NCBI GenBank assembly: GCA_021802545.1
Contig: JAJZRS010000002.1
Span: 1-64,000 of the forward strand
Source: Pseudomonadota bacterium
Lineage (GTDB): Bacteria; Pseudomonadota; Gammaproteobacteria; Burkholderiales; JABEVD01
Direction: 5' to 3'
DNA length: 64,000 nucleotides
Positions 1-64,000 of this stretch are shown one piece after another. Position numbers and translations under genes: made by a program. Each line of letters starts with the position of its first letter. Within the stretch, counting starts at the first letter, position 1. The notes under the pieces were generated by a model, which ran no database searches, was not told the origin of the DNA, and was given only the letters and a program-made list of their open reading frames with translations.

Positions 1-250
1 CCGCGATGAAGCAGGCTGCCGCCCCGTCAAGGGACTCGGGAAGGGATGTCGTGAATTTCAACCTCCCTTCCCTGTAATTGTTCACGACGATTTCCTCGAG
101 ACCGGGCTCGTAGATCGGCAATATCCCATTCTTCAAATTCTCGATCTTGACCGCGTCGATGTCCACGCAGGTCACCACGTTTCCCATCTCGGCAAAGCAC
201 GCCCCAGTCACCAGGCCTACATAGCCTGTTCCCACTACCGATAGTTTCAT
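1..250 (-). CDS. ugd: UDP-glucose 6-dehydrogenase, N-terminal part (runs off the left edge)
   Basis: Oxidises UDP-glucose to UDP-glucuronate in the cytoplasm, a precursor for acidic polysaccharides. About 83 residues are present, beginning [20 protein letters not shown], which is the Rossmann GxGYVGL signature of the UDP-glucose/GDP-mannose dehydrogenase family, followed by a conserved CVDID stretch and YEPGLEE. The ATG at 250 overlaps the TGA of the preceding glycosyltransferase gene (ATGA), so it is the last visible gene of the surface-polysaccharide operon. The catalytic Cys lies outside the window, so GDP-mannose dehydrogenase cannot be fully excluded, although the N-terminus fits UDP-glucose dehydrogenase better. 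Confidence 0.85.
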
Positions 251-1389
251 TTATCTTCCATCCGACTTTTACGATTATCTTTTGCAAAATTTTCCACCAG
301 GGTGGTAAATTGCTCGCGAAATGACTGGACCGAGAATCTTTGCGCATTTTCGCGGCATGCCGCCGGATCGAATCTATCAGCGCCATTTTCAAACGTCTTT
401 ATGGCTTGAATCAGCGATCCAACGTCTTGTTTATCAAAAAACACGCCCGTCGGCTTCTCGGAATCCATCCCCCGAATCGTTTCAAGCGCGCCTCCCTTGC
501 CGTACGCGATCACAGGCGTACCGCAAGCCTGCGCTTCCAGCGGCGCAATGCCAAAGTCCTCCTCGGCGGCAAAAACAAAGGCCTTGGCCCTTTGCATGTG
601 ATCCTTCAATACCGCGTGGCTCTGGTACCCGAGCAGGGTCACGTTGGATTTCGCTTTGAGCTTGATTTTTTCAAAGTCAGGTCCATCCCCGATCACCACA
701 AGCTTCTTCTCGGGCATGCCTGAAAAAGCCTCGACAATCAAATCGATTTTTTTGTATGGGACCATCCTGGAAGCGGTCAGGTAAAAATCCTCTTTGGATT
801 CATGCAGTTCAAATGCATCAATATCCACTGGAGGGTAAATCACCTCGGCTTCCCGCCGGTAAATCTTCCAGATTCTGCGCTTGATGAAATGGGAAATGGC
901 AATAAACTTATCTACGCCGTTCGAAGTTCTCACATCCCATATGCGCATCTTGTGCAGAATCCACCTCACCACCCATGCCTTGACGCCTTTACGCAACCCG
1001 GCTTCTTCCAAATATTGGTGCTGCAAATCCCAGGCATAACGAATGGGCGAATAACACATGCATAAATGCAGCTGGTCGGGCCCCGTTATCACGCCCTTTG
1101 CCACAGCATGGCTGCTGGATATTACCAAATCGTAACCCGAAACATCGAATTGTTCCACAGCCAGCGGCATCAAAGGAAGATAATTCCGGTATTGAGACTT
1201 GGCAAAAGGCAGACCTTGGATAAAGCTCGTTCTGACCACCCTACCCTTGAGGAATCCTCTGCTGTTTTCTGGCAAAAATTCCGCCAAACAGTACAAATCC
1301 GCCTCCGGAATACAAGACATCATCTGTTCGAGCACACGTTCAGCGCCCGAATAAACAGTGATCCAATCATGAACAATGGCAACCTTCAT
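247..1389 (-). CDS. Glycosyltransferase family 4 (GT-B fold)
   Basis: A retaining GT-B glycosyltransferase that probably adds one sugar to the lipid-linked repeat unit on the inner face of the cytoplasmic membrane. 380 residues. The N-terminal acceptor domain begins [20 protein letters not shown]. The C-terminal donor domain has the GT4 E-x7-E pair (about E277 and E285) in [19 protein letters not shown]. The ATG at 1389 is preferred over an in-frame TTG at 1410 because AAGGGG lies about 10 nt upstream and the family starts at this methionine. The donor and linkage cannot be told from sequence. It overlaps ugd by 4 nt. Confidence 0.85.
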
Positions 1390-1446
1390 GCCAAACAACC
1401 CCTTTATCAACTAAATTTATGATGCACCTTGCTTTCTCGAAGCCGA

Positions 1447-2673
1447 CTAAGCAACCCTAGCCGAAAGAATCGATTGGTAGCAAGCGAGCAATTCGTCCAC
1501 ATGGTTATCGAGTGTGGGGGGATCGGCCCAAAATCTGTGGTAGGCAGCCCTCCCCATTCTACCAGCGAACTCTGCATCTTCATTCAGAAACCTTATTTTT
1601 TCTGCAAGATCATCGCTATCCCCAGCGCGAAACAGCAATCCTGTTTCGCCATCAACAATGCTGTCGCGAGCCACGCACGAATCGGAAACCACGACGGGTA
1701 TTCCATGCGCTGCCGCCTCTTGAACAACCAGCCCTTGCGTCTCGTACCATAACGATGGGAAGACAAGGGCACGGCATGATCTGATTTCTTGCTGCACCTC
1801 ATCCTTGCCCAACCATCCCAGCATGACGGAATTAGGATTGGCTTCTAGAATCTGCACCTGTCCTTCTCCCTTGCCCGCAAATCTTGCTGAGGCTCCCGCT
1901 TTTCCGGCGGCCTGTGCGAACAACGCAGCCCCTTTCTCAGGGCTAAATCTTCCCACAAACAGGAACCCTTCATTCGATGCAGGGGTTGCCATTTGGGCGC
2001 GCGGCACATCAATCGGATTCCGAACAAAATGCACCTGAGACATTTTGCCGAGATTCGGGCGCATTATCTTTGCGCTTGCTTCCGATACGGCAATGTAATG
2101 ACGGATACTTTCCGGAAGGCCAGCGATCTCATTCTGCGCGAACTGACGCACGACCCTCCACAATTTGTGGGAATAGCTTCTCGCATCGCAATGGCTGGTC
2201 AAGCAGAGAAATGAGAGCGGTTTCAAATGGCATATTTCATTTTTTTGGAAGTCGAAAAGCGCTCCGTTTGGACAAACCGTAAAATAATCATGCAGGGTGC
2301 AAACAACCTCGAACCCCATTTTGACGCTTTCGTGAATAACGCTTGAGGAAAAGGATTTCGACCATGAATGCACATGCACGATGCTGTCAGCATTATCGCA
2401 TTGTTCCAGAACAGTCCTCAGCTTGCGGGCGCAATCCCAATCCCAAATTCCTCGAACCGCAGCCGATATCCGGGAAGGATTATCCAACAGGTCGTGCAAT
2501 CCGAAATTGATCGTTTCAACCTTGCTGCGGTCAATAGCCTCATCCACAGGCCCCACTGCGGAGACGAATATTATTTTATGCCCACTGTCGGCCAAGGCAT
2601 TCAAGCCGCGGATCGCAACCTGAGCGGCCCCGCCATTGACATGCCCATAGTCCGACAAAACAATCACAACCAT
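1447..2673 (-). CDS. Glycosyltransferase family 4 (GT-B fold)
   Basis: Second GT4-type enzyme, about 408 residues from the ATG at 2673. An in-frame TTG at 2682 with a GATAGG just upstream is a possible alternative start, and would overlap the preceding gene by 8 nt. The N-terminus (VVIVLSDYGHVNGGAAQVAI) is the typical nucleotide-free glycosyltransferase 4 domain with a Gly-rich loop. The C-terminal donor domain carries FVGRFSPEKG and GLVVQEAAAHGIPVVVSD. It follows the polymerase-like gene directly and probably acts in repeat-unit assembly. Donor and acceptor are unknown. Confidence 0.83.
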   Translation of the reverse strand: MVVIVLSDYGHVNGGAAQVAIRGLNALADSGHKIIFVSAVGPVDEAIDRSKVETINFGLHDLLDNPSRISAAVRGIWDWDCARKLRTVLEQCDNADSIVHVHSWSKSFSSSVIHESVKMGFEVVCTLHDYFTVCPNGALFDFQKNEICHLKPLSFLCLTSHCDARSYSHKLWRVVRQFAQNEIAGLPESIRHYIAVSEASAKIMRPNLGKMSQVHFVRNPIDVPRAQMATPASNEGFLFVGRFSPEKGAALFAQAAGKAGASARFAGKGEGQVQILEANPNSVMLGWLGKDEVQQEIRSCRALVFPSLWYETQGLVVQEAAAHGIPVVVSDSCVARDSIVDGETGLLFRAGDSDDLAEKIRFLNEDAEFAGRMGRAAYHRFWADPPTLDNHVDELLACYQSILSARVA

Positions 2674-2674
2674 C

Positions 2675-3892
2675 TTAGGCAACCAACCTATCGGCCAAAG
2701 CCCGCTTGCGAAGCATCAGCCACACCACTGAAGACAAAAACATGAAGCTAACAGCTGAATAATAACTTTCCCCGCGGACAAAGAAATCGAGGATGAACAT
2801 CAGGAAACAGGATGTCATGAAAACGTCTTTGCTCTCCTCCAGGTTGCAGCTCATGGCCGTGGCATGAAGCCGCCTGAAATGCTTCCAGAAGTGGGCCAGA
2901 TAGGCCAACAAAACGGCAATCCCGATCAGGCCCAATTCTCCCGTCAACTTGAATGCCACTGCAGAGCCATCGTAAAGGTTCATGTCGGCGAGGTTGATTT
3001 CCGCCAGCCTCTCCATAAACACGCCTCTTTCGCCGATTATTCCAAATTGCTGGAAACCCACCCCCGTTCCATAAGTGTCCTTGAGATCAAGATACGCCCT
3101 TTCCATTCCGGAGAGATAACCCAATGCCGAATGGGCCTTCGTCTCTGGAGAAAGATCGATACGGGAAGTGAAATGCTTTGCGTTGCCAACCCCGAAAACG
3201 ATCATGACCAGCACCAAGGGTATGATCATGACGATGCGTCTCCAGGGTATCACCAGAAACATCACCAATACGGTTCCGGCAACCAGCGTCAGATTGGTGA
3301 CGATCGTCCCTATCAGAAATCCCACCAGAACCCACACGTACCGCATCCACTTGCCTGAAAAGTAGGCCATATACAGGAGAAATGGCGCAAATCCCAGGCC
3401 AAAATGGGAGGGTTCTGTGTAAAAAAACACGGGACGTCTCGTCAGATTTCCAAATGGCGAAAAATGGAAGAAATACGCGGAAGTCGAAATCAACAGTACG
3501 TAAAAGACGAATTTAATCGCATAGTGCGCACGGCGATTCGAAATGCCGCGAAACCAAAGATCAAATGCAAGCGCGCCCAGCATGAAGAACACCAGGAGCA
3601 AATAGGAAGATGCAAAGCGATTGAAGTCGAAAGTCGAATGCATCATGAAACTGTAGGTTCCGTTCACCAGAACCACTGTCAGCAATGCAAGAATGAACAG
3701 CATCGCCTTTGCATTTCCGCTCTTGCGCGAAGATCCAAGCGCGAAATGGATGGTGATCAACAGAATGCAGATCAGCGAAATGGCGAACCCCCCCACGGAA
3801 TTGGTGCCGAACATGAATGCCGTCACCTGGGGTAGGGTCACGATGGCGAGGAGCGTCAATCCTATCATCGTTGAGGGAAATGATATCCTCAT
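2675..3892 (-). CDS. Polytopic membrane protein, O-antigen polymerase/ligase-like (Wzy-like)
   Basis: 405 residues with roughly ten hydrophobic segments spread over the length and a polar loop at about residues 240-320 holding GVGFQQFG, a pattern common in Wzy/WaaL-type proteins. These act on undecaprenyl-linked oligosaccharides at the periplasmic face, either polymerising repeat units or transferring them. The ATG at 3892 has AGGAG 10 nt upstream, inside the end of the acyltransferase gene. Its position among glycosyltransferases supports a polymerase. Family assignment rests on topology and context, since these proteins diverge quickly. Confidence 0.65.
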   Translation of the reverse strand: MRISFPSTMIGLTLLAIVTLPQVTAFMFGTNSVGGFAISLICILLITIHFALGSSRKSGNAKAMLFILALLTVVLVNGTYSFMMHSTFDFNRFASSYLLLVFFMLGALAFDLWFRGISNRRAHYAIKFVFYVLLISTSAYFFHFSPFGNLTRRPVFFYTEPSHFGLGFAPFLLYMAYFSGKWMRYVWVLVGFLIGTIVTNLTLVAGTVLVMFLVIPWRRIVMIIPLVLVMIVFGVGNAKHFTSRIDLSPETKAHSALGYLSGMERAYLDLKDTYGTGVGFQQFGIIGERGVFMERLAEINLADMNLYDGSAVAFKLTGELGLIGIAVLLAYLAHFWKHFRRLHATAMSCNLEESKDVFMTSCFLMFILDFFVRGESYYSAVSFMFLSSVVWLMLRKRALADRLVA

Positions 3893-3896
3893 GATT

Positions 3897-4430
3897 TCAG
3901 AGCTCCTTTAATGTCAGCTGGCTATTCGAAGCGCAATAAGCCAGCGTATTGTCCGGCACCGAGCGCCTGACCATGCTTTGCGCACCGATCACGGCGCCAT
4001 CACCAATACTGACCCCCTTCATGACCATCACATGGGCACCCAACCACACATTTTTCCCGATGACAACGGGGCTTGATATTTTCCCTTCCTCGAAGCTCGC
4101 CCCGCTGGACGATATCGCATAATCGTGGTCCAGAATCGAGCAATAATGCGCCACTCGTGCCCCGGTGCCGATCTTGATGCTATCAGCGCAATACACGAAT
4201 GTACCCGGATTCAAAGCGCTATGGTCGCCCAGTTCAAGCGTTGCATCCGGCAGCACGGAAAGGACGCAGCCGTACATCACCTTGACTCCGCGGCCAACCC
4301 GCAGCGTTGCGCCCGGGTAAAGATACAACTTCGCACTCAATGAGATACGGGAGCCATTCAGCGATGCGCGCACTCTGGCAACTGCCGCCCTGAACACCAT
4401 GCGGATTTTTTTGATGACAAGCTTATGCAT
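3897..4430 (-). CDS. Left-handed beta-helix acyltransferase (hexapeptide repeat)
   Basis: 177 residues with hexapeptide-repeat texture from about residue 38 onward (YPGATLRVGRGVKV, VIGKNVWLGAHVMVMKGVSIGDGAVIGAQSMV), as in WcaF/WbbJ/maa-type O-acetyltransferases. A loop histidine in ILDHDY at about residue 110 is at the usual catalytic position. It probably O-acetylates a sugar of the repeat unit using acetyl-CoA. The basic, Ala-rich N-terminus (residues 1-25) may be a membrane-associating helix. It overlaps the upstream GT2 gene by 8 nt. Confidence 0.85.
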   Translation of the reverse strand: MHKLVIKKIRMVFRAAVARVRASLNGSRISLSAKLYLYPGATLRVGRGVKVMYGCVLSVLPDATLELGDHSALNPGTFVYCADSIKIGTGARVAHYCSILDHDYAISSSGASFEEGKISSPVVIGKNVWLGAHVMVMKGVSIGDGAVIGAQSMVRRSVPDNTLAYCASNSQLTLKEL

Positions 4431-5226
4431 GCCCGTTTTTAAGCAACATACCGATCTTCGTCAACATGACGCGCCAGTTGATCAACTTGAAATGTACGTC
4501 AGCAAGCCTGCGCAAGAAAATATTGCCTCCCCCTTTCGAATCAATCCGATATTTTGCTCGCATGCCGGCAATCTCCTCATTGCTCAATTGCATCTGTCTC
4601 CAGGTCATGGAATTCGGATGCAACCTGAACGCGGCCAGCACTTCCGGAACATGCCTGAGCGTTCCAACCTGACCGGCACGGATGAAAAACTCGAAATCCG
4701 ATGCCATGCGCAGCGATTCATCGAACAGGCCAACCTTATCCATCAGGCTCTTGCGCCAGAATGCCGCGGGCTGCCCTATCATCGAATAATTCGAATTGAT
4801 GAACAACTTCAAATTGAAACTGGGGTATTTCTGGACATAAAGCGTCTTTCCAACTTCATCGATGAAATTCAGGTTCCCGTAAACCAGATCCACGCAGCGA
4901 TCGTTCTCAAAAAGCCGCACTATTTTGGAGATCGTGTCCGGGTAGTACAAATCGTCGCTGTTGATATATGCCACGATATCCCCTTTGGCCATGGACATGC
5001 CCTTATTGATGGCATCGTACATTCCCTTGTCCGGCTCGCTGACCCAGTGCGATATATGTTTCTCGTATTTCCGGATGATGCCCAGCGTGTTATCCACCGA
5101 ACCGCCATCGACAATAATGTACTCGATGTTCTTGTAAGTCTGCCCAATCACGCCGAGAATGGTGGCTTCTATGTATTTCTCGCTATTCCAGCTCGGGGTG
5201 ACAATGGTTACAAGTGGATCGTCCAT
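4423..5226 (-). CDS. Glycosyltransferase family 2 (GT-A fold)
   Basis: 267 residues. The N-terminal GT2 core starts PLVTIVTPSWNSEKYIEATI. IIVDGGSVDNT supplies the nucleotide-binding Asp, and YINSDDLYYPD at about residue 90 is the DXD-type metal-binding site. HWVSEPDKGMYDAINKG is typical of the WcaA/WfgS-like subgroup of colanic-acid and O-antigen loci. It probably adds one sugar with inversion at the cytoplasmic membrane surface. The ATG at 5226 is the only sensible start. Confidence 0.88.
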   Translation of the reverse strand: MDDPLVTIVTPSWNSEKYIEATILGVIGQTYKNIEYIIVDGGSVDNTLGIIRKYEKHISHWVSEPDKGMYDAINKGMSMAKGDIVAYINSDDLYYPDTISKIVRLFENDRCVDLVYGNLNFIDEVGKTLYVQKYPSFNLKLFINSNYSMIGQPAAFWRKSLMDKVGLFDESLRMASDFEFFIRAGQVGTLRHVPEVLAAFRLHPNSMTWRQMQLSNEEIAGMRAKYRIDSKGGGNIFLRRLADVHFKLINWRVMLTKIGMLLKNGHA

Positions 5227-5245
5227 ATTCTGTGTTGCCTACGAT

Positions 5246-6364
5246 TTAGTCAGAAAGTTGCAATTTCGAATCAATTGTCCGCAGGTTTCGTTTTTCAAGC
5301 AGGCCACCCCATGCGCGATTAACCTGCCTTATTTGAGACGGGGAAAGCTCCCTTTCGTTTCGCACATGCCCTGACACCCTCTCCAGGTAAGATTCCATAG
5401 CTGCTGCCCCGACAGCGCTCAATTCGTCCAGCCCCAGATTGGAATAGACGCGGCGCAACGTACCGAACGGATTCTCTGCAAGTTCCTCATACTGTATCGA
5501 ATAAAACCTGCCCTCTGGAATACCCGCCGTCCCGTCTTGTATGGCCTGTTCATGCAGAACAAATGCTTCCAGTATGAAATTCTCAATCTCCGCAGTCGTG
5601 AATTGCTGGTAGCTATACAGGTCCAACATGGCATTCCACATTTTCACGTTGGAAGAAAACACATCATATGGATTTCGCTCCAATAATAGAAAACGGGCCT
5701 CGGGGAACATGTCAGTCAATGCCTTCAACCGGAAGCCGTGGGTCGGCGATTTCATGAGCAATGTCCTGTTTTCCTGAACAGACAGCAAGCGGATGAAATG
5801 CCTGAAACAGTCTTTCCATGCGTACTGTTCATCGCCTGACCATGAATCAAAATCGAGCAACTCCTTCACATCCTCTGCCAACGAAGGACACACCAGCATT
5901 TCATAAGGACTGCGAGCCCCCATGGCCAGCAAGGCAAATTCGTCCTCCTGTGGCGACGACACAGAGATCAGTATATGGTCCATCGGCCGCTTCACATACG
6001 ACTTTCCATGGTTTTTTATCGCATACGATTCAGTGAGCAGAAAACTCCATGGATTCATGCAGGCACAAGTGGACGGAAATCCGAAGCTGTCATCGCAGCT
6101 CATCAGTTCATGCAGAAAAGTGGTTCCCGAGCGCCAGAATCCCAGGATAAACAAGGGCGGCTTGATTTGTGCGGTTTTTATATTTCTGGCATGCAAGGAC
6201 TCCTGCAGGACGGCCATTGCAGAATAATTCACGCCAGTCATCCAGTTCCGGACCAAAGGCAACCGCCGGAGTTCATTGCCTTGTCTTTTTGCCCGACAGG
6301 CAATCCTCATCCAAGCTTTTGATGAAAGTTTCAGCTTCCCCTGGGGATATCTCGCCCCCCTCAC
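5246..6364 (-). CDS. Sulfotransferase family protein (PF13469-like)
   Basis: 372 residues. GFWRSGTTFLH at about residues 75-85 is the 5'-phosphosulfate-binding loop of PAPS-dependent sulfotransferases, and LLLERNPYDVFSSNVKMW in the middle is the 3'-phosphate-binding segment with its Arg and Ser. It would move sulfate from PAPS to a hydroxyl of the surface polysaccharide, or possibly a lipid-linked intermediate. The start is GTG (6364-6362), overlapping the TGA of the sulfatase-fold gene as GTGA. A second, unrelated-looking sulfotransferase lies at 10565-11515, and PAPS-supply genes at 26825-29330. Substrate unknown. Confidence 0.82.
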   Translation of the reverse strand: MRGARYPQGKLKLSSKAWMRIACRAKRQGNELRRLPLVRNWMTGVNYSAMAVLQESLHARNIKTAQIKPPLFILGFWRSGTTFLHELMSCDDSFGFPSTCACMNPWSFLLTESYAIKNHGKSYVKRPMDHILISVSSPQEDEFALLAMGARSPYEMLVCPSLAEDVKELLDFDSWSGDEQYAWKDCFRHFIRLLSVQENRTLLMKSPTHGFRLKALTDMFPEARFLLLERNPYDVFSSNVKMWNAMLDLYSYQQFTTAEIENFILEAFVLHEQAIQDGTAGIPEGRFYSIQYEELAENPFGTLRRVYSNLGLDELSAVGAAAMESYLERVSGHVRNERELSPSQIRQVNRAWGGLLEKRNLRTIDSKLQLSD

Positions 6365-8316
6365 GGCTTTCTCGACAATATCTTATTATTTGCCATACTA
6401 ATTCTTTGCTGAATCATCGATTGCAAATGCAACGCCAACTCGGGTTGAACTTTCGACAAATCATGCTGCTCGTCCGGATCAAATCGAATATTATACAATT
6501 CGCCCCTCCTTGTCGAAAGGTCATAGATGTACTTGTTCGCCCCCTCCATGACAGCGACTGTTCCCTTCGCAAGCGGCAGGAATGAACTATTCAATTCGAA
6601 ATTCATGGAAAATTTTGGACTGGACGCGACTCCTTGCTTGCCTTGAAAATATTTCACAAGCGATTCGCCCTCCGACCAGCCTGGCTTCGGAATTCCGACA
6701 AGGTCCAAAACTGTTGGCAATATATCCACCTGTTCGGCATTTTCCTCGATGACCTTTCCGCTTTCCTGCCCTGGAAGCCGGATGATTAGTGGGATATGTA
6801 TCAGTCCCTGGTACAACTGCGGACCCGTATGGCCATGAAAACCGTGAGAAAACGATTCGCCATGATCCGCGGTAATAATGACGATGGCATGATCCAAGTA
6901 TCCCTTCTTACGAAGCAAATCGAGAAACTCGCCCACCTCCCGGTCAGCATAACGAACGCATTCATCATAGCGTAGCCGGTATTTGTCTATCATTCCTTGC
7001 TGTTTAGCAGAATAGAAACCTTCTATCTTGAAGTCTCTTCTGGAAACAAGCTCTTTCGCATTCAGGTATCTGAACTTTTCCGGATTGGGTGGCAGATAAG
7101 GGTCGTGGGGAGGCAGAATATGCGCCCACATGAAGACCGGACGATCCTGAGGTGCATCCACAAGCATGCGCATTGCCATACTGTAAACATCCTCGGCTGG
7201 CCACGGATAGTCATTTCCCATCCATATCTGGTCAAAACTAGATATCCCAGGGAGGAGAGAATGCAGAATTCCGTCAAAATTTGACCCCTCAAAAACCAAT
7301 TTTGCGAGTTGTCTTGCGATGACGCCTTTAACCGGAGGCGGGGCATCGTCATCATAGTCCGCATATGTGCCATGGTGAAGAGGGGCGGCCCACGGATTGG
7401 ATGAGATGGTCAGATTGTAATAACCCAGCTTGTGCAGTTCATGGGCGATGTTTTCTCTTCGATCACGCCCATGCAGTTGTCCGGCCCAAAACACTCTGTG
7501 CGACCAAGGATATTTACCGGTTTCAATCGTAGTGGTGGTCGGCGTTGTGAAATTCGAGTTTGCATAAAAATGGTTGAATACGTATGCCTGTCTTGAGAAG
7601 CGCGTCAGCTGGGGAGTTGTATCCAAGCGATATCCATAAAGGGACATGTCTTCCGCGCTCAAGGCATCGACCGAGAGCAAAAAAACGTTCGGAAGGCTGC
7701 CGCGACCTGACTCGTGGGGCAGCACCGACCTGTTCCCAAAGATATGGAGCCTGGGGCCGCGTACAATCGCAACTGTTGCCGAACAAATAACCAGCAACAC
7801 GGAAAACCAGAAGGGAATTTTCATGCGCCCGGAAATCGCGCCCCTCAAGCCCGCCACTTCGTAATAACCCACCAACAACAGAAAGGCGAAAAAGAAGAAT
7901 AAAACCGAAATCAATTTCGCATAGTTAAAGGCCTCAAACAACTCCTTTTTCGTCAGGATCCCAATCCATTGAATGCCAAACTGGGTCAATACGTTTGCAA
8001 TAAGAAAACAGAGCGGCGCAAGGGCCACGACTGCAGCAGCATGGAATGCGTGCTTCTTCAGAAAACCGAAACGGGAAATGACAAACCAGAACGCAATCGA
8101 GCCGAGCAGCCAGCTCACGGCAAGCAAAGCAAAAAAGAGGACCACTAGCGAACTGTCGACAGCGACCTCGGGCCAGGTCATATACATCAGCAAACCATCA
8201 ATTTGACCGATCAGCCCCAACGGAACATAGACCAGCAACATCAATGGCAAGAGGATACGCAATATCTCTCTTGCGAAAGCTACAGTACTGCCGTATGCGT
8301 TAACCCACTGACTCAT
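6361..8316 (-). CDS. Membrane-anchored sulfatase/alkaline-phosphatase superfamily enzyme
   Basis: 651 residues: about five transmembrane segments in residues 18-185, then a periplasmic sulfatase-fold domain. Metal ligands are visible at LLSVDA (D217), in ITADHGESFSHG and in the following HGHTG. The nucleophile region reads NFTTPTTTTIETGKYP (T257 to P270). Against the sulfatase pattern CxPxRxxxxTG, the Cys and Arg are both Thr, so formylglycine chemistry is not possible. Thr nucleophiles occur in LtaS-type phosphoglycerol and phosphoethanolamine transferases of this superfamily. It may therefore add or remove a phosphodiester or other group on the exported glycan. It overlaps the sulfotransferase gene by 4 nt. 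Confidence 0.75.
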   Translation of the reverse strand: MSQWVNAYGSTVAFAREILRILLPLMLLVYVPLGLIGQIDGLLMYMTWPEVAVDSSLVVLFFALLAVSWLLGSIAFWFVISRFGFLKKHAFHAAAVVALAPLCFLIANVLTQFGIQWIGILTKKELFEAFNYAKLISVLFFFFAFLLLVGYYEVAGLRGAISGRMKIPFWFSVLLVICSATVAIVRGPRLHIFGNRSVLPHESGRGSLPNVFLLSVDALSAEDMSLYGYRLDTTPQLTRFSRQAYVFNHFYANSNFTTPTTTTIETGKYPWSHRVFWAGQLHGRDRRENIAHELHKLGYYNLTISSNPWAAPLHHGTYADYDDDAPPPVKGVIARQLAKLVFEGSNFDGILHSLLPGISSFDQIWMGNDYPWPAEDVYSMAMRMLVDAPQDRPVFMWAHILPPHDPYLPPNPEKFRYLNAKELVSRRDFKIEGFYSAKQQGMIDKYRLRYDECVRYADREVGEFLDLLRKKGYLDHAIVIITADHGESFSHGFHGHTGPQLYQGLIHIPLIIRLPGQESGKVIEENAEQVDILPTVLDLVGIPKPGWSEGESLVKYFQGKQGVASSPKFSMNFELNSSFLPLAKGTVAVMEGANKYIYDLSTRRGELYNIRFDPDEQHDLSKVQPELALHLQSMIQQRISMANNKILSRKP

Positions 8317-8330
8317 GTGCTGGCAAATTT

Positions 8331-8534
8331 CTATTTCTTTTTAAGAAGTGTCTTGATCTTCTCAAATATGAACTTGATCTTTCGCACCAGGAAAAACCAC
8401 GCACCCGCGATCAGGGATAGCAGAATTGTCATCCATTGAAACAGTATCCCACCTGAATTCGGGTCAATATACGCATAGCAAGTCTGACACTTCAACAAAA
8501 GCAGCAATAGAATTCCGGTCCGAAGAACACGCAA
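8331..8534 (-). CDS. Small exported membrane protein with an AYIDPNSGG motif
   Basis: 67 residues: a hydrophobic signal-like helix (residues 5-20), then AYIDPNSGG just after the predicted cleavage region, a second hydrophobic helix (about 30-48) and a strongly basic tail ending KKK. Small proteins of this build with a YIDPxSG motif are familiar next to sulfatase-fold and glycosyltransferase genes, but I know of no assigned function. The start appears to be TTG at 8534, with AGGAAGG 7 nt upstream. It sits 14 nt before the sulfatase-fold gene, so a role as its partner is plausible but unproven. Confidence 0.65.
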   Translation of the reverse strand: MRVLRTGILLLLLLKCQTCYAYIDPNSGGILFQWMTILLSLIAGAWFFLVRKIKFIFEKIKTLLKKK

Positions 8535-8580
8535 GTTACATCCTTCCTAAGATTGGTTTATAGGAATGAGAACGCATTGG

Positions 8581-9522
8581 TCAATATTGTCCAGAGGCTT
8601 GCTGGGAAACATACCATTCCCAAGTACGTTCAATTCCTTCGCGAAAACCCATCAGCGGGTGCCAGCCCGACACGGAGTGCAATTTCTCGGCATCCAATAT
8701 GTTTGCCGATACATCAAAGGGGCGGTGTGGCATGAAGCTGATCCGCGGCTCGATCGCGTTCTTCTTTGCCAAAACTGCAATCTCCTCAATTACCTCGAGA
8801 TTCGATCTGCCTATCGAAGTCCCGACATTGTAGCACTCCCCCGGGCTCCCATATTCGAGTGCGGCAACTATAGCTCTCGCCAAGTCTCCCACATAAATAT
8901 AATCCCTTACCGTCCCATTTTCTCCAAATATCCTGATTTCCTTTTGCATGAGCACTGAAGCCATGGCCGTCGCCACGAATCCCTGCCCAACAAAACCAAT
9001 CTGCATTTCACCATACGGGTTCGACGGACGAACGGAGACTATTGGCAGCCCTTTGATCCTAAAATACATTTTTGCATATTTTTCCAGCGCAAGCTTGGTA
9101 ATTCCATAGGGGGAAATCGGATTTGTCGGGTGGTCTTCAGTAATGGGAAGGAACAGTGGCTCACCGTAAACAGTCCCCCCGGAGGAGACATAAATTATTT
9201 TCTTTATCGGGAAATGGGTCGCCGCATTGAACAGTGCAACAGAGCTTGGGAGATTACTCAAAATGTCGTTCAGAGGATCTTCGAAGCTGGTTTTTGGAAC
9301 GCTTGAATAGGCCAGATCTATTATCTCCCCGACGCCTTCCAAGGCGTTTTCAATAAACTCCGCATCACTTACATCCCCCTGAAGATACGCAACTCCTCCT
9401 GGAAGGTTTACCCGGTTCTTCTCTTTTCTCCCGATAACCAGGACATCCCTGCCTGTTTCAAGCAAAGCCTGGATTAAATGTGATCCAATAAACCCTGTTC
9501 CCCCAATAACGCAGCACTTCAT
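8581..9522 (-). CDS. NAD-dependent sugar epimerase/dehydratase (extended SDR, GalE-like)
   Basis: 313 residues. The N-terminus CCVIGGTGFIGSHLIQALLE is the GxxGxxG NAD(P)-binding site. The catalytic triad is visible in IIYVSSGGTVYGE and SPYGITK (Tyr and Lys of YxxxK). The C-terminal half has the VRDYIYVGDLA segment of nucleotide-sugar epimerases. It would convert a nucleotide sugar (UDP-glucose/galactose or a hexuronic acid derivative) for the neighbouring glycosyltransferases. The A/T-rich codon use differs from the housekeeping block. It cannot be named more precisely from sequence. Confidence 0.82.
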   Translation of the reverse strand: MKCCVIGGTGFIGSHLIQALLETGRDVLVIGRKEKNRVNLPGGVAYLQGDVSDAEFIENALEGVGEIIDLAYSSVPKTSFEDPLNDILSNLPSSVALFNAATHFPIKKIIYVSSGGTVYGEPLFLPITEDHPTNPISPYGITKLALEKYAKMYFRIKGLPIVSVRPSNPYGEMQIGFVGQGFVATAMASVLMQKEIRIFGENGTVRDYIYVGDLARAIVAALEYGSPGECYNVGTSIGRSNLEVIEEIAVLAKKNAIEPRISFMPHRPFDVSANILDAEKLHSVSGWHPLMGFREGIERTWEWYVSQQASGQY

Positions 9523-9542
9523 CGCATTACTGAAATACTTCT

Positions 9543-10589
9543 TTATTGAACAGTCTCATAGCGCCTCATATCGATGCAATATTTCCTGCGAAGCAATCGA
9601 GACACCATCAAGCGTAGCTGCCATAGTATTCCACTCTTGGCGGCTTTCTCCCTAACCTTCTTCTGGACAGACAGGACCCCATATTTGTTCTCGACTCTTC
9701 TTCTAGCCAACATGTACGGTATATAAATCGCATTTACAACATCAGCAAGATTAGGAATATCATAGTGATCGACGCCAAGCTCATATTTATGAGCTGAAAT
9801 CTTTTTCAAACCATGAAAATGAAAACATATCAGCCTATTGCCGTTCAAAGTAACCGTCTCATGGCCTTCGCCCACGGTCTTGCCGCCGACATTCCAAGGC
9901 CCAACGTTTAAATTTTCATGACAAGACTCATACACATCATCGAACTGGATCTTCCATTGATCCAAGTATTTCTGATCCCCATACTTACCATTTTCGATCC
10001 GATCATAACACCACTCAATACAGTCTTCATACCATTTCCGCAGGAGTCGAAAAGAAACCTCAGAAGCCTGAACGCTAACGAACCCGGCATTAAACTTTCC
10101 GCAAACATCAAGATGTTGCTGGCTATGGGGGAATAAGTGCGGGGTAATGATTGTGGAGCAATCCGTGATCCGCGGGTGGGCGAAGTCGTTGAAGAAATAC
10201 ATATCAGCATCGACATACGCGGCATTCTCGACCCTGACAACTTCAAAAAGAAACCGAAGAATGGCCGATTTACACGTGAAATAGTATTCGACCTTCGATC
10301 GATTCAACTTCGCTTGCCTGAGTTCCGGAAAATGAGCCTCTATCGTCTCGAGTTTCACCGGCTTTAGACGGTCTAGCGACAACGATTCCAGCTTGTCGTA
10401 TGTGTCACTATCCATGCAGACGACCCATAGCACCGACTTTTTCACGTTTTTCAGGAGTGATTCATAAAGCGTCAGGCCAGTTGCTATGTAATTGATGTCG
10501 AATAAAGTACAAAAATTGGATTCTTCTACGCGATCATCAGCAATGACATCGTTCAGTTCATCTTTCATTGTTTGTTTGAGCTTTTCCAT
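9543..10589 (-). CDS. Nucleotide-diphospho-sugar transferase, GT8-like (GT-A fold)
   Basis: 348 residues. FCTLFDINYIATGLTLYESL resembles the N-terminal GT-A strand/helix of family 8 enzymes. AAYVDADMYFF carries a DxD (D127, D129) for metal and nucleotide-sugar binding. FNAGFVSVQ and CFHFHGLKK are the later conserved blocks (the last like the HxxGxxKPW region). It probably adds a sugar in repeat-unit assembly. The basic C-terminus (about 295-340) may bind membrane. The ATG at 10589 has AGGAAG upstream and overlaps the sulfotransferase gene by 25 nt. Confidence 0.68.
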   Translation of the reverse strand: MEKLKQTMKDELNDVIADDRVEESNFCTLFDINYIATGLTLYESLLKNVKKSVLWVVCMDSDTYDKLESLSLDRLKPVKLETIEAHFPELRQAKLNRSKVEYYFTCKSAILRFLFEVVRVENAAYVDADMYFFNDFAHPRITDCSTIITPHLFPHSQQHLDVCGKFNAGFVSVQASEVSFRLLRKWYEDCIEWCYDRIENGKYGDQKYLDQWKIQFDDVYESCHENLNVGPWNVGGKTVGEGHETVTLNGNRLICFHFHGLKKISAHKYELGVDHYDIPNLADVVNAIYIPYMLARRRVENKYGVLSVQKKVREKAAKSGILWQLRLMVSRLLRRKYCIDMRRYETVQ

Positions 10590-11515
10590 GAATCCAGCTT
10601 CCTACCCACCAAATCCTCCAGCTTGCCTATATCCTCACTAAAATGGTCGAGCAGTCTCTGCTTGAAGTCAGGATCGAGCGGCATTCGCACCTCCTTGACG
10701 ACATTCAACGCGTTCAAATATTCGCCCAGGCCGCCTTGAATCCCCAGCGTTCGCTTGAACGACTTGCTCAAAGAAAGCAAGGGCGAGGGAATTTTTCCCA
10801 GCATCCTGCGCAAGCCAACCGATTTTGCCCGTTTGTTTTCATTGATTCGCTGAAATTCGAAGTCGGGCCGCTGCTCCAAATTCAAAAATTCGAGCACCTT
10901 ATCGAATTCTTGGCGAGTCTGATTCACGAATTCGTCGAAAAAGATGATATGGATTCTATCTCTTTCGATCGTGTCAAATAGCCTTCCAATTTGAATCGAG
11001 TACATGCCAATATCGCTATACATCAACAATTTAGCATCCGGACAATGCTTCGGCAAGAACACCCCATTTCGCCTGCTTTCTTGCTTCTCCCAGGCAAGCT
11101 GAAAATTTTCAATATCCTCATAGCCTTCAAAAACCAGTTGACTATGAAACGAATAAATCATGTCGACAGGATTCCGCAGCATCACGATGATCCTTGATTC
11201 ATTGTTATATTCGTATATGTTCTTGATTGCCACGTCGGAATATAGATAAAACACCGAGGCATCGCACAGCACTTTCTGGTTCTCGCGAGGCGAGCTAAAA
11301 ATGGATTCGTACTTGTCGAAAGTATCGAATTTTGACTCTGCTTTCAGTCCGGGGAAATCATCGGCGAAATAGTACGGCTCCTTGGGTTGAGACATCATGA
11401 CTTGCGGATGATGCCTCAAATATTCGCTCAACGCAGTAGTGCCGCACTTTGGCGCACCTGCAATAAATGTATTCACTTTTCTCATGTCTGCAGGAATTAT
11501 CCGTAAACTTTGCAC
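10565..11515 (-). CDS. PAPS-dependent sulfotransferase (PF00685-like)
   Basis: 316 residues from a GTG at 11515, which has AAAGAAG upstream; an ATG at 11485 beginning MRKVNTFIAGAPKCGTTALS is an alternative. APKCGTTAL is the 5'-phosphosulfate-binding loop with its Lys, as in heparan-type N-deacetylase/sulfotransferases. SRIIVMLRNPVDMIYSFHSQ is the 3'-phosphate-binding strand-helix with Arg and Ser. It transfers sulfate from PAPS to a carbohydrate. It differs in family flavour from the sulfotransferase at 5246-6364, which suggests two sulfation positions in the polymer. Acceptor unknown. Confidence 0.85.
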   Translation of the reverse strand: MQSLRIIPADMRKVNTFIAGAPKCGTTALSEYLRHHPQVMMSQPKEPYYFADDFPGLKAESKFDTFDKYESIFSSPRENQKVLCDASVFYLYSDVAIKNIYEYNNESRIIVMLRNPVDMIYSFHSQLVFEGYEDIENFQLAWEKQESRRNGVFLPKHCPDAKLLMYSDIGMYSIQIGRLFDTIERDRIHIIFFDEFVNQTRQEFDKVLEFLNLEQRPDFEFQRINENKRAKSVGLRRMLGKIPSPLLSLSKSFKRTLGIQGGLGEYLNALNVVKEVRMPLDPDFKQRLLDHFSEDIGKLEDLVGRKLDSWKSSNKQ

Positions 11516-11536
11516 AAACTTCTTTACGCAAGATCG

Positions 11537-13198
11537 TCAAAGACAAACCAAGTCGTGGTGCCCTCGGTCGATCATTTCAGTGAATGCCCTATATATCTCA
11601 TGGTTTTCGATGGGCTCTGCAAGCTCAAATGCACCATTTATCTTCGAGTAGGCCTCAGCCCTGTCAACATCATCATACCTCGACAATCCGGGCAAGAGCG
11701 GCGTATCCGCGAACACATATTTGTTGAACCAGAGAAAGGCGATTTTTGCACTCAAAATCTGCTCTGGTGTCAGGTCCGGAAGATTGTCGATGTCATCCAG
11801 AAGCGCCTTATATTCGGTTACGCTTCTTGCCTGATAATTGGTTCCGCTTTCCTCATGCTGACAGGACGAGGCCGCTATGACCTTGACTCCCAGGCAAGGC
11901 GCCTCTATGCCCACCGTCCCATGGGAAGTAATGATCACTTTCGCCAATTCGAAAATCGCCGAGTTATGAACCTTCTTTTCCAGATAGATGAATCCGGCGC
12001 CCAGCGAGCCATTTATTTCCTCGACCACCTCTTTAACAGTGACTCCGCATGGGTAAAGCGGCTCGGAAGGATGCGGCTTAACGTACACTTCCTCGACCTT
12101 GCTTCTTTCCGCCAACATGATCAAGGTTTCCCTCAGCCATACGTAGTTATCCGAATAGTTCTGCCAAAGTGGGTAGCGTACGGCGTCGACAAAGGCATGT
12201 GTCATTATAAAAATCTTTCCTTTCCCGTCAGTCCCGAAAGATTCCTTGAATTGATCTACCGTATTGATTTCATTGTTGGCATAAACGAAGCCCACATCGA
12301 TCTGGTTTGCGTCTCTGGCCCCCATCCTGTTACCGAAGGCAACCTGGAACTCCTGATCGATTTCCTGTTCCGTTTTGTTTTTCTTGATCAGTGCCTCGTA
12401 TTCCTTCCTGTAATACTGCACCTTGTAGATGAACTTCTTGTCCGCAGGATTTGATGCGATGCTTATCGGCTTGGTATATGCGGTGGTCCATATCCTGATA
12501 TTCCGATCCAGCGATGCGGCCGCCTTGATGACCAGCCCGAATTTTGCATAGACATCGTGAGTCATCACGATGTCCGTCACATCGTTGACATTGATGATTT
12601 CACGATACCGGTAATAGCGATACAGAGAGTTATAGATCAGCGCAAAATACATCAGATCCGGCTTTCTTGCGGTCGGCCTGCTGGTCAGGCGGAGATATTC
12701 GTCGTAGACAAGGTCTCCAATTTCCTGTCCGCCGACTTCCAGGCTGATTCCCTTGTCGATACGATAATTGGCCGACAGGCTGAACGACAATGTTCCCGTG
12801 ATGGCCCTGATATGATTCTTCAGATCGAGAAACCGGTATACGCCGACAAATCGTGAAATATCGAAGGCATGCGCAATGGTCTGCACCAAGCATGTCTCGC
12901 CGTATTCGGTCAACGCAAAGGCGGACGTATGATTTTTGCTTCCCAGGAGCATGCGAATCAGACAAGAATTCAGATTCGCCGTAGGATGCTCCCAAAGCAT
13001 CTCAACCATGATCTTCTTTTCTTCTTCGGCGCCTTCAGGATGGGTATTGCGCTCGACATATCGCCTGACGTTGTCCAAATTCAACGAAGAATACAAAGGC
13101 CTGTTTCGCAGAACCATTCTTCTAGCCTTAAGAAACCCTAAACCAGTATGCTGAAGAAGCAGCGACAATGTTTGACGCATCAAAAAAGCCCGATACAA
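11537..13198 (-). CDS. Capsule polysaccharide biosynthesis-type protein (GT-B-like), unassigned
   Basis: 553 residues with no clear membrane segments. The C-terminal part has VYVKPHPSEP (about residue 385) and VIITSHGTVGIEAPCLGVKVIA (about 435-456). This KxHP plus SxxGxE-xPxxG arrangement is found in KpsC/KpsS, CDP-glycerol transferase and sialyltransferase-like GT-B enzymes. The N-terminal 250 residues are not recognisable. It could be the transferase for the CMP-activated nonulosonic acid made by the genes to its right, but that is inference from position only. The gene lies between the SDR and the sulfotransferase with short gaps. Confidence 0.55.
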   Translation of the reverse strand: MYRAFLMRQTLSLLLQHTGLGFLKARRMVLRNRPLYSSLNLDNVRRYVERNTHPEGAEEEKKIMVEMLWEHPTANLNSCLIRMLLGSKNHTSAFALTEYGETCLVQTIAHAFDISRFVGVYRFLDLKNHIRAITGTLSFSLSANYRIDKGISLEVGGQEIGDLVYDEYLRLTSRPTARKPDLMYFALIYNSLYRYYRYREIINVNDVTDIVMTHDVYAKFGLVIKAAASLDRNIRIWTTAYTKPISIASNPADKKFIYKVQYYRKEYEALIKKNKTEQEIDQEFQVAFGNRMGARDANQIDVGFVYANNEINTVDQFKESFGTDGKGKIFIMTHAFVDAVRYPLWQNYSDNYVWLRETLIMLAERSKVEEVYVKPHPSEPLYPCGVTVKEVVEEINGSLGAGFIYLEKKVHNSAIFELAKVIITSHGTVGIEAPCLGVKVIAASSCQHEESGTNYQARSVTEYKALLDDIDNLPDLTPEQILSAKIAFLWFNKYVFADTPLLPGLSRYDDVDRAEAYSKINGAFELAEPIENHEIYRAFTEMIDRGHHDLVCL

Positions 13199-13212
13199 AT
13201 TATGTTAAATGA

Positions 13213-13980
13213 TCAAAGAGAGAAGCCATCGTCGACGATGATATTCTGTCCGGTCACATATCTTGACGACTCGGACAGCAGGAAAAGCAAAGTGCCGATG
13301 ATATCCCCGCTCTCGAGCATTCCTTTTTTTCCGCAATATGAATCGTAGCGCTCCAAAAAACTCTGCGGCTGCCCCTCCAGTATCCCTCCCGGAGAAAGCG
13401 TGTTAACCCGAATGCCATCGCGCTTGAAATATTGTGCGAAATACCGGGTGAGGTGATTCACTGAAGACTTGATTGCAGCATATTCCACCGGCATGGTCAT
13501 CGACGTTCCCTCATAAACATCAAAACGCGGCGCCATCGAGCCATAAATGGAAGATATGTTGATGATGTTCCCATATCCTTGGTTGCTGAAATAAAGGCCG
13601 AACTGTTGTGCTACCAGGAAATATCCGCCCAAATGCAAGCCGACATTTTCGCAGAAGTCCTCGTAGGTCACGTCATCCAGTTTGCGCCCATAGTTCTTGT
13701 TGCGAGGGTAGGCATTGTTCACCACTCCATCGATGTGTCCGTACTTGTTTCCCAACTTCTCGATCAGTCCGGCCACAGAATCCTTGCTCGTAATGTCCAG
13801 TTGTTGAGCTTCGGCCAAACCTGGATGCGCTGATTCGATTTCAGCGGCAATCTGCCTGGCTGTTTCAATGTCCCTGTCCGCGACGACAGCGATTCCGCCT
13901 ATTCCGGCAATTGCCGAGCAAAACCTGCGGCCCAGATATCCTGCCCCGCCGGTGACCACCACGACCTTTCCATCCATCAT
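13213..13980 (-). CDS. Short-chain dehydrogenase/reductase (PtmA-like)
   Basis: 255 residues from the ATG at 13980, chosen because AAGGGGTGG precedes it and it overlaps the nitrilase TGA (ATGA). VVVVTGGAGYLGRRF is the TGxxxGxG cofactor site, a Ser-rich INISSIYGS strand gives the catalytic Ser, and EYAAIK gives Tyr and Lys of YxxxK. SDRs of this type (ptmA) occur in Campylobacter legionaminic acid loci. Here it lies downstream of legF with an aminotransferase and a nitrilase, so it may oxidise or reduce a sugar precursor. The precise reaction is unknown. Confidence 0.78.
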   Translation of the reverse strand: MMDGKVVVVTGGAGYLGRRFCSAIAGIGGIAVVADRDIETARQIAAEIESAHPGLAEAQQLDITSKDSVAGLIEKLGNKYGHIDGVVNNAYPRNKNYGRKLDDVTYEDFCENVGLHLGGYFLVAQQFGLYFSNQGYGNIINISSIYGSMAPRFDVYEGTSMTMPVEYAAIKSSVNHLTRYFAQYFKRDGIRVNTLSPGGILEGQPQSFLERYDSYCGKKGMLESGDIIGTLLFLLSESSRYVTGQNIIVDDGFSL

Positions 13981-14780
13981 TCCACCCCTTCGCACAATTT
14001 CCGGTACAAGCCATAACGCTTGTCGCGAACTGTCGGAAACTCATTCCGATATTTACCGACCAGTGAAGGGTCGATTTCGTAAATATCCATTTCCGATTCA
14101 GAATGCACAGGCTGAAGCACGTTTCCGTCAGGCGCCACGACCATCGAGCTTTTCTCATACTGCAGCCCGTTGCCGTCCACTCCCACCCTGTTCACGCCGA
14201 AAACGAAGAGCTGATTCTCAATGGCTCGCGCAATCAGCAATGCGCGCCAGTGATCGACCCTGCGTGCAGGCCAATTTGCGATATTGACGACTGCATTGCA
14301 TTGCCTTGACATCAGCGAAAAGAGCTCGGGAAAACGAAGATCGTAGCATATCGAGCATCCCAGCATCAGGCCGGACGTTTGCACCAATCCGAGCGCATCC
14401 CCGGCTTCTAGCACCTTTTCCTCCCCTGCGAAGCTGAAGGGATGAATTTTGGAGTAAAGTGCCTCCACTTTTCCCGAGCTACTGGCAAGGCAAAGGGAGT
14501 TCCGCGGCAAACTAACGGATGAGTGCAAGAGGTTTGCGCCGAATATCATGTCCACTCGGGTTTCGGCGGCAAGCTTCCCGAATTTCTCTAGCGTGCCGGA
14601 TCCGACAACCGGTTCGGCTGTGACGCCCATGTCAAGCGAATAGCCGGTAAGCGTCATTTCCGGATAAACGACCAGAGCGCAGTCGTGCCCAGCCGCCTTT
14701 CTGGCGAATTCGCCGCAGCGCTCGAAATTCACCTCCTTGTCCAACCAGCGCTGGTCCAAGGAAACAAGCGCCAGACGCAT
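13977..14780 (-). CDS. Carbon-nitrogen hydrolase (nitrilase superfamily, omega-amidase-like)
   Basis: 267 residues. The catalytic Glu-Lys-Cys triad is visible: E41 in YPEMTLTGY, K111 in YSKIHPF and C145 in SICYDLRFPELF. The CYDLRFPEL motif is characteristic of omega-amidases/Nit2 and related amidohydrolases, which open primary amides such as 2-oxoglutaramate. The ATG at 14780 shares one base with the TGA of the aminotransferase gene, so the two are translationally coupled. A nitrilase is unusual in a surface-sugar operon. It might remove the keto-amide formed by glutamine-dependent transamination, or act on an N-acyl substituent. Confidence 0.85.
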   Translation of the reverse strand: MRLALVSLDQRWLDKEVNFERCGEFARKAAGHDCALVVYPEMTLTGYSLDMGVTAEPVVGSGTLEKFGKLAAETRVDMIFGANLLHSSVSLPRNSLCLASSSGKVEALYSKIHPFSFAGEEKVLEAGDALGLVQTSGLMLGCSICYDLRFPELFSLMSRQCNAVVNIANWPARRVDHWRALLIARAIENQLFVFGVNRVGVDGNGLQYEKSSMVVAPDGNVLQPVHSESEMDIYEIDPSLVGKYRNEFPTVRDKRYGLYRKLCEGVE

Positions 14781-16072
14781 CAATTGAATTTCCTGAATAC
14801 TGGTTTTATGGCTGGACCGACAAGATACTTTTCCACCCCTTCTTCGAGCGCCTTTCGATATACGCTGAATGTCCGGTCGAGAGCTGTCTCGGTGGCGGCA
14901 AGCGTTTCATCATCATGTCTGTAGGCCAGCGCTATCCAAGGCATCAGCACGCCATTTCTAACCATTTCCTGAGAAAAAAGCGTCCTCAGGGCAAAGGAGT
15001 GGTTATCTTCATTATCCATAGTGAGATAATAAGGGGAACACGGAATCCCCCCGACCTTGAAACTCTTTTCAATGCCATGCGCTTCAGCCTGCCGCTGCAT
15101 CATGGCCATGAGTTTCCGTCCATAGTCCCACAAGTGCTCAACCACGTTATGGCGCTGCAAAAAGTTCATCGAGGCTACGAATGCGCCAAGCCCCCCCATC
15201 TCCGCGCCGTGGGTGGTGGACAGAAGAAATACTCTTTCCCTGCCCTCGAATTCGATCGACCCGAGCTCCATGATTTCACGCCTCCCAGCAACTGCAGCCA
15301 CGGCAAATCCATTGGCCATCGCCTTGCCGAAGGTACAAATATCTGGGGTGATTCCATAAAGGTGCTGAGCTCCCTTCATGTGCCAGCGAAATCCAGAGAT
15401 CATCTCGTCAACAACGAATACAGCGCCGTTCTTCCTGCAAAGCGCCTGGACCTTTTGCAGGTACCCTTCACTTGGATCTTCGGTTGTTGCGGCTTCCATC
15501 ACCACGCATGCGAATTGCCCTGGGTACTGTTCAAACAGTGTCTCGAGAGAAGCGATGTCATTATATTTGAACATCTTCGTCAGATCGATGGTGGACTGTG
15601 GAATGCCTTTTGTAAGGGGAGTAGAACCGATAAACCAGTCGTCATAGGAAAAGAAGGCATGATCGGCGCACCGGGCCACCAAGTCTCTTCCCGTATAAGC
15701 CCGGGCAAGCTTAACTGCTGCTGAAACGGCGGTCGACCCGTTCTTGGTAAACTTTACCATGTCAACAGAATCGATAAGCTCAACCATCAATTCAGCCGCT
15801 TCCAGTTCGATCATGGAGGGACGAGTCAGGTTGTTGCCTTTCCTGATCTGCTCATAGGCGGCCGCATCGATTTCGTCCTCGGCATAGCCGATATTGACGG
15901 CTCTCAGGGCCATTCCATAATCGAGAAAACGGTTACCCTTTTCGTCGAAAACGTAAGTACCCTTTCCCCGCTCCAGAATTTGCGGGGCATTCGTCGGAAA
16001 CTGATCGAATCCCCTGGAATAAGTGTGGGCTCCGCCTGGAATAACTTTTAACAAACGCTCTTGATGTGTCAT
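14780..16072 (-). CDS. Class III PLP-dependent aminotransferase (glutamate-1-semialdehyde aminomutase-like)
   Basis: 430 residues. The N-terminus IPGGAHTYSRGFDQFP resembles glutamate-1-semialdehyde aminomutase. FVVDEMISGFR (D222, E223) binds the pyridine nitrogen of PLP, and ICTFGKAMANG holds the Schiff-base Lys (K250). Since haem synthesis has its own hemL, and this copy lies between legF and a nitrilase with ATGA-type overlaps, it is more likely a sugar-modifying aminotransferase. Class III enzymes are uncommon in sugar amination, which usually uses DegT-type enzymes such as LegC. Substrate unknown. Confidence 0.85.
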   Translation of the reverse strand: MTHQERLLKVIPGGAHTYSRGFDQFPTNAPQILERGKGTYVFDEKGNRFLDYGMALRAVNIGYAEDEIDAAAYEQIRKGNNLTRPSMIELEAAELMVELIDSVDMVKFTKNGSTAVSAAVKLARAYTGRDLVARCADHAFFSYDDWFIGSTPLTKGIPQSTIDLTKMFKYNDIASLETLFEQYPGQFACVVMEAATTEDPSEGYLQKVQALCRKNGAVFVVDEMISGFRWHMKGAQHLYGITPDICTFGKAMANGFAVAAVAGRREIMELGSIEFEGRERVFLLSTTHGAEMGGLGAFVASMNFLQRHNVVEHLWDYGRKLMAMMQRQAEAHGIEKSFKVGGIPCSPYYLTMDNEDNHSFALRTLFSQEMVRNGVLMPWIALAYRHDDETLAATETALDRTFSVYRKALEEGVEKYLVGPAIKPVFRKFN

Positions 16073-16779
16073 TTAATAAGTTCCCTATTTTTCATAATCG
16101 TTTCTATCAGCAGCAAATCGACCATGTCGTCGATTTCAGGTGATTTCCATTTTGGCACGACATACGCGATCGTATTTTCATGAATAAAATCTCCTTCTCT
16201 AGCCAAGGCTTCGTATGTGGAAATATAAACCGAACCTTCGAGGAAATAGGCAGGATCGAGGTCTTGTCGACGCATCGTTTTGAATGGCTTGCCCGACGAG
16301 GTCACCAATCTGCAACCATCCAGATGAAACATGAACGCAGGATGAGTTGTTTCGGCCAAACAAACGCTTACAATTGAGCCCGCATTTTCGTTGACCAATT
16401 TCAGAATCGAAGCGTCGATATCCTGTGCTTCGCGCAATGGCGAAGTTGGTTCAATCACTGCTATAAGATCAAAATGCTTCCCGCGCTGCTCATAATAATC
16501 GATCGCATGATTGATCGCCCCCATTGAGTCAGCAGTATCGGTAGCCAATTCAGGCGGGCGCATGAATGGAACGCTTGCCCCATATTGCCTCGAAATCTCT
16601 GCGATCTCATCGCTATCCGTACTTACGACCACTTCGTCAATATATGCCGAATCCCGTGCCGCATCAATACTCCAGGCAATTAGCGGCTTGCCACACAATT
16701 CCCGAATATTCTTTCCTGGGAGGCCCTTTGATCCGCCGCGCGCAGGAACGATTGCGAGCACTTTTTTTCCTTCAATCAT
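16069..16779 (-). CDS. legF: CMP-legionaminic acid synthetase (acylneuraminate cytidylyltransferase family)
   Basis: Activates a nonulosonic acid with CTP to give the CMP-sugar. 236 residues from the ATG at 16779, which has GGAGAC 8 nt upstream. VLAIVPARGGSKGLPGKNIR is the CTP-binding loop of the NeuA/PseF/LegF family. VVVSTDSDEIA, IEPTSPLR and the MRRQDLDPAYF region follow. Legionaminic rather than neuraminic acid is chosen because the guanylyltransferase PtmE, LegB and LegC are all in the same operon. It overlaps ptmE by 8 nt and the aminotransferase by 4 nt. Confidence 0.88.
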   Translation of the reverse strand: MIEGKKVLAIVPARGGSKGLPGKNIRELCGKPLIAWSIDAARDSAYIDEVVVSTDSDEIAEISRQYGASVPFMRPPELATDTADSMGAINHAIDYYEQRGKHFDLIAVIEPTSPLREAQDIDASILKLVNENAGSIVSVCLAETTHPAFMFHLDGCRLVTSSGKPFKTMRRQDLDPAYFLEGSVYISTYEALAREGDFIHENTIAYVVPKWKSPEIDDMVDLLLIETIMKNRELIK

Positions 16780-17824
16780 GGAAAGTCTCCTGGAATTCAC
16801 CATTGGCACGCTCGAAATCTGCCATGTGCCCCACATCAAGCCAGTATTCCCTGACCGGGAAGACAGCAGCCCCCTGATCCTGGTCCACCAGTTTCTCGAA
16901 AAGCGTCGTCATGTCAAAATACGTATCCTGCGGTATCAGATCCAAAGCTTTCGGTTCCAAGACATAGACGCCTGCATTGACGAAGAATCTATGCACGGGT
17001 TTCTCCTCGATGCCGACAACTTTGTGAGTGTCTATTTTCACGACTCCGTAAGGAACCTGGAAATCATATTCCCTCACGCACATCGTTGCGTTGACATGGT
17101 GTCCGACATGAAAATCGAGCAGATGGTTGAAATTGACCTTGGTCAAAAGATCGCCATTCATGACAAAAATGGGGTGAGCCGGCCTCTCTGGCAGCAGGCT
17201 CAAGGCGCCAGCAGTACCCAGTTTCCTGGTTTCGTGAACATATCGGATTTCAGCCCCCCAGCGTGATCCGTCCCCAAAATACTCAGTGATGATCTCCGCC
17301 TTGTAGTTAACGCATATGTAGAACTTTCTGAAGCCGAATTCCATGAAACTCAGCAATATGGTTTCAAGTATGGGTCTGCCTCCAATCTTCAGCATTGGTT
17401 TCGGGCATTCTTCGGTGAGCGGGCGAAGACGTGTGCCAAGCCCCCCCGCCATCAACACAACTACATTTTCCCTTTCAACCGGCGCCAGCAATTCATCCAG
17501 CATTTCTAGTCCCACAACGCACCCAGCCCCGTCCAAAACAGGCAAGTGATGAAGCCGGCCCAATTTCATTCGTGACAAAATTGCTTCACGGTCGTCGTCC
17601 AGACGGCAGACATTCGGCTTTCGATTCATGATCGATTTCACCGGCCCTTCCAGTGAAATGCCTTGCAAAATGCCGCGACGGATATCGCCATCGGTAATGG
17701 TTCCCAACAACTTGTTCTGCTCATCAACAGCCAAGGCAATTTGCATGGCAGACTGATCGATGATCCGGATCGTTTCGCGAATCGTGGTCTCCTGATTCAC
17801 AAGGATCTTCCTGAAATTTTCCAT
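16772..17824 (-). CDS. ptmE: Sugar-1-phosphate guanylyltransferase with two CBS domains (PtmE-like)
   Basis: 350 residues: two CBS motifs in residues 1-115 (GTITDGDIRRGIL, HHLPVLDGAGCVVGLE), then a nucleotidyltransferase domain starting VVLMAGGLGTRLRPLTEECPKPM with the GxGTRL loop and Lys. The NGDLLTKVNF metal site and EEKPVHRFFVNAGVY are also visible. In Campylobacter jejuni the matching CBS-nucleotidyltransferase PtmE makes GDP-glucosamine at the head of the legionaminic acid route. The CBS pair may sense adenine nucleotides. Position directly before legF supports the same role here. Confidence 0.85.
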   Translation of the reverse strand: MENFRKILVNQETTIRETIRIIDQSAMQIALAVDEQNKLLGTITDGDIRRGILQGISLEGPVKSIMNRKPNVCRLDDDREAILSRMKLGRLHHLPVLDGAGCVVGLEMLDELLAPVERENVVVLMAGGLGTRLRPLTEECPKPMLKIGGRPILETILLSFMEFGFRKFYICVNYKAEIITEYFGDGSRWGAEIRYVHETRKLGTAGALSLLPERPAHPIFVMNGDLLTKVNFNHLLDFHVGHHVNATMCVREYDFQVPYGVVKIDTHKVVGIEEKPVHRFFVNAGVYVLEPKALDLIPQDTYFDMTTLFEKLVDQDQGAAVFPVREYWLDVGHMADFERANGEFQETFHD

Positions 17825-17847
17825 GATTAAGTCAATTCAATAAAGAG

Positions 17848-18516
17848 TCAGAATATTTCCCTGATCAGCATGAATGCTTCGGCATAATCCACGCCGATGC
17901 TTGCTCCCCTATAGCGCGCCAACGCCCGAATCGCGCTGAAACCGCGTGGAAACGGGTCGGGCTGCGCTTCCGTCTCATATTTCCCCATGATTGCTATCTT
18001 GTCTTCGATATACGGGGTGATATCCGAATACATGTTGGGAATAAACAGCCGATGCGACAATGCAGGAGCCGCCTCTGTTGAGGAGAGCGTTTCGAAACAG
18101 AGAATCCGCTTCACTCCCATTTTGCTCATGTAGAATGTTTTCAGCACCGACATGGTGGCCGTAAAAACAGCATGATGATCGGTATGCACATCGCCCGCGT
18201 GAACAAGATAGACCGTTTCAGGACAAATTTCCTCGATCGCCTCCCTGATCTTGTCCATCAAGACCGACAACGAAATCTCTCCAAGCTGAATGGTGGGGAA
18301 ACCCAGCTTTCTAACTTTGTGCATTCCGTAGGCTTTTCCGACGTCATCCACTTCCTTGGCCTTGCGCTCCACCAAATCCGCGCTCCACTTGGGAGCGTAG
18401 GTTTCTGTGACAACAATCCAATTGAGCTCCGCCCCTTCAGCCTTGTGTCGAAGCAGCGTGCCCCCGCAACCCAGAGTTTCATCGTCAGGGTGAGGCGATA
18501 TGACTAGAATTTTCAT
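17848..18516 (-). CDS. PIG-L family N-acetylglucosaminyl deacetylase
   Basis: 222 residues. The zinc motif PHPDDETLGCGGT lies at residues 8-20, and the second metal/catalytic site is HAGDVHTDHHAVF at about 105-118. PIG-L/LmbE enzymes remove the N-acetyl group from GlcNAc-type sugars, often as lipid- or nucleotide-linked forms. It lies between legG and ptmE, so it may de-N-acetylate a legionaminic acid precursor or the finished sugar, allowing a different N-acyl group. That target is inferred from position only. Confidence 0.85.
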   Translation of the reverse strand: MKILVISPHPDDETLGCGGTLLRHKAEGAELNWIVVTETYAPKWSADLVERKAKEVDDVGKAYGMHKVRKLGFPTIQLGEISLSVLMDKIREAIEEICPETVYLVHAGDVHTDHHAVFTATMSVLKTFYMSKMGVKRILCFETLSSTEAAPALSHRLFIPNMYSDITPYIEDKIAIMGKYETEAQPDPFPRGFSAIRALARYRGASIGVDYAEAFMLIREIF

Positions 18517-18533
18517 GAAAGACTGATTTCCTT

Positions 18534-19703
18534 CTAATAGGTGATCGTTTTGCGCAGCAATTCCGGGTCGAGCTTCACTTCCTCAAGAAGCTTGACTATG
18601 CGTGGCGCAGCATGACCGTCGCCATAAATGCTTTCACAGTTACGCACTTTTTCCAGAAATTCTTGATCATTCAGGACGCGCAGACAGGCATCACGCACTT
18701 CATTTTCGGCCACGCCTACACGCAAAACATTTTCGCCAATTTCCCGCAAATTTTGCCGAGGTCCGACGAGAATCCCGGGAACCCTCAGGAATCCGGACTC
18801 GATCACGATGGACGACGAATTTCCCACAATTGCCGAACAGCGCCTATACAAAGACACAAACCTACTCCTGGGCAAGTTATGGTAGACGATCAAATTATCG
18901 TATTCCGATTTGGCCTTGTCGATCGCGACCCGTATCGCCATATTGCCAGGATCAAAATTGGGATAGCTGCAAAATACCGGATAACCGAGAGAAAGCATCC
19001 CCTTCAGAATGCCCGTCATCTCCGATCCCGCATCATCGCTGCTCATCAACGGAGAGGGGTGCTGGATCAGCAGGAAAAACGGTTTGCGTACATCGACGCC
19101 AAATTCCTCGTTCAATTCCTCATCGGAAACATCGTCTTCCGTGCGCAATCTGTCCAAACCAGTCCCGCCCGTCGTCCAGACCTGGCCCTCAGGCTCCCCC
19201 ATGCGGACCAATCTCTCGCTGTGCCCCGCAGACGCCGTAAAATGAAAATGCGCCAACTTGGAAATAGCCGGACGGAACACTTCGTCGAGTTCGGAGGCAA
19301 TGCACCGGTCCCCTCCATGAAGATGCGCCACATGGATGCCCAGGAAATTTGCCACAAGAGCTCCTGCCAGCGCTTCTTCCCTGTCACCGGCGACAAACAA
19401 AATATCAGGCCGCTTGATCGACAACAGGTGAATCAAACCTTCTTGGAGATGTGCAAAGGACAATGCCCTTCCCCGCCAACTCTCCGAACTAAGGAGCGAT
19501 TCTATGCAGCCCGCAACTTCAAATCCGTCTTTGCGAATCTGTTCAACACCCATTCCATGAAATGGGGAAAGATGGGCAGCACTGACGATGATTGCGGAAT
19601 CCAGCGCATCCGAAGCCGCCGCAGCCTGTATGACCGGGAAAAGAATGTCATATTCCGACCTTGCTGCCGTCAGAAAGAAAATTTTTCGCATTTCATCACG
19701 CAT
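18534..19703 (-). CDS. legG: Hydrolysing nucleotide-sugar 2-epimerase (LegG/NeuC)
   Basis: 389 residues, GT-B-like 2-epimerase fold. RKIFFLTAARSEYDILFPVI is the typical NeuC/LegG N-terminus, FVAGDREEALAGAL and AHLHGGDRCIASELDEVFRPAISKLAH hold active-site residues, and GNSSSIVIESGFL binds the nucleotide phosphates. In the legionaminic route it releases the nucleotide (GDP in the route inferred here) and inverts C2 to give 2,4-diacetamido-2,4,6-trideoxymannose. Either the ATG at 19703 or one four codons later (19691) could be used. It follows the methyltransferase with a 1-nt gap. Confidence 0.88.
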   Translation of the reverse strand: MRDEMRKIFFLTAARSEYDILFPVIQAAAASDALDSAIIVSAAHLSPFHGMGVEQIRKDGFEVAGCIESLLSSESWRGRALSFAHLQEGLIHLLSIKRPDILFVAGDREEALAGALVANFLGIHVAHLHGGDRCIASELDEVFRPAISKLAHFHFTASAGHSERLVRMGEPEGQVWTTGGTGLDRLRTEDDVSDEELNEEFGVDVRKPFFLLIQHPSPLMSSDDAGSEMTGILKGMLSLGYPVFCSYPNFDPGNMAIRVAIDKAKSEYDNLIVYHNLPRSRFVSLYRRCSAIVGNSSSIVIESGFLRVPGILVGPRQNLREIGENVLRVGVAENEVRDACLRVLNDQEFLEKVRNCESIYGDGHAAPRIVKLLEEVKLDPELLRKTITY

Positions 19704-19704
19704 A

Positions 19705-20349
19705 TTAATCCAGCAACAGGTCGTTACATCGGTCGATTAAGGGATCGCGATACAAAGTAATGCTAAAATCGTTCGGCAAATAATCATGCCTAATAACCAC
19801 GTAGGGAGTGATTGCCAAGGCCATGGCCATGATGTCCTCAACCTTCCACGCTTGAATGTGGGGCGCGAAACCATGGAAACGATCGGTAAGAAGACTTACA
19901 TGGGCAGCTATCCTGCTCAATTCGAATTGTTTCCTCGTCGTACTTTCAAGGACATCGTATGCGCCATCCACCTTGATATTATGAATCCCGATGGCCACGG
20001 TATAATCAAAGGAGCGCCCCGGTTCCCAGGTCAGAAAATTCCCACTTTCGAAGCGCAAATCCGGAAACCTTTCCTTGCAATGCCGAATCATTTCCGGAGA
20101 AATATCGAATCCCACGTATTCACAATCGACATTCCTTCGCTGCAAATGCGTCCGGAAATCGGCAACTCCGCAGCCAACATCAAGTACGCTGCGGTTCTGC
20201 AAGTCATGTGTCATCAGGAATGTTTCGAATCTCATCCGCTGTGACCGCTGACTCCATTCGACCCTTTCAGCGTCGCTCTTGGCTGTCGTCGCCTTATTAT
20301 CCCAGTAAGCCTGGGTCTGTCTCAAATATGAATCATGTTTATCAAACAT
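19705..20349 (-). CDS. Class I SAM-dependent methyltransferase
   Basis: 214 residues. SVLDVGCGVADFRTHL (about residues 54-69) is motif I for S-adenosylmethionine binding, and YVGFDISPEMI and DYTVAIGIHNI are motifs II and post-II. The short form and the operon position inside the nonulosonic acid genes suggest O- or N-methylation of a sugar or of its acyl group. It overlaps the WbqC-like gene by 8 nt. Substrate unknown. It does not look like a DNA or RNA methyltransferase. Confidence 0.78.
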   Translation of the reverse strand: MFDKHDSYLRQTQAYWDNKATTAKSDAERVEWSQRSQRMRFETFLMTHDLQNRSVLDVGCGVADFRTHLQRRNVDCEYVGFDISPEMIRHCKERFPDLRFESGNFLTWEPGRSFDYTVAIGIHNIKVDGAYDVLESTTRKQFELSRIAAHVSLLTDRFHGFAPHIQAWKVEDIMAMALAITPYVVIRHDYLPNDFSITLYRDPLIDRCNDLLLD

Positions 20350-21046
20350 GGTTTACACCGTTTCCTGATCGCATCACATCTCCTGCGGAATCTCCAACAT
20401 TCATCAATAAATCAAGGGCTGACATGTGGTTAACGAATCCCTGCGCCATATGGCATTGCTGATATACTTGCTCTTCAAAAACATGGTAGCTCAATTCAAC
20501 TCCCTGGTTCTCGAACTTGGCCGGATCCTGATAGGCCCTTGCGCCCTGCCCTGACAAATATGTCGTCGCTCCGACAGACTTGCAAATGCCTAGAACCAAG
20601 TCATCCTTTGCACCGTCTGCCGCGAGTTCGGATGCCCTAATGCGCTTACACTCAATTCCTAATCGTGCAAAAATCCATTCCGTTATGGCAATATTCAGAT
20701 CGGCCAGATAAGTCCAGTCAGACTCAATCAGTTCCCGAAGGCCCTCGCCAAGAATATGCTTATGTGCTGCACGGGCATATGCCATTTCGATAGTGTTCAA
20801 GTGCTTCTTTTGCCACGGAATATTATTGCATATGGGCGTAGATTGAATGGTCGTGTCAAGGGAAGCGCGCACTGGCACGGTCAGCCAAACCGGGCCGTTC
20901 GCAGCCTTTATCTGATTGCGATTCTGCACGCCATTCTTCTGGTATTGAACATTGTCCAGGTAAACGAAGATGTCGCATGAAGCCGCCTTTGCACAGTATG
21001 GCAACCAAGGCAGGTATTGTGGCTGATGGATGGCAACAACTGTCAT
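20342..21046 (-). CDS. WbqC-like family protein
   Basis: 234 residues. The N-terminus VVAIHQPQYLPWLPYCAKAA and YLDNVQYQKNGVQNRNQIK are the conserved opening of the WbqC family, a group found in O-antigen and capsule loci whose chemistry has not, to my knowledge, been settled. The conserved YLSGQGARAYQD is near residue 160. It lies between legH/neuD and the methyltransferase. Family proteins often accompany amino-sugar genes, so involvement in amide-type decoration of a sugar is possible, but this is a guess. Confidence 0.82.
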   Translation of the reverse strand: MTVVAIHQPQYLPWLPYCAKAASCDIFVYLDNVQYQKNGVQNRNQIKAANGPVWLTVPVRASLDTTIQSTPICNNIPWQKKHLNTIEMAYARAAHKHILGEGLRELIESDWTYLADLNIAITEWIFARLGIECKRIRASELAADGAKDDLVLGICKSVGATTYLSGQGARAYQDPAKFENQGVELSYHVFEEQVYQQCHMAQGFVNHMSALDLLMNVGDSAGDVMRSGNGVNHV

Positions 21047-21066
21047 TTTTTAAAAAGGTTCCTTGG

Positions 21067-21702
21067 CTATCTCTTCTTCATTTGTCGCGCCGGAACACCA
21101 GCGACTGCCGCGCCATCCGGAATGTCCTTTGTCACTACCGCCCCCGCAGCAATCAAGCAGTTCGCGCCGATTTGAATGCCCTGGATGACGACGGCACCCG
21201 TGCCCACATGCGTGCCATTGCCCAGTTTCACGCCGCCCGACAGGACGGCGCCAGGGGAAACATGGACATGGCTCCCAATTTCGCAATCATGATCCACAGC
21301 AGCCAGTGTATTAATCACAGAATTGTCTCCAATGCATGTGCCCGGTTGAATGACAGCGCCAGCCATTATCTGAACCCCCTCCCCGAGCCGAACTCCTTCT
21401 GCGACAACTGATCCTGGATGGATCACCTGAATGAATTTGTATCCCTGCCCCTTGCATCGCTCGAAGGCCTCTCGGCGAAGGGGTGACACGCGGATCGAAC
21501 CAATTCCATTCACCAGAAACAGCCCTTCGTCACGATACTTCAAGATTTCATCATCGTTGCCAATAATGTTAAACCCTGACATCGTACCCCAATTTTTGTT
21601 CTGGGCGATGTCGGTCAAACCAAAAACTTCGACACCATTCAGTTTGAGCGCTTCAAGCAATACCTTGGCGTGCCCACCTGCACCCAACACGATCACCCGC
21701 AT
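21067..21702 (-). CDS. legH: Sugar N-acetyltransferase (PglD/NeuD/LegH type)
   Basis: 211 residues. An N-terminal Rossmann-like domain (RVIVLGAGGHAKVLLEAL) for the nucleotide sugar is followed from about residue 95 by a left-handed beta-helix (GEGVQIMAGAVIQPGTCIGDNSVINTLA). The conserved His of AAVDHDCEIG acts as base. In the legionaminic route LegH acetylates the 4-amino group made by LegC. The ATG shares a base with the legI TGA (TGATG), so translation is coupled. A NeuD-type sialic acid O-acetyltransferase is the main alternative. Confidence 0.82.
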   Translation of the reverse strand: MRVIVLGAGGHAKVLLEALKLNGVEVFGLTDIAQNKNWGTMSGFNIIGNDDEILKYRDEGLFLVNGIGSIRVSPLRREAFERCKGQGYKFIQVIHPGSVVAEGVRLGEGVQIMAGAVIQPGTCIGDNSVINTLAAVDHDCEIGSHVHVSPGAVLSGGVKLGNGTHVGTGAVVIQGIQIGANCLIAAGAVVTKDIPDGAAVAGVPARQMKKR

Positions 21703-22781
21703 CAGGACTCCACCATGTCATCCGGGGAATAATCCCTATCGGCCAGCTTTCCCAACCAGTCCCAGTAACGCATCGGGCTGATGCCATTTCCCGGCCTTTT
21801 CACTGTGAGATTATCCGGGGTAAAGGCTTCTCCCCTACGAATGCACCCGGCCGCAACAAGGCTCTTCCTCCCGACCAGCCTGTTTTTCAATTCGACGGGA
21901 CTCGGTTTCTTCAATCCATCCCCTCTGGCAATTTCCACCTCACGTATTGACTTGACCATCTGCTTCAATTCATCCGGCTCGAGAGACGCTTTGTGGTCTG
22001 GTCCAGGCAATGAACGGTCCAGCGTGAAGTGCTTCTCGATGACAGTAGCGCCAAGTGCCACTGCAGCGACGGGAATCGCAATACCCATGGTATGGTCGGA
22101 ATACCCGACCGGCAAGCCAAATGACCGTCGCAAGGTCTCCATCGTATGCAAATTGACATCCTCTAAGGGCGCAGGATATTCAGTCGTGCAATGAAGCAAG
22201 GTCACTTTCTCAAGCAACACCCGTTTTCCCTCGCTGGAAAAATATGCCTCTTCTACCACCTGCAAACCAGAAGGTTCCGTGCCTACCGCATAACCGTATG
22301 CCAGAATGCTCAAGGCCATTTCAATTTCCCCCAGCGTACTCATGCCCGTGGAGAGAATGACCGGTTTGGACGTTCTCGCAATATCCAGTAGAAATGGCGC
22401 GTTGGTGATATCGCCTGAAGATATCTTGATACAGGGCAAATCAAATCGGCTGACCAACAATTGCAAGCTTTCGGAGTCGAATGGCGTGGACAGGAATTGA
22501 ATGCCCCGCCTTGAGCAATATTCCACCAAAGTCCGATGGTCTTCTTCGCGCAGTTCCAGCTTCTGCAGCATTTCCAGTTGGGATTCGCCGCCTGCCGCAT
22601 TCCTTTCCTGGTAATCTGCCTTCCTGGCTACCTTGCTCGCCAGCTTAGCCGCCTTGAAAGTTTGGAACTTTACAGCGTCGGCACCGCTTTCGGCTGCGAC
22701 ATCAATCAGCTTCAGGGCTGACTCGACAGAACCGTTGTGATTCACGCCTGCCTCAGCGATGATATACGTTGGTTTGCTCAT
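21702..22781 (-). CDS. legI: N,N'-diacetyllegionaminate synthase (NeuB family)
   Basis: Condenses 2,4-diacetamido-2,4,6-trideoxymannose with phosphoenolpyruvate to form the nine-carbon sugar. 359 residues: a TIM-barrel NeuB domain (YIIAEAGVNHNGSVESALKL, AVKFQTFKA, STPFDSESLQLL, KISSGDITN, LHCTTEYPAP, GYSDHTMG, EKHFTLDRSLPGPDHKASLEP), then a C-terminal SAF (antifreeze-like) domain from about residue 290 (RKSLVAAGCIRRGEAFT). The lineage fits LegI/NeuB rather than PseI. It overlaps legC by 4 nt. Confidence 0.92.
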   Translation of the reverse strand: MSKPTYIIAEAGVNHNGSVESALKLIDVAAESGADAVKFQTFKAAKLASKVARKADYQERNAAGGESQLEMLQKLELREEDHRTLVEYCSRRGIQFLSTPFDSESLQLLVSRFDLPCIKISSGDITNAPFLLDIARTSKPVILSTGMSTLGEIEMALSILAYGYAVGTEPSGLQVVEEAYFSSEGKRVLLEKVTLLHCTTEYPAPLEDVNLHTMETLRRSFGLPVGYSDHTMGIAIPVAAVALGATVIEKHFTLDRSLPGPDHKASLEPDELKQMVKSIREVEIARGDGLKKPSPVELKNRLVGRKSLVAAGCIRRGEAFTPDNLTVKRPGNGISPMRYWDWLGKLADRDYSPDDMVES

Positions 22782-23947
22782 GCATCCGCGCCCAGGAATG
22801 AACTGCTCGGTATGTTGATCAAACGCCTCTCAATATCTTCCGCGAGACTCAAATCATCCATTCGCGGGCAGGATTTGTATATATCCAGCCGGTGCATGAG
22901 GGTCCACGAAGGGCGCGTCATGAGTCCGTCGGCATTCGTTGCTTCCAGCAGATCATCCCGCTTGTGCATGTTTTCCTTGTCCAGAATCAGCGAATGCAGC
23001 CAGTAGTTGCTTTCTGCATAGGAAGGCTCTTCAAACAATGTAACGCCGTCGATTGCGGAAAAAATTCCGATGTATTTTCCCGCGAGCTTTCTCTTGTTTT
23101 CGATGAAGCCAGGAAGTTGCTCAAGCTGAGCGCACCCAACAGCCGCGTTGATATTGGGCAAACGGTAATTGTATCCAATCATGTCGTGCGAAAAGGACCA
23201 TTTGTGCGGAATTTTCGCAGTCGTAGTCAAGTGCTTGGCCAATTTCGCCAAATCAGCATCATTGGTGAGAATGGCGCCCCCACCCCCAGTAGTTATGACC
23301 TTGTTCCCATTGAAGCTCAGCGAGGAAAGCTTTCCCCAGTTTCCGGTATGCCTCCCCTTATAAAATGATCCCAAGGATTCGGCCGCATCCTCGACCAAAG
23401 CCAGCCCGAATCTGTCGCACACTTCCACAATCGCATCGAGATCGACCGGATGGCCGAAAGTGTGCATGGCTACAAGCGCCTTAACGCGCCGCCCCGTCAG
23501 CTTATTGAAAGAACCATCTTCACGAACTTCCAGAATATCGCCAAGATAGTCTTGCAGCTTTGATGGATCGACCCCAAGGGAGATTTTGCTGCTATCGACG
23601 AAATGCGGAATCGCACCGCAATAGTCGACAGCATTTGCGGTTGCGACGAAGGTCAAGGTCGGCACTATCACTTCATCGTTTCTTCCCACGCCAGCGAGCT
23701 TTAGGCAGATATGGAGAGCAGCCGTTCCGTTGACCGTAGCCACCGCATGGTTTACGCCAGTGTACTCGGCGAGATCCCGTTCAAACCGGTCCACAAATTT
23801 CCCAACCGAGGAAACCCAGCCAGTATCGAGGCACTCCTTCACGTAATTCCATTCGTTGCCGGAGAAACGCGGCTCATGCAGTGCGATGTTTCCTCCAGGA
23901 AGAACCGACCTGAGGGCACGTATAACGGTTTGACTTAAATCCAGCAT
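22778..23947 (-). CDS. legC: LegC-type aminotransferase (DegT/DnrJ/EryC1 family)
   Basis: Adds the 4-amino group to the GDP-4-keto-6-deoxy sugar. 389 residues. The N-terminus ALHEPRFSGNEWNYVKECLDTGWVS is typical of LegC. VNGTAALHICLKL binds the PLP phosphate, LVEDAAESLGSFYKG holds the Asp for the pyridine ring, and SFNGNKVITTGGGG holds the Schiff-base Lys (K216). It lies between legB and legI in pathway order, with ATGA coupling to legI. Confidence 0.9.
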   Translation of the reverse strand: MLDLSQTVIRALRSVLPGGNIALHEPRFSGNEWNYVKECLDTGWVSSVGKFVDRFERDLAEYTGVNHAVATVNGTAALHICLKLAGVGRNDEVIVPTLTFVATANAVDYCGAIPHFVDSSKISLGVDPSKLQDYLGDILEVREDGSFNKLTGRRVKALVAMHTFGHPVDLDAIVEVCDRFGLALVEDAAESLGSFYKGRHTGNWGKLSSLSFNGNKVITTGGGGAILTNDADLAKLAKHLTTTAKIPHKWSFSHDMIGYNYRLPNINAAVGCAQLEQLPGFIENKRKLAGKYIGIFSAIDGVTLFEEPSYAESNYWLHSLILDKENMHKRDDLLEATNADGLMTRPSWTLMHRLDIYKSCPRMDDLSLAEDIERRLINIPSSSFLGADA

Positions 23948-23952
23948 TGTTT

Positions 23953-24960
23953 TTAAAGATTATAAATATCGGCTTTGTAACGCCTTAAATTATCAAGATC
24001 AGTAAACCATGACACGGTCTCCTCGAGGCCGCGCCTGAAACCATCTCCCCCGCCATAAGCGGGCATCCACCCGGTCAACGCCTTAGCCTTAGAATTGTCG
24101 GCCCAGAGTCTTTCCACCTCGCTCTTCTCGGGCCGGATCCGGACCTCGTCGGTTACAATTTCGATATTCGCACCCATGATTTCAGCGATCAATTGCACCG
24201 TATCGCCAATTGAAATTTCGAAGTTGCTGCCGATATTGATCACCTCCCCTACAGACTTATCCGCACCGGCAACTTCAATGAATCCGCTCACCGTATCCGC
24301 AACGTAATTGAAATCCCTCGTTGGCTGCAGCGATCCTAGCTTGATCACTCTTTTTCCATTGGCAATCTGGGTAATCACCGTAGGGATGATCGCTCGTGCG
24401 GACTGCCTGGGCCCGTACGTATTGAAGGGACGTATAATGGAAACAGGCGTATCGAACGAATTGTAGAATGATATGGCAATCTGGTCTGCGCCGATTTTTG
24501 TGGCAGAGTAAGGAGACTGCCCTTGCAGGGGATGCTCTTCGTTGATCGGAACGTAACGCGCAGTTCCATACACTTCGCTCGTCGACGTGTGCACCACCTT
24601 TTTCACCCCAAGCTCTCGCGCAGCCTGGACAACATTCAGTGTTCCAATCACGTTGGTGTCCACGTAAGTTTGCGGAGAATGGTATGAGTAAGGAATGGCA
24701 ATCAAGGCCGCCAAATGGAGCACGATATCGCATCCCTGCATCGCCTTCTTTACTCCGTATGCATCTCGTATATCCCCAGAAAAAATCTCAAACTTCCCTT
24801 TGACATCTTCACCGCAATGATCCAGCCAGCCCCATGTGCCGAAAGAGTTGTAAAGAACGAATGCGCGCACATCGAAGCCCGACCTAACCAGTGCCTCGGT
24901 TAGATGGGATCCAATGAAGCCGTCTGCGCCTGTAACTAGAATTTTCGATTGCTTGTGCAT
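23953..24960 (-). CDS. legB: NAD-dependent 4,6-dehydratase (LegB)
   Basis: First nucleotide-sugar-committed step of the legionaminic acid route: dehydrates GDP-GlcNAc (in the Campylobacter scheme) to the 4-keto-6-deoxy sugar. 335 residues, extended SDR. ILVTGADGFIGSHLTEALVR is the NAD site, VVHTSTSEVYGTARYVPINE the dehydratase active-site loop, and SPYSATKIGAD the YxxxK (Y151, K155). The N-terminal FGTWGWLDH block is characteristic of LegB. It is followed 5 nt later by legC. Confidence 0.9.
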   Translation of the reverse strand: MHKQSKILVTGADGFIGSHLTEALVRSGFDVRAFVLYNSFGTWGWLDHCGEDVKGKFEIFSGDIRDAYGVKKAMQGCDIVLHLAALIAIPYSYHSPQTYVDTNVIGTLNVVQAARELGVKKVVHTSTSEVYGTARYVPINEEHPLQGQSPYSATKIGADQIAISFYNSFDTPVSIIRPFNTYGPRQSARAIIPTVITQIANGKRVIKLGSLQPTRDFNYVADTVSGFIEVAGADKSVGEVINIGSNFEISIGDTVQLIAEIMGANIEIVTDEVRIRPEKSEVERLWADNSKAKALTGWMPAYGGGDGFRRGLEETVSWFTDLDNLRRYKADIYNL

Positions 24961-24967
24961 AATTGAA

Positions 24968-26767
24968 TTAGGGTGTGTTAACTGATTTTTTCATGAGCGA
25001 ATCGTAGCCGCTCAAGCGCGAAATGCTTCCATTGCTCAATTCGTAGATTGCATCGCATTTCCGCAATGTAGTCAATCTGTGTGCAATGATGATAATGGTG
25101 AGATCATGAGCGAGTCCCTCGATAGCCTCCATCACCGCATTTTCGGTTTCGTTGTCGAGCGCGCTGGTCGCCTCGTCAAAGATGATCACATCCGCCTGCT
25201 TGTAAAGGGCACGCGCTATCCCGATTCGTTGACGCTGTCCGCCAGAAAGCCGGATACCGCGTTCGCCGACGAAACTGTTGTATCCGTCCGGCATGCTCTC
25301 GATAAAATCCGCAATTTGCGCCCGCTTCGCCGCTTGGCAAACCAGATCATGATCGATTTGATCCTTCTGCAGCCCAAAAGCAATATTTTCACCAATACTG
25401 CTGTCTGACAGAAATATAGACTGCGGAACATGCGCAATGCGAACTTGCCAGGAACGAAGATTACCCGCAGTTATTTCCTGGTTGTCGACGAGAAACCTTC
25501 CCTCGGTCGGATCGAGCAATCCCATCACAATGTCCAGCAATGTGCTCTTTCCACTCCCGGTGACCCCCAGGAATCCAACTCGACTACCTTTTTCTATCGT
25601 AAGATTGACGTTGCTCAAAACCCACTTCGCACTTTCGGAATAGCGAAAAGACACATTGTCAAAAACGATAGCTCGCTGGAATGCAATGGGAGGCGGCGGT
25701 GGCTGGTCGGCATTGGCTGGAAGCGGTTGGTCAAGCAGTTCCAGAATATCCTGCAGCGAAGCCTGACTCCCCCTCATGTGCACTACAGCTGCATAGCCCT
25801 GCTGAAGGATGGGTAGCAATCGCTGCGCGCCAATGGCAAGCGCCCCGAGAGTAGGAATGGCTTTGGCAACGCCTTCGGCTTGATGCGACATAAGGTAGGC
25901 GAGTACGGCGATTAACGCCATCCCCATGGACTCCATCACGTAACGGGGACTGGTTGAGATAATGATGTTGTTCGACTGGGCACGGCGCAGGGGCAGGTCC
26001 GAATCTTTGAACACCTTGCAATACGCTTCCTGGCTTCCGCCAATGAGCACGTCGCGAATTCCACCGAGCCCCTCCTGCAACGCTTTGAGGGTTTGGTCGG
26101 TTTCATGTGAAATAACCTGGCTATTGGAAAACAGCTTCTTGCGAGTCTTGAATATAATCAACCCGTAAATGATGCCGAACGTCGTAAATGCAGAAAGAAA
26201 AACAATGGAATCCACTGCCATCAGTGCAGCCACGATCGAAACCAGCATTAATATCGAGCTAGTCAGGGTAAGGATCGGCATTACGATGTTATAGATGATG
26301 ATATTGCTTTTGACGTGGATTCCATTGATCACCTCACTGGTGTTTCGGTTCGCATGAACCGAGTAAGGCTGGAACAATGTCCTGCGATACATATCAATGC
26401 TGATATCGGCTCCTGCCGCAAAGGAAAAGTTGGTGCTGGAATAAAGAAGCAGCAAACGCAGAAACCCCGCCAGCAGGGAGGCGGCGCAAAAAATGATCGT
26501 AAGCGGAAAAAGGAGCTGGTGCGGCTCAAGAATGCCGAAAGCGAAAGCAACATCATGCACCAACGGGCGATTGAAAATACGATCCGGGTCTATCAACACA
26601 CCCAGGAAAGGAAAAATTGCCCCTATGCTGAATACCTCGGCGAAGGACGCAAGAATCATCAAAATCAACAAGATGAAGATTTGTTTCTTCCGGTGGGCAC
26701 TGAAATGTTGCCAAAGTCGAACAACAAGCCGTGATTTCGTATCGCCGGATTTTTTGTAATTGTTCAT
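24968..26767 (-). CDS. ABC transporter, fused permease and ATPase (PglK-like oligosaccharide flippase)
   Basis: 599 residues. An N-terminal six-helix membrane domain (residues 25-320) begins with FILLILMILASFAEVFSIGAIFPFLG, the style of PglK/WlaB. The C-terminal ATPase has Walker A GVTGSGKST, signature LSGGQRQRIGIARAL and Walker B VIIFDEATSALD. PglK moves lipid-linked oligosaccharide across the inner membrane, and no Wzx-type flippase is visible in this locus, so this may be the repeat-unit flippase. The ATG at 26767 is preferred over an in-frame TTG at 26806. It directly precedes legB. Confidence 0.85.
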   Translation of the reverse strand: MNNYKKSGDTKSRLVVRLWQHFSAHRKKQIFILLILMILASFAEVFSIGAIFPFLGVLIDPDRIFNRPLVHDVAFAFGILEPHQLLFPLTIIFCAASLLAGFLRLLLLYSSTNFSFAAGADISIDMYRRTLFQPYSVHANRNTSEVINGIHVKSNIIIYNIVMPILTLTSSILMLVSIVAALMAVDSIVFLSAFTTFGIIYGLIIFKTRKKLFSNSQVISHETDQTLKALQEGLGGIRDVLIGGSQEAYCKVFKDSDLPLRRAQSNNIIISTSPRYVMESMGMALIAVLAYLMSHQAEGVAKAIPTLGALAIGAQRLLPILQQGYAAVVHMRGSQASLQDILELLDQPLPANADQPPPPPIAFQRAIVFDNVSFRYSESAKWVLSNVNLTIEKGSRVGFLGVTGSGKSTLLDIVMGLLDPTEGRFLVDNQEITAGNLRSWQVRIAHVPQSIFLSDSSIGENIAFGLQKDQIDHDLVCQAAKRAQIADFIESMPDGYNSFVGERGIRLSGGQRQRIGIARALYKQADVIIFDEATSALDNETENAVMEAIEGLAHDLTIIIIAHRLTTLRKCDAIYELSNGSISRLSGYDSLMKKSVNTP

Positions 26768-26824
26768 ACCCAGTTGATTGAACTTAACTCGCCTGATTTT
26801 AGGCAAATGAGCATTCTATCGGAC

Positions 26825-27628
26825 TCAACTCTTAAAATGGAAGGAAAAATTCCCCGTCCCCAAGAATTCAGGATTGTGAAGATCGGGTTTGTTGTAGCGC
26901 AAACGGTTCCCTGAAAGGTCCAATACCGCGCCGCCGGCCTCTTCGGCGACGCACTGGGCAGCAGCAGTATCCCATTCCATGGTCGGCGCGAGCCTGGGAT
27001 ACAAATCCGCGCTGCCATCTGCCAGAAGGCAAAATTTCAGGGAGCTACCCATGGATACCACTTCATATTCACCGAGTTGCTCAAGAAATGCGTCGGTCTT
27101 TTCCCCCCTGTGGCTGCGGCTTGCAACCACCCTGATCTTGCCGGCCTCGAATCTCGATGCGGAGATTCCCGTAGTTTTTCCATCCTTGGTAAGGTAAGCG
27201 CCACACCCCCTGGCGGCATGATATAACCTACCGATCGCCGGCGCATATACGACTCCAAGAATTGGCTGTCCATCTTCAACAAGCGCAATGTTGACAGTAA
27301 ATTCCCCGTTACGGCTTATGAATTCCTTCGTTCCGTCCAGAGGGTCCACCAGCCAGAAAAGACGCCAGTCGCGCCGGCGCTCAAAAGGAATTTCCGCGAG
27401 TTCTTCAGACAAAACCGGCCAATCTTGTCGCAGCTTTTCCAACCCTTGAGAGATGACGTTTTGCGATGCCAAATCGGCAGCCGTAAGTGGTGAAGAATCC
27501 TGCTTGAATTGCACCCCAGGTTCTTCTGATTCGTAGATCGACATGATTTTGTCGCCAGCTTCTCTTGCAATGGCAACCACCTGAGTCAGCAGTTGTGCTA
27601 ATTCATCTATTGTGACCACGTCAGTCAT
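26825..27628 (-). CDS. cysQ: 3'(2'),5'-bisphosphate nucleotidase CysQ (copy 1)
   Basis: Hydrolyses 3'-phosphoadenosine 5'-phosphate (PAP), the by-product of sulfotransferases, relieving product inhibition. 267 residues of the inositol monophosphatase family: LSEELAE and [25 protein letters not shown] give the metal-binding Glu and DPLDGT, and [19 protein letters not shown] is the second family signature. It overlaps the 3' end of the APS kinase fusion by 8 nt, which links PAP removal to PAPS production. A close paralogue lies at 39680-40504. Confidence 0.9.
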
Positions 27629-29330
27629 GGAGAGCTTTCAGTATGCTATCAACGCAGGCTTCCGGGCTCCGGCCAACCGTTTCGAGCCTTATTTCGGGAG
27701 ACTCCGGAACCTGATAGGGGCTGTCGATTCCGGTAAAATTCTTCAAATCGCCTTTTCTTGCCTTAGCGTAGAGGCCTTTTGTGTCCCTTCTCTCGCACTC
27801 TTCGAATGGCGTATCGACAAAGATCTCCCAAAACTCGCCTTCATCGAAGAGTGTTCTCGCGAACTCCCTCTCCGATCGAAACGGGCTCAAGAATGAAACA
27901 ATCACCATCAATCCTGCATCGACCATCAGGCGCGCCACTTCCGCGACACGCCTGATGTTTTCCACGCGATCGGTTTCCGTGAAACCCAGATCTCGGTTCA
28001 ATCCATGTCTTACATTATCGCCATCGAGAATGTAGGAATGAAGCCCCATGGAAAATAGACGCTTCTCCAGCAAATTCGCAATGGTGGATTTACCCGATCC
28101 GGAAAGGCCGGTGAACCAGAGGCAACAAGGCTTCTGTTGTTTAAGTTCCGCACGCGCCTTTTTGTCTATTGAAAGACCTTGCCAATGGATATTGGATGCG
28201 CGCCTTAATGCGAAATCGATCATGCCAACAGCCAAAAGATCATGGCTGTTCTTATCAAGCAACAAAAACCGGCCCAACGACTTGTTCTTCTTGTAGGATT
28301 CAAAAGGCAACGGTTTGGCGACGGAAATATTCACAATGCCTATGTCATTCGCATCAAGCTTCTTTGCGGCAAGGTGCGCCCCAGAATCAAGGTCAACGAC
28401 ATATTTGACTGCAGTGAGGGTGGCATTCGCTTCAGCCGTATCCATTCTGATCAGATAGGGTCTTCCAGGCACCAAGCTGGAGAGGCAAATCACTTTCGCC
28501 TCAAACTGGTCCGAGAGCTCGATGGGATCGAGGCTGGTTGAAATCACATTGCCGTCAGTCACAGCTATGTCGTCTTCAAAGCCAAGGGTGACTGATTCCC
28601 CCGCAACTGCCCTCTCCAACTCGTCTTGCACTGCCGAAATGGATTTAACCCGGGTTTCGACACCGCCCGGAGCAATACGCACCCTATCACCAATGGATAT
28701 CTTGCCGCTCAACACCATCCCGCCACAGCCGCTTCCGCCATCCCTGCTTGCCGTTGTGACCTTCATCCTGAACGCGTGGCTCTCGGCTGTGGCAGCATCC
28801 CCGGCACACTCCAGGTAACTCATCAAGGTGGGTCCAGAATACCAGTGTGAAAACTCACTGGGTTTGACCAGATTGTCTCCCTCGACTGTCGAGACAGGAA
28901 TTCCCATGCATGAAGCAAATTTCAACTCTTCAGCAAGCCTGGAGCAGTCCTCAAAAATCCGTCGAAAAATTTGCTCTTCCCAGTCGACAAGCTCCATATT
29001 GGCGATCAAAAATATCACATGGTCAACACCGGCATGGGCAACGAATCTTATGCGGCCTGCCATATCACCAGTCAGCCCATGGCACGCATCAAGTGGAACA
29101 ACTGCGAGATCGCAAGTTGATAGCGCCAGCATGCGTACATGACCACTCTGCTTGGCAATGTCCGCTATTGCAACCTGCCTGTTCTGCGTGGAAAAAAGTT
29201 GATAGCTGACTCCCCATTGTGAAACGAACTCCCCTCTATCCGCTTGGTGTGAATGAGCCACCAGACTATCTACAATTGCTGACCCAGCAAAATTTGTATT
29301 GTCATTAACAACAAGGTGCAAAATATTCAT
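27621..29330 (-). CDS. cysC: APS kinase (CysC) fused to a degenerate CysN-like GTPase domain
   Basis: 569 residues. Residues 400-569 are a complete adenylylsulfate kinase: Walker [10 protein letters not shown] (408-416), [15 protein letters not shown] (437-450) and [16 protein letters not shown]. It makes PAPS from APS. Residues 1-380 follow the CysN layout, with the [12 protein letters not shown] strand (71-82) and the later beta-barrel domains, but the GTPase motifs are lost: no P-loop near residue 10, DTPGH replaced by DIAKQ at 57-61, and NKMD replaced by ANME at 110-113. No cysD is visible in the window. The GTPase half is probably structural or regulatory. It is followed by cysQ in the same operon. 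Confidence 0.85.
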
Positions 29331-29364
29331 AAGCGTTGTTCAGTCAGCTATTGGGATGTCTCGA

Positions 29365-30441
29365 CTAATGTCTCGACAGATAGTCTTCATACGCCTGTTT
29401 TGTTCCATCTCTCAAACCGACCTGGGGTCTCCATCCAATGTTCTTTATCCTTGATACATCCAATAGTTTCCTCATCGTGCCGTCGGGTTTGGACGTGTCT
29501 TGGACAAGCTCCCCCTCGAATCCGACCACTTCCTTCACCAGATGCGCAAGTTCCGCGATTGAAAGATCTTCGCCACAGCCTATGTTCATCAGGGGAAAGG
29601 AAAGCGGGACACCTGGCGCGAGCAGCGCGGAATACGCCTCATCCGGCAAATTCATCAGATGCACGCAGGCATCCGCCATGTCGTCGCTGTAGAGGAATTC
29701 CCGCCTGGGAGTACCCGTTCCCCACAATACCACGCGGGGAGAGCAGGATGCGGACTGAAGCGAATAACCCGGCATGCACATGGCGGATTTGATTTCGTCA
29801 GGGATTGCTCCATGGATTTTTTCGTCCCGCTCGATTTCTGCCCAGTCCGCTTTCATGGCCAGCTTGGCCAAATGGAACTTCCTGATCAGCGCAGGCAGCA
29901 CATGGGAATTCTGCAGATCGTAATGGTCCCCGGGACCGTAGAGGTTGGTCGGCATCGCCGCCAGAAACTTCGTGCCATACTGCCTGTTGTAGGCGTCGCA
30001 CATCTCGACTCCGGCGATCTTGGCGATCGCATAGGGCCTGTTGGTTTTTTCCAGGGGGCCCGTCAGCAGATATTCTTCCTTGATCGGCTGGGGGCAATCT
30101 CTCGGGTAGATGCAGGAAGACCCCAGAAACAGCAGTCTTTTCGCGCCACATCGCCATGCTTCATTGATTATATTGGCCTGAATAGCAAGGTTGCTGTCAA
30201 TGAATTCCGCAGGGTAGGTGTTGTTGGCATGGATTCCGCCGACTTTCGCTGCGGCCAACAAAACGTATTCAGGTTTCTCAGTCAGAAAGAAGTTCTTAAC
30301 AGCATGGCTGTCCATGAGATCCAGCTCGGCATGGGTACGGCCAATAACATTCTCGTAACCGTGCCTTTTTAAGGAACGAACAATAGCTGACCCGACGAGA
30401 CCTCTGTGTCCGGCTACATAGATAAGCGAATCCTTTCTCAT
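29365..30441 (-). CDS. fcl: GDP-L-fucose synthase
   Basis: Epimerises and reduces GDP-4-keto-6-deoxymannose to GDP-L-fucose. About 358 residues from the ATG at 30441, which overlaps the previous TGA (ATGA). [16 protein letters not shown] is the NADPH site, [20 protein letters not shown] and [15 protein letters not shown] hold the catalytic Ser, Tyr and Lys, and [10 protein letters not shown] is typical. It is longer than the usual ~320 residues because of an insert of about 35-40 residues between [11 protein letters not shown] and [13 protein letters not shown] ([20 protein letters not shown] and onward). The family is otherwise clear. Confidence 0.92.
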
Positions 30442-31421
30442 CTGACGTTCATCCAATCATCACGAATCACTTCAGTCATCATTCGCGCCACATCCTTCAT
30501 CCGGTATTTGGCCTGCCAACCTAAATCATGGTATGCCTTGATTGGGTCGGCTTTGCTAACAAGCAGTTCATTTGGTCGGATCAGATCCTGGTCAAAATCA
30601 ACATAATCCTCCCAATTAAGACCGAAATTAAGAAACACTTCCGACACGAAATCCTTCAGGGTATGGGTTTCACCTGTTGCCACAATATAGTCATCAGGAA
30701 CCTCCTTCTGCAGCATCAACCACATTGCCTCGACATACTCTTCGGCCCATCCCCAGTCTCTCTGGATATCCAGGTTTCCGAGCTTCAGCCTCTCGCCGCT
30801 TCCTTGCGCAATCCGATATGCCGCATTCACGATTTTGATGGTTACGAACCTTTTCTGACGCAATGGGGATTCATGGTTGAAAAGAATGCCTGAACAGGCG
30901 AACAGATCATATGCATCTCTATAATTCACCACTTCCCAAAACGCAGCTGATTTCGCAACCGCATAAGGGCTCTTGGGCCTGAAAGGCGTGGCTTCATTTG
31001 CCGGCTCACCTCCAGTATCCCCGAAACACTCGCTGGATCCTGCATTATAAAACCTGATGGGCATGCCCAAAAAACGCATCGCCTCCAACAGATTCAGAGT
31101 CCCGATTGTGATACTCTCCATGGTTTCCACTGGCTGTTCGAAAGACAGGCTCACCGAACTTTGAGCAGCCAAATTATATATCTCAGTTGGCTTGATTTGG
31201 ACCAACGCCTGAAGAACGCTTCTGAAGTCATTTAGCGACATCGAAACTGTTTTGACTTTGTCCCTGATCCCAAGCTTGCTCAAATTAGTGAAAGAAGCGG
31301 CTTGCGCATCCCTGGATGCCCCAAACACTTCATACCCATTTCCCAGTAGATATCTGGCCAAGTAGCTCCCATCTTGGCCAGAAATTCCAGTGATCAATGC
31401 TCTCTTAATTCCATTCTTCAC
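30438..31421 (-). CDS. GDP-mannose 4,6-dehydratase-like protein (second copy, divergent)
   Basis: 327 residues. [21 protein letters not shown] is the Gmd cofactor motif, [14 protein letters not shown] and SPYAVAK carry the active-site Ser/Glu and YxxxK, and [13 protein letters not shown] is the Gmd-specific block. It lacks the [15 protein letters not shown] loop, and is shorter than the true gmd next door (365 residues). Its base composition is more A/T-rich than gmd. It could be a paralogue acting on another GDP-sugar, or a reductase such as Rmd. The order gmd, this gene, fcl suggests 6-deoxyhexose synthesis. Confidence 0.75.
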
Positions 31422-31477
31422 CTGCTAGAATCCTCCGCCAAGCAAAGGCCCTTGCTCCCCAACTCGAAATTCGTCAT

Positions 31478-32575
31478 TTATTCGTTGAAGTTGTAAATTG
31501 CGAACCCGTGACTCTTGACCAGCTCATCCCTTTTCGCAGACTTAAGATCTTCCCGAACCATTTCAGACACAAGCTCAGAAAAGGAAATCTTCGGCACCCA
31601 TCCCAGTTTTTCCTTGGCCTTCGTGGGGTCACCCAGCAGGGTTTCCACTTCGCTTGGCCTGAAATAGCGCGGATCGACGGCAACGATCGGCGATGTGCGG
31701 GAATCGGGGCTGTTCTTCCAGTAGCCCTGCTCATCGATCCCGCTTCCGCGCCACTCGATCTCCATCCCGATTTCCTTGGCTGCGGCACTCACGAAGTCCC
31801 GCACGCTGTATTGCACGCCCGTCGCAATCACGAAATCCTCAGGCTGCTCCTGCTGCAGCATCAGCCACTGCATTTCCACGTAATCCTTCGCATGACCCCA
31901 GTCACGCTTCGCATCCAGGTTGCCCAGATAAAGGCAGTCCTGCAATCCAAGACTGATCCTGGCCAAGGCTCTCGTGATTTTCCTGGTGACGAAGGTCTCG
32001 CCCCTGATGGGCGACTCGTGGTTGAAAAGAATTCCGTTGCATGCGTACATGCCGTAGGCTTCACGATAGTTCACCGTGATCCAGTAGGCATAGAGCTTCG
32101 CCACGGCATAGGGACTCCTGGGATAGAAGGGCGTTGTTTCCTTCTGAGGAATCTCCTGAACCAGACCGTAAAGCTCCGAGGTGGATGCCTGATAGAAGCG
32201 CGTCTTCTTTTCAAGCCCCAATATCCTGATCGCCTCCAGTATCCTTAGTGCACCCAGCGCATCGGAATTCGCCGTGTATTCAGGCTCTTCGAAGGAAACC
32301 GCCACGTGGCTCTGCGCTGCCAAATTGTATATCTCGTCCGGCTGTATCTTCTGGATGATCCGCACCAGGCTCGAAGAGTCCGTCATGTCTCCATGGTGGA
32401 GAATGAACCGCCTGTCCGAAACGTGCGGATCCTGGTAAAGATGGTCAATTCTGTCGGTGTTGAAAAGCGAGCTTCTTCTCTTGACGCCGTGAACCTCATA
32501 ACCTTTTTTCAGGAGAAGCTCGGCAAGATAAGCTCCATCCTGTCCAGTAACACCCGTGATCAGCGCTTTTTTCAA
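31478..32575 (-). CDS. gmd: GDP-mannose 4,6-dehydratase
   Basis: Converts GDP-D-mannose to GDP-4-keto-6-deoxymannose. 365 residues from a TTG at 32575 (TTGAAAAAAGCG), which has AGGAAAGGGG about 8 nt upstream and gives the usual [20 protein letters not shown] start. An ATG at 32614 is also in frame but would overlap manC. The [19 protein letters not shown]-binding loop, [19 protein letters not shown] and [21 protein letters not shown] are all present. It feeds fcl, and probably the gmd-like paralogue. Confidence 0.92.
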
Positions 32576-32600
32576 AGTTACAGCCCCTTTCCTATACGAT

Positions 32601-34028
32601 TCATTTTCTGCCATAAACGTCGTCGAAACGCACAATGTCATCCTCACCCAGATATTCCCCGCTCTGCACCTCGATCATCACAAGATCGGTAATTCCAGGA
32701 TTGGCAAGTCGATGTTTATGCCCCGCAGAAATATATGTCGACTCATTCGTCCTAATGAGCATATTTTTGTCGTCATTGACAATGCTGGCCATACCCGAGA
32801 CGACGATCCAATGTTCGCTTCTGTGAAAATGCATCTGCAGGGAGAGCGATGCGCCAGGCTTCACTACAATTCGCTTGATCTTGAAGTTCTGACCTTCCTC
32901 CAAAACCGTGTAGGTCCCCCATGGGCGATGTACGGTACGATGCAGCTTATGGCTCTCGTGCCCCATGTACTTCAACTGCGCCACCACCTTCCTTACATCC
33001 TGAGCATGATCCTTGTCTGCGACGAGAAGTGCATCAGGGGTGTCGATTATCAACAGATTCTCTACCCCCACCGCCGCAACCATTCTGCTTTCGCTCTGAA
33101 TATATGTGTCGGAGACATCGAAAAGCAGTGCTTCGCCCATCACACGATTACCCACTTCATCCGGAGGTACCAGATCGCTCATTGCATTCCATGAGCCAAT
33201 ATCGCTCCACCCGAATTCGGATGTCACCACGGCGACATTATTCGATTTTTCCAACACGGCATAATCGAAAGAATCCTCGGGAATTGCCGCAAAGGATTCA
33301 GAATCGATTTCGCCCATGGAACCATTCCTAACCAGCGCCTCGAAACACTTCAATGCAGTGCTGTGAATATGCGGAGCATGGCGCTCGAATTCTTCTATGA
33401 CTTTACCGGCCGAGAAACAGAAAATCCCCGAATTCCAGAAAAATTTTCCCGACTCGACATATTCAGCAGCTTTCTCCCTCGCGGGCTTTTCCACAAACCG
33501 CTTCACCAGCTTCGATCCTGCATCATCGCAAGGTTCGCCGCCTTCGATATAGCCAAATCCGGTCTCTGGGAAACATGGCACGATGCCAAATGTAACCAGC
33601 TTGCCCAACATGGCAAGCCTCGCGGCCCGTTCGACGGCCAGGCCAAAAGCCTCGAAGTCCTCGATCAGGTGATCGGCAGGCATGGCCAATACAACTGTTT
33701 CCGGTCCATGTTTCTCCGATACGTCGAGTGCGCCAAGCAGGATGGCAGCAGCAGTATTGCGTCCAAACGGTTCGAGAAGATAGGTATCCGACACACCGAC
33801 ATACCGCTTCCCGACATTCAGGAATTCATCGTGGCTTTTGAAATAATATTCACGGTTGGTAACCGTCAATATTTCAGAAACTGACTTGATCGACGCAGCC
33901 CTACAAAAAGTCTTGAAGAGCAGGCTCTCGCCATCCGGAAGCTTCATAAAAGGTTTTGGATGAGACTCTCTGGATACCGGCCAAAGACGGGAGCCGGATC
34001 CGCCGGATAGAATGAGCGGGATGATCAT
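32601..34028 (-). CDS. manC: Mannose-1-phosphate guanylyltransferase / mannose-6-phosphate isomerase (copy 1)
   Basis: Makes GDP-mannose, and in the two-domain form also interconverts fructose-6-P and mannose-6-P. 475 residues: the N-terminal nucleotidyltransferase starts [20 protein letters not shown] with the GxGxRLWP loop and FVEKP, and the C-terminal cupin (from about residue 345) has [20 protein letters not shown] and [18 protein letters not shown] close paralogue of equal length is at 38197-39624. No Shine-Dalgarno sequence precedes the ATG. Instead the heptamer motif CCTAACGCC stands 3 nt before it. Confidence 0.92.
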
Positions 34029-34031
34029 AAT

Positions 34032-34040
34032 GGCGTTAGG
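34032..34040. repeat. Single GGCGTTAGG heptamer-type motif upstream of manC copy 1
   Basis: GGCGTTAGG lies immediately upstream of the manC copy 1 start codon. It is the same motif, at the same location relative to the gene, as the nine-copy array at manC copy 2. On its own this 9-base match could be chance. Its matching position makes common ancestry more likely. Confidence 0.45.
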
Positions 34041-34057
34041 AAACTGTACCCCACAAT

Positions 34058-35239
34058 TTACAACTTCTTCCTTTTCATAGAAGCAAGATCGCTCAGCATA
34101 GCGAATTTCCCCGACCTTCCCGGGTCATTTGATAGCTTTGCCACTGCTTCCTTGAGAAAAACATAGAATACGGACAGGAAAAAGGCCACTATGGTAGACA
34201 GGATCACGATGAGTGCGCGTTTGGGTTTCGATTTCCTCTCGGGGGGAATTGCCTTGTCGAGCACCTGAATCATGGGATAATCCTTGGCTTCGTCGATCTT
34301 CGCAAGGTCGTACTGCTTGTAAAGCATCTCGAGAACGGCCTGGTTGTATTTGACGTTCCTGAATTTATCAATGTATTCGAGGCTTTCTTTCGACATGGAA
34401 GGATCGAAGCCGTTTCCTCCGTCCGCGCCATCCAGCTTTTTCTTCAGGCTGTTGATTTCGACCTGGAGTCGAATGTATTCCGGATTACTGGGTGTCGCGC
34501 TAACCTGCATGGCGGAAAGCTGGACTTCTTTGGCTGCGATCTGCGCTCGCAGTTTCGCATTCGATTCGGCGATCTCCTGCTCTTGCGGGTAGACTTGAAT
34601 CAATCCTGCCTTGGCCTGCAGCTTTTGCAAATCGAATTCGGCCTTCGAAAGACTGTCTTTCACGATATTCAACTGCTTCTCGAAGAAGAGCCGTCTCCGG
34701 GACGCCTCGGTCACAGCGAGGTTTGAAGTCAATCTGTCGAGTTCGTCCACATAGGCATTCGCTATCTCGGACGCGCGCTTCGGATCTTTGTCAGAGAATT
34801 CGATCTTGATGAAGCCGTCCTTGCCAGCGGCAATTACCGTGTTCTGCTCCAGTGCTTTCCTGGCCAATCCTTCCATGTCTGTTTTGTACAGCGTTTTCAG
34901 GTTGAAACGCTTCACCAGATTGTCTTCGACATTCCTGCTATTGAGCATGCCTATGTACATATCCGAAGGGTTCTTTACATTGACCCCTGCCATTCCGGCG
35001 AGCGCACCCAATTGCCCGAGCATGGCGGCTGCGCTCGATTGATTCTGCTGGGGTGGCAGTATGGTCGTAGAGGCCGTGTAAATATTCGGAAGAAGAAGAG
35101 AGACGATCACAGTGAGGATCGCAACGGCCGCAGTGGCCCTGAAAATCATCCTTTTGTGCTTCGCAAGAACAATCAGGAGATCAAGTACATCGATCTCTTC
35201 TTCCCCGGAATGAATATCCATGTTGTCAGTTTCTACCAT
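34058..35239 (-). CDS. Polysaccharide chain-length determinant (Wzz/PCP family)
   Basis: 393 residues. Transmembrane helices at about 33-53 and 343-364 bracket a periplasmic region with a long alpha-helical, coiled-coil-prone stretch (about 180-290). ASTTILPPQQNQSSAAAMLG and the Pro-containing IPPERKSKPKRALIVILS before the last helix are typical of the Wzz/GumC group. It controls polymer length and couples to the outer-membrane exporter. No C-terminal tyrosine kinase (Wzc) domain is present. Start ATG at 35239; ATG at 35221 is possible. Confidence 0.88.
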   Translation of the reverse strand: MVETDNMDIHSGEEEIDVLDLLIVLAKHKRMIFRATAAVAILTVIVSLLLPNIYTASTTILPPQQNQSSAAAMLGQLGALAGMAGVNVKNPSDMYIGMLNSRNVEDNLVKRFNLKTLYKTDMEGLARKALEQNTVIAAGKDGFIKIEFSDKDPKRASEIANAYVDELDRLTSNLAVTEASRRRLFFEKQLNIVKDSLSKAEFDLQKLQAKAGLIQVYPQEQEIAESNAKLRAQIAAKEVQLSAMQVSATPSNPEYIRLQVEINSLKKKLDGADGGNGFDPSMSKESLEYIDKFRNVKYNQAVLEMLYKQYDLAKIDEAKDYPMIQVLDKAIPPERKSKPKRALIVILSTIVAFFLSVFYVFLKEAVAKLSNDPGRSGKFAMLSDLASMKRKKL

Positions 35240-35315
35240 TTTTCAATCCGGGAAAGAGAGCGAGGGGTAAGGCGGGAGGAGAAAGGCGTAAAGAGGCAAG
35301 CACTAAGGTCTGCCC

Positions 35316-35408
35316 CCCTCACACCTGACACTTTACTCCTCACGATTCTCATTCTACTCATCACTCTTCATTTCCTTCCCTTACTCCTAACGCCTTACTC
35401 TTCACGGA
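35316..35408. repeat. Degenerate heptamer tract at the 3' side of the S23 gene
   Basis: A C/T-rich run with a marked 7-base period: adenines, mostly in AC steps, fall at 321, 328, 335, 342, 356, 363, 370, then (after one lost base) 383, 390, 397 and 404 of this 35 kb stretch. Units include TTACTCC, TAACGCC and TTACTCT, and TAACGCC is the exact reverse complement of the GGCGTTA heptamer at 39631-39693. The tract covers the last codons of the S23 gene. A G-rich stretch at 35258-35297 (GAGGGGTAAGGCGGGAGGAG) looks like the same family in opposite orientation. Confidence 0.7.
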
Positions 35409-35756
35409 TTTCACCAGCCCACCAAGCAAGGCAAACACCTTTTCAATTTGAACCATCGTAGATTCTTTTTCGCTCAGATAACTCAATCTATCGGCCAAAA
35501 GAAGTTGAGTATCAAGCTCGCTGAGCGAGCCTCTGGCTATCAGTAGGTAATGCAGAAATTCCTTGTTGCTTCCCCTGGCAGCCCCTTCAGCAATATTGCT
35601 TGGAACGGAAACCGCCGCACGCCGCATCTGACTCGTCAAACCGTAGGCTTCTTCCTTAGGGAAACCATATGTCAGTCGGTAAACCTCCTCGGCCAGCGCC
35701 ATTGCCTCCTGCCATGCCTCCAGCCGATGATGCACCCTCACCTCTGACTCCGACAC
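35361..35756 (-). CDS. Four-helix-bundle protein (S23/23S rRNA intervening-sequence family)
   Basis: 131 residues. LEAWQEAMALAEEVYRLTYGFPKEEAYGLTSQMRRAAVSVPSNIAEGAARGS is the hallmark of the S23/avd-like four-helix-bundle family, whose relatives are encoded in rRNA intervening sequences and in diversity-generating retroelements. Function of stand-alone copies is not known. The start seems to be GTG at 35756 with AGAGG just upstream. Both ends lie within degenerate heptamer tracts, so the first ~12 and last ~15 residues are encoded by repeat. It interrupts wzz and the wza-like gene, and is probably an insertion into the operon. Confidence 0.82.
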   Translation of the reverse strand: MSESEVRVHHRLEAWQEAMALAEEVYRLTYGFPKEEAYGLTSQMRRAAVSVPSNIAEGAARGSNKEFLHYLLIARGSLSELDTQLLLADRLSYLSEKESTMVQIEKVFALLGGLVKSVKSKALGVREGNEE

Positions 35757-35784
35757 ATCACCTCTAACGCCTCACTCCTCACGT
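35734..35784. repeat. Degenerate heptamer tract at the 5' side of the S23 gene
   Basis: Seven-base periodic C-rich units (CTCTGAC, CATCACC, TCTAACG, CCTCACT, CCTCACG) with AC steps at 35740, 35747, 35753, 35760, 35767, 35774 and 35781. On the minus strand the units read GTGAGGA, GTGAGGC and GTTAGAG, which supply both the purine-rich ribosome-binding-like sequence and the GTG start of the S23 gene. They belong to the same sequence family as the tract at 35316-35408 and the perfect array at 39631-39693. Confidence 0.65.
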
Positions 35785-35786
35785 TC

Positions 35787-38024
35787 TTAAATCACCCCGA
35801 TGACCTTCAAGGACGCGATACCCACGCCCATATTGAGGAGAATTTGCGTCCAGTCGACGAAACTCTTGACAAAAGGCGTCTTGTCTTGCTTCTCTGGAAC
35901 GACAACCGCATCCCCGGGCATCAGCTGCATGTTATTGAAGCTGGAAGAGAAAATTCCGCGGCTCATCTGGCTGCTGATGACCGACCCATCCGCTCTCAGC
36001 ACGAAAATCCGTCCCGTGTCCGCATCCCTTGTCGCCCCGCCGGCCTGATCGAGATAATCCGACACCCGTTTCGATGCCTTGTAGAAAAATGCATTATTCT
36101 CGTTGTATACGTCGCCAAACACACCAACCGTGGAGGGAATGGCAGGAATATAGAGCTTATCCCCATCTTCCAGAGCGATATCAGGAATGTCGGAAACCGA
36201 ACTCTCACCAGCAGGTATCTCCAGCACAATTCTTCCGGTCGCCTTCATCTGGCGCAGCTTCTCAAGGGCGGCCTGCTGGCTTTGGGCCTGGAATTTCGCC
36301 GCCTCCAGAGCTTTCTGGTCCATCGCGCCCAGAGCAGTCTTTTCGGAACTTCGCCTGACTTGCTGCTCCATCTTGTTTATCGATTCTTCAAGATGCTGTT
36401 GCTGCAATTTCCTTGTAGATTCCCGCGTGAATATCGCCCCAAAAAGATAGGCATCCGGCATGAGCCCGCCCACTCTCGCCACGAGCTGTCGCAGGGTCTC
36501 TCCCGGCATCGCCTGGTAGACCCCCCCGTTTTTCACTTCGCCTTCGATCGTCACGAGCTTGAATTGCTTCTCGACCGGGACCTGCACGTCGTTCGTTGAA
36601 AAAACGGTGACGACATCCCCAGGCTGAAGTTCGAGATTCTGCGAAGGATCGCGGTCGAGGACAGCTCGCCCGAGATTGAATGGGACCAATCTGGATCTCA
36701 GGTTCTTCCAGTCGAACCTTTCGATCACCGCATAATCCCAATTGATTCCTGAAAGCGCGGTCCTCGTCTCCTGCAGCGCAGTGATCTTTGTATTATCGAA
36801 ATCGATTCTGTTTTTCCTGAGCCAATAGTCGCGCGTGACGAGCACATCCTTGTCCGGGATCAGGTCGGATATCCTCATCCCTTTCTTCCAGGAATACCTG
36901 AACGGATAGGCCACATTCCCCCTCAGGGTCACTGCATTTTCGAATTTCGGCGATATCGAAAAGACCTTGACCAGATCCCCGTCCTTGATCTGGCGCGCAA
37001 GCCCATTCTTGTCGAGATCGAAATCCGCGACCATCCTGTTCTTGTGATCGTCTATCCTGTCCACCTCGACCCGCTGTCCTGCAGCAGTCGTCGTGAGGCC
37101 ACCTGCCATGTTGATGATGCTCGCAAGATCGGACTTGTCCTTCAGTTCGTAAATCGCAGGATTGTTGACGCTTCCTGTGATCGCGACTTCCTGCCCGACA
37201 GGCGGGAAATAAATGACATCCCCGGCCTGAAGCTTGGCGTCCTTCGACTTGTCTCCACCTAGCAGAAAATCGTAGAGGTCGAATTCTGTCACAACAGCAT
37301 CGCCGCGCTTGAGCTGGATGTGGCGCATCGAACCCTTGGACGAAGGCCCACCGGAAGCGAAAATCGCATTCACCAGGGTCGAAAGCGCACTCACTGTATA
37401 GCTTCCCGGACGCCTCGCCTGTCCGACAACATAAATCTGTATGGATCTCAATTGTCCCAGATTGACTTCGATGTCGAAATTCCTGAAGTTTCTGCCTATC
37501 GCATTCTTGAGATAGCCCTTCAGATCCTGGTATTTGATCCCGGCGACATTGACATTCCCAACCTTGGGTATATAGATTTGCCCGAGCCGGTCGACCTCGG
37601 CATGAAGGTTCGCATCGATTTGCCCCCACACCCTGATGTCTATCTCGTCACCAGGCCCAACAACATAGTCCGGGGTTACCGGAATATGGTCTACGGGAGC
37701 GAATGTGGTCGGCGCTGCGTTGAATGCATCATAGCCGTAGAGCGGAAGTTTTTTTCCGATCGACTCCGCGACGAATTTCTGGAATTCGGTTTCTTCGACG
37801 GGAGGAAAGGCAACTTTCGGTTCCGGAAGCCTGGGAGCCTTAAATTTAGCACCCGCACCCGAAGTTGCATTCTGATTCGAAGCAGCCGCATCCTGACTCG
37901 CAGAGCCGCCAATGGACAAAACCGAAGTATTCGAGGTGGGTAACACTACAGGCATATCCACTGCATGCGCTGACGAAAAGGCAAGCACAGCCGCCGCCAG
38001 AATTAAACGAATGAAAACCGACAT
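35787..38024 (-). CDS. Polysaccharide export outer-membrane protein with multiple SLBB domains (Wza-like)
   Basis: 745 residues, about twice the length of E. coli Wza. Signal peptide at residues 1-22 ending AHA. Poly-export domain at about 115-200 (PDYVVGPGDEIDIRVWGQIDA, DRLGQIYIPKVGNVNVAG), followed by repeated SLBB segments (IQIYVVGQARRPGSYTVSAL, VAITGSVNNPAIYELK, VTIEGEVKNGGVYQAMPGET, VGVFGDVYNENNAFF). A C-terminal hydrophobic stretch ends the protein. It forms the outer-membrane exit channel with the Wzz-like partner. The ATG at 38024 follows GAGGGGGG. Confidence 0.88.
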   Translation of the reverse strand: MSVFIRLILAAAVLAFSSAHAVDMPVVLPTSNTSVLSIGGSASQDAAASNQNATSGAGAKFKAPRLPEPKVAFPPVEETEFQKFVAESIGKKLPLYGYDAFNAAPTTFAPVDHIPVTPDYVVGPGDEIDIRVWGQIDANLHAEVDRLGQIYIPKVGNVNVAGIKYQDLKGYLKNAIGRNFRNFDIEVNLGQLRSIQIYVVGQARRPGSYTVSALSTLVNAIFASGGPSSKGSMRHIQLKRGDAVVTEFDLYDFLLGGDKSKDAKLQAGDVIYFPPVGQEVAITGSVNNPAIYELKDKSDLASIINMAGGLTTTAAGQRVEVDRIDDHKNRMVADFDLDKNGLARQIKDGDLVKVFSISPKFENAVTLRGNVAYPFRYSWKKGMRISDLIPDKDVLVTRDYWLRKNRIDFDNTKITALQETRTALSGINWDYAVIERFDWKNLRSRLVPFNLGRAVLDRDPSQNLELQPGDVVTVFSTNDVQVPVEKQFKLVTIEGEVKNGGVYQAMPGETLRQLVARVGGLMPDAYLFGAIFTRESTRKLQQQHLEESINKMEQQVRRSSEKTALGAMDQKALEAAKFQAQSQQAALEKLRQMKATGRIVLEIPAGESSVSDIPDIALEDGDKLYIPAIPSTVGVFGDVYNENNAFFYKASKRVSDYLDQAGGATRDADTGRIFVLRADGSVISSQMSRGIFSSSFNNMQLMPGDAVVVPEKQDKTPFVKSFVDWTQILLNMGVGIASLKVIGVI

Positions 38025-38048
38025 CACCCCCCCTCAAACAATTTTTCG

Positions 38049-38078
38049 ACTTTACTTGAAAGAAGTCATGAATGTCAA
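38049..38078 (-). promoter_or_regulatory. Possible sigma-70 promoter for the wza-like gene
   Basis: On the minus strand TTGACA (38078-38073) is followed after 18 bases by TAAAGT (38054-38049), about 25 nt before the ATG at 38024. The -35 box is perfect and the -10 box is weak (4 of 6). It lies in the 172-bp gap after manC copy 2, one of the few gaps in this operon, where an internal promoter would make sense. Confidence 0.35.
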
Positions 38079-38196
38079 TCAAGCAGTTCGCAAAGTCGAA
38101 ATTGCCAAATCAAATCGTAGCATCAGGATTGCGGAGGTCATCCTTTTTTATTGCAGTCTGTTTCCAGAAAAATCAGCGACACATTCATGAACAATA

Positions 38197-39624
38197 TCAT
38201 TTCCGCCCATAGACGTCACTGAAACGAACGATGTCATCCTCACCGAGATATTCCCCGCTCTGCACCTCGATCATGACAAGATCGGCGATGCCGGGATTGG
38301 AAAGGCGATGCTTGTGTCCGGCCGGGATATAGGTCGACTCGTTCGTCCTGACCAGCAAGGTTTTGTCATCGTTCACCACTTCAGCGGCACCCGAAACCAC
38401 GATCCAGTGCTCACTCCTGTAGTAATGCATCTGAAGGGACAGGGAAGCACCAGGTTTCACCACGATGCGTTTGATCTTGAAGTTCTGTCCATCCTCAAGC
38501 ACGGTATAGGTTCCCCAGGGGCGATGCACTGTACGGTGCAGCTTGTGGCTTTCATGCCCCATGCTCTTCAATTGCCCCACTATCTTTTTAACATCCTGCG
38601 CATGGTTCCGGTCAGCCACGAGCAACGCATCCGTCGTGTCGACTATCAAAAGATTTTCCACGCCTATTGCAGCAACAAGCCTTCCCTCGCTCTGCACATA
38701 GGTGTTTGAGACGTCCTGAAGCAATGCTTCGCCGACGACACGGTTTCCCTCATGGTCCGGGGCAACAAGATCGCTCAGCGCATTCCAGGAACCGATATCG
38801 CTCCAACCGAAACTGGCCGGCACAACAGCCACATTTCTCGATTTCTCAAGCACCGCATAATCGAAAGAATCCTCAGGAACGTCGGAAAATGTTTCGGGAT
38901 CTATCTCGGCCATCGCACCTTCACGTCCAGTCGACTCCCAGCATTTCAAAGTAGCACGATAGATTTCGAGCGAATGTTTTTCGAACTCTTCAATCGCCTT
39001 CCCTGCAGAAAAGCAGAATATGCCCGAATTCCAGAGGTAGTTCCCGGATTCGACATATTCAGCCGCCTTCTCGCCGGAAGGTTTTTCAACAAACCGGCTC
39101 ACCCGCCTCGAACCCTCATCGTCACAGGATTCACCCATTTCAATGTAGCCGAATCCAGTCTCAGGAGAATCCGGAACGATGCCGAAAGTAACCAACATTC
39201 CCGTCTTTGCAAGATTTGCCGCCTGTTCAACCGCATGCTTGAATGACTCCATATCCTCGATCAAGTGATCGGCCGGCATCGCCAACATCAGTGAATCATC
39301 GCCATGTCTTGATGAAACGTCAAACGCTCCAAGCAAAATGGCAGCAGCCGTATTCCTGCCGAAGGGTTCCAGAAGAAACGTGTCGCATATTCTTGGATGC
39401 GCCTTCTTGGTTTCCTGGTACTCATCCCTGCTCTTGAAATAATACTCACGGTTCGTGATCGTCAGTATCTCGGAAATTTCGCCCAGCGATGCGGCCCTTG
39501 AGAACGTCTTTTGCAGCAAGCTTTTTCCATCAGGCAGCTTCATGAATGGCTTGGGGTGCGATTCGCGGGAAACCGGCCACAGACGAGACCCGGAACCGCC
39601 AGAAAGAATGAAGGGTATAAGCAT
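38197..39624 (-). CDS. manC: Mannose-1-phosphate guanylyltransferase / mannose-6-phosphate isomerase (copy 2)
   Basis: 475 residues, same length and architecture as the copy at 32601-34028: nucleotidyltransferase domain with [20 protein letters not shown], then a cupin domain with [20 protein letters not shown] and [17 protein letters not shown]. The two proteins are nearly identical over the last ~130 residues and differ more in the middle. The ATG at 39624 is directly preceded by the TTAGGCG repeat array, leaving no recognisable Shine-Dalgarno site. Translation may therefore depend on coupling from cysQ copy 2, whose stop lies 55 nt upstream, or be inefficient. Confidence 0.92.
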   Translation of the reverse strand: MLIPFILSGGSGSRLWPVSRESHPKPFMKLPDGKSLLQKTFSRAASLGEISEILTITNREYYFKSRDEYQETKKAHPRICDTFLLEPFGRNTAAAILLGAFDVSSRHGDDSLMLAMPADHLIEDMESFKHAVEQAANLAKTGMLVTFGIVPDSPETGFGYIEMGESCDDEGSRRVSRFVEKPSGEKAAEYVESGNYLWNSGIFCFSAGKAIEEFEKHSLEIYRATLKCWESTGREGAMAEIDPETFSDVPEDSFDYAVLEKSRNVAVVPASFGWSDIGSWNALSDLVAPDHEGNRVVGEALLQDVSNTYVQSEGRLVAAIGVENLLIVDTTDALLVADRNHAQDVKKIVGQLKSMGHESHKLHRTVHRPWGTYTVLEDGQNFKIKRIVVKPGASLSLQMHYYRSEHWIVVSGAAEVVNDDKTLLVRTNESTYIPAGHKHRLSNPGIADLVMIEVQSGEYLGEDDIVRFSDVYGRK

Positions 39625-39630
39625 GAGGCG

Positions 39631-39693
39631 TTAGGCGTTAGGCGTTAGGCGTTAGGCGTTAGGCGTTAGGCGTTAGGCGTTAGGCGTTAGGCG
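39631..39693. repeat. Nine perfect tandem copies of the heptamer TTAGGCG
   Basis: Read directly: nine uninterrupted copies, plus one imperfect unit (TGAGGCG, 39624-39630) that touches the start codon of manC copy 2. The array contains the last codons and the TAA of cysQ copy 2 (T-P-N-A-stop are encoded by repeat) and fills the whole space before manC. Such perfect short tandem repeats are prone to slipped-strand copy-number change. There are no spacers, so it is not a CRISPR array. Confidence 0.97.
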
Positions 39694-40504
39694 TATTATA
39701 TACGAGTCTTGCAACTGGCTCACTGCCGTAAGCCATAAACTCCGGATTATGAAGATCAATCTTATTATACTGCAGCCTATTTCCCAAAAGATCAACGACT
39801 TGTCCTCCAGCCTCCTCGACGATGCATTGCGCTGCCGCACTATCCCATTCCATGGTGGTGGAAAGTCTCGGATAAATATCGGCAGAGCCTTCTGCGATCA
39901 TGCAGAATTTGAGGGAGCTTCCCATGGAAACTGCCTCAAACTCGCCTATCTTTTCGAGAAAGGCATCGAGCTTCTCCCCCCTGTGCGACCTGCTCGCAAC
40001 GACCCTGATTTTTGCGCCGCACCGCTGCGCAACGGCCAATCTTTCAACTTTTCCGTCCATCTCGCAAAAAGCCCCTATTCCCCTTGCAGCATAGTAGATT
40101 TTTCCGATCGCAGGCGCATAGATAACGCCCAGAATGGGAAAGCGCTCTTCGATCAGGGCGATGTTGATCGTGAATTCGCCTGTTTTCCCGAGAAATTCCT
40201 TGGTGCCATCCAATGGATCGACAAGCCAGTATCTTTTCCAATGCCGCCTTTCATCGAATGAAACAGCTGCAGATTCTTCCGAAAGTATCGGCCAGTGCGG
40301 TTCTATTCCTTCCAACTCCCTGACGATGATCCGGTGGGATGCGAGATCGGCCTCGGTAAGCGGTGAGCCGTCTCCTTTCCTGAAAGTGCCAATAATCCCA
40401 TCGCGATAGATCTCCATAACCTTCTGCCCTGCGGATCTGGCGATGGAAGCCACCATGGGCAACATCCTAGAAAGGCTCAATGATTCATTCGAAAGCGAAC
40501 CCAT
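39680..40504 (-). CDS. cysQ: 3'(2'),5'-bisphosphate nucleotidase CysQ (copy 2)
   Basis: 274 residues, paralogue of the copy at 26825-27628 with the same signatures: [32 protein letters not shown] and TTMEWDSAAAQCIVEEAGGQ. It removes PAP left by sulfotransferases. The final four residues and the stop codon lie inside the TTAGGCG array, so the original C-terminus may have been altered by repeat expansion. GGAAGAG precedes the ATG at 40504. It is placed between rfbD and manC copy 2, far from the APS kinase fusion. Confidence 0.88.
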   Translation of the reverse strand: MGSLSNESLSLSRMLPMVASIARSAGQKVMEIYRDGIIGTFRKGDGSPLTEADLASHRIIVRELEGIEPHWPILSEESAAVSFDERRHWKRYWLVDPLDGTKEFLGKTGEFTINIALIEERFPILGVIYAPAIGKIYYAARGIGAFCEMDGKVERLAVAQRCGAKIRVVASRSHRGEKLDAFLEKIGEFEAVSMGSSLKFCMIAEGSADIYPRLSTTMEWDSAAAQCIVEEAGGQVVDLLGNRLQYNKIDLHNPEFMAYGSEPVARLVYNTPNA

Positions 40505-40519
40505 TCTCTTCCGCGATCA

Positions 40520-41377
40520 CTACGAGCCCGGCGCATCGAGGCAAAGCTCGAGGGCAGCTTTCCAATCGGGGAGCAGGAGCCCGAAATTGGATTGCAGTTT
40601 TTCGTTGGACAGGACCGAATTTTGCGGTCTTGTCGCCGGAAGTGGATAGTCTTCTGTCGGGATGGGGGTGAGCGCAGGTTTCTTCTCGATGCCGGACAAT
40701 TCGAGAATGGCAGCAGCGAATCCATGCCAACTCGTCGAGCCGCCTGCAGTCATGTGGTAGGTGCCGGAAAGGTCTCCCTGGAATCTAGCGATGGCGAGCG
40801 ATGTGGCCTCTGCAATCATCCTGCACCAGGTCGGAGCGCCGATCTGGTCGTCGATGACTTTGAGCTCTTCGCGTTCCTGCGCAAGGCGCAGCACGGTCAA
40901 AAGAAAATTCCGGCCGCGCATGCTGTATACCCAGCTCGTCCTGAAAATAAGATGTTTTGCGCCGCTTGCCCGGATGGCCTCTTCTCCTGCGAGCTTGGTT
41001 TTGCCGTAGACATTCTGCGGGCGGGTTGGGTCGTTTTCGCTGTAGCAGCCCTGTTTCTTCCCGTCGAAGACGTAGTCGGTCGAGTAATGTACCAGAAGCG
41101 AATCCAGCCTTCTCGCCTCTTCGGCGAGAAGACCGGGAGCATCACCATTGATTTTCATTGCAAGATCGGGCTCGGATTCCGCCTTGTCGACAGCCGTATG
41201 CGCTGCGGCATTGACGATGATTTCGGGTTCAAGTTCCCGGATTTTCCCCCTGATGGCGTCCGGGTCGGCAAGATTCAATTCCAGGCTGTTCAATGCCACG
41301 ACATGCCCAAGCGGGGCAAGCGTGCGCGCGAGTTCCCATCCCACTTGGCCGTTCTTTCCGAGGAGCAGGACGTTCAT
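40520..41377 (-). CDS. rfbD: dTDP-4-dehydrorhamnose reductase
   Basis: Last step of dTDP-L-rhamnose synthesis, reducing the 4-keto group with NAD(P)H. 285 residues. MNVLLLGKNGQVGWELARTL is the GxxGQxG cofactor motif, VNAAAHTAVDKAESEPDLA and YSTDYVFDGKKQGCYSENDPTRPQNVYGKTKLAGEE hold the active-site Thr, Tyr and Lys. The ATG at 41377 overlaps rfbC (ATGA), completing the coupled rfbB-rfbA-rfbC-rfbD series. Confidence 0.95.
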   Translation of the reverse strand: MNVLLLGKNGQVGWELARTLAPLGHVVALNSLELNLADPDAIRGKIRELEPEIIVNAAAHTAVDKAESEPDLAMKINGDAPGLLAEEARRLDSLLVHYSTDYVFDGKKQGCYSENDPTRPQNVYGKTKLAGEEAIRASGAKHLIFRTSWVYSMRGRNFLLTVLRLAQEREELKVIDDQIGAPTWCRMIAEATSLAIARFQGDLSGTYHMTAGGSTSWHGFAAAILELSGIEKKPALTPIPTEDYPLPATRPQNSVLSNEKLQSNFGLLLPDWKAALELCLDAPGS

Positions 41378-41921
41378 TCGAAAAGATCAGTCTCCCTGAA
41401 CGGTCTGCCTTGCCCGTCCTTCCCGGAAAGAACGGGCACGTCGCACTCCAATGGCCAGCCTACGGAAAGATCGGCGTCGTTCCATGAAATGGTCCGCTCG
41501 TGCTCCGGAAACCAGTAATCTGTCGTCTTGTAAAGGACTTCGGCCGCATCGGAGAGCACCAGAAAGCCGTGGGCGAATCCTTCGGGTATCCAGAGCATCC
41601 TTTTGTTCTCGGCGGAAAGGATTGCACTCGTCCACTTGCCGAACGTAGGGGAACCCTTCCTGATGTCGACGGCGACGTCATATACTTCCCCGGAAATCAC
41701 CCTGACCAGTTTCCCCTGGGGCTGCCTGATCTGGTAGTGCAGTCCCCGCAGCACATTTCTCGCGGACTTCGAGTGATTGTCCTGAACGAAGTGGGGCCTG
41801 ATTCCGGTCGCGCTCTCGAAATCCCGCTCGTTGTAGCTTTCGAAGAAAAATCCTCGATCGTCCCCGAACACCCTGGGCTCGATGATCAGCACGTCCGGGA
41901 TGGAGGTTGGAATGACTTTCA

Positions 41922-41922
<1 letters not shown>
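41374..41922 (-). CDS. rfbC: dTDP-4-dehydrorhamnose 3,5-epimerase
   Basis: Epimerises C3 and C5 of dTDP-4-keto-6-deoxyglucose. 182 residues from a GTG at 41922, which shares one base with the TAG of rfbA and has GGAAG 8 nt upstream. Longer readings would run into rfbA and add non-conserved sequence. Conserved blocks are VLIIEPRVFGDDRGFFFESY, FVQDNHSKSARNVLRGLHYQ (catalytic His) and WIPEGFAHGFLVLSD. The size matches the ~180-residue family. Confidence 0.95.
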
Positions 41923-42790
<868 letters not shown>

Positions 42791-42794
<4 letters not shown>

Positions 42795-43846
42795 TTCCCG
42801 TAATGCTCCTCCACCCAGTGCCGGTACGACCCGCTTGTGACGTGATTCACCCATTCAGGATTGTCGATATACCACTCGACGGTTTTCCTGATCCCGGACT
42901 CGAAAGTCTCCTGAGGCAGCCAGCCGAGCTCTCTTTCGATTTTCGATGCGTCGATCGCATAACGGAAATCGTGCCCCGGCCTGTCTTTCACGAAAGCGAT
43001 CAGCGATGCATGCGGCGCTTTTCCTGGAAACAGTTCGTCAAGGATGGCGCAAATCGAGTTCACCACATCAAGATTGCTCCTCTCGCATCTCCCACCGACA
43101 TTGTAGGTCTCCCCTATCCTGCCCTTTTCCAGCACAAGCCTGAGCGCACGTGCATGGTCTTCCACAAAAAGCCAGTCGCGGACGTTTTCTCCCTTGCCAT
43201 AGACGGGGAGGGGCTTTCCCTGCAGCGCATTCAGGATCATCAAGGGAATCAGCTTTTCCGGGAAATGGTAGGGACCGTAATTGTTGGAACAGTTCGTGGT
43301 CACCACGGGAAGCCCATAGGTATGGTGCCATGCCCTGACCAGATGGTCGGATGAGGCCTTGCTGGCCGAATAGGGCGAATTGGGGCTATAAGGGGTGTCT
43401 TCCGTGAAGTAGCCCTGATCACCCAGGCTTCCGTAAACTTCATCGGTGGAGATGTGATGGAATCTGAATTGGTTGCGCTTGCCTTCAGGCAGCTTCTGCC
43501 AGTAGTTTCTTGACGCTTCCAGCAGCGTATAGGTGCCGAGAATGTTGGTCTGCATGAATTCGAGCGGCCCGGAAATCGAGCGGTCCACGTGGGATTCCGC
43601 CGCAAGATGCATGATACAATCAGGCTCGTGTCGGTCGAAAATCGCGCTGATGGCCTCAATGTCGCAAATATCCGCCTTTTCGAATCGATATCTCGAATTG
43701 TCGGAAACGGTTTCCAGCGATTCCAGATTTCCGGAATAGGTCAGCTTGTCGACGTTGACGACGCCATGGGGTGTGTCGTTGATGAACTGTCTCACCACTG
43801 CCGAACCGATGAAGCCGGCTCCTCCCGTTACCAGAATTTTTTTCAT
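42791..43846 (-). CDS. rfbB: dTDP-glucose 4,6-dehydratase
   Basis: Second step of dTDP-L-rhamnose synthesis. 351 residues from the ATG at 43846 ([20 protein letters not shown]). It is an extended SDR with [28 protein letters not shown] (Asp/Glu of the dehydratase) and [15 protein letters not shown] (YxxxK). It is the first gene of the polysaccharide locus in transcription order. The 190-bp region between it and the tRNA-Gly gene should hold the operon promoter, but I see no convincing -35/-10 pair there. Confidence 0.95.
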
Positions 43847-44037
43847 GAACGCATACTCTTCAAGTTCAAACTTCAAAAAGCCAGCTGGATTGCATTCTAT
43901 CAGGGATGAATGAATAAATCAGTCGAAGATTATTGCATACGGAACCCGGTCGGCGCACTGTGAGGTTTTTCGCCTCCCTTTGCACAGGCGAGCGCCATGG
44001 CTGACCAGCCGATGTAATTGAAAGGGAATTCGAAGAA

Positions 44038-44112
44038 TGGAGCGGGAAACGAGGTTCGAACTCGCGACCCCAACCTTGGCAAGGTTGTGCTCTACCACTG
44101 AGCTATTCCCGC
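44038..44112 (-). tRNA. tRNA-Gly (anticodon GCC)
   Basis: Minus-strand cloverleaf of 75 nt including an encoded CCA: acceptor GCGGGAA pairs with TTCCCGC, followed by discriminator T and CCA. The D-arm has AGCTCAGTGGTAGAGC, the anticodon arm is CAACCTTGCCAAGGTTG with GCC in the loop, and the T-arm contains GGTTCGAACC-type GTTCGAAC. Its 3' end faces the polysaccharide locus. Confidence 0.97.
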
Positions 44113-44126
44113 TTGAAAGAGACGCT

Positions 44127-44154
44127 ATTATAAAGTGGCCCCGCCTTTTGTCAA
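44127..44154 (-). promoter_or_regulatory. Consensus sigma-70 promoter for tRNA-Gly
   Basis: Minus strand: TTGACA (44154-44149), 16-base spacer, TATAAT (44132-44127), placing transcription start a few bases before the tRNA 5' end at 44112. Both hexamers match consensus perfectly. The -35 box overlaps the stop codon of pgsA. The region after -10 (AGCGTC) is short, as expected for a stable-RNA gene. Confidence 0.85.
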
Positions 44155-44717
44155 GGCTCGGACATGTAGGGAATTGCCATCCTGAGATAATAGAACATCG
44201 AAACCAGGGTCAGGAGCGCTGCGATATAGATCAGCCAGGAGCCCACCCACATGGAATCCAGCCCGAATATGCTCCCATTGTAGAGCAGCAGCAGGATGGC
44301 GGCCATCTGGGATGCCGTCTTGACCTTGCCGATGAAGGAAACCGCGACGCTCCTGGACTCCCCGATCTTCGCCATCCATTCGCGCAAGGCCGATATCGCG
44401 ATTTCCCGCCCGATGATGATGAATGAAATGAGATCGTTCACCCTGCCCAATTTGACCAGGACGATGAGCGCGGCCGCAACCATCAGCTTGTCCGCGACAG
44501 GATCCAGGAATGCGCCGAAGCTTGAAGTCTGCTCGAGCATCCTCGCGAGATAACCGTCGAGCCAGTCCGTGAGCGACGCGAAGAGGAAGACCAGAGCCGA
44601 AAAAATGTTCCTGTGTTCCGGGGAGACCATTGAATCTGGAAAATAGAACATGCCGACGAAGATCGGGATCAGGAGGATCCTGAGCCAGGTGAGCAGATTG
44701 GGAATGGTATAGGGCAT
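44151..44717 (-). CDS. pgsA: CDP-diacylglycerol-glycerol-3-phosphate 3-phosphatidyltransferase
   Basis: Makes phosphatidylglycerophosphate, the committed step to phosphatidylglycerol, in the inner membrane. 188 residues with several transmembrane helices and the CDP-alcohol phosphotransferase motif DWLDGYLARMLEQTSSFGAFLDPVADK (residues about 51-77; DG-AR-G-D-D pattern complete). It starts one base after the uvrC stop, the common uvrC-pgsA arrangement, and is followed by tRNA-Gly. Confidence 0.95.
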   Translation of the reverse strand: MPYTIPNLLTWLRILLIPIFVGMFYFPDSMVSPEHRNIFSALVFLFASLTDWLDGYLARMLEQTSSFGAFLDPVADKLMVAAALIVLVKLGRVNDLISFIIIGREIAISALREWMAKIGESRSVAVSFIGKVKTASQMAAILLLLYNGSIFGLDSMWVGSWLIYIAALLTLVSMFYYLRMAIPYMSEP

Positions 44718-46478
44718 TCAGTGTAGATGTCGGTATATTTTCTCCGCAAGCGCACGGCTGATCCCGTCCGTCTGCTCCAGTTCCTCTATGCTCGCCGAGC
44801 GCATTCCCTGCAGGCCTCCAAAGCGCGCAAGCAGCCTTTGCCTCCTCTTCGCCCCGATCCCTTCTATTTCCTCGAGCGTCGATGTGGTTCTGGCTTTTCC
44901 CCTTTTTGCGCGATGCCCGGCAATCGCAAAGCGATGGGCTTCGTCCCTGATCTCCTGGACGAGCAGGAGCCCCGGATTGTCCCGCTCCAATTGTAGCGGT
45001 TTTTGCCCTCCGCTGAAAACGATCCTGTCGTTTTCGGCTCGCCGGCCTTCCCCCTTGACGATGCCGAGCATTTCAACTCCGCAGATACCAAGTTCGACAA
45101 GCGCAGCCCTTGCCGCATCCAGTTGAAGGCTTCCGCCGTCGATCAGGATGAGGTCCGGAACGATCCCGTCCCCCTTCCCGTAGCGCTTCTTCAATGCCTG
45201 CTTCAACGCGCCGTAATCGTCTCCCGGAATGCCATCGATGTTGTATCTCCGGTATTCGCTGCGCTGCATGGAAAGCTTGTCGTAGACCACGCAGGATGCG
45301 ACGGTCGCTTCCCCTCGGGTGTGGCTGACGTCGAAGCATTCTATCCGTGAAGGCGCATCCGGAAGATTCAATGCAGCCCGCAATGCCTCGAGTCTCGCCT
45401 CCTGCCCGAGCTTTTCCCCCATCATCCTCTGGAGGGAAAGTTTCGCGTTTTCAATGGCCATGTCAAGCCAAACCTTCTTCTCGCCGACGGGATGGTTCAT
45501 CACCTGGACCTTTTCCCCGATCAGTCCGGGATCGATCTCGCCGTTCAGGACGAGCAAAGGCGGCGGCGGAAGGGAAAGATAATGCTGCGAAAGAAAGGCT
45601 TCGAGCACGTCCGAAACAGCGCTTCCGGCCGCATTTTTCGGAAAAAAGCTCCTGTCCCCGAGATGCTGCCCCCCCCTGATCATCGCGAGATTGACGCATG
45701 CCGAATCCCCCATGACTGAACAGGCGACGACGTCGGCGTCCACGGCTTTCCCGCTGGAAACGTACTGCTTCTCCTGGACGCGCCTCAAGGATTGCATCTG
45801 GTCGCGGTACGCAGCGGCCTGCTCGAAATCCAGCCTATTGGACGCGGCAATCATCCGCTCCTCGATTCCGAGGAGCACTTCGCTCTGCCTGCCGCTCAGG
45901 AAATCTCCCGCAGCCTTCACGTCGAGGCCATAGGATTCCTTCGATACGAGGCCGACGCACGGCCCGCTGCAGCGGCGGATCTGATGGAGCAGGCACGGTC
46001 TCGATCGGTTCGAAAAGACGCTGTCCTCGCAGGTCCTCAATCTGAAGAGCTTCTGCAGCAGCTGGATGGATTCCTTGGCCGCCCATGCATTCGGAAAAGG
46101 GCCGAAATACTTGCCCTTCTTGTCGAGCGCGCCCCGGTAATAGAACAGCCTGGGAAATTCGACGTTCGACAAGGCGATGTAGGGATAGGACTTGTCGTCC
46201 CTGAACAGGATGTTGAATCTTGGCGAGAGCGACTTGATGAGATTGTTCTCCAGGATCAGCGCTTCGGCTTCAGTCCTGGTCACCGTGGTCTCGATGCTGG
46301 CGATCTTCGAGACCATCAGCGCTATCCTCGGAGACAATTCGCCTTTCTGGAAGTAGGAGGATACCCGCTTTCTCAGCGCCTTGGCCTTGCCGACATAGAT
46401 CACTTCCCCCGCCTTGTCGATCATGCGGTAGACGCCCGGCTTGATCGGCAGTGTGGCGGCGAAACCCCTGAGATCCAA
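44718..46478 (-). CDS. uvrC: Excinuclease ABC subunit C
   Basis: Nucleotide excision repair nuclease that cuts on both sides of a lesion after UvrAB. 586 residues: N-terminal GIY-YIG domain (GVYRMIDKAGEVIYVGKAKAL), Cys cluster RPCLLHQIRRCSGPC, UVR motif (residues about 205-240, LDFEQAAAYRDQM), RNase H-like C-terminal nuclease (IECFDVSHTRGEATVASCVV and LILIDGG), and tandem helix-hairpin-helix at the end (IEGIGAKRRQRLLARFGG). Near normal length. Confidence 0.96.
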   Translation of the reverse strand: MDLRGFAATLPIKPGVYRMIDKAGEVIYVGKAKALRKRVSSYFQKGELSPRIALMVSKIASIETTVTRTEAEALILENNLIKSLSPRFNILFRDDKSYPYIALSNVEFPRLFYYRGALDKKGKYFGPFPNAWAAKESIQLLQKLFRLRTCEDSVFSNRSRPCLLHQIRRCSGPCVGLVSKESYGLDVKAAGDFLSGRQSEVLLGIEERMIAASNRLDFEQAAAYRDQMQSLRRVQEKQYVSSGKAVDADVVACSVMGDSACVNLAMIRGGQHLGDRSFFPKNAAGSAVSDVLEAFLSQHYLSLPPPPLLVLNGEIDPGLIGEKVQVMNHPVGEKKVWLDMAIENAKLSLQRMMGEKLGQEARLEALRAALNLPDAPSRIECFDVSHTRGEATVASCVVYDKLSMQRSEYRRYNIDGIPGDDYGALKQALKKRYGKGDGIVPDLILIDGGSLQLDAARAALVELGICGVEMLGIVKGEGRRAENDRIVFSGGQKPLQLERDNPGLLLVQEIRDEAHRFAIAGHRAKRGKARTTSTLEEIEGIGAKRRQRLLARFGGLQGMRSASIEELEQTDGISRALAEKIYRHLH

Positions 46479-46479
46479 G

Positions 46480-46668
46480 CTAGTCTTCCTCGTCGAGCAG
46501 CTTCCCGGCTATCGCCCAGTTCTCGTCGGGCATCTCGTCGAAGGCGATATACGTGTAGGAGGCCGGTTTTCCAGCGATCCGCTCCAGCGTGTCCGTGAAT
46601 TCTTCCGCGATTTTCCTTTTCTGCTCGCGGGTAAGCTTCCCGGCTATCCTGATGTTGACGTACGGCAT
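46480..46668 (-). CDS. 4-oxalocrotonate tautomerase family protein
   Basis: 62 residues starting MPYVNIRIAGKLTREQKRKI. After removal of Met the N-terminal Pro is the catalytic base of the tautomerase superfamily. PASYTYIAFDEMPDENWAIAG is the conserved second half. GGAGG lies 6-10 nt before the ATG at 46668. Substrate unknown; such small tautomerases are often orphan. Its 5' end overlaps the uracil-DNA glycosylase gene by 25 nt. Confidence 0.85.
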   Translation of the reverse strand: MPYVNIRIAGKLTREQKRKIAEEFTDTLERIAGKPASYTYIAFDEMPDENWAIAGKLLDEED

Positions 46669-47282
46669 GCTTTCCTCCCTATCTCCTCGAATATTTCCTC
46701 GAACATTTCGCGTGTGAGGCGCTTCGTCTGGGTATTGTACCGGCTGCAATGGTAACTGTCGTGGAGGGTATGTTTACCGAGGTCGTGGATATTGCCGTGC
46801 GCGAAAGGATGGTCTTTCGGTTTCAGCCTCAAGGAGGAAAGCACAGCGTTGTGGGCGATCGTGCCCAGCGCGAGGATGGATGCCCCCTCATCGAGCTCTG
46901 CAATCTCCGCGGAAAGATAGGCATTGCACTGCCTGATTTCGGCAGGCTCGGGCTTGTTCTGGGGGGGAAGGCATTTCACCGCATTGGTGATCCTGCATCC
47001 ATTCAATGTCAAACCGTCGCCCTTTTCGGACATAGGCTGGTTCGAATAGCCGTATTTGTAGAGCGTCTCGTAAAGCAGGATGCCTGCGTGATCCCCTGTG
47101 AAAGGCCGACCCGTCCTGTTCGCCCCGTGCAGACCTGGCGCGAGCCCCACGATAAGCAGTCTCGGGAAAGGATCGCCGAAGGGGGGAACCGGCTTGGCAT
47201 GGTAATCTGGATGCGCTTTTGAGACCTCGTCGAGAAAATCCGAGAGCCTCGAACATATTCTGCAATTGCCGGAGAATTTCAT
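46644..47282 (-). CDS. Uracil-DNA glycosylase, family 5 type (UdgB-like, Fe-S)
   Basis: 212 residues from the ATG at 47282. CRICSRLSDFLDEV at residues 7-20 supplies two of the cluster-ligand Cys, with two more in the VKCLPP and RQCNAY region. LLIVGLAPGLHGANRTGRPFTGDHAG is the motif 1 form of family 5 enzymes (GLAPG, without the usual catalytic Asp of family 1), and a late HDSYHCSRYN holds motif 3. It removes uracil and other deaminated or damaged bases. It is placed next to uvrC. Confidence 0.88.
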   Translation of the reverse strand: MKFSGNCRICSRLSDFLDEVSKAHPDYHAKPVPPFGDPFPRLLIVGLAPGLHGANRTGRPFTGDHAGILLYETLYKYGYSNQPMSEKGDGLTLNGCRITNAVKCLPPQNKPEPAEIRQCNAYLSAEIAELDEGASILALGTIAHNAVLSSLRLKPKDHPFAHGNIHDLGKHTLHDSYHCSRYNTQTKRLTREMFEEIFEEIGRKACRTSTSG

Positions 47283-47283
47283 T

Positions 47284-48189
47284 TCAGACGAGATGCTCCG
47301 GGGCAAGCACGCAGGGATGGTCAGGGTCCCCGGTTTCGATCTGGATCGTGGCATGCCCGATATGGAAAAGGTCGTGAATATCCGCCGATATCTTCGACAT
47401 GAAGGCATCCCCGGGATGCCCTTGCGGCATCACGAGATGGGCCGTGAGCGCGGATTCCGTCGTGCTCATTCCCCAGATGTGCAGGTCGTGCACCTCATGA
47501 ACGCCGGGGAGCGCGGCCAGATAGCTTCTGACACCCTGAGGATCAATGTTTTCCGGCACGGCGTGCAAGGCAAGCCCCACCGAATCCTTCAAGAGATCCC
47601 AGGTGCCGTAAACGATGGCCATGGAGATGAAGAGGCTCACCAGGGGATCCAGCCTGACATAACCCGTGTAAAGCACGGCGACGCCGGACAGCGCGACGCC
47701 TAAAGAGACTGCAGCATCGGAAGCCATGTGGATGAAGGCGGCCCTGATGTTGAGATCGTGCTCGTGCCCGTGATGGAGCATCGTAGCCGTCACGAGATTG
47801 ATCAGGAAACCGATAAGCGCAATCGTGACGACCGTTTCCCCTGAAACCGCCTCCGGATGGCTGAGCCTTCCCATCGCCTCCCAGATGATGGCGCCCGTCA
47901 CCACGAGCAGCAAGACGGCATTGAAGAGTCCGGCAAGTATGGAAGAACTTCTGAGTCCATAGGTATAGCGGCTCGACGGAATCCGCTTCGAGAGCACCGC
48001 AGCGCCCCAGGCTGCGGCAAGCGCAAGCACGTCGCTGAAATTGTGGCCCGCATCGGCGGTTAGGGCGAGAGAATGCCCCCTGTACCCGAAAAACAGCTCG
48101 AGGCAGACGAAAACCGTATTCAGCGCGATCCCGATGCCGAACGCCCTTGAATAATCGTGGTCGTGGTGATGATCGTGATTATGGCTCAA
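47284..48189 (-). CDS. Cation diffusion facilitator (CzcD/ZitB-like) metal efflux transporter
   Basis: 301 residues from a TTG at 48189, which overlaps the nagZ TGA (TTGA) and has GGGGAG about 9 nt upstream. The longer reading would translate antisense-like nagZ sequence. A His-rich N-terminus (HNHDHHHDHD) precedes six transmembrane helices. ALTADAGHNFSDV and FIHMASDAAVSLG carry the HxxxD metal sites of helices 2 and 5. The C-terminal domain has VHDLHIWGMSTTESALTAHLV. It probably exports Zn, Co or Cd. Confidence 0.88.
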   Translation of the reverse strand: MSHNHDHHHDHDYSRAFGIGIALNTVFVCLELFFGYRGHSLALTADAGHNFSDVLALAAAWGAAVLSKRIPSSRYTYGLRSSSILAGLFNAVLLLVVTGAIIWEAMGRLSHPEAVSGETVVTIALIGFLINLVTATMLHHGHEHDLNIRAAFIHMASDAAVSLGVALSGVAVLYTGYVRLDPLVSLFISMAIVYGTWDLLKDSVGLALHAVPENIDPQGVRSYLAALPGVHEVHDLHIWGMSTTESALTAHLVMPQGHPGDAFMSKISADIHDLFHIGHATIQIETGDPDHPCVLAPEHLV

Positions 48190-49232
48190 AGCGCGAGCTC
48201 CCCGGCCTTCATGCCGATCGTTGCGACCATTCTCACCGCCTCGATATAGTGCGCATCTTCCCTGAGCTGCGCCCATGATCTGGGATGCGGCTTGCCGTGC
48301 ATCCTGGCGAGTCTCGACATGGAAAGCGCGGGCATTTCCCATTTGAGCCCGTCGAGGAGTTCTGCTGCGGCCTTTGGATCGTTGCACACGAGCACCATGT
48401 CGCAGCCCGCTTCCAGCGCGGCCATCGCCCGATCGTTGATGCCGCCCGCGACCTTCGCCCCTTCCATGCTGAGGTCGTCGCTGAAAATAACGCCCTCGAA
48501 GCCGAGCTCCTCCCTCAGTATTTTCTTCAGCCATATTCTGGAAAAGCCTGCAGGGGCCGAGTCGACCTTAGGATAGATCACATGGGCCGGCATCACGGCG
48601 GAAAGTCCGAAATCGACCGCCTGTCTGAAGGGGACGATGTCCTGATCCAGGATGTCCTGCAGGCTGCGCTCGTCCACCGGAATGTCGACATGGGAGTCCG
48701 CCATGACATGGCCGTGTCCCGGAAAGTGCTTGCCCACGCTTGCCATGCCGCCTTCCTTGAGGCCTGTCATCAGGCTGTGGGCGAGCACGGCGATCGCATC
48801 GACATCGCGATGAAAGGCACGGTCCCCGATCACGCAGCTATTGCCGTAATCGACGTCGAGCACAGGCGTGAAGCTGAAATCGACGCCGGTTGCGCGCAAT
48901 TCAGAAGCGAGCACGAAGCCCGCCGTTTTCGCCAGCTGTTTGGCCCTTGCCGGATGGGTATCCCACAGCTTGCCGAATTCGCGCATGGCAGGAATCTTGG
49001 TGAACCCCTCCTTGAAGCGCTGAACCCGCCCTCCCTCGTGATCGACCGAAATCAGGAGAGGCGGGGTCCTCAAGGCATGGATGGACGAACAGAGCATCCT
49101 CACCTGCTCGACGGATTCGAAATTTCTTGAAAAAAGTATCACGCCGCCGGTTGAAGGATGCTTCAGCATTTCCTTCTCCTCCGGCGCGAGCTCAAATCCC
49201 TTGACGTCCAGCATGACTGGGCCTAGCGGCAT
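48186..49232 (-). CDS. nagZ: Beta-N-acetylhexosaminidase (cell-wall recycling)
   Basis: Cytoplasmic GH3 enzyme releasing GlcNAc from anhydromuropeptides. 348 residues. DHEGGRVQRF, KHFPGHGHVMADSHVDIP (substrate Lys-His and catalytic His) and VIFSDDLSMEGAKVAGG (nucleophile Asp) are all present. The usual betaproteobacterial position after acpS is kept. Start ATG at 49232. Confidence 0.94.
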   Translation of the reverse strand: MPLGPVMLDVKGFELAPEEKEMLKHPSTGGVILFSRNFESVEQVRMLCSSIHALRTPPLLISVDHEGGRVQRFKEGFTKIPAMREFGKLWDTHPARAKQLAKTAGFVLASELRATGVDFSFTPVLDVDYGNSCVIGDRAFHRDVDAIAVLAHSLMTGLKEGGMASVGKHFPGHGHVMADSHVDIPVDERSLQDILDQDIVPFRQAVDFGLSAVMPAHVIYPKVDSAPAGFSRIWLKKILREELGFEGVIFSDDLSMEGAKVAGGINDRAMAALEAGCDMVLVCNDPKAAAELLDGLKWEMPALSMSRLARMHGKPHPRSWAQLREDAHYIEAVRMVATIGMKAGELAL

Positions 49233-49241
49233 GTTTTCTCC

Positions 49242-49619
49242 TTATTTTTCCAGTACCACGAAAGCGCAGGCGATGCTTTCCTCGTCGCTGATGCTGAGGT
49301 GATGGGACGCAATGCCGCGTTCGGCAAGATAGGCCAGCAGTTCGCCGTGAAAAAGAAAGTCCGGTTTTCCCAGCTCGTCCTTGACGATGGAGATGGCCGA
49401 AAAACCGACCGGATGTCTGATCCCCGTGCCAAGCGCCTTGGAAAGCGCTTCCTTGGCCGCGAAGCGCTTGGCGAGATACCGCGCAGGATTCGCGCCTTGA
49501 TCGAATTCACTCCACTCGCGCCCGGACAAGATGCGCCTGGAAAAGCGTTCCCCGAAACGCTGAAGCAACGTTTCGATGCGCCTGATCTCGACGACGTCCA
49601 CGCCTATTCCGTATATCAT
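49242..49619 (-). CDS. acpS: Holo-[acyl-carrier-protein] synthase
   Basis: Transfers 4'-phosphopantetheine from CoA to ACP. 125 residues. [19 protein letters not shown] holds the Mg-binding Asp, and [20 protein letters not shown] the Glu and Lys of the conserved FAxKEAxxKALGTG motif. The ATG at 49619 overlaps the pdxJ stop by 4 nt. Confidence 0.95.
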
Positions 49620-50335
49620 CTGGCTTCAAGCATCAGCTTCTTCATGGTCGAAACAGCTTCGGCTAGTCCATTGAACAGGGCGCGCGCGACGATGGCATGA
49701 CCGATGTTGAGCTCCATGATTTCGGCAATGGCCGCAACCGGCTGGACATTGTGATAGTCGAGCCCATGCCCTGCATTCACACTGAGCCCGATCGAGGCGG
49801 CCGTTTCGGCAGCTTTCCTGATCCGCTCCAGTTCCTTTTCCCGTTCGGTCCCCGAGAGATTCGCGTAATGCCCGGTATGGATCTCGATCACCGGCGCACC
49901 GGCCTTTTCTGCCGCCTCGATTTGCGCAGGCTCGGCATCGATGAAGAGCGAAACCCTGATCCCTGCATCCTTCAGCCTCGAGCAGGCATCCTTCACCCTT
50001 GCGAAATGCTGGACAACGTCCAGGCCGCCTTCGGTGGTCAATTCCTCGCGGCGTTCCGGAACAAGGCAGATGTCCTGAGGCTTCACTTTCAAGGCGAAGG
50101 CAATCATGTCTTCGGTGACGGCCGATTCGAGATTCATCCTGGTCTGCAGGATCTCCCGCAAAATCTCGACATCCCTGTCCTGGATGTGGCGCCTGTCCTC
50201 CCTGAGGTGAAGCGTGATCGAGTCCGCCCCCGATTGTTCCGCGAGCAGTGCTGCATGGATCGGGCTGGGATAAAGGGTCCCGCGCGCCTGCCTGACGGTG
50301 GCGATATGGTCAATATTGAATCCGAGCTGAATCAT
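49616..50335 (-). CDS. pdxJ: Pyridoxine 5'-phosphate synthase
   Basis: Ring closure of 1-deoxyxylulose 5-phosphate with 3-amino-2-oxopropyl phosphate to pyridoxine phosphate. 239 residues, TIM barrel. [61 protein letters not shown] and [12 protein letters not shown] are all conserved active-site blocks. It overlaps recO by 4 nt. Confidence 0.96.
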
Positions 50336-51048
50336 AATGTCTGTAAATCCCGAAGCAGGCGCCGCGTATGCAGTGTCTGGGCGCCGAGATGGTGATTGAT
50401 CAACATGCGCATGAGCATCTTGCTCTGCTGCTGGGTGACCGGATCCGAATAATCATTGGACGCCATGTCGAGCAGCGTCTTGCCCGTGAGCCTCACCGAC
50501 CGGTCAGGATCCCCGCCCGCCATCGGTCCGCGCTCCAGTTCGTAAGTATAAACCCGTTCAGGATCGAGCGGTTTGCCTGAAGTATCCGAGTCGAGCATGG
50601 GCGCATAACCGAGCTCCCTCAAGAGGTCGACTTCGAAGCATCTCAAAATGCCGGCAAGATCTGCATTTTCCCCCAGCGCCTTCAGCGTTTGTCCGTAGTT
50701 GGCGAAAAGCGCATCGTGGGGATCTTCGCGAGGCAGCAGCTTCATCAGGAGCTCGTTGAGATAGAGTCCGCAGATCAGCGCCATCCCCTTGAGCGCAGGA
50801 TGCCCGCCCTGCCACTCGGCTTTCGACAGGGTCCTGAGCTCCGATTTTCCGAACCAGGAAAGCAGCAGCGGCTGGAACGGAAGCAGCAGACCGCGGAAAG
50901 CGGATGCCGGCCGTCTCGCTCCCTTGGCGAGCAATCCGATCCGGCCGAACTCGTGGGTGTACGCCTCGATGACGAGGCTCGTCTCGCGGTAAGGATAGCT
51001 GTGCAGAACGAAAGCTTCCTTGGAATCGAGCCGCTCAGCCTTCTTCAT
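50332..51048 (-). CDS. recO: DNA repair protein RecO
   Basis: RecFOR pathway protein that loads RecA on gapped DNA. 238 residues: N-terminal OB-fold ([37 protein letters not shown]), then the helical RecO_C domain ([21 protein letters not shown]). The usual C-terminal zinc Cys are not evident, as in other beta/gamma members. It overlaps era by 14 nt. Confidence 0.93.
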
Positions 51049-51916
51049 AACCCAGGCTCTTGATGGCCCGTTCGTCGTCCAGCCACCCCGATTTTGTCTT
51101 GACCCAGACTTCCAGGAAAACCTTTCCTCCGAAAAGCTTCTCCATGTCGCCCCGTGCGCGCGATGCGATCGTCTTCAGCTTCTCGCCGCCCCGCCCGATC
51201 ACGATCGCCTTCTGGCCCGGCTTGTCGACGAGAATCAGGGCATGGATGCGCCGCAGATTCCCTTCGACCTTGAATTCTTCGATCTCGACTGCGGTCGAAT
51301 AGGGGATCTCCTCCCCGAGCAGCCTGAAGAGCTTCTCCCTGACGAGCTCGGCGGCAAGGAAGCGCTCGCTCTTTTCGGTGATTTCGTCTTCCCCGAAAAT
51401 CGGCTCCCCCTCGGGCAGCGAAGGCAGAACGGCCTTGACCAGTTCATCGAGCTGCATTTCCTTTTCCGCGCTCAACGGGACGATTTCCTTGAAGGAGAAT
51501 TTTCCGGCCATTTCGGCGATGAAGGGAAGCAGCCTCGCCTTGTCGGCAACCCTGTCGATCTTGTTGATGACGAGGAAAACCGGTTTCTCGCTGGGCAGGA
51601 GCTCCAGCACTTTCTCATCCCTGGCGTCGAAATGAAGCGCCTCGATCACGAACAGGACGGCGTCGACTTCCGAAAGGCTCGATCTCACGCTCCGGTTCAT
51701 CGCCCGGTTGAGCGCATTCACATGCTTCAACTGGAAACCAGGGGTGTCGACGAATATCAATTGCCCCGCATCTTTGGTCAATATGCCGGTTATTCTGTGC
51801 CGGGTCGTCTGAGCGCGACTGGATGTGATGCTGATCTTCTGGCCGACAAGATGGTTGAGCAGCGTCGATTTCCCGACGTTCGGCCTGCCCACGATGGCGA
51901 CATATCCCGTTCTCAT
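51035..51916 (-). CDS. era: GTPase Era
   Basis: Ribosome-assembly GTPase binding the 3' end of 16S rRNA. 293 residues. G1 GRPNVGKST (10-18), G3 DTPGF, G4 NKID and a G5 Ser/Ala region are intact, and a C-terminal KH domain is present ([22 protein letters not shown]). The ATG at 51916 overlaps the rnc stop (ATGA), the common rnc-era coupling. Confidence 0.96.
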
Positions 51917-52575
51917 GATTTCGATGCGATCGAGTAGGCCTCTTGGGCTGCCGTCTGCTCCGCGCTTCGGCGGCTACCCCCTTCCCCGCGCGTGCGGATG
52001 CCGAGCCCGGGCACATGGCACTCCACCTCGAAGCACTGCCTGTGGGCCTCGCCGCTCGTCTGAACGACATGGTAAAGGGGAAGCGCCATTTTCCTCGCCT
52101 GCAGATATTCCTGTAGCTGCGTCTTGGGATCCTTGCCCGAATCCGAACTGACTTCATTCAGCGACTTCTCGAACAGCTTCTTGATGACGCGCTCTGCCGA
52201 ATCGAAGCCGCCATCGAGGAAAACCGCGCCGAAAACGGCTTCCAGCGCATCCGCCAGTATCGAAGGCCGCCTGCTGCCCCCGCTTTTCATTTCCCCTTCG
52301 CCGAGCCGCAGATACCGCCCGAGATCGATTTCATTCGCAAGTTCGCACAGATGCTTCTGATTGACGAGATTCGCCCTGATTCTGGAGAGATCGCCCTCAT
52401 GGAGCGCAGGAAAGGCGTCAAAAAGCGCCTTGGCGATGATGCAATTCAATACGCCGTCACCCAGGAACTCGAATCTTTCGTTGTTCGGCGTGCCATGGCT
52501 CCTGTGGGTGAGCGCCTGCTCGAGCAGGCGCTCACCCGCAAATTGATAGCCCAGGCTGGATGAGAGCCCATCCAT
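51913..52575 (-). CDS. rnc: Ribonuclease III
   Basis: Double-strand RNA endonuclease for rRNA and mRNA processing. 220 residues from the ATG at 52575, just after the DUF4845 gene. The RNase III signature [13 protein letters not shown] (32-44) holds catalytic Glu and Asp, and [17 protein letters not shown] the second acidic set. The C-terminal dsRNA-binding domain ([14 protein letters not shown] to [10 protein letters not shown]) is complete. Confidence 0.95.
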
Positions 52576-52576
52576 C

Positions 52577-52933
52577 CTACTTGGAGCCCTTGGCATTGAC
52601 CTCGAAATTGAGATGCAGTGTGAAATTGGCCACGATGGGCATGTCCACCCCATACTTGACGTGAAGCTTCAAAGGCTCCCTGGTGATGTCGATGTCCTGC
52701 GCGGTGATCGAGGTGACGTCGTCCACGGAAGCCTTCTTGGTGAAGGCGTCCCGGATATCGTCGTCGGATGCATCGGCCATGTCGGGATTGTGCGCAATCT
52801 CGGTCAGATCGCGCTTGATGTTCTCGTATTCGGTATAGGCCGGCACAACCTTCATCGCAAGCACGGAAACCACGACCAGGATTCCGCAAATCACCAGAAA
52901 ACCGGTAATACTGACGCCAAGTTGCCTTCTCAT
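52577..52933 (-). CDS. DUF4845 family membrane protein
   Basis: 118 residues from the ATG at 52933 (AGGAGAGG upstream). One N-terminal transmembrane helix (about 9-28) is followed by a periplasmic domain with [16 protein letters not shown] and [14 protein letters not shown]. This small protein is regularly found between lepB and rnc in betaproteobacteria. Its function is unknown. Confidence 0.9.
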
Positions 52934-52941
52934 CGCCTCTC

Positions 52942-53745
52942 CTAATGGATGATCGTGCCGATGCGCTTCAGGTTGCCGAAATTCCACCAGATCAGAAAAG
53001 CCTTGCCCACGACGTTGCGCTCCGGCACGAAGCCCCAGTACCGCCCGTCGCTGCTGCCATCCCGGTTGTCGCCCATCATGAAATAATTTCCCTTGGGCAC
53101 GACGCAGGTGAATTCATGCTCGCTGTAGGTGCAGTTCTCCCTGTGCGGAAAATCCCGCACGCCTTCGAGATGGGCGTTGGGCTCCTCGGAATTGATCAGG
53201 ATGTCGTGCACGCGACCGCCGAGATCCTCCTGCCTCCTGTCGAGATTGACGTAATTCAGCCCCCCTTCCACATAGCTGTAATTGCCGTCCGGCTTCTGTG
53301 AAACGGAAACGCCGTTGATGGAGAGATGCTTGTCCCGGTAGGTGACGGTGTCTCCGGGGAGGCCTACCACGCGCTTGATGTAATCGACCGAAGGATCATA
53401 GGGATACCTGAACACCATCACGTCGCCGCGCTGCGGCTCGTTGACGTCGATGACCTTCCTGTCGATCACGGGAATCCTGATGCCGTAGGTGTACTTGTTG
53501 ACGAGGATGAAGTCGCCGACAAGCAGGGTCGGAATCATCGAACCCGAAGGAATCTTGAAAGGCTCGACGAGGAAAGAGCGCAGCACGAAAACGGCGAGGA
53601 TGACCGGAAAGAAGCTTTTGGGATACTCGACCCACCAGGGTTCCTTTTCGCCCGCCTTGCGTTTTTTTCTCAAGGAAAAAATGTCCGCGAGCCAGATCGC
53701 GCCGGTCACGAACAGCAGGATCACCATGATCAAAGCAAAATCCAT
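52942..53745 (-). CDS. lepB: Signal peptidase I
   Basis: Cleaves signal peptides of exported proteins at the outer face of the inner membrane. 267 residues: two N-terminal membrane helices, PFKIPSGSMIPTLLVGDFILVNKY with the catalytic Ser, VDYIKRVVGLPGDTV with the catalytic Lys, and the C-terminal GDNRDGSSDGRYWGFVP box. It lies downstream of lepA as usual. Confidence 0.95.
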   Translation of the reverse strand: MDFALIMVILLFVTGAIWLADIFSLRKKRKAGEKEPWWVEYPKSFFPVILAVFVLRSFLVEPFKIPSGSMIPTLLVGDFILVNKYTYGIRIPVIDRKVIDVNEPQRGDVMVFRYPYDPSVDYIKRVVGLPGDTVTYRDKHLSINGVSVSQKPDGNYSYVEGGLNYVNLDRRQEDLGGRVHDILINSEEPNAHLEGVRDFPHRENCTYSEHEFTCVVPKGNYFMMGDNRDGSSDGRYWGFVPERNVVGKAFLIWWNFGNLKRIGTIIH

Positions 53746-53752
53746 ATCCCCC

Positions 53753-55546
53753 TCACTTGTTTTCTATTTGCAGCACCGCAAGGAAGGCTTCCTGCGGGAT
53801 CTCGACGCTGCCGACCTGTTTCATCCGCTTCTTGCCCGCCTTCTGCTTTTCCAGGAGCTTGCGCTTCCGGGAGATGTCGCCGCCATAGCATTTCGCCAGA
53901 ACGTTCTTGCGCAGCGCCTTGATGGTTTCCCTGGCGATGATGTTCGAGCCGATCGCGGCCTGGACTGCCACGTCGAACATCTGCCTGGGAATGAGCTCGC
54001 GCATTTTCTCGGCGAGCTGCCTTCCCTTGAACTGGCTGTTCGACCTGTGCACGATCAGGGACAATGCGTCCACCTTCTCCCCGTTGATCATGATGTCGAG
54101 CTTGACGAGATCGGATGGCTGGTATTCCTTGAATTCGTAGTCGAGCGATGCATAGCCGCGGCTGGCGGATTTCAGCTTGTCGAAGAAATCCATCACCACC
54201 TCGTTGAGCGGCATGTCGTAGTTGAGCATCACCTGCCTGCCCATGTACTGCATGTTCCTCTGCACGCCGCGCTTCTGCACGCAAAGCGTCATCACCGTGC
54301 CGACGTATTCCTGCGGAACAAGAATGGTCGCATTGATGATGGGCTCCCTGATCTCCTCTATTTTGGAGGGCTCTGGCATCCTGGAAGGATTCTCGATTTC
54401 GGTGGTCTTGCCGTCCTTCGTCACGACCTCGTACACCACGGTAGGCGCAGTGGTGATGAGGTTCATGTCGTATTCGCGCTCGAGCCGCTCCTGGACGATC
54501 TCCATGTGCAAAAGCCCCAGGAAACCGCAGCGGAAACCGAATCCGAGCGCCTGGGATGTCTCGGCCTCGTAATGCAGGGATGCGTCGTTCAGCTTGAGCT
54601 TCTCCAGCGCATCGCGCAAGGCATCGTATTCGTTGGGCTCCACCGGGTAGAGTCCGGCGAACACCTGGGGCTGGATTTCCTTGAAGCCTGGAAGCGGCTC
54701 GGCTGCAGGCCGGGACGCCAGTGTGATGGTGTCGCCGACCTTGGCCGACTTGAGCTCCTTGATGCCCGCAATCACGTAGCCCACTTCCCCTGCGCCGAGC
54801 GATTGCCTGGAAATCGACTTCGGAGTGAAGACGCCGACGTCCTCGCACAGGTAGGAAAGACTATTCGACATCAGCAGGATCTTGTCCTTCGGCTTCAAGA
54901 GCCCGTCCACGACCCTGACCAGCATCACGACGCCGACGTAATTGTCGAACCAGGAGTCGATGATGAGCGCCTTCAGGGGGGCATCCGCATCGCCCTTGGG
55001 CGCGGGAATCTTGGCGATGATTTCTTCGATCACATCCTGCACGCCGAGCCCGGTCTTGGCACTCGTCTTCACCGCTTCATGCGCGTCGATGCCGATGATG
55101 TCTTCGATTTCCTTGATCACCCTGTCGGGTTCAGCGGCAGGCAGATCGATCTTGTTCAGGACGGGCAGCACCTCCACGCCCTGATCGAGCGCAGTGTAGC
55201 AGTTGGCCACGGTCTGCGCCTCCACCCCCTGGGATGCGTCCACGACGAGAAGTGCCCCTTCGCAGGCCGCGAGCGACCTCGAAACCTCGTAGGAAAAATC
55301 GACGTGGCCCGGCGTGTCGATCAGGTTCAGGAAGTAGATTTCGCCGTTTCTCGCGCGATACTGGAGGGAAGCGGTCTGCGCCTTGATGGTGATGCCGCGC
55401 TCGCGCTCGAGATCCATGGAATCGAGCACCTGGGATTCCATCTCGCGATCGGACAAGCCGCCGCAAAGCTGGATGATCCTGTCCGCCAAGGTGGATTTGC
55501 CGTGGTCGATGTGGGCGATGATAGAAAAATTGCGGATATGCTGCAT
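53753..55546 (-). CDS. lepA: Elongation factor 4 (LepA)
   Basis: Ribosome-associated translational GTPase. 597 residues from the ATG at 55546 ([20 protein letters not shown]1 at 9-17). DTPGHVDF and NKIDLPAA are intact, and the LepA-specific C-terminal domain ([20 protein letters not shown]) is present. No strong Shine-Dalgarno site precedes the start. An in-frame TTG at 55588 is possible but less likely from family length. Confidence 0.96.
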
Positions 55547-55620
55547 GTTCAGAAAAAAGGGCACGATGAGGTGCCCTTTGAATTTCAATGCGTTATTCTA
55601 GCCGATTTCGGCGCCTTCTG

Positions 55621-56994
55621 TCATCCGACTTTCATCGTGACGAATATCGAATTTCCGCCCCGCCAGATGAGCAGCGCGATCGCTTTCCCCTTGGGGAATT
55701 TCGCGAGAATCTTCTCGAACTGGTCAACGCTTGCGATGTCCTGATTGTTGAGCGCCAGGATGACATCGCCTCGCGCGACCCCTGCCTGGGCTGCAGGACC
55801 GTCGTCAAGCCCGGTCACGACAAGCCCGTGGTCCGACTGGACCTGTTTCTTCTGGTCGGACGTCAATTCGGAAAGATAAAGCCCGAGCCTGTCCGATTTC
55901 TTCTGTTCCGCGGATTCCGTCATGGCGACCTTGTCCGCCGGAAGCTCCCCGACGACCAGCGGCACCTCGACGAGTTTGCCCTTGCGCCAGATCTCGACCT
56001 CGACGCGCTTGCCCGGCTTCGTCGCCGCAACGATCTTGGGCAGGTCCCTGGATTCGCCGATCGCCTTGCCGTCGAACTTCAGAATGATGTCGGATGGCTG
56101 AAGCCCCGCCTGCTCCGCAGGCCCGCCCTTTTCGACCTTGCTGATCAGGGCGCCCTTGGGTTCGGACAAGCCGAAGGAATCGGCCAGTTCCCGGCTCACG
56201 CCCTGGATCACGACCCCCATCCTGCCGCGGGTCACATGCCCCGTGCTTTTCAGCTGCTCGACCACGTTCATGGCCACATCGATGGGTATGGAAAAGGAAA
56301 GCCCCATGAACCCGCCTGTCCTGCTGTAGATCTGGGAATTGATTCCCACCACCTGCCCGTCCATGTTGAAAAGCGGTCCGCCGGAATTGCCCGGATTGAT
56401 CGCCACATCGGTCTGGATGAAGGGCACGTAATTCTCCTGCGGCAGAGCGCGCCCCTTGGCGCTGACGATGCCCGCCGTCACCGTATTGTCGAAGCCGAAC
56501 GGAGAGCCGATCGCGACCACCCATTGCCCAACTTTCAGCCTGGAAGGTTCCCCAATGGTGACGACAGGCAGCTTGCCCGCCTTGATTTTCAGCAACGCGA
56601 CGTCCGAGCGCTTGTCCTCTCCGATCACCTTCGCCTTGAACTGCCGCCTGTCATTGAGCTTGACCATCACTTCGTCTGCCGAGTCGACCACATGCGCATT
56701 GGTCAGGATGTAGCCGTCGGCACTGATGATGAATCCCGAACCGAGCGAGCGCGTCTCGTAATCGCGCGGAGCCTGGGGGGGGCCAAAATGCCGGAAGAAC
56801 TGGTAGAAGGGGTCGTCCGGGGACAAGCCGGGCATATTGGGGAAACCGCCCGAGTCATGCACGACGTGCGTCGTGCTGATGTTGACCACGGCCGGTCCTT
56901 CCTTCTCGACGATCTGCGTGAAGTCCGGAAGGTTCTGGGCATGGGCCTGAACCGCCAAGAAAAAGGAAATGATAATGGCATAAATTCTCGTCAT
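55621..56994 (-). CDS. degP: Periplasmic serine protease of the DegP/MucD family
   Basis: 457 residues from the ATG at 56994 (AAGAGGACG upstream). Signal peptide at residues 1-19. Trypsin-like domain with H101 (LTNAHVVDSADEV), D131 (RSDVALLKI) and S204 (NPGNSGGPLF), then two PDZ domains (from about 260 and 370). It degrades or chaperones misfolded envelope proteins. In the sigma-E operon its MucD-like role would include limiting the stress signal. Confidence 0.94.
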   Translation of the reverse strand: MTRIYAIIISFFLAVQAHAQNLPDFTQIVEKEGPAVVNISTTHVVHDSGGFPNMPGLSPDDPFYQFFRHFGPPQAPRDYETRSLGSGFIISADGYILTNAHVVDSADEVMVKLNDRRQFKAKVIGEDKRSDVALLKIKAGKLPVVTIGEPSRLKVGQWVVAIGSPFGFDNTVTAGIVSAKGRALPQENYVPFIQTDVAINPGNSGGPLFNMDGQVVGINSQIYSRTGGFMGLSFSIPIDVAMNVVEQLKSTGHVTRGRMGVVIQGVSRELADSFGLSEPKGALISKVEKGGPAEQAGLQPSDIILKFDGKAIGESRDLPKIVAATKPGKRVEVEIWRKGKLVEVPLVVGELPADKVAMTESAEQKKSDRLGLYLSELTSDQKKQVQSDHGLVVTGLDDGPAAQAGVARGDVILALNNQDIASVDQFEKILAKFPKGKAIALLIWRGGNSIFVTMKVG

Positions 56995-57011
56995 TGACGC
57001 GTCCTCTTGCT

Positions 57012-57434
57012 TCAAAAAATTTCAAGAATATACGGCTGAAAGCGCGGGTTGCCGCGATTGGCTGCGCTGTAATGCCTGGCCCAGGAAAATCCGATCAATA
57101 GTCCGGCAATCCCTCCGAGAACAGCCGCGCCGTCCCCCCACATGTTGCCTAAAAGGGAACCCGAAAGGAGCAGGAACACCGGCACCATGTAGACAGCGAC
57201 CGCGCCCTTGAGCAGGGCGCCATCCTGCACGCCGATCGAAACCTCGTCGCCGACGCGACAACCCAGATTGTCGATCACCTCGAACGTTCTGGGATTCGCG
57301 CAGAACAGCTTTCCCATGGCGGATTTGCCGCAGCCCTTCTCGGTATCGCAATGGCCGCAGCTTCCCTGGTTTTCCGCTTCCACCAGGGCGATGCCGCGTC
57401 CTGCATGCACCACCTTCGCGCGCGTTTCGATCAT
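57012..57434 (-). CDS. rseC: RseC/MucC-type positive regulator of sigma-E
   Basis: 140 residues. A Cys-rich N-terminal part (GSCGHCDTEKGCG, then LFCANP) has four Cys positioned like a cluster or metal site, followed by two transmembrane helices (about 75-115). RseC modulates the sigma-E response, and relatives act in reducing SoxR. It overlaps rseB by 4 nt. Confidence 0.9.
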   Translation of the reverse strand: MIETRAKVVHAGRGIALVEAENQGSCGHCDTEKGCGKSAMGKLFCANPRTFEVIDNLGCRVGDEVSIGVQDGALLKGAVAVYMVPVFLLLSGSLLGNMWGDGAAVLGGIAGLLIGFSWARHYSAANRGNPRFQPYILEIF

Positions 57435-58393
57435 TGCTGCCCCTTGTGGACCACGGAATCGCCGATTCGCTTCACCGTCACCTCGGGCGTCTCGCCCACC
57501 ACGGTGATCTGCGACTGCTCGAAGGGACGGGCATACAGATTGATCGCGCCCTGACTGGCCACGCCTTCCATGGGCCTCGCCCCGGGTTTCAAGGGTTCGA
57601 TGAAGACTGACACGGCCACGATCCCGTCTGAATAGACGAGATGCGTCACCGGATAGGATTTTCCGCGGAAGAGCCGCTTCATTTCCGCAATCTTCTTGAA
57701 GCCCGGCGGCAGGTTTTCGACTTCCCAGCCGCTTTGGATCATCCCCTGCTGCGAATCATGGCGAAGGGCGGCAGCTTTCACAGGCAGGGTCGGCTTCAAC
57801 AGATTTCTGTCCAGGTTGCCGCCGATCTTGATGTAGGTGAAGGCGAATTGCTCGATGACATGGTCGTCGTTGCCGATCATCGCAGCCTTCAGGAGCAGAT
57901 CGGTCGCGCGCTCTATCCAGAGCTTGTGCGCGTAGCGGAAGCCGTCCTTCGGCGTGAGCAGCAGCACGCGGCTGTCGTAACCTGCCAAGCGCTCTGATCC
58001 GTCGTCCTCGACCTGGTAATTGTCGGAAAGCGTCTGAAGCTGCTCGGGAAGAATCGCGGGAAATCCTCTTCTCGCCACCGCCCTGCGCTCGGCCATCATG
58101 GATTTCTGATCAGGATAATAGAACTGGAATTCGTCGCCGTTGAAAATGATCTCGCGCAGCGGCCCATCCAGCCTGACCAATTTCTCGTGCTCGCCTGACT
58201 GATCCACGAAATGATAGATGCGCGTGCTTTCTATGCGCCCGCCTCGCTGAAACACGAAGGTCCCCTGATAGACCACCTGATGCGCCGCGTTGGCGATTTT
58301 CTTCAATAACTGGATGGATTCCTGTGCATCGATAGGCGTTGCGGCATAAACGACATTGGCTGCAAAACAAATCAGGAAAACGACAGCCCTCAT
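57431..58393 (-). CDS. rseB: Periplasmic sigma-E regulator RseB/MucB
   Basis: 320 residues with a signal peptide (about 1-17, VVYA). VVYQGTFVFQRGGRIESTRIYHFVD is the conserved opening of the lipoprotein-carrier-like domain, and the C-terminal domain has WEVENLPPGFKKIAEMKR and THLVYSDGIVAVSVFIEP. It protects RseA from proteolysis and responds to LPS or envelope signals. It overlaps rseA by 4 nt. Confidence 0.94.
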   Translation of the reverse strand: MRAVVFLICFAANVVYAATPIDAQESIQLLKKIANAAHQVVYQGTFVFQRGGRIESTRIYHFVDQSGEHEKLVRLDGPLREIIFNGDEFQFYYPDQKSMMAERRAVARRGFPAILPEQLQTLSDNYQVEDDGSERLAGYDSRVLLLTPKDGFRYAHKLWIERATDLLLKAAMIGNDDHVIEQFAFTYIKIGGNLDRNLLKPTLPVKAAALRHDSQQGMIQSGWEVENLPPGFKKIAEMKRLFRGKSYPVTHLVYSDGIVAVSVFIEPLKPGARPMEGVASQGAINLYARPFEQSQITVVGETPEVTVKRIGDSVVHKGQQ

Positions 58394-58866
58394 CTACCCG
58401 GTTCCTCGTAGGTTTCCGAAACCGTCCTGATATTGGAGGTCATGGTCTCCGACTCGGGAGAAAATTCCTGGTGGGCCAGCAGGTAGTCGCCCAGCTTGGC
58501 CTTGATGACGTCGAGATGCACGACCTGCGCGACCCGTTTGGGCACTGGAGAATCGGAAGGGCTTTGCATCGCGACCCATCCCACCAGCATGACCGCGGCA
58601 AACGAAGCTGCTGCGGAGAGCGCATAAACCTTCGCCCGGTGGGCATGTGATTTGTATGGCGACAAGACGACGGGCTCGGCATGGATGGCTTCGCTGCAAT
58701 CCATCCCGATATCCGCCCTGAAGGCTTTCGGGTCGCGGATGGCGTCGCCGATCATGTGGTAATACAGCCAGTCGTCCTCTTCCTGGGCTTTCATCCTGGA
58801 GACAAGGGACGCCGCCTCTTCATCGTCCATTTCCCCATCCATCAGCATGGAAATTTTCTCTCTCAT
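58390..58866 (-). CDS. rseA: Anti-sigma-E factor RseA
   Basis: 158 residues: cytoplasmic sigma-binding part (REKISMLMDGEMDDEEAASLV), a single transmembrane helix at about 83-101 (ALSAAASFAAVMLVGWVAM), then a short periplasmic domain for RseB binding. AAGAGGTGG, the end of rpoE, serves as its ribosome-binding site. It holds RpoE inactive until proteolysed. Confidence 0.92.
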   Translation of the reverse strand: MREKISMLMDGEMDDEEAASLVSRMKAQEEDDWLYYHMIGDAIRDPKAFRADIGMDCSEAIHAEPVVLSPYKSHAHRAKVYALSAAASFAAVMLVGWVAMQSPSDSPVPKRVAQVVHLDVIKAKLGDYLLAHQEFSPESETMTSNIRTVSETYEEPGR

Positions 58867-58867
58867 C

Positions 58868-59467
58868 TCACCACCTCTTGTTCTTTCTGGGTTCCAACAT
58901 CGGTCTCAGCTTCTCTGCAATCACTTCCCTGGCGCGGAAAATCCTGGAACGCACCGTGCCAATGGGGCAATCCATGATGTTCGCGATTTCCTCGTAACTC
59001 AGCCCTTCGATTTCCCGCAAGGTGATCGCAGTCCTGAGCTCGTCAGGCAACCCCTGGAGGGTATCGTTCACGGTCTGCGCGATCTGCTTGCTCATCAACT
59101 CGTTTTCCGGGGTCGTCACCTCCCAAAGCCCCTCGCCGTCCTCCGTGCTTTCAGCCTCCTCGTTGTCAAGGCTCGTCGTCGTCGGCGCGCGACGGCCCTG
59201 TGCCACCAGATAATTCTTCGCAGTGTTGATGCCGATGCGGTAAAGCCAAGTATAAAAGGCGCTGTCCCCCCTGAAGGTCGGAAGGGCGCGGTAAGCCTTG
59301 ACGAAGGCTTCCTGCGTCACATCCTCTACCTCTGCCGGATCGCGAATGAACCGCGAAAGCAGCCTGGCGAGCTTGCGCTGATACTTTTCGACCAGCAGAC
59401 CGAACGCGCGCTTGTCGCCGCGCTGCGCCCGTTCAACCAACTGCTGGTCTATGCTCCTGTCCTCCAT
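58868..59467 (-). CDS. rpoE: RNA polymerase sigma factor RpoE (sigma-24)
   Basis: 199 residues from the ATG at 59467 (AGGGAA upstream; MEDRSIDQQLVERAQRGDKRAF is the standard start). Region 2 has FIRDPAEVEDVTQEAFVKAYRALPTFRGDSAFYTWLYRIGIN, and region 4 LREIEGLSYEEIANIMDCPIGTVRSRIFRARE. It directs the envelope-stress regulon. The 203-bp gap to the divergent nadB should hold its promoter, but I could not identify a convincing sigma-E box. Confidence 0.96.
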   Translation of the reverse strand: MEDRSIDQQLVERAQRGDKRAFGLLVEKYQRKLARLLSRFIRDPAEVEDVTQEAFVKAYRALPTFRGDSAFYTWLYRIGINTAKNYLVAQGRRAPTTTSLDNEEAESTEDGEGLWEVTTPENELMSKQIAQTVNDTLQGLPDELRTAITLREIEGLSYEEIANIMDCPIGTVRSRIFRAREVIAEKLRPMLEPRKNKRW

Positions 59468-59670
59468 GCGGTTCCCTGAGTAGTTCGATTTAGTTTCAAT
59501 TCGGCTGATAGCGGAACTGTTTTCAGTATAACCTTTCAGGGCATTGATCATGAAGCGGCATTCTCATTACAACAGACAATCCGGCCTGCTTATTAGTTCA
59601 CCCGGATTTCATAAAAACCGCGACAATGCATGATATATTGTGACAGAAATAAAACAAAGGGTTCGAGCGA

Positions 59671-61239
59671 ATGCGCTTTGACACGATCATCGTCGGTAGC
59701 GGACTGGCCGGGCTCTCCCTGGCATTGCGCCTTGCCGACAAGCAAAAAGTCTGTCTGATCACAAAAAAATCCCTTCAGGGCGGCGCAAGCTACATGGCCC
59801 AGGGCGGCATCGCAGCCGTCCTCGGCGAGGACGATTCGACCGAGTCGCATGTCAAGGACACGCTGATTGCCGGCGCGGGACTGTGCAACGAGGAAGTGGT
59901 CAGGCACGTCGTAAGGGAAGGTCCGGATGCCATACAATGGCTGATTGATCTTCATGTCCCCTTCACGCCCGACCCGCTTGAAGCCGGCCACTTTCACCTG
60001 ACGAGGGAAGGCGGGCACAGCCACAGGCGGATCATTCATGCCGCAGATGCGACGGGGCAGGCCGTCCAGCGGACCCTCATCGAACGCATCCTTGCGAACC
60101 CCAACATCACCGTTCTCGAGAACCACATGGCGATCGACCTGATCACGACTGCCAAGCTTGGCCTCGATGACAACAGATGCCTCGGCCTTTACGCGCTGGA
60201 CTCCCTTGAGAACAGGGTAAAGAGCATCGCAGCCGACAGCACTGTGCTCGCCACGGGGGGTGCCGGAAAAGTCTATCTCTACACCACGAACCCCGATACG
60301 GCAACCGGGGACGGCGTCGCAATCGGCTGGCGCGCAGGATGCAGGGTGTCGGACATGGAATTCATCCAGTTCCATCCGACCTGCCTCTACCATCCCAGCG
60401 AAAAATCCTTCCTCATTTCAGAATCGCTCAGGGGGGAAGGCGGCATATTGCGCCTGCCCGACGGAACCCGTTTCATGCCTGAGCACGACGAACGCGCTGA
60501 ACTCGCGCCGCGTGACATCGTCGCGCGTGCGATCGATTTCGAAATGAAGAAGCGCGGCATCGAATGCGTCTATCTCGACATGACGCACAAGGGGACCGAA
60601 TTCCTGCGCAGCCATTTCCCGACCATCTATTCGAAATGCCTGGAACTCGGCATCAATATTTCCAAGGAGCCCATTCCCGTTGTCCCGGCCGCGCATTACC
60701 AATGCGGCGGCCTCATGACCGATCTTCGCGGCAAAACCGACATTCCCAATCTTTATGCCATAGGAGAAACGGCGTGCACGGGGCTGCACGGCGCCAACCG
60801 GCTCGCCAGCAATTCGCTGCTCGAATGCCTCGTGTTCTCGAAAGCTGCAGCAGACAGCATCCTGAACGCGCAAAAACAGGAGTCAATCGAATTGCCGCTC
60901 TGGGATGAAAGCCGCGTCACCGACGCCGACGAAGAAATCGTGATCCATCACAACTGGTCCGAACTGCGCAGGTTCATGTGGAACTACGTGGGCATCGTGC
61001 GCACCAGGAAGCGGCTCGAGCGGGCGCAAAACAGGATCAGGCTGCTCGCCGAGGAAATCGACGAATACTATTCCAATTTCAGGGTCAGCCAGGATCTGCT
61101 GGAACTCAGAAACCTCGTGCTCACCGCGGAACTCATCGTCAGGAGCGCCATGCTGCGCACCGAGAGCCGCGGGCTGCACTACAGCCGTGATTATCCCGAC
61201 AGGCTTGATGCGGCCTATGACTCGGTGCTCAAGCAATGA
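59671..61239 (+). CDS. nadB: L-aspartate oxidase
   Basis: First step of NAD synthesis: FAD-dependent oxidation of aspartate to iminoaspartate. 522 residues. FDTIIVGSGLAGLSLALRL is the FAD site, GGASYMAQGGIAAVLGEDD, HFHLTREGGHSHRRIIHA and PAAHYQCGGLMTDLRGKTDIPNLYAIGETACTGLHGANRLASNSLLE are active-site and FAD blocks, and the C-terminal helical domain is complete. Divergent from rpoE, the usual betaproteobacterial arrangement. Confidence 0.96.
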   Translation: MRFDTIIVGSGLAGLSLALRLADKQKVCLITKKSLQGGASYMAQGGIAAVLGEDDSTESHVKDTLIAGAGLCNEEVVRHVVREGPDAIQWLIDLHVPFTPDPLEAGHFHLTREGGHSHRRIIHAADATGQAVQRTLIERILANPNITVLENHMAIDLITTAKLGLDDNRCLGLYALDSLENRVKSIAADSTVLATGGAGKVYLYTTNPDTATGDGVAIGWRAGCRVSDMEFIQFHPTCLYHPSEKSFLISESLRGEGGILRLPDGTRFMPEHDERAELAPRDIVARAIDFEMKKRGIECVYLDMTHKGTEFLRSHFPTIYSKCLELGINISKEPIPVVPAAHYQCGGLMTDLRGKTDIPNLYAIGETACTGLHGANRLASNSLLECLVFSKAAADSILNAQKQESIELPLWDESRVTDADEEIVIHHNWSELRRFMWNYVGIVRTRKRLERAQNRIRLLAEEIDEYYSNFRVSQDLLELRNLVLTAELIVRSAMLRTESRGLHYSRDYPDRLDAAYDSVLKQ

Positions 61240-61415
61240 TCGAGTCGCCCTGCGTGCGCAATTGCTGCCTGGACGAAAACGATGTCTGCCTGGGCTGCTT
61301 CAGGTCGATTTCGGAAATCATGATGTGGAGCGAAGCGGATCAGGGCGAGCGACAAATCATTCTAGAACGCGCAGCGGCACGCAGAGCCGCGCGAGAAACT
61401 CAATTTCAGGATTGA
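61236..61415 (+). CDS. DUF1289 small Cys-rich protein
   Basis: 59 residues. It begins MIESPCVRNCCLDENDVCLG with Cys at 6, 10, 11, 18 and 21, then CFRSISEIMMWSEADQGERQ, matching the DUF1289 pattern SPCxxxC-LD-xxCxGCxR-x-EIxxW. The ATG overlaps the nadB TGA (ATGA). The Cys set suggests metal binding. Function unknown. The 3' end overlaps the convergent flavoprotein gene by 10 nt. Confidence 0.85.
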   Translation: MIESPCVRNCCLDENDVCLGCFRSISEIMMWSEADQGERQIILERAAARRAARETQFQD

Positions 61416-62377
61416 GCCGGAACGAAAGGATCGGCGTAGATGTCCTTCATCGATGCGCCCGCCAGGAAGGTCTTTTTCTTCGCAGCGTCCACCATGGCAG
61501 GGTTGCCGCACAGATAAACGCGCCATCCCGAAAGATCGGGGATGTCTTTCAATGCGACATCCAGCACGATTCCGCTCGAAAATCCGTCCGGCGCCTCCCC
61601 TTCGGAAACGCAGGGCGTGTAGGTGAAATTGGCGTGAAGGCGCGCAAGATCCCGCAACTCCTGGATGAGATAGAGCCCTTCTACGGACAGACTGCCGTGA
61701 TAAAGCCGGATGGGCCCCGTATGGTTTGACGCAAGCGCATCCCGGACGATGCCGTAAAGCGGCGCAAGGCCTGAACCCGTTCCGATCAGGAGAAGATCCT
61801 GTTCCGGATTCCCGGGCATGTAGAAACAATCGCCTGCGGCTTCTGAAATGTCGACGATGTCCCCCGGATTCAGGCAGTCGTGCACCCAGGTGCTGACTCG
61901 CCCCTCCGGAATTTTGCGCACGTGCAGTTCGATGCATGCGTCGAGAGACGCTACGCTCGCGAGCGAATAGCTTCTGACGGTCGATGCATCCTTGAAGAAA
62001 TTCACGTATTGCCCTGCCCTGTATTCGAAGGGCGCATTCGGCTCCAGCTTCACGCGGACGATGTCCGAGTTCATGCGCTCGATGCCCAAGACGGTTGCCG
62101 AAATTTTCCCCATACCCGCATCGGGAAGCGCAACGGTGATGTCCTCGACCGGGCGGCAAGAGCAGGCGAGAAAATAATGCTGGGCTTGAAGCGTGGGCTT
62201 CAAGCCCTTCTGTGATTCAGGCGGCACGGATCCTTCCAGCGCCTTCATCATGCAGGTCTGGCATACGCCCGACCTGCATGATGAAGGGATAGCCACACCG
62301 TGGCCGGTCAGGCAATCTAGAACCGATTCGTTCTCCTTGCATTCGTACGCATTTCCTTCGAAATGAATCTTGACCAC
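61406..62377 (-). CDS. 2Fe-2S ferredoxin / FAD / NAD(P)H reductase (oxygenase-reductase type)
   Basis: 323 residues from a GTG at 62377 with GGAAG upstream; the longer reading would overlap the haemoglobin gene. Plant-type 2Fe-2S domain at 1-90 (SSCRSGVCQTC, later FLACSC), FAD domain with VRSYSLAS (RxYS), and NAD domain with LLIGTGSGLAPLYGIVRD and VYLCGNPAMVDAAKK. It moves electrons from NAD(P)H to the Fe-S centre. It lies 13 nt after the truncated haemoglobin gene, so it could reduce that haemoglobin. CDP-6-deoxyglucoseen reductase-like and phenol-hydroxylase-reductase-like proteins share this layout. Confidence 0.85.
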   Translation of the reverse strand: MVKIHFEGNAYECKENESVLDCLTGHGVAIPSSCRSGVCQTCMMKALEGSVPPESQKGLKPTLQAQHYFLACSCRPVEDITVALPDAGMGKISATVLGIERMNSDIVRVKLEPNAPFEYRAGQYVNFFKDASTVRSYSLASVASLDACIELHVRKIPEGRVSTWVHDCLNPGDIVDISEAAGDCFYMPGNPEQDLLLIGTGSGLAPLYGIVRDALASNHTGPIRLYHGSLSVEGLYLIQELRDLARLHANFTYTPCVSEGEAPDGFSSGIVLDVALKDIPDLSGWRVYLCGNPAMVDAAKKKTFLAGASMKDIYADPFVPAQS

Positions 62378-62390
62378 GATGCGCTTCCGC

Positions 62391-62759
62391 TCACTTGCCG
62401 AGCACGTCGGCTCGGGTGCTCTCGGCGATCGCTGCAGCCTGGGCGATGAGTTCGGCAGGCACATTGAGCTCCTTGAGGGTGGCGCCGAGATTTTCCATCA
62501 CGGCGTCGAAATGGGAGTCGTTGAGCCCCTTGGCGACGAGATGGGCATGACCGCGCCGCATGTCTTCACCGGTATAGTTGTTGGGACCGCCGAAGGCCAT
62601 GGTGAGGAAGGCTTTCTGCTTGGCCGCTTGCCTGTCCATGTCGACGCCCTCGAAGAAGCGGCTGATCCTGTCGTCCTTCAGCACCTTCCTGTAGAAAATG
62701 TCCACTGCCGCATTGACTGCGGCTTCGCCGCCGATTTTATCGTAAAGACTGTTGCTCAT
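62391..62759 (-). CDS. glbN: Group 1 truncated haemoglobin
   Basis: 122 residues. MSNSLYDKIGGEAAVNAAVDIFYRKVL has Tyr B10 (Y23), FFEGVDMDRQAAKQKAFLTMAFGGP is the CD/E region, and MRRGHAHLV has the probable proximal His (H71). It binds O2 or NO, probably detoxifying NO. GGGAGG precedes the ATG. A palindrome of NsrR type lies 76 nt upstream, between this gene and the divergent nsrR. Confidence 0.93.
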   Translation of the reverse strand: MSNSLYDKIGGEAAVNAAVDIFYRKVLKDDRISRFFEGVDMDRQAAKQKAFLTMAFGGPNNYTGEDMRRGHAHLVAKGLNDSHFDAVMENLGATLKELNVPAELIAQAAAIAESTRADVLGK

Positions 62760-62834
62760 TTGATTCCTCCCGTTGAATTGAAAACTTGCGGTATGTCGAA
62801 TGCTTGATTAAGATCGAATTGAAGACGTGATTAA

Positions 62835-62857
62835 AACATGCATTCTGGATACATGTT
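62835..62857. promoter_or_regulatory. NsrR-type operator palindrome
   Basis: AACATGCATTC-T-GGATACATGTT: an 11-1-11 inverted repeat, matching at 9 of 11 positions and close to the known NsrR consensus (AAGATGYATTT arms). It lies between divergent glbN and nsrR, so it could control both. A weak promoter on the plus strand (TTAAAA, 17 bases, TGTTAT) overlaps it, consistent with autorepression. Confidence 0.7.
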
Positions 62858-62900
62858 ATTTTCGGATTCTCCATTTGTCAACATATATATCGAATTCACC

Positions 62901-63341
62901 GTGCGCCTTACTCTTTACTCGGACTATTCGCTGCGTGTCCTGCTCTACCTCAGCCGCAAGGAGGGGCAGGCGGCCACCATAACAGAACTTGCTGATTTTT
63001 ATAATATATCAAGAAACCATCTGGTCAAGGTTGTGCACAATCTGGGCATCAGCGGCTTCATTTCGACGTCACGAGGCAAGCATGGCGGAATCAGGCTTGC
63101 CCGCCCTGCCAACGAAATCACGGTGGGCGAAGTGGTGAGACAAACCGAACCCGATTTCGATCTGCTGGAATGCTTCAATCCTGAAACGGATCAATGCATC
63201 ATCACGAAAACCTGCCATCTGAAATCGGTGCTTTTTGAAGCAAGGGCCGCCTTCATCGACGTATTGGACCGCTATACGCTGGCCGATGCGGCTTCAGCCA
63301 AACCATCCGAATTCATGGACATTCCCATCCTTCAGAGCTGA
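62901..63341 (+). CDS. nsrR: Nitric-oxide-sensing transcriptional repressor NsrR (Rrf2 family)
   Basis: 146 residues from a GTG at 62901 (RLTLYSDYSLRVLLYLSRKE), the usual family start. The upstream ATG at 62838 is unlikely because it lies inside the operator palindrome. Winged-helix DNA-binding part: TITELADFYNISRNHLVKVV and FISTSRGKHGGIRLARP. Three Cys (C91, C99, C105) in ECFNPETDQCIITKTCHL would bind the Fe-S cluster that NO destroys. It probably represses glbN and possibly the reductase gene. Confidence 0.9.
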   Translation: MRLTLYSDYSLRVLLYLSRKEGQAATITELADFYNISRNHLVKVVHNLGISGFISTSRGKHGGIRLARPANEITVGEVVRQTEPDFDLLECFNPETDQCIITKTCHLKSVLFEARAAFIDVLDRYTLADAASAKPSEFMDIPILQS

Positions 63342-64000
63342 TTGCCAGCGAGTTGCGCAGCGCCCAACATGCCTGCGCTGTCCTTCGCCTTCGACACCGC
63401 AACATTCGTCTTTCCGCGCAGCACGGGGACGAGGTCCGCCTCAAGCCTTTGCCTGAAGGCCTGCTCCATCAGCTGCCAGGATCCGCTCAAGCCCCCGCCG
63501 ATCACGACATGGGGAATATCGACGACCTTGAGAATATGGGCCAATGCCCGCCCCATCGTCGCACCTGCCCGATCGAAAGCCGAAACAGCGGCTTCATCGC
63601 CTTGAGCGGCAAGCACTGCGACTGCCTTTGCAGGCAATTTCCGCCCGGTCGCTTCCTGATAGGATTTAGAGACGCCGGAAGCTGAAGCATACTGCTCGAG
63701 GCAGCCGCAATTTCCGCATCCGCAGGGCCTGCCCCCTTCCTCGACGATGAGGTGCCCGATTTCCATCGCAACGCCATGCTCTCCTGGGAAGGGCGCGCCC
63801 TTCAGCACGAGCCCGCCTCCGACCCCGGTGCCGAGCCCGACATAGATCAGGCTGGATATCCCGCAAAAGAAGGATTCTCCATAGGCTGCGGCAAGCGCAT
63901 CGTTTTCGACGATGACCGGAAGCGCGAATTTTTCCGAAAGCGGGCCTGCGAGGTCGACGTCCAGAAGGTTCGGCAGGTTGGGGGAACTCGCAATAACCAT
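63332..64000 (-). CDS. ROK-family sugar kinase (5' part outside the window)
   Basis: 222 residues visible; the N-terminus lies beyond the right edge. VIVENDALAAAYGESFF, LIYVGLGTGVGGGLVLKG (phosphate loop) and the zinc motif MEIGHLIVEEGGRPCGCGNCGCLEQYASA are ROK hallmarks, and VVIGGGLSGSW is the second ATP-binding loop. Probably a glucokinase or N-acetylglucosamine kinase. Its 3' end overlaps nsrR by 10 nt, convergent. Confidence 0.88.
   Translation of the reverse strand: MVIASSPNLPNLLDVDLAGPLSEKFALPVIVENDALAAAYGESFFCGISSLIYVGLGTGVGGGLVLKGAPFPGEHGVAMEIGHLIVEEGGRPCGCGNCGCLEQYASASGVSKSYQEATGRKLPAKAVAVLAAQGDEAAVSAFDRAGATMGRALAHILKVVDIPHVVIGGGLSGSWQLMEQAFRQRLEADLVPVLRGKTNVAVSKAKDSAGMLGAAQLAGNQL

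Follow-up and report, generated by a model that had tools for sequence, protein, structure and literature searches.

A CysNC-type fusion with a decayed GTPase half and an intact APS kinase in a bacterial polysaccharide locus

Described relatives and the fusion in this locus

CysN is reported to derive from archaeal EF-1A by transfer, with NodQ being a CysN-CysC fusion (PMC1780047, PMC4342817). The protein described here shares domain order, ancestry and an intact kinase half with the CysNC of Mycobacterium tuberculosis and with rhizobial NodQ; NodQ also serves the sulfation of an exported molecule, according to PMC1780047, and, when isolated, the CysC domain of the M. tuberculosis protein is reported to be an active APS kinase (PMC4373884). 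In contrast with these proteins, the present fusion has lost G1, G2, G3 and G4, is not adjoined by a cysD or nodP gene, and has as its best NCBIfam match NF004035, with 572.5 bits, i.e. below the cut-off of 715. Stand-alone CysC provides a second comparison: the kinase part passes the TIGR00455 and NF003013 models, and APS kinase activity is probably the only chemistry remaining to the fusion, but the protein bears about 373 extra residues, a partly decayed CysN.

Pseudo-GTPases in general have likewise lost G motifs while partly keeping the fold. In the ATP sulfurylase of Penicillium chrysogenum the APS kinase-like domain is catalytically dead. In that enzyme, too, sulfate-activation domains are fused and one of them has changed its role; there, however, the altered domain is the kinase-like one, reported to confer PAPS-mediated allosteric control (PMC4220642), whereas here it is the GTPase half that appears to be dead. 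Within the open-licence literature, we found neither a pseudo-GTPase in the sulfate-activation family nor a description of a degenerate CysNC. A 2007 survey of translational GTPases is described as using intact G1, G3 and G4 motifs as a filter (PMC1780047), so that cases such as the present one would have been filtered out there.

The window analysed, i.e. the whole stretch of 64,000 nucleotides at positions 1 to 64,000 of contig JAJZRS010000002.1 (assembly GCA_021802545.1), encodes the fusion on its minus strand in a single frame that begins with ATG and has no internal stops (Table 1). PF22594 matches residues 275-371 and PF01583 residues 400-549; the first 373 residues are CysN-derived and the last 196 comprise a linker and a complete APS kinase. 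To judge from these matches, the 569-residue protein is a CysNC (NodQ-type) fusion. A frameshift or a wrongly chosen start concealing a P-loop was ruled out, because an in-frame stop lies three codons 5' of the ATG and the upstream gene ends 34 bases ahead of it, leaving no room for a lost front piece.

Table 1. Positions of the fusion, its segments and associated sulfate genes in the window
Feature	Position	Strand	Basis
Whole CysNC-type fusion (569 aa), GTPase half decayed, APS kinase intact	27621..29330	minus	ORF, family matches, motif columns
Residues 1-68, eroded nucleotide-binding half of G domain (G1, G2, G3 lost)	29127..29330	minus	alignment, pLDDT
Residues 69-182, remainder of G domain with fold kept, ANME in place of G4	28785..29126	minus	alignment, model
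Residues 183-262, domain II barrel, diverged	28545..28784	minus	weak PF03144 match, alignment
Residues 263-373, domain III barrel, fairly conserved	28212..28544	minus	PF22594 (6e-21), alignment
Residues 374-569 with stop codon, linker plus intact APS kinase (CysC)	27621..28211	minus	PF01583, TIGR00455, NF003013 over cut-off
CysQ, 3'(2'),5'-bisphosphate nucleotidase	26825..27628	minus	TIGR01331, 312.6 bits (cut-off 228.8)
Second CysQ	39680..40504	minus	TIGR01331, 300.2 bits (cut-off 228.8)
Sulfotransferase	10565..11515	minus	PF00685 and PF13469 over cut-off
Sulfotransferase	5246..6364	minus	PF13469 (1.6e-30)

The sequence-only reading of this DNA described a CysN-derived pseudo-GTPase, all of its visible GTPase motifs gone, fused to an intact APS kinase, and the motif columns and family matches bear out that description. 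In the alignment, the G1 column holds no P-loop, DIAKQ (residues 57-61) occupies the DTPGH column of G3 and ANME (110-113) the NKMD column of G4; the G2/switch I stretch is lost as well. The strand that was noted as well kept between the lost motifs corresponds to the normal strand after G3. Relative to L034, an intact fusion of the same genus that served as the identity reference, only 67 of the 103 positions of the nucleotide-binding part are alignable. Of the 54 invariant positions in that part, 12 are kept. A Pfam profile search gave no match to PF00009 (GTP_EFTU) up to an E-value of 0.1, and the score on the CysN model TIGR02034 (258.4 bits) is under its cut-off (336.1). The protein is thus predicted to be unable to bind GTP.

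Over the nucleotide-binding part, the second half of the G domain, domain II, domain III and the kinase, the window protein keeps, respectively, 15%, 44%, 44%, 54% and 79% of the L034 residues; the near intact fusions L056, L036 and L055 keep 80-86%, 62-67%, 57-59%, 59-68% and 72-76%, and five more distant intact fusions keep down to 73%, 51%, 48%, 39% and 56%. The part that is most conserved in working enzymes is therefore the most eroded here. The AlphaFold model has block pLDDT values of 28-56 over residues 1-70, with most of the rest being good; when an intact control was modelled from the same 41 rows, its first 60 residues reached 70-84. The top match of the model, by both Foldseek and VIA-align, is CysN (1zun_B; Z 37.1, rmsd 2.7, 352 residues), with residues 1-70 being modelled at low confidence. 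The proposal that the alteration is not random decay holds in part: the nucleotide-binding part does look decayed, whereas 44-54% of the reference residues survive in the remainder of the G domain and in the two barrels.

The C-terminal end had been read as a normal CysC, and its sequence signature agrees. The kinase half matches PF01583 (E 1e-66, 224.1 bits, cut-off 21.1) and TIGR00455 (246.5 bits, cut-off 138.7), and is also over the cut-off of NF003013; it has both the Walker A sequence GLSGSGKST and DGDN, and keeps 44 of 45 invariant positions, the single change being I to L. On these grounds the APS kinase of the fusion is predicted to be active. The loss of the front-half motifs, along with another CysC in the genome, could suggest that the entire gene is decaying, kinase included; the near-complete set of invariant kinase positions, a short kinase tip branch (0.23) and a tight gene order, in which the fusion gene and cysQ overlap by 8 bases, make such a pseudogene very improbable.

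Motif loss and cysD among related fusions

Using pieces of the window protein or of its relatives as queries, 150 distinct CysNC fusions were classified. The named loci are the best 80 of at least 500 confirmed matches and not a random sample, so the counts give no frequency. Dropped before the count of 150 were L054 (the same protein as L034), further copies of places already represented, and stand-alone CysC proteins; L049 and L021 (G165, CysN and CysC split); L050, which has no CysC; the contig-edge fragments L019 (G131) and L204 (G639); L211/L231 of G750, where the frame is apparently broken and cysD is present; and L024, L025 and L028, in which the kinase half is decayed. In L231 (10098-12790) the CysNC frame is apparently broken before domain II, with an intact cysD adjoining, which may be an assembly error or a pseudogene. 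L024 (1321-3099, G111), L025 (1324-3099, G068) and L028 (1348-3105, G170) are mirror-image fusions: their kinase half has no Walker A, their CysN half aligns along its full length and cysD adjoins; G1, G3 and G4 are intact in L024 and L025.

Among the matches listed, G1, G3 and G4 are all kept in 135 of the 150 fusions, and cysD adjoins every one of the 134 intact fusions that could be judged, the remaining intact one (L116) lying at a contig edge. Against that background, the motif loss in the window protein exceeds chance variation. The 15 flagged fusions comprise 12 without a neighbouring cysD, two with one (L066 and L088) and one, L085, that is cut by a contig end. Relatives of the kind that the sequence-only reading had proposed to collect thus exist: all three boxes are lost in six of the 150 rows, the window included, and, among the matches listed, G3 is lost in all 12 fusions without a neighbouring cysD. 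Those 12 are the window fusion, for which an ORF search of the 64-kb window gave no CysD-like ORF, L035 (G008), L037 (G023), L038 (G022), L039 (G040), L080 (Sulfurimicrobium), L198 (G747), L199 (G610), L200 (G667), L230 (G681), L232 (G647) and L238 (G600). In G647, which has CysD on another contig, only about 600 bases follow the fusion on its downstream side before the contig stops, such that the absence of cysD covers the upstream side only.

L088 (9134-10954, from a Rhodoferax MAG) is a true exception to the association of cysD absence with motif loss: its G3 reads VTPRH beside an intact cysD, with G1, G2 and G4 kept. Loss of cysD is therefore not the sole road to motif loss. L066 (8289-10984, from a Chromatiaceae MAG) has lost G3 in its CysN half while its CysC half is intact, and the adjoining CysD is itself decayed, with GKES for GKDS, the RRDEEKSRAKER stretch missing and a TIGR02039 score of 162 bits (cut-off 397). 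The CysD motif in this group, with its state being judged by eye from the sequences, is YS-x-GKDS; SGGKDS is absent from all 98 proteins that cover the region. Within the same genus, the G007 fusion is intact and has cysD, and the G008 fusion, which has no adjoining cysD, is even more reduced, its G domain having shrunk to about 100 aligned residues; in the G022-type group nearly all of domain II is lost (alignable over 10 of 82 positions).

In a tree based on domain III and the kinase (150 rows, built by a quick method), the minimum number of changes is nine for motif loss and seven for cysD absence. Seven independent pairs on supported branches gave, on average, 5.7 differences in the same direction, 0 in the opposite direction and 1.3 pairs with no difference (sign test over the seven pairs, median p 0.031, range 0.031-0.0625), the numbers being small. 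With L066 scored as lacking cysD, since its CysD is decayed, this rose to 6.7 pairs (p 0.0156, range 0.0156-0.0312); a smaller, earlier tree of 96 rows gave four of five pairs (p 0.125). Loss of the switch motifs has arisen several times in related bacteria, nearly always without an adjoining cysD. As to the order of events, we infer that cysD was lost before, or together with, the motifs.

Constraint on the CysN-derived half

Synonymous change between the window fusion and its nearest relatives is saturated; protein branch lengths, together with dN/dS values from close pairs of another affected lineage, were therefore used. Branch lengths were taken on terminal branches of a fixed topology with 105 intact tips, leaving out six contig-edge or long-branch rows and, on account of rooting, the stem lengths of the window-G008 pair. 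The window tip branch is 4.87 for the G domain and 0.23 for the kinase, a ratio of 21; among the intact tips this ratio has a median of 1.25 and reaches at most 3.63. The corresponding ratio is 5.6 for domain II (intact median 1.4, maximum 4.63) and 2.2 for domain III (intact median 0.99, maximum 4.41). In less eroded cases the G domain ratio is 5.6 (L232), 2.6 (L238) and 1.25 (L088), the last two being within the intact range. Three pairs in the Sulfuricellaceae-type group, a sister lineage, gave dN/dS values of 0.45-0.49 for the G domain (bootstrap limits 0.26-0.85), 0.15-0.20 for domain III and 0.09-0.12 for the kinase; three close intact pairs gave 0.02-0.12 for the G domain, and a fourth was saturated. 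The G domain is thus strongly relaxed but, at least in the Sulfuricellaceae-type group, not free. The argument that the open frame reflects selection on the altered domain finds no support, given how much faster the G domain changes than the kinase; moreover, an open frame is no evidence of front-half function, because any stop or frameshift in that half would cost the protein its downstream kinase as well.

These values bear on whether the GTP-blind CysN half keeps, or has gained, a structural or regulatory role, e.g. in oligomerisation, kinase stability or the docking of an ATP sulfurylase or sulfotransferase. The 44%, 44% and 54% of reference residues kept over residues 69-373, a region modelled with good confidence, are more than a free vestige might keep (near intact fusions have 57-68%); the domain III tip ratio lies inside the intact range, with a dN/dS of 0.15-0.20 in the sister lineage, and the G domain dN/dS in that lineage, with its limits, is under 1. 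However, the domain II/kinase ratio of the window exceeds that of every one of the 105 intact tips, the G domain of G008 and domain II of the G022-type group have been reduced to the remnants described above, and a stand-alone CysC is present in many of the genomes collected. On balance we regard such a role as unlikely, if by no means negligible. A broader proposal, that loss of CysD has repeatedly made the CysN half into a GTP-independent structural or regulatory platform, with the kinase directing APS from Sat or another CysDN to PAPS for cell-surface sulfation, is likewise put forward only tentatively.

APS supply and predicted sulfation of the polysaccharide

The proposed polysaccharide setting of the window fusion was confirmed: in addition to the sulfotransferase genes (Table 1), the window has GDP-mannose dehydratase and epimerase-type genes, ManC, an ABC exporter, Wzz, a Wza-type export protein and glycosyltransferases, and the polysaccharide of the locus is predicted to be sulfated. 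A sulfatase-family protein of 651 aa (6361-8316) directly adjoins the sulfotransferase gene at 5246-6364. ManC-like genes are present at 32601-34028 and 38197-39624, the second copy in the locus being assigned by eye from the beginning of its sequence. Between the Wzz and Wza-type genes lies an ORF for a four-helix bundle (TIGR02436, 35361-35756). The polysaccharide-locus ORFs at 11537-13198, 9543-10589 and 2675-3892 gave no Pfam match up to an E-value of 0.001.

The idea that decayed fusions cluster in polysaccharide loci applies to the window, G008 and G647, as judged by family matches, but not, as judged by eye, to G023 and G600; the surroundings of the G040 fusion look polysaccharide-like by eye, from ORF starts only. 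PF13469 sulfotransferases were found in nine of 11 affected genomes, G040 and G600 being those in which the search gave none. The G023 and G600 loci, and the G040 and G600 genomes, led us to reject the rule that every decayed fusion lies in a polysaccharide or sulfation locus; the link of decayed fusions to sulfation is common, not universal.

In its own genome, the fusion is accompanied by a single cysD match, at C37, which adjoins an intact cysN and lies next to cysH. With an intact cysD elsewhere in the genome and the CysN fold partly kept, the fusion and the housekeeping CysD might still form an ATP sulfurylase in trans, without GTP use. We consider this highly improbable, since that cysD adjoins its own intact cysN, which shares only 31% identity with the window protein, and since whole-genome searches of five affected genomes (G022, G600, G610, G667 and G681) gave no CysD match. 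The suggestion that the altered domain acts as a scaffold for CysD is unsupported for related reasons: no cysD adjoins the fusion, and the only one found in the genome adjoins its own intact cysN.

The genome also carries a Sat-type ATP sulfurylase and a separate CysC APS kinase (L051); given the latter, the fusion is not needed merely for any PAPS. The CysH of this genome scores above the cut-off of the APS-reductase model TIGR02055 (260 bits against 235.3) but not of the PAPS-reductase model TIGR02057, such that cysteine synthesis may, and likely does, proceed without PAPS; the same CysH is also over the cut-offs of two models that carry the PAPS reductase name, NF002537 and TIGR00434.

Whole-genome searches of 11 affected genomes revealed another ATP sulfurylase in every one: CysD in six (G000, G008, G023, G040, G647, G747), Sat (PF01747) in nine (G000, G008, G022, G600, G610, G647, G667, G681, G747) and both in four, although the Sat may be dissimilatory. 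The same searches of genomes with intact fusions revealed a second CysD and no Sat in G007, and only the fusion-adjoining CysD in G010. Because G007 keeps an intact fusion despite its second CysD, redundancy alone is no cause of decay; ATP sulfurylase redundancy looks to be necessary, not sufficient, for decay of the GTPase half.

The explanation that we consider likely is that the cysD partner has been lost and that the fusion now functions as an APS kinase giving PAPS for polysaccharide sulfation, its GTPase half being largely a vestige. Starting from a complete cysD-cysNC pair, the lineage would have lost cysD and hence any use for a GTPase that drives CysD. APS would then be supplied by the other ATP sulfurylases of the cell (the housekeeping CysDN and Sat) and converted by the kinase of the fusion to PAPS, which the sulfotransferases encoded in the polysaccharide locus would use, with CysQ, the gene of which overlaps that of the fusion, clearing the by-product PAP. 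The GTPase half would be largely vestigial and without GTP hydrolysis, its frame kept open by the downstream kinase.

The results have implications for annotation, as homology could lead such a fusion, which probably makes no APS, to be labelled a bifunctional sulfate adenylyltransferase/kinase. More broadly, these fusions represent a naturally repeated experiment, in which a partner gene is gone and the energy-coupling half has decayed where it stands, with the fused kinase left intact; comparison thus offers a test of whether the CysN GTPase depends on CysD and the kinase does not.
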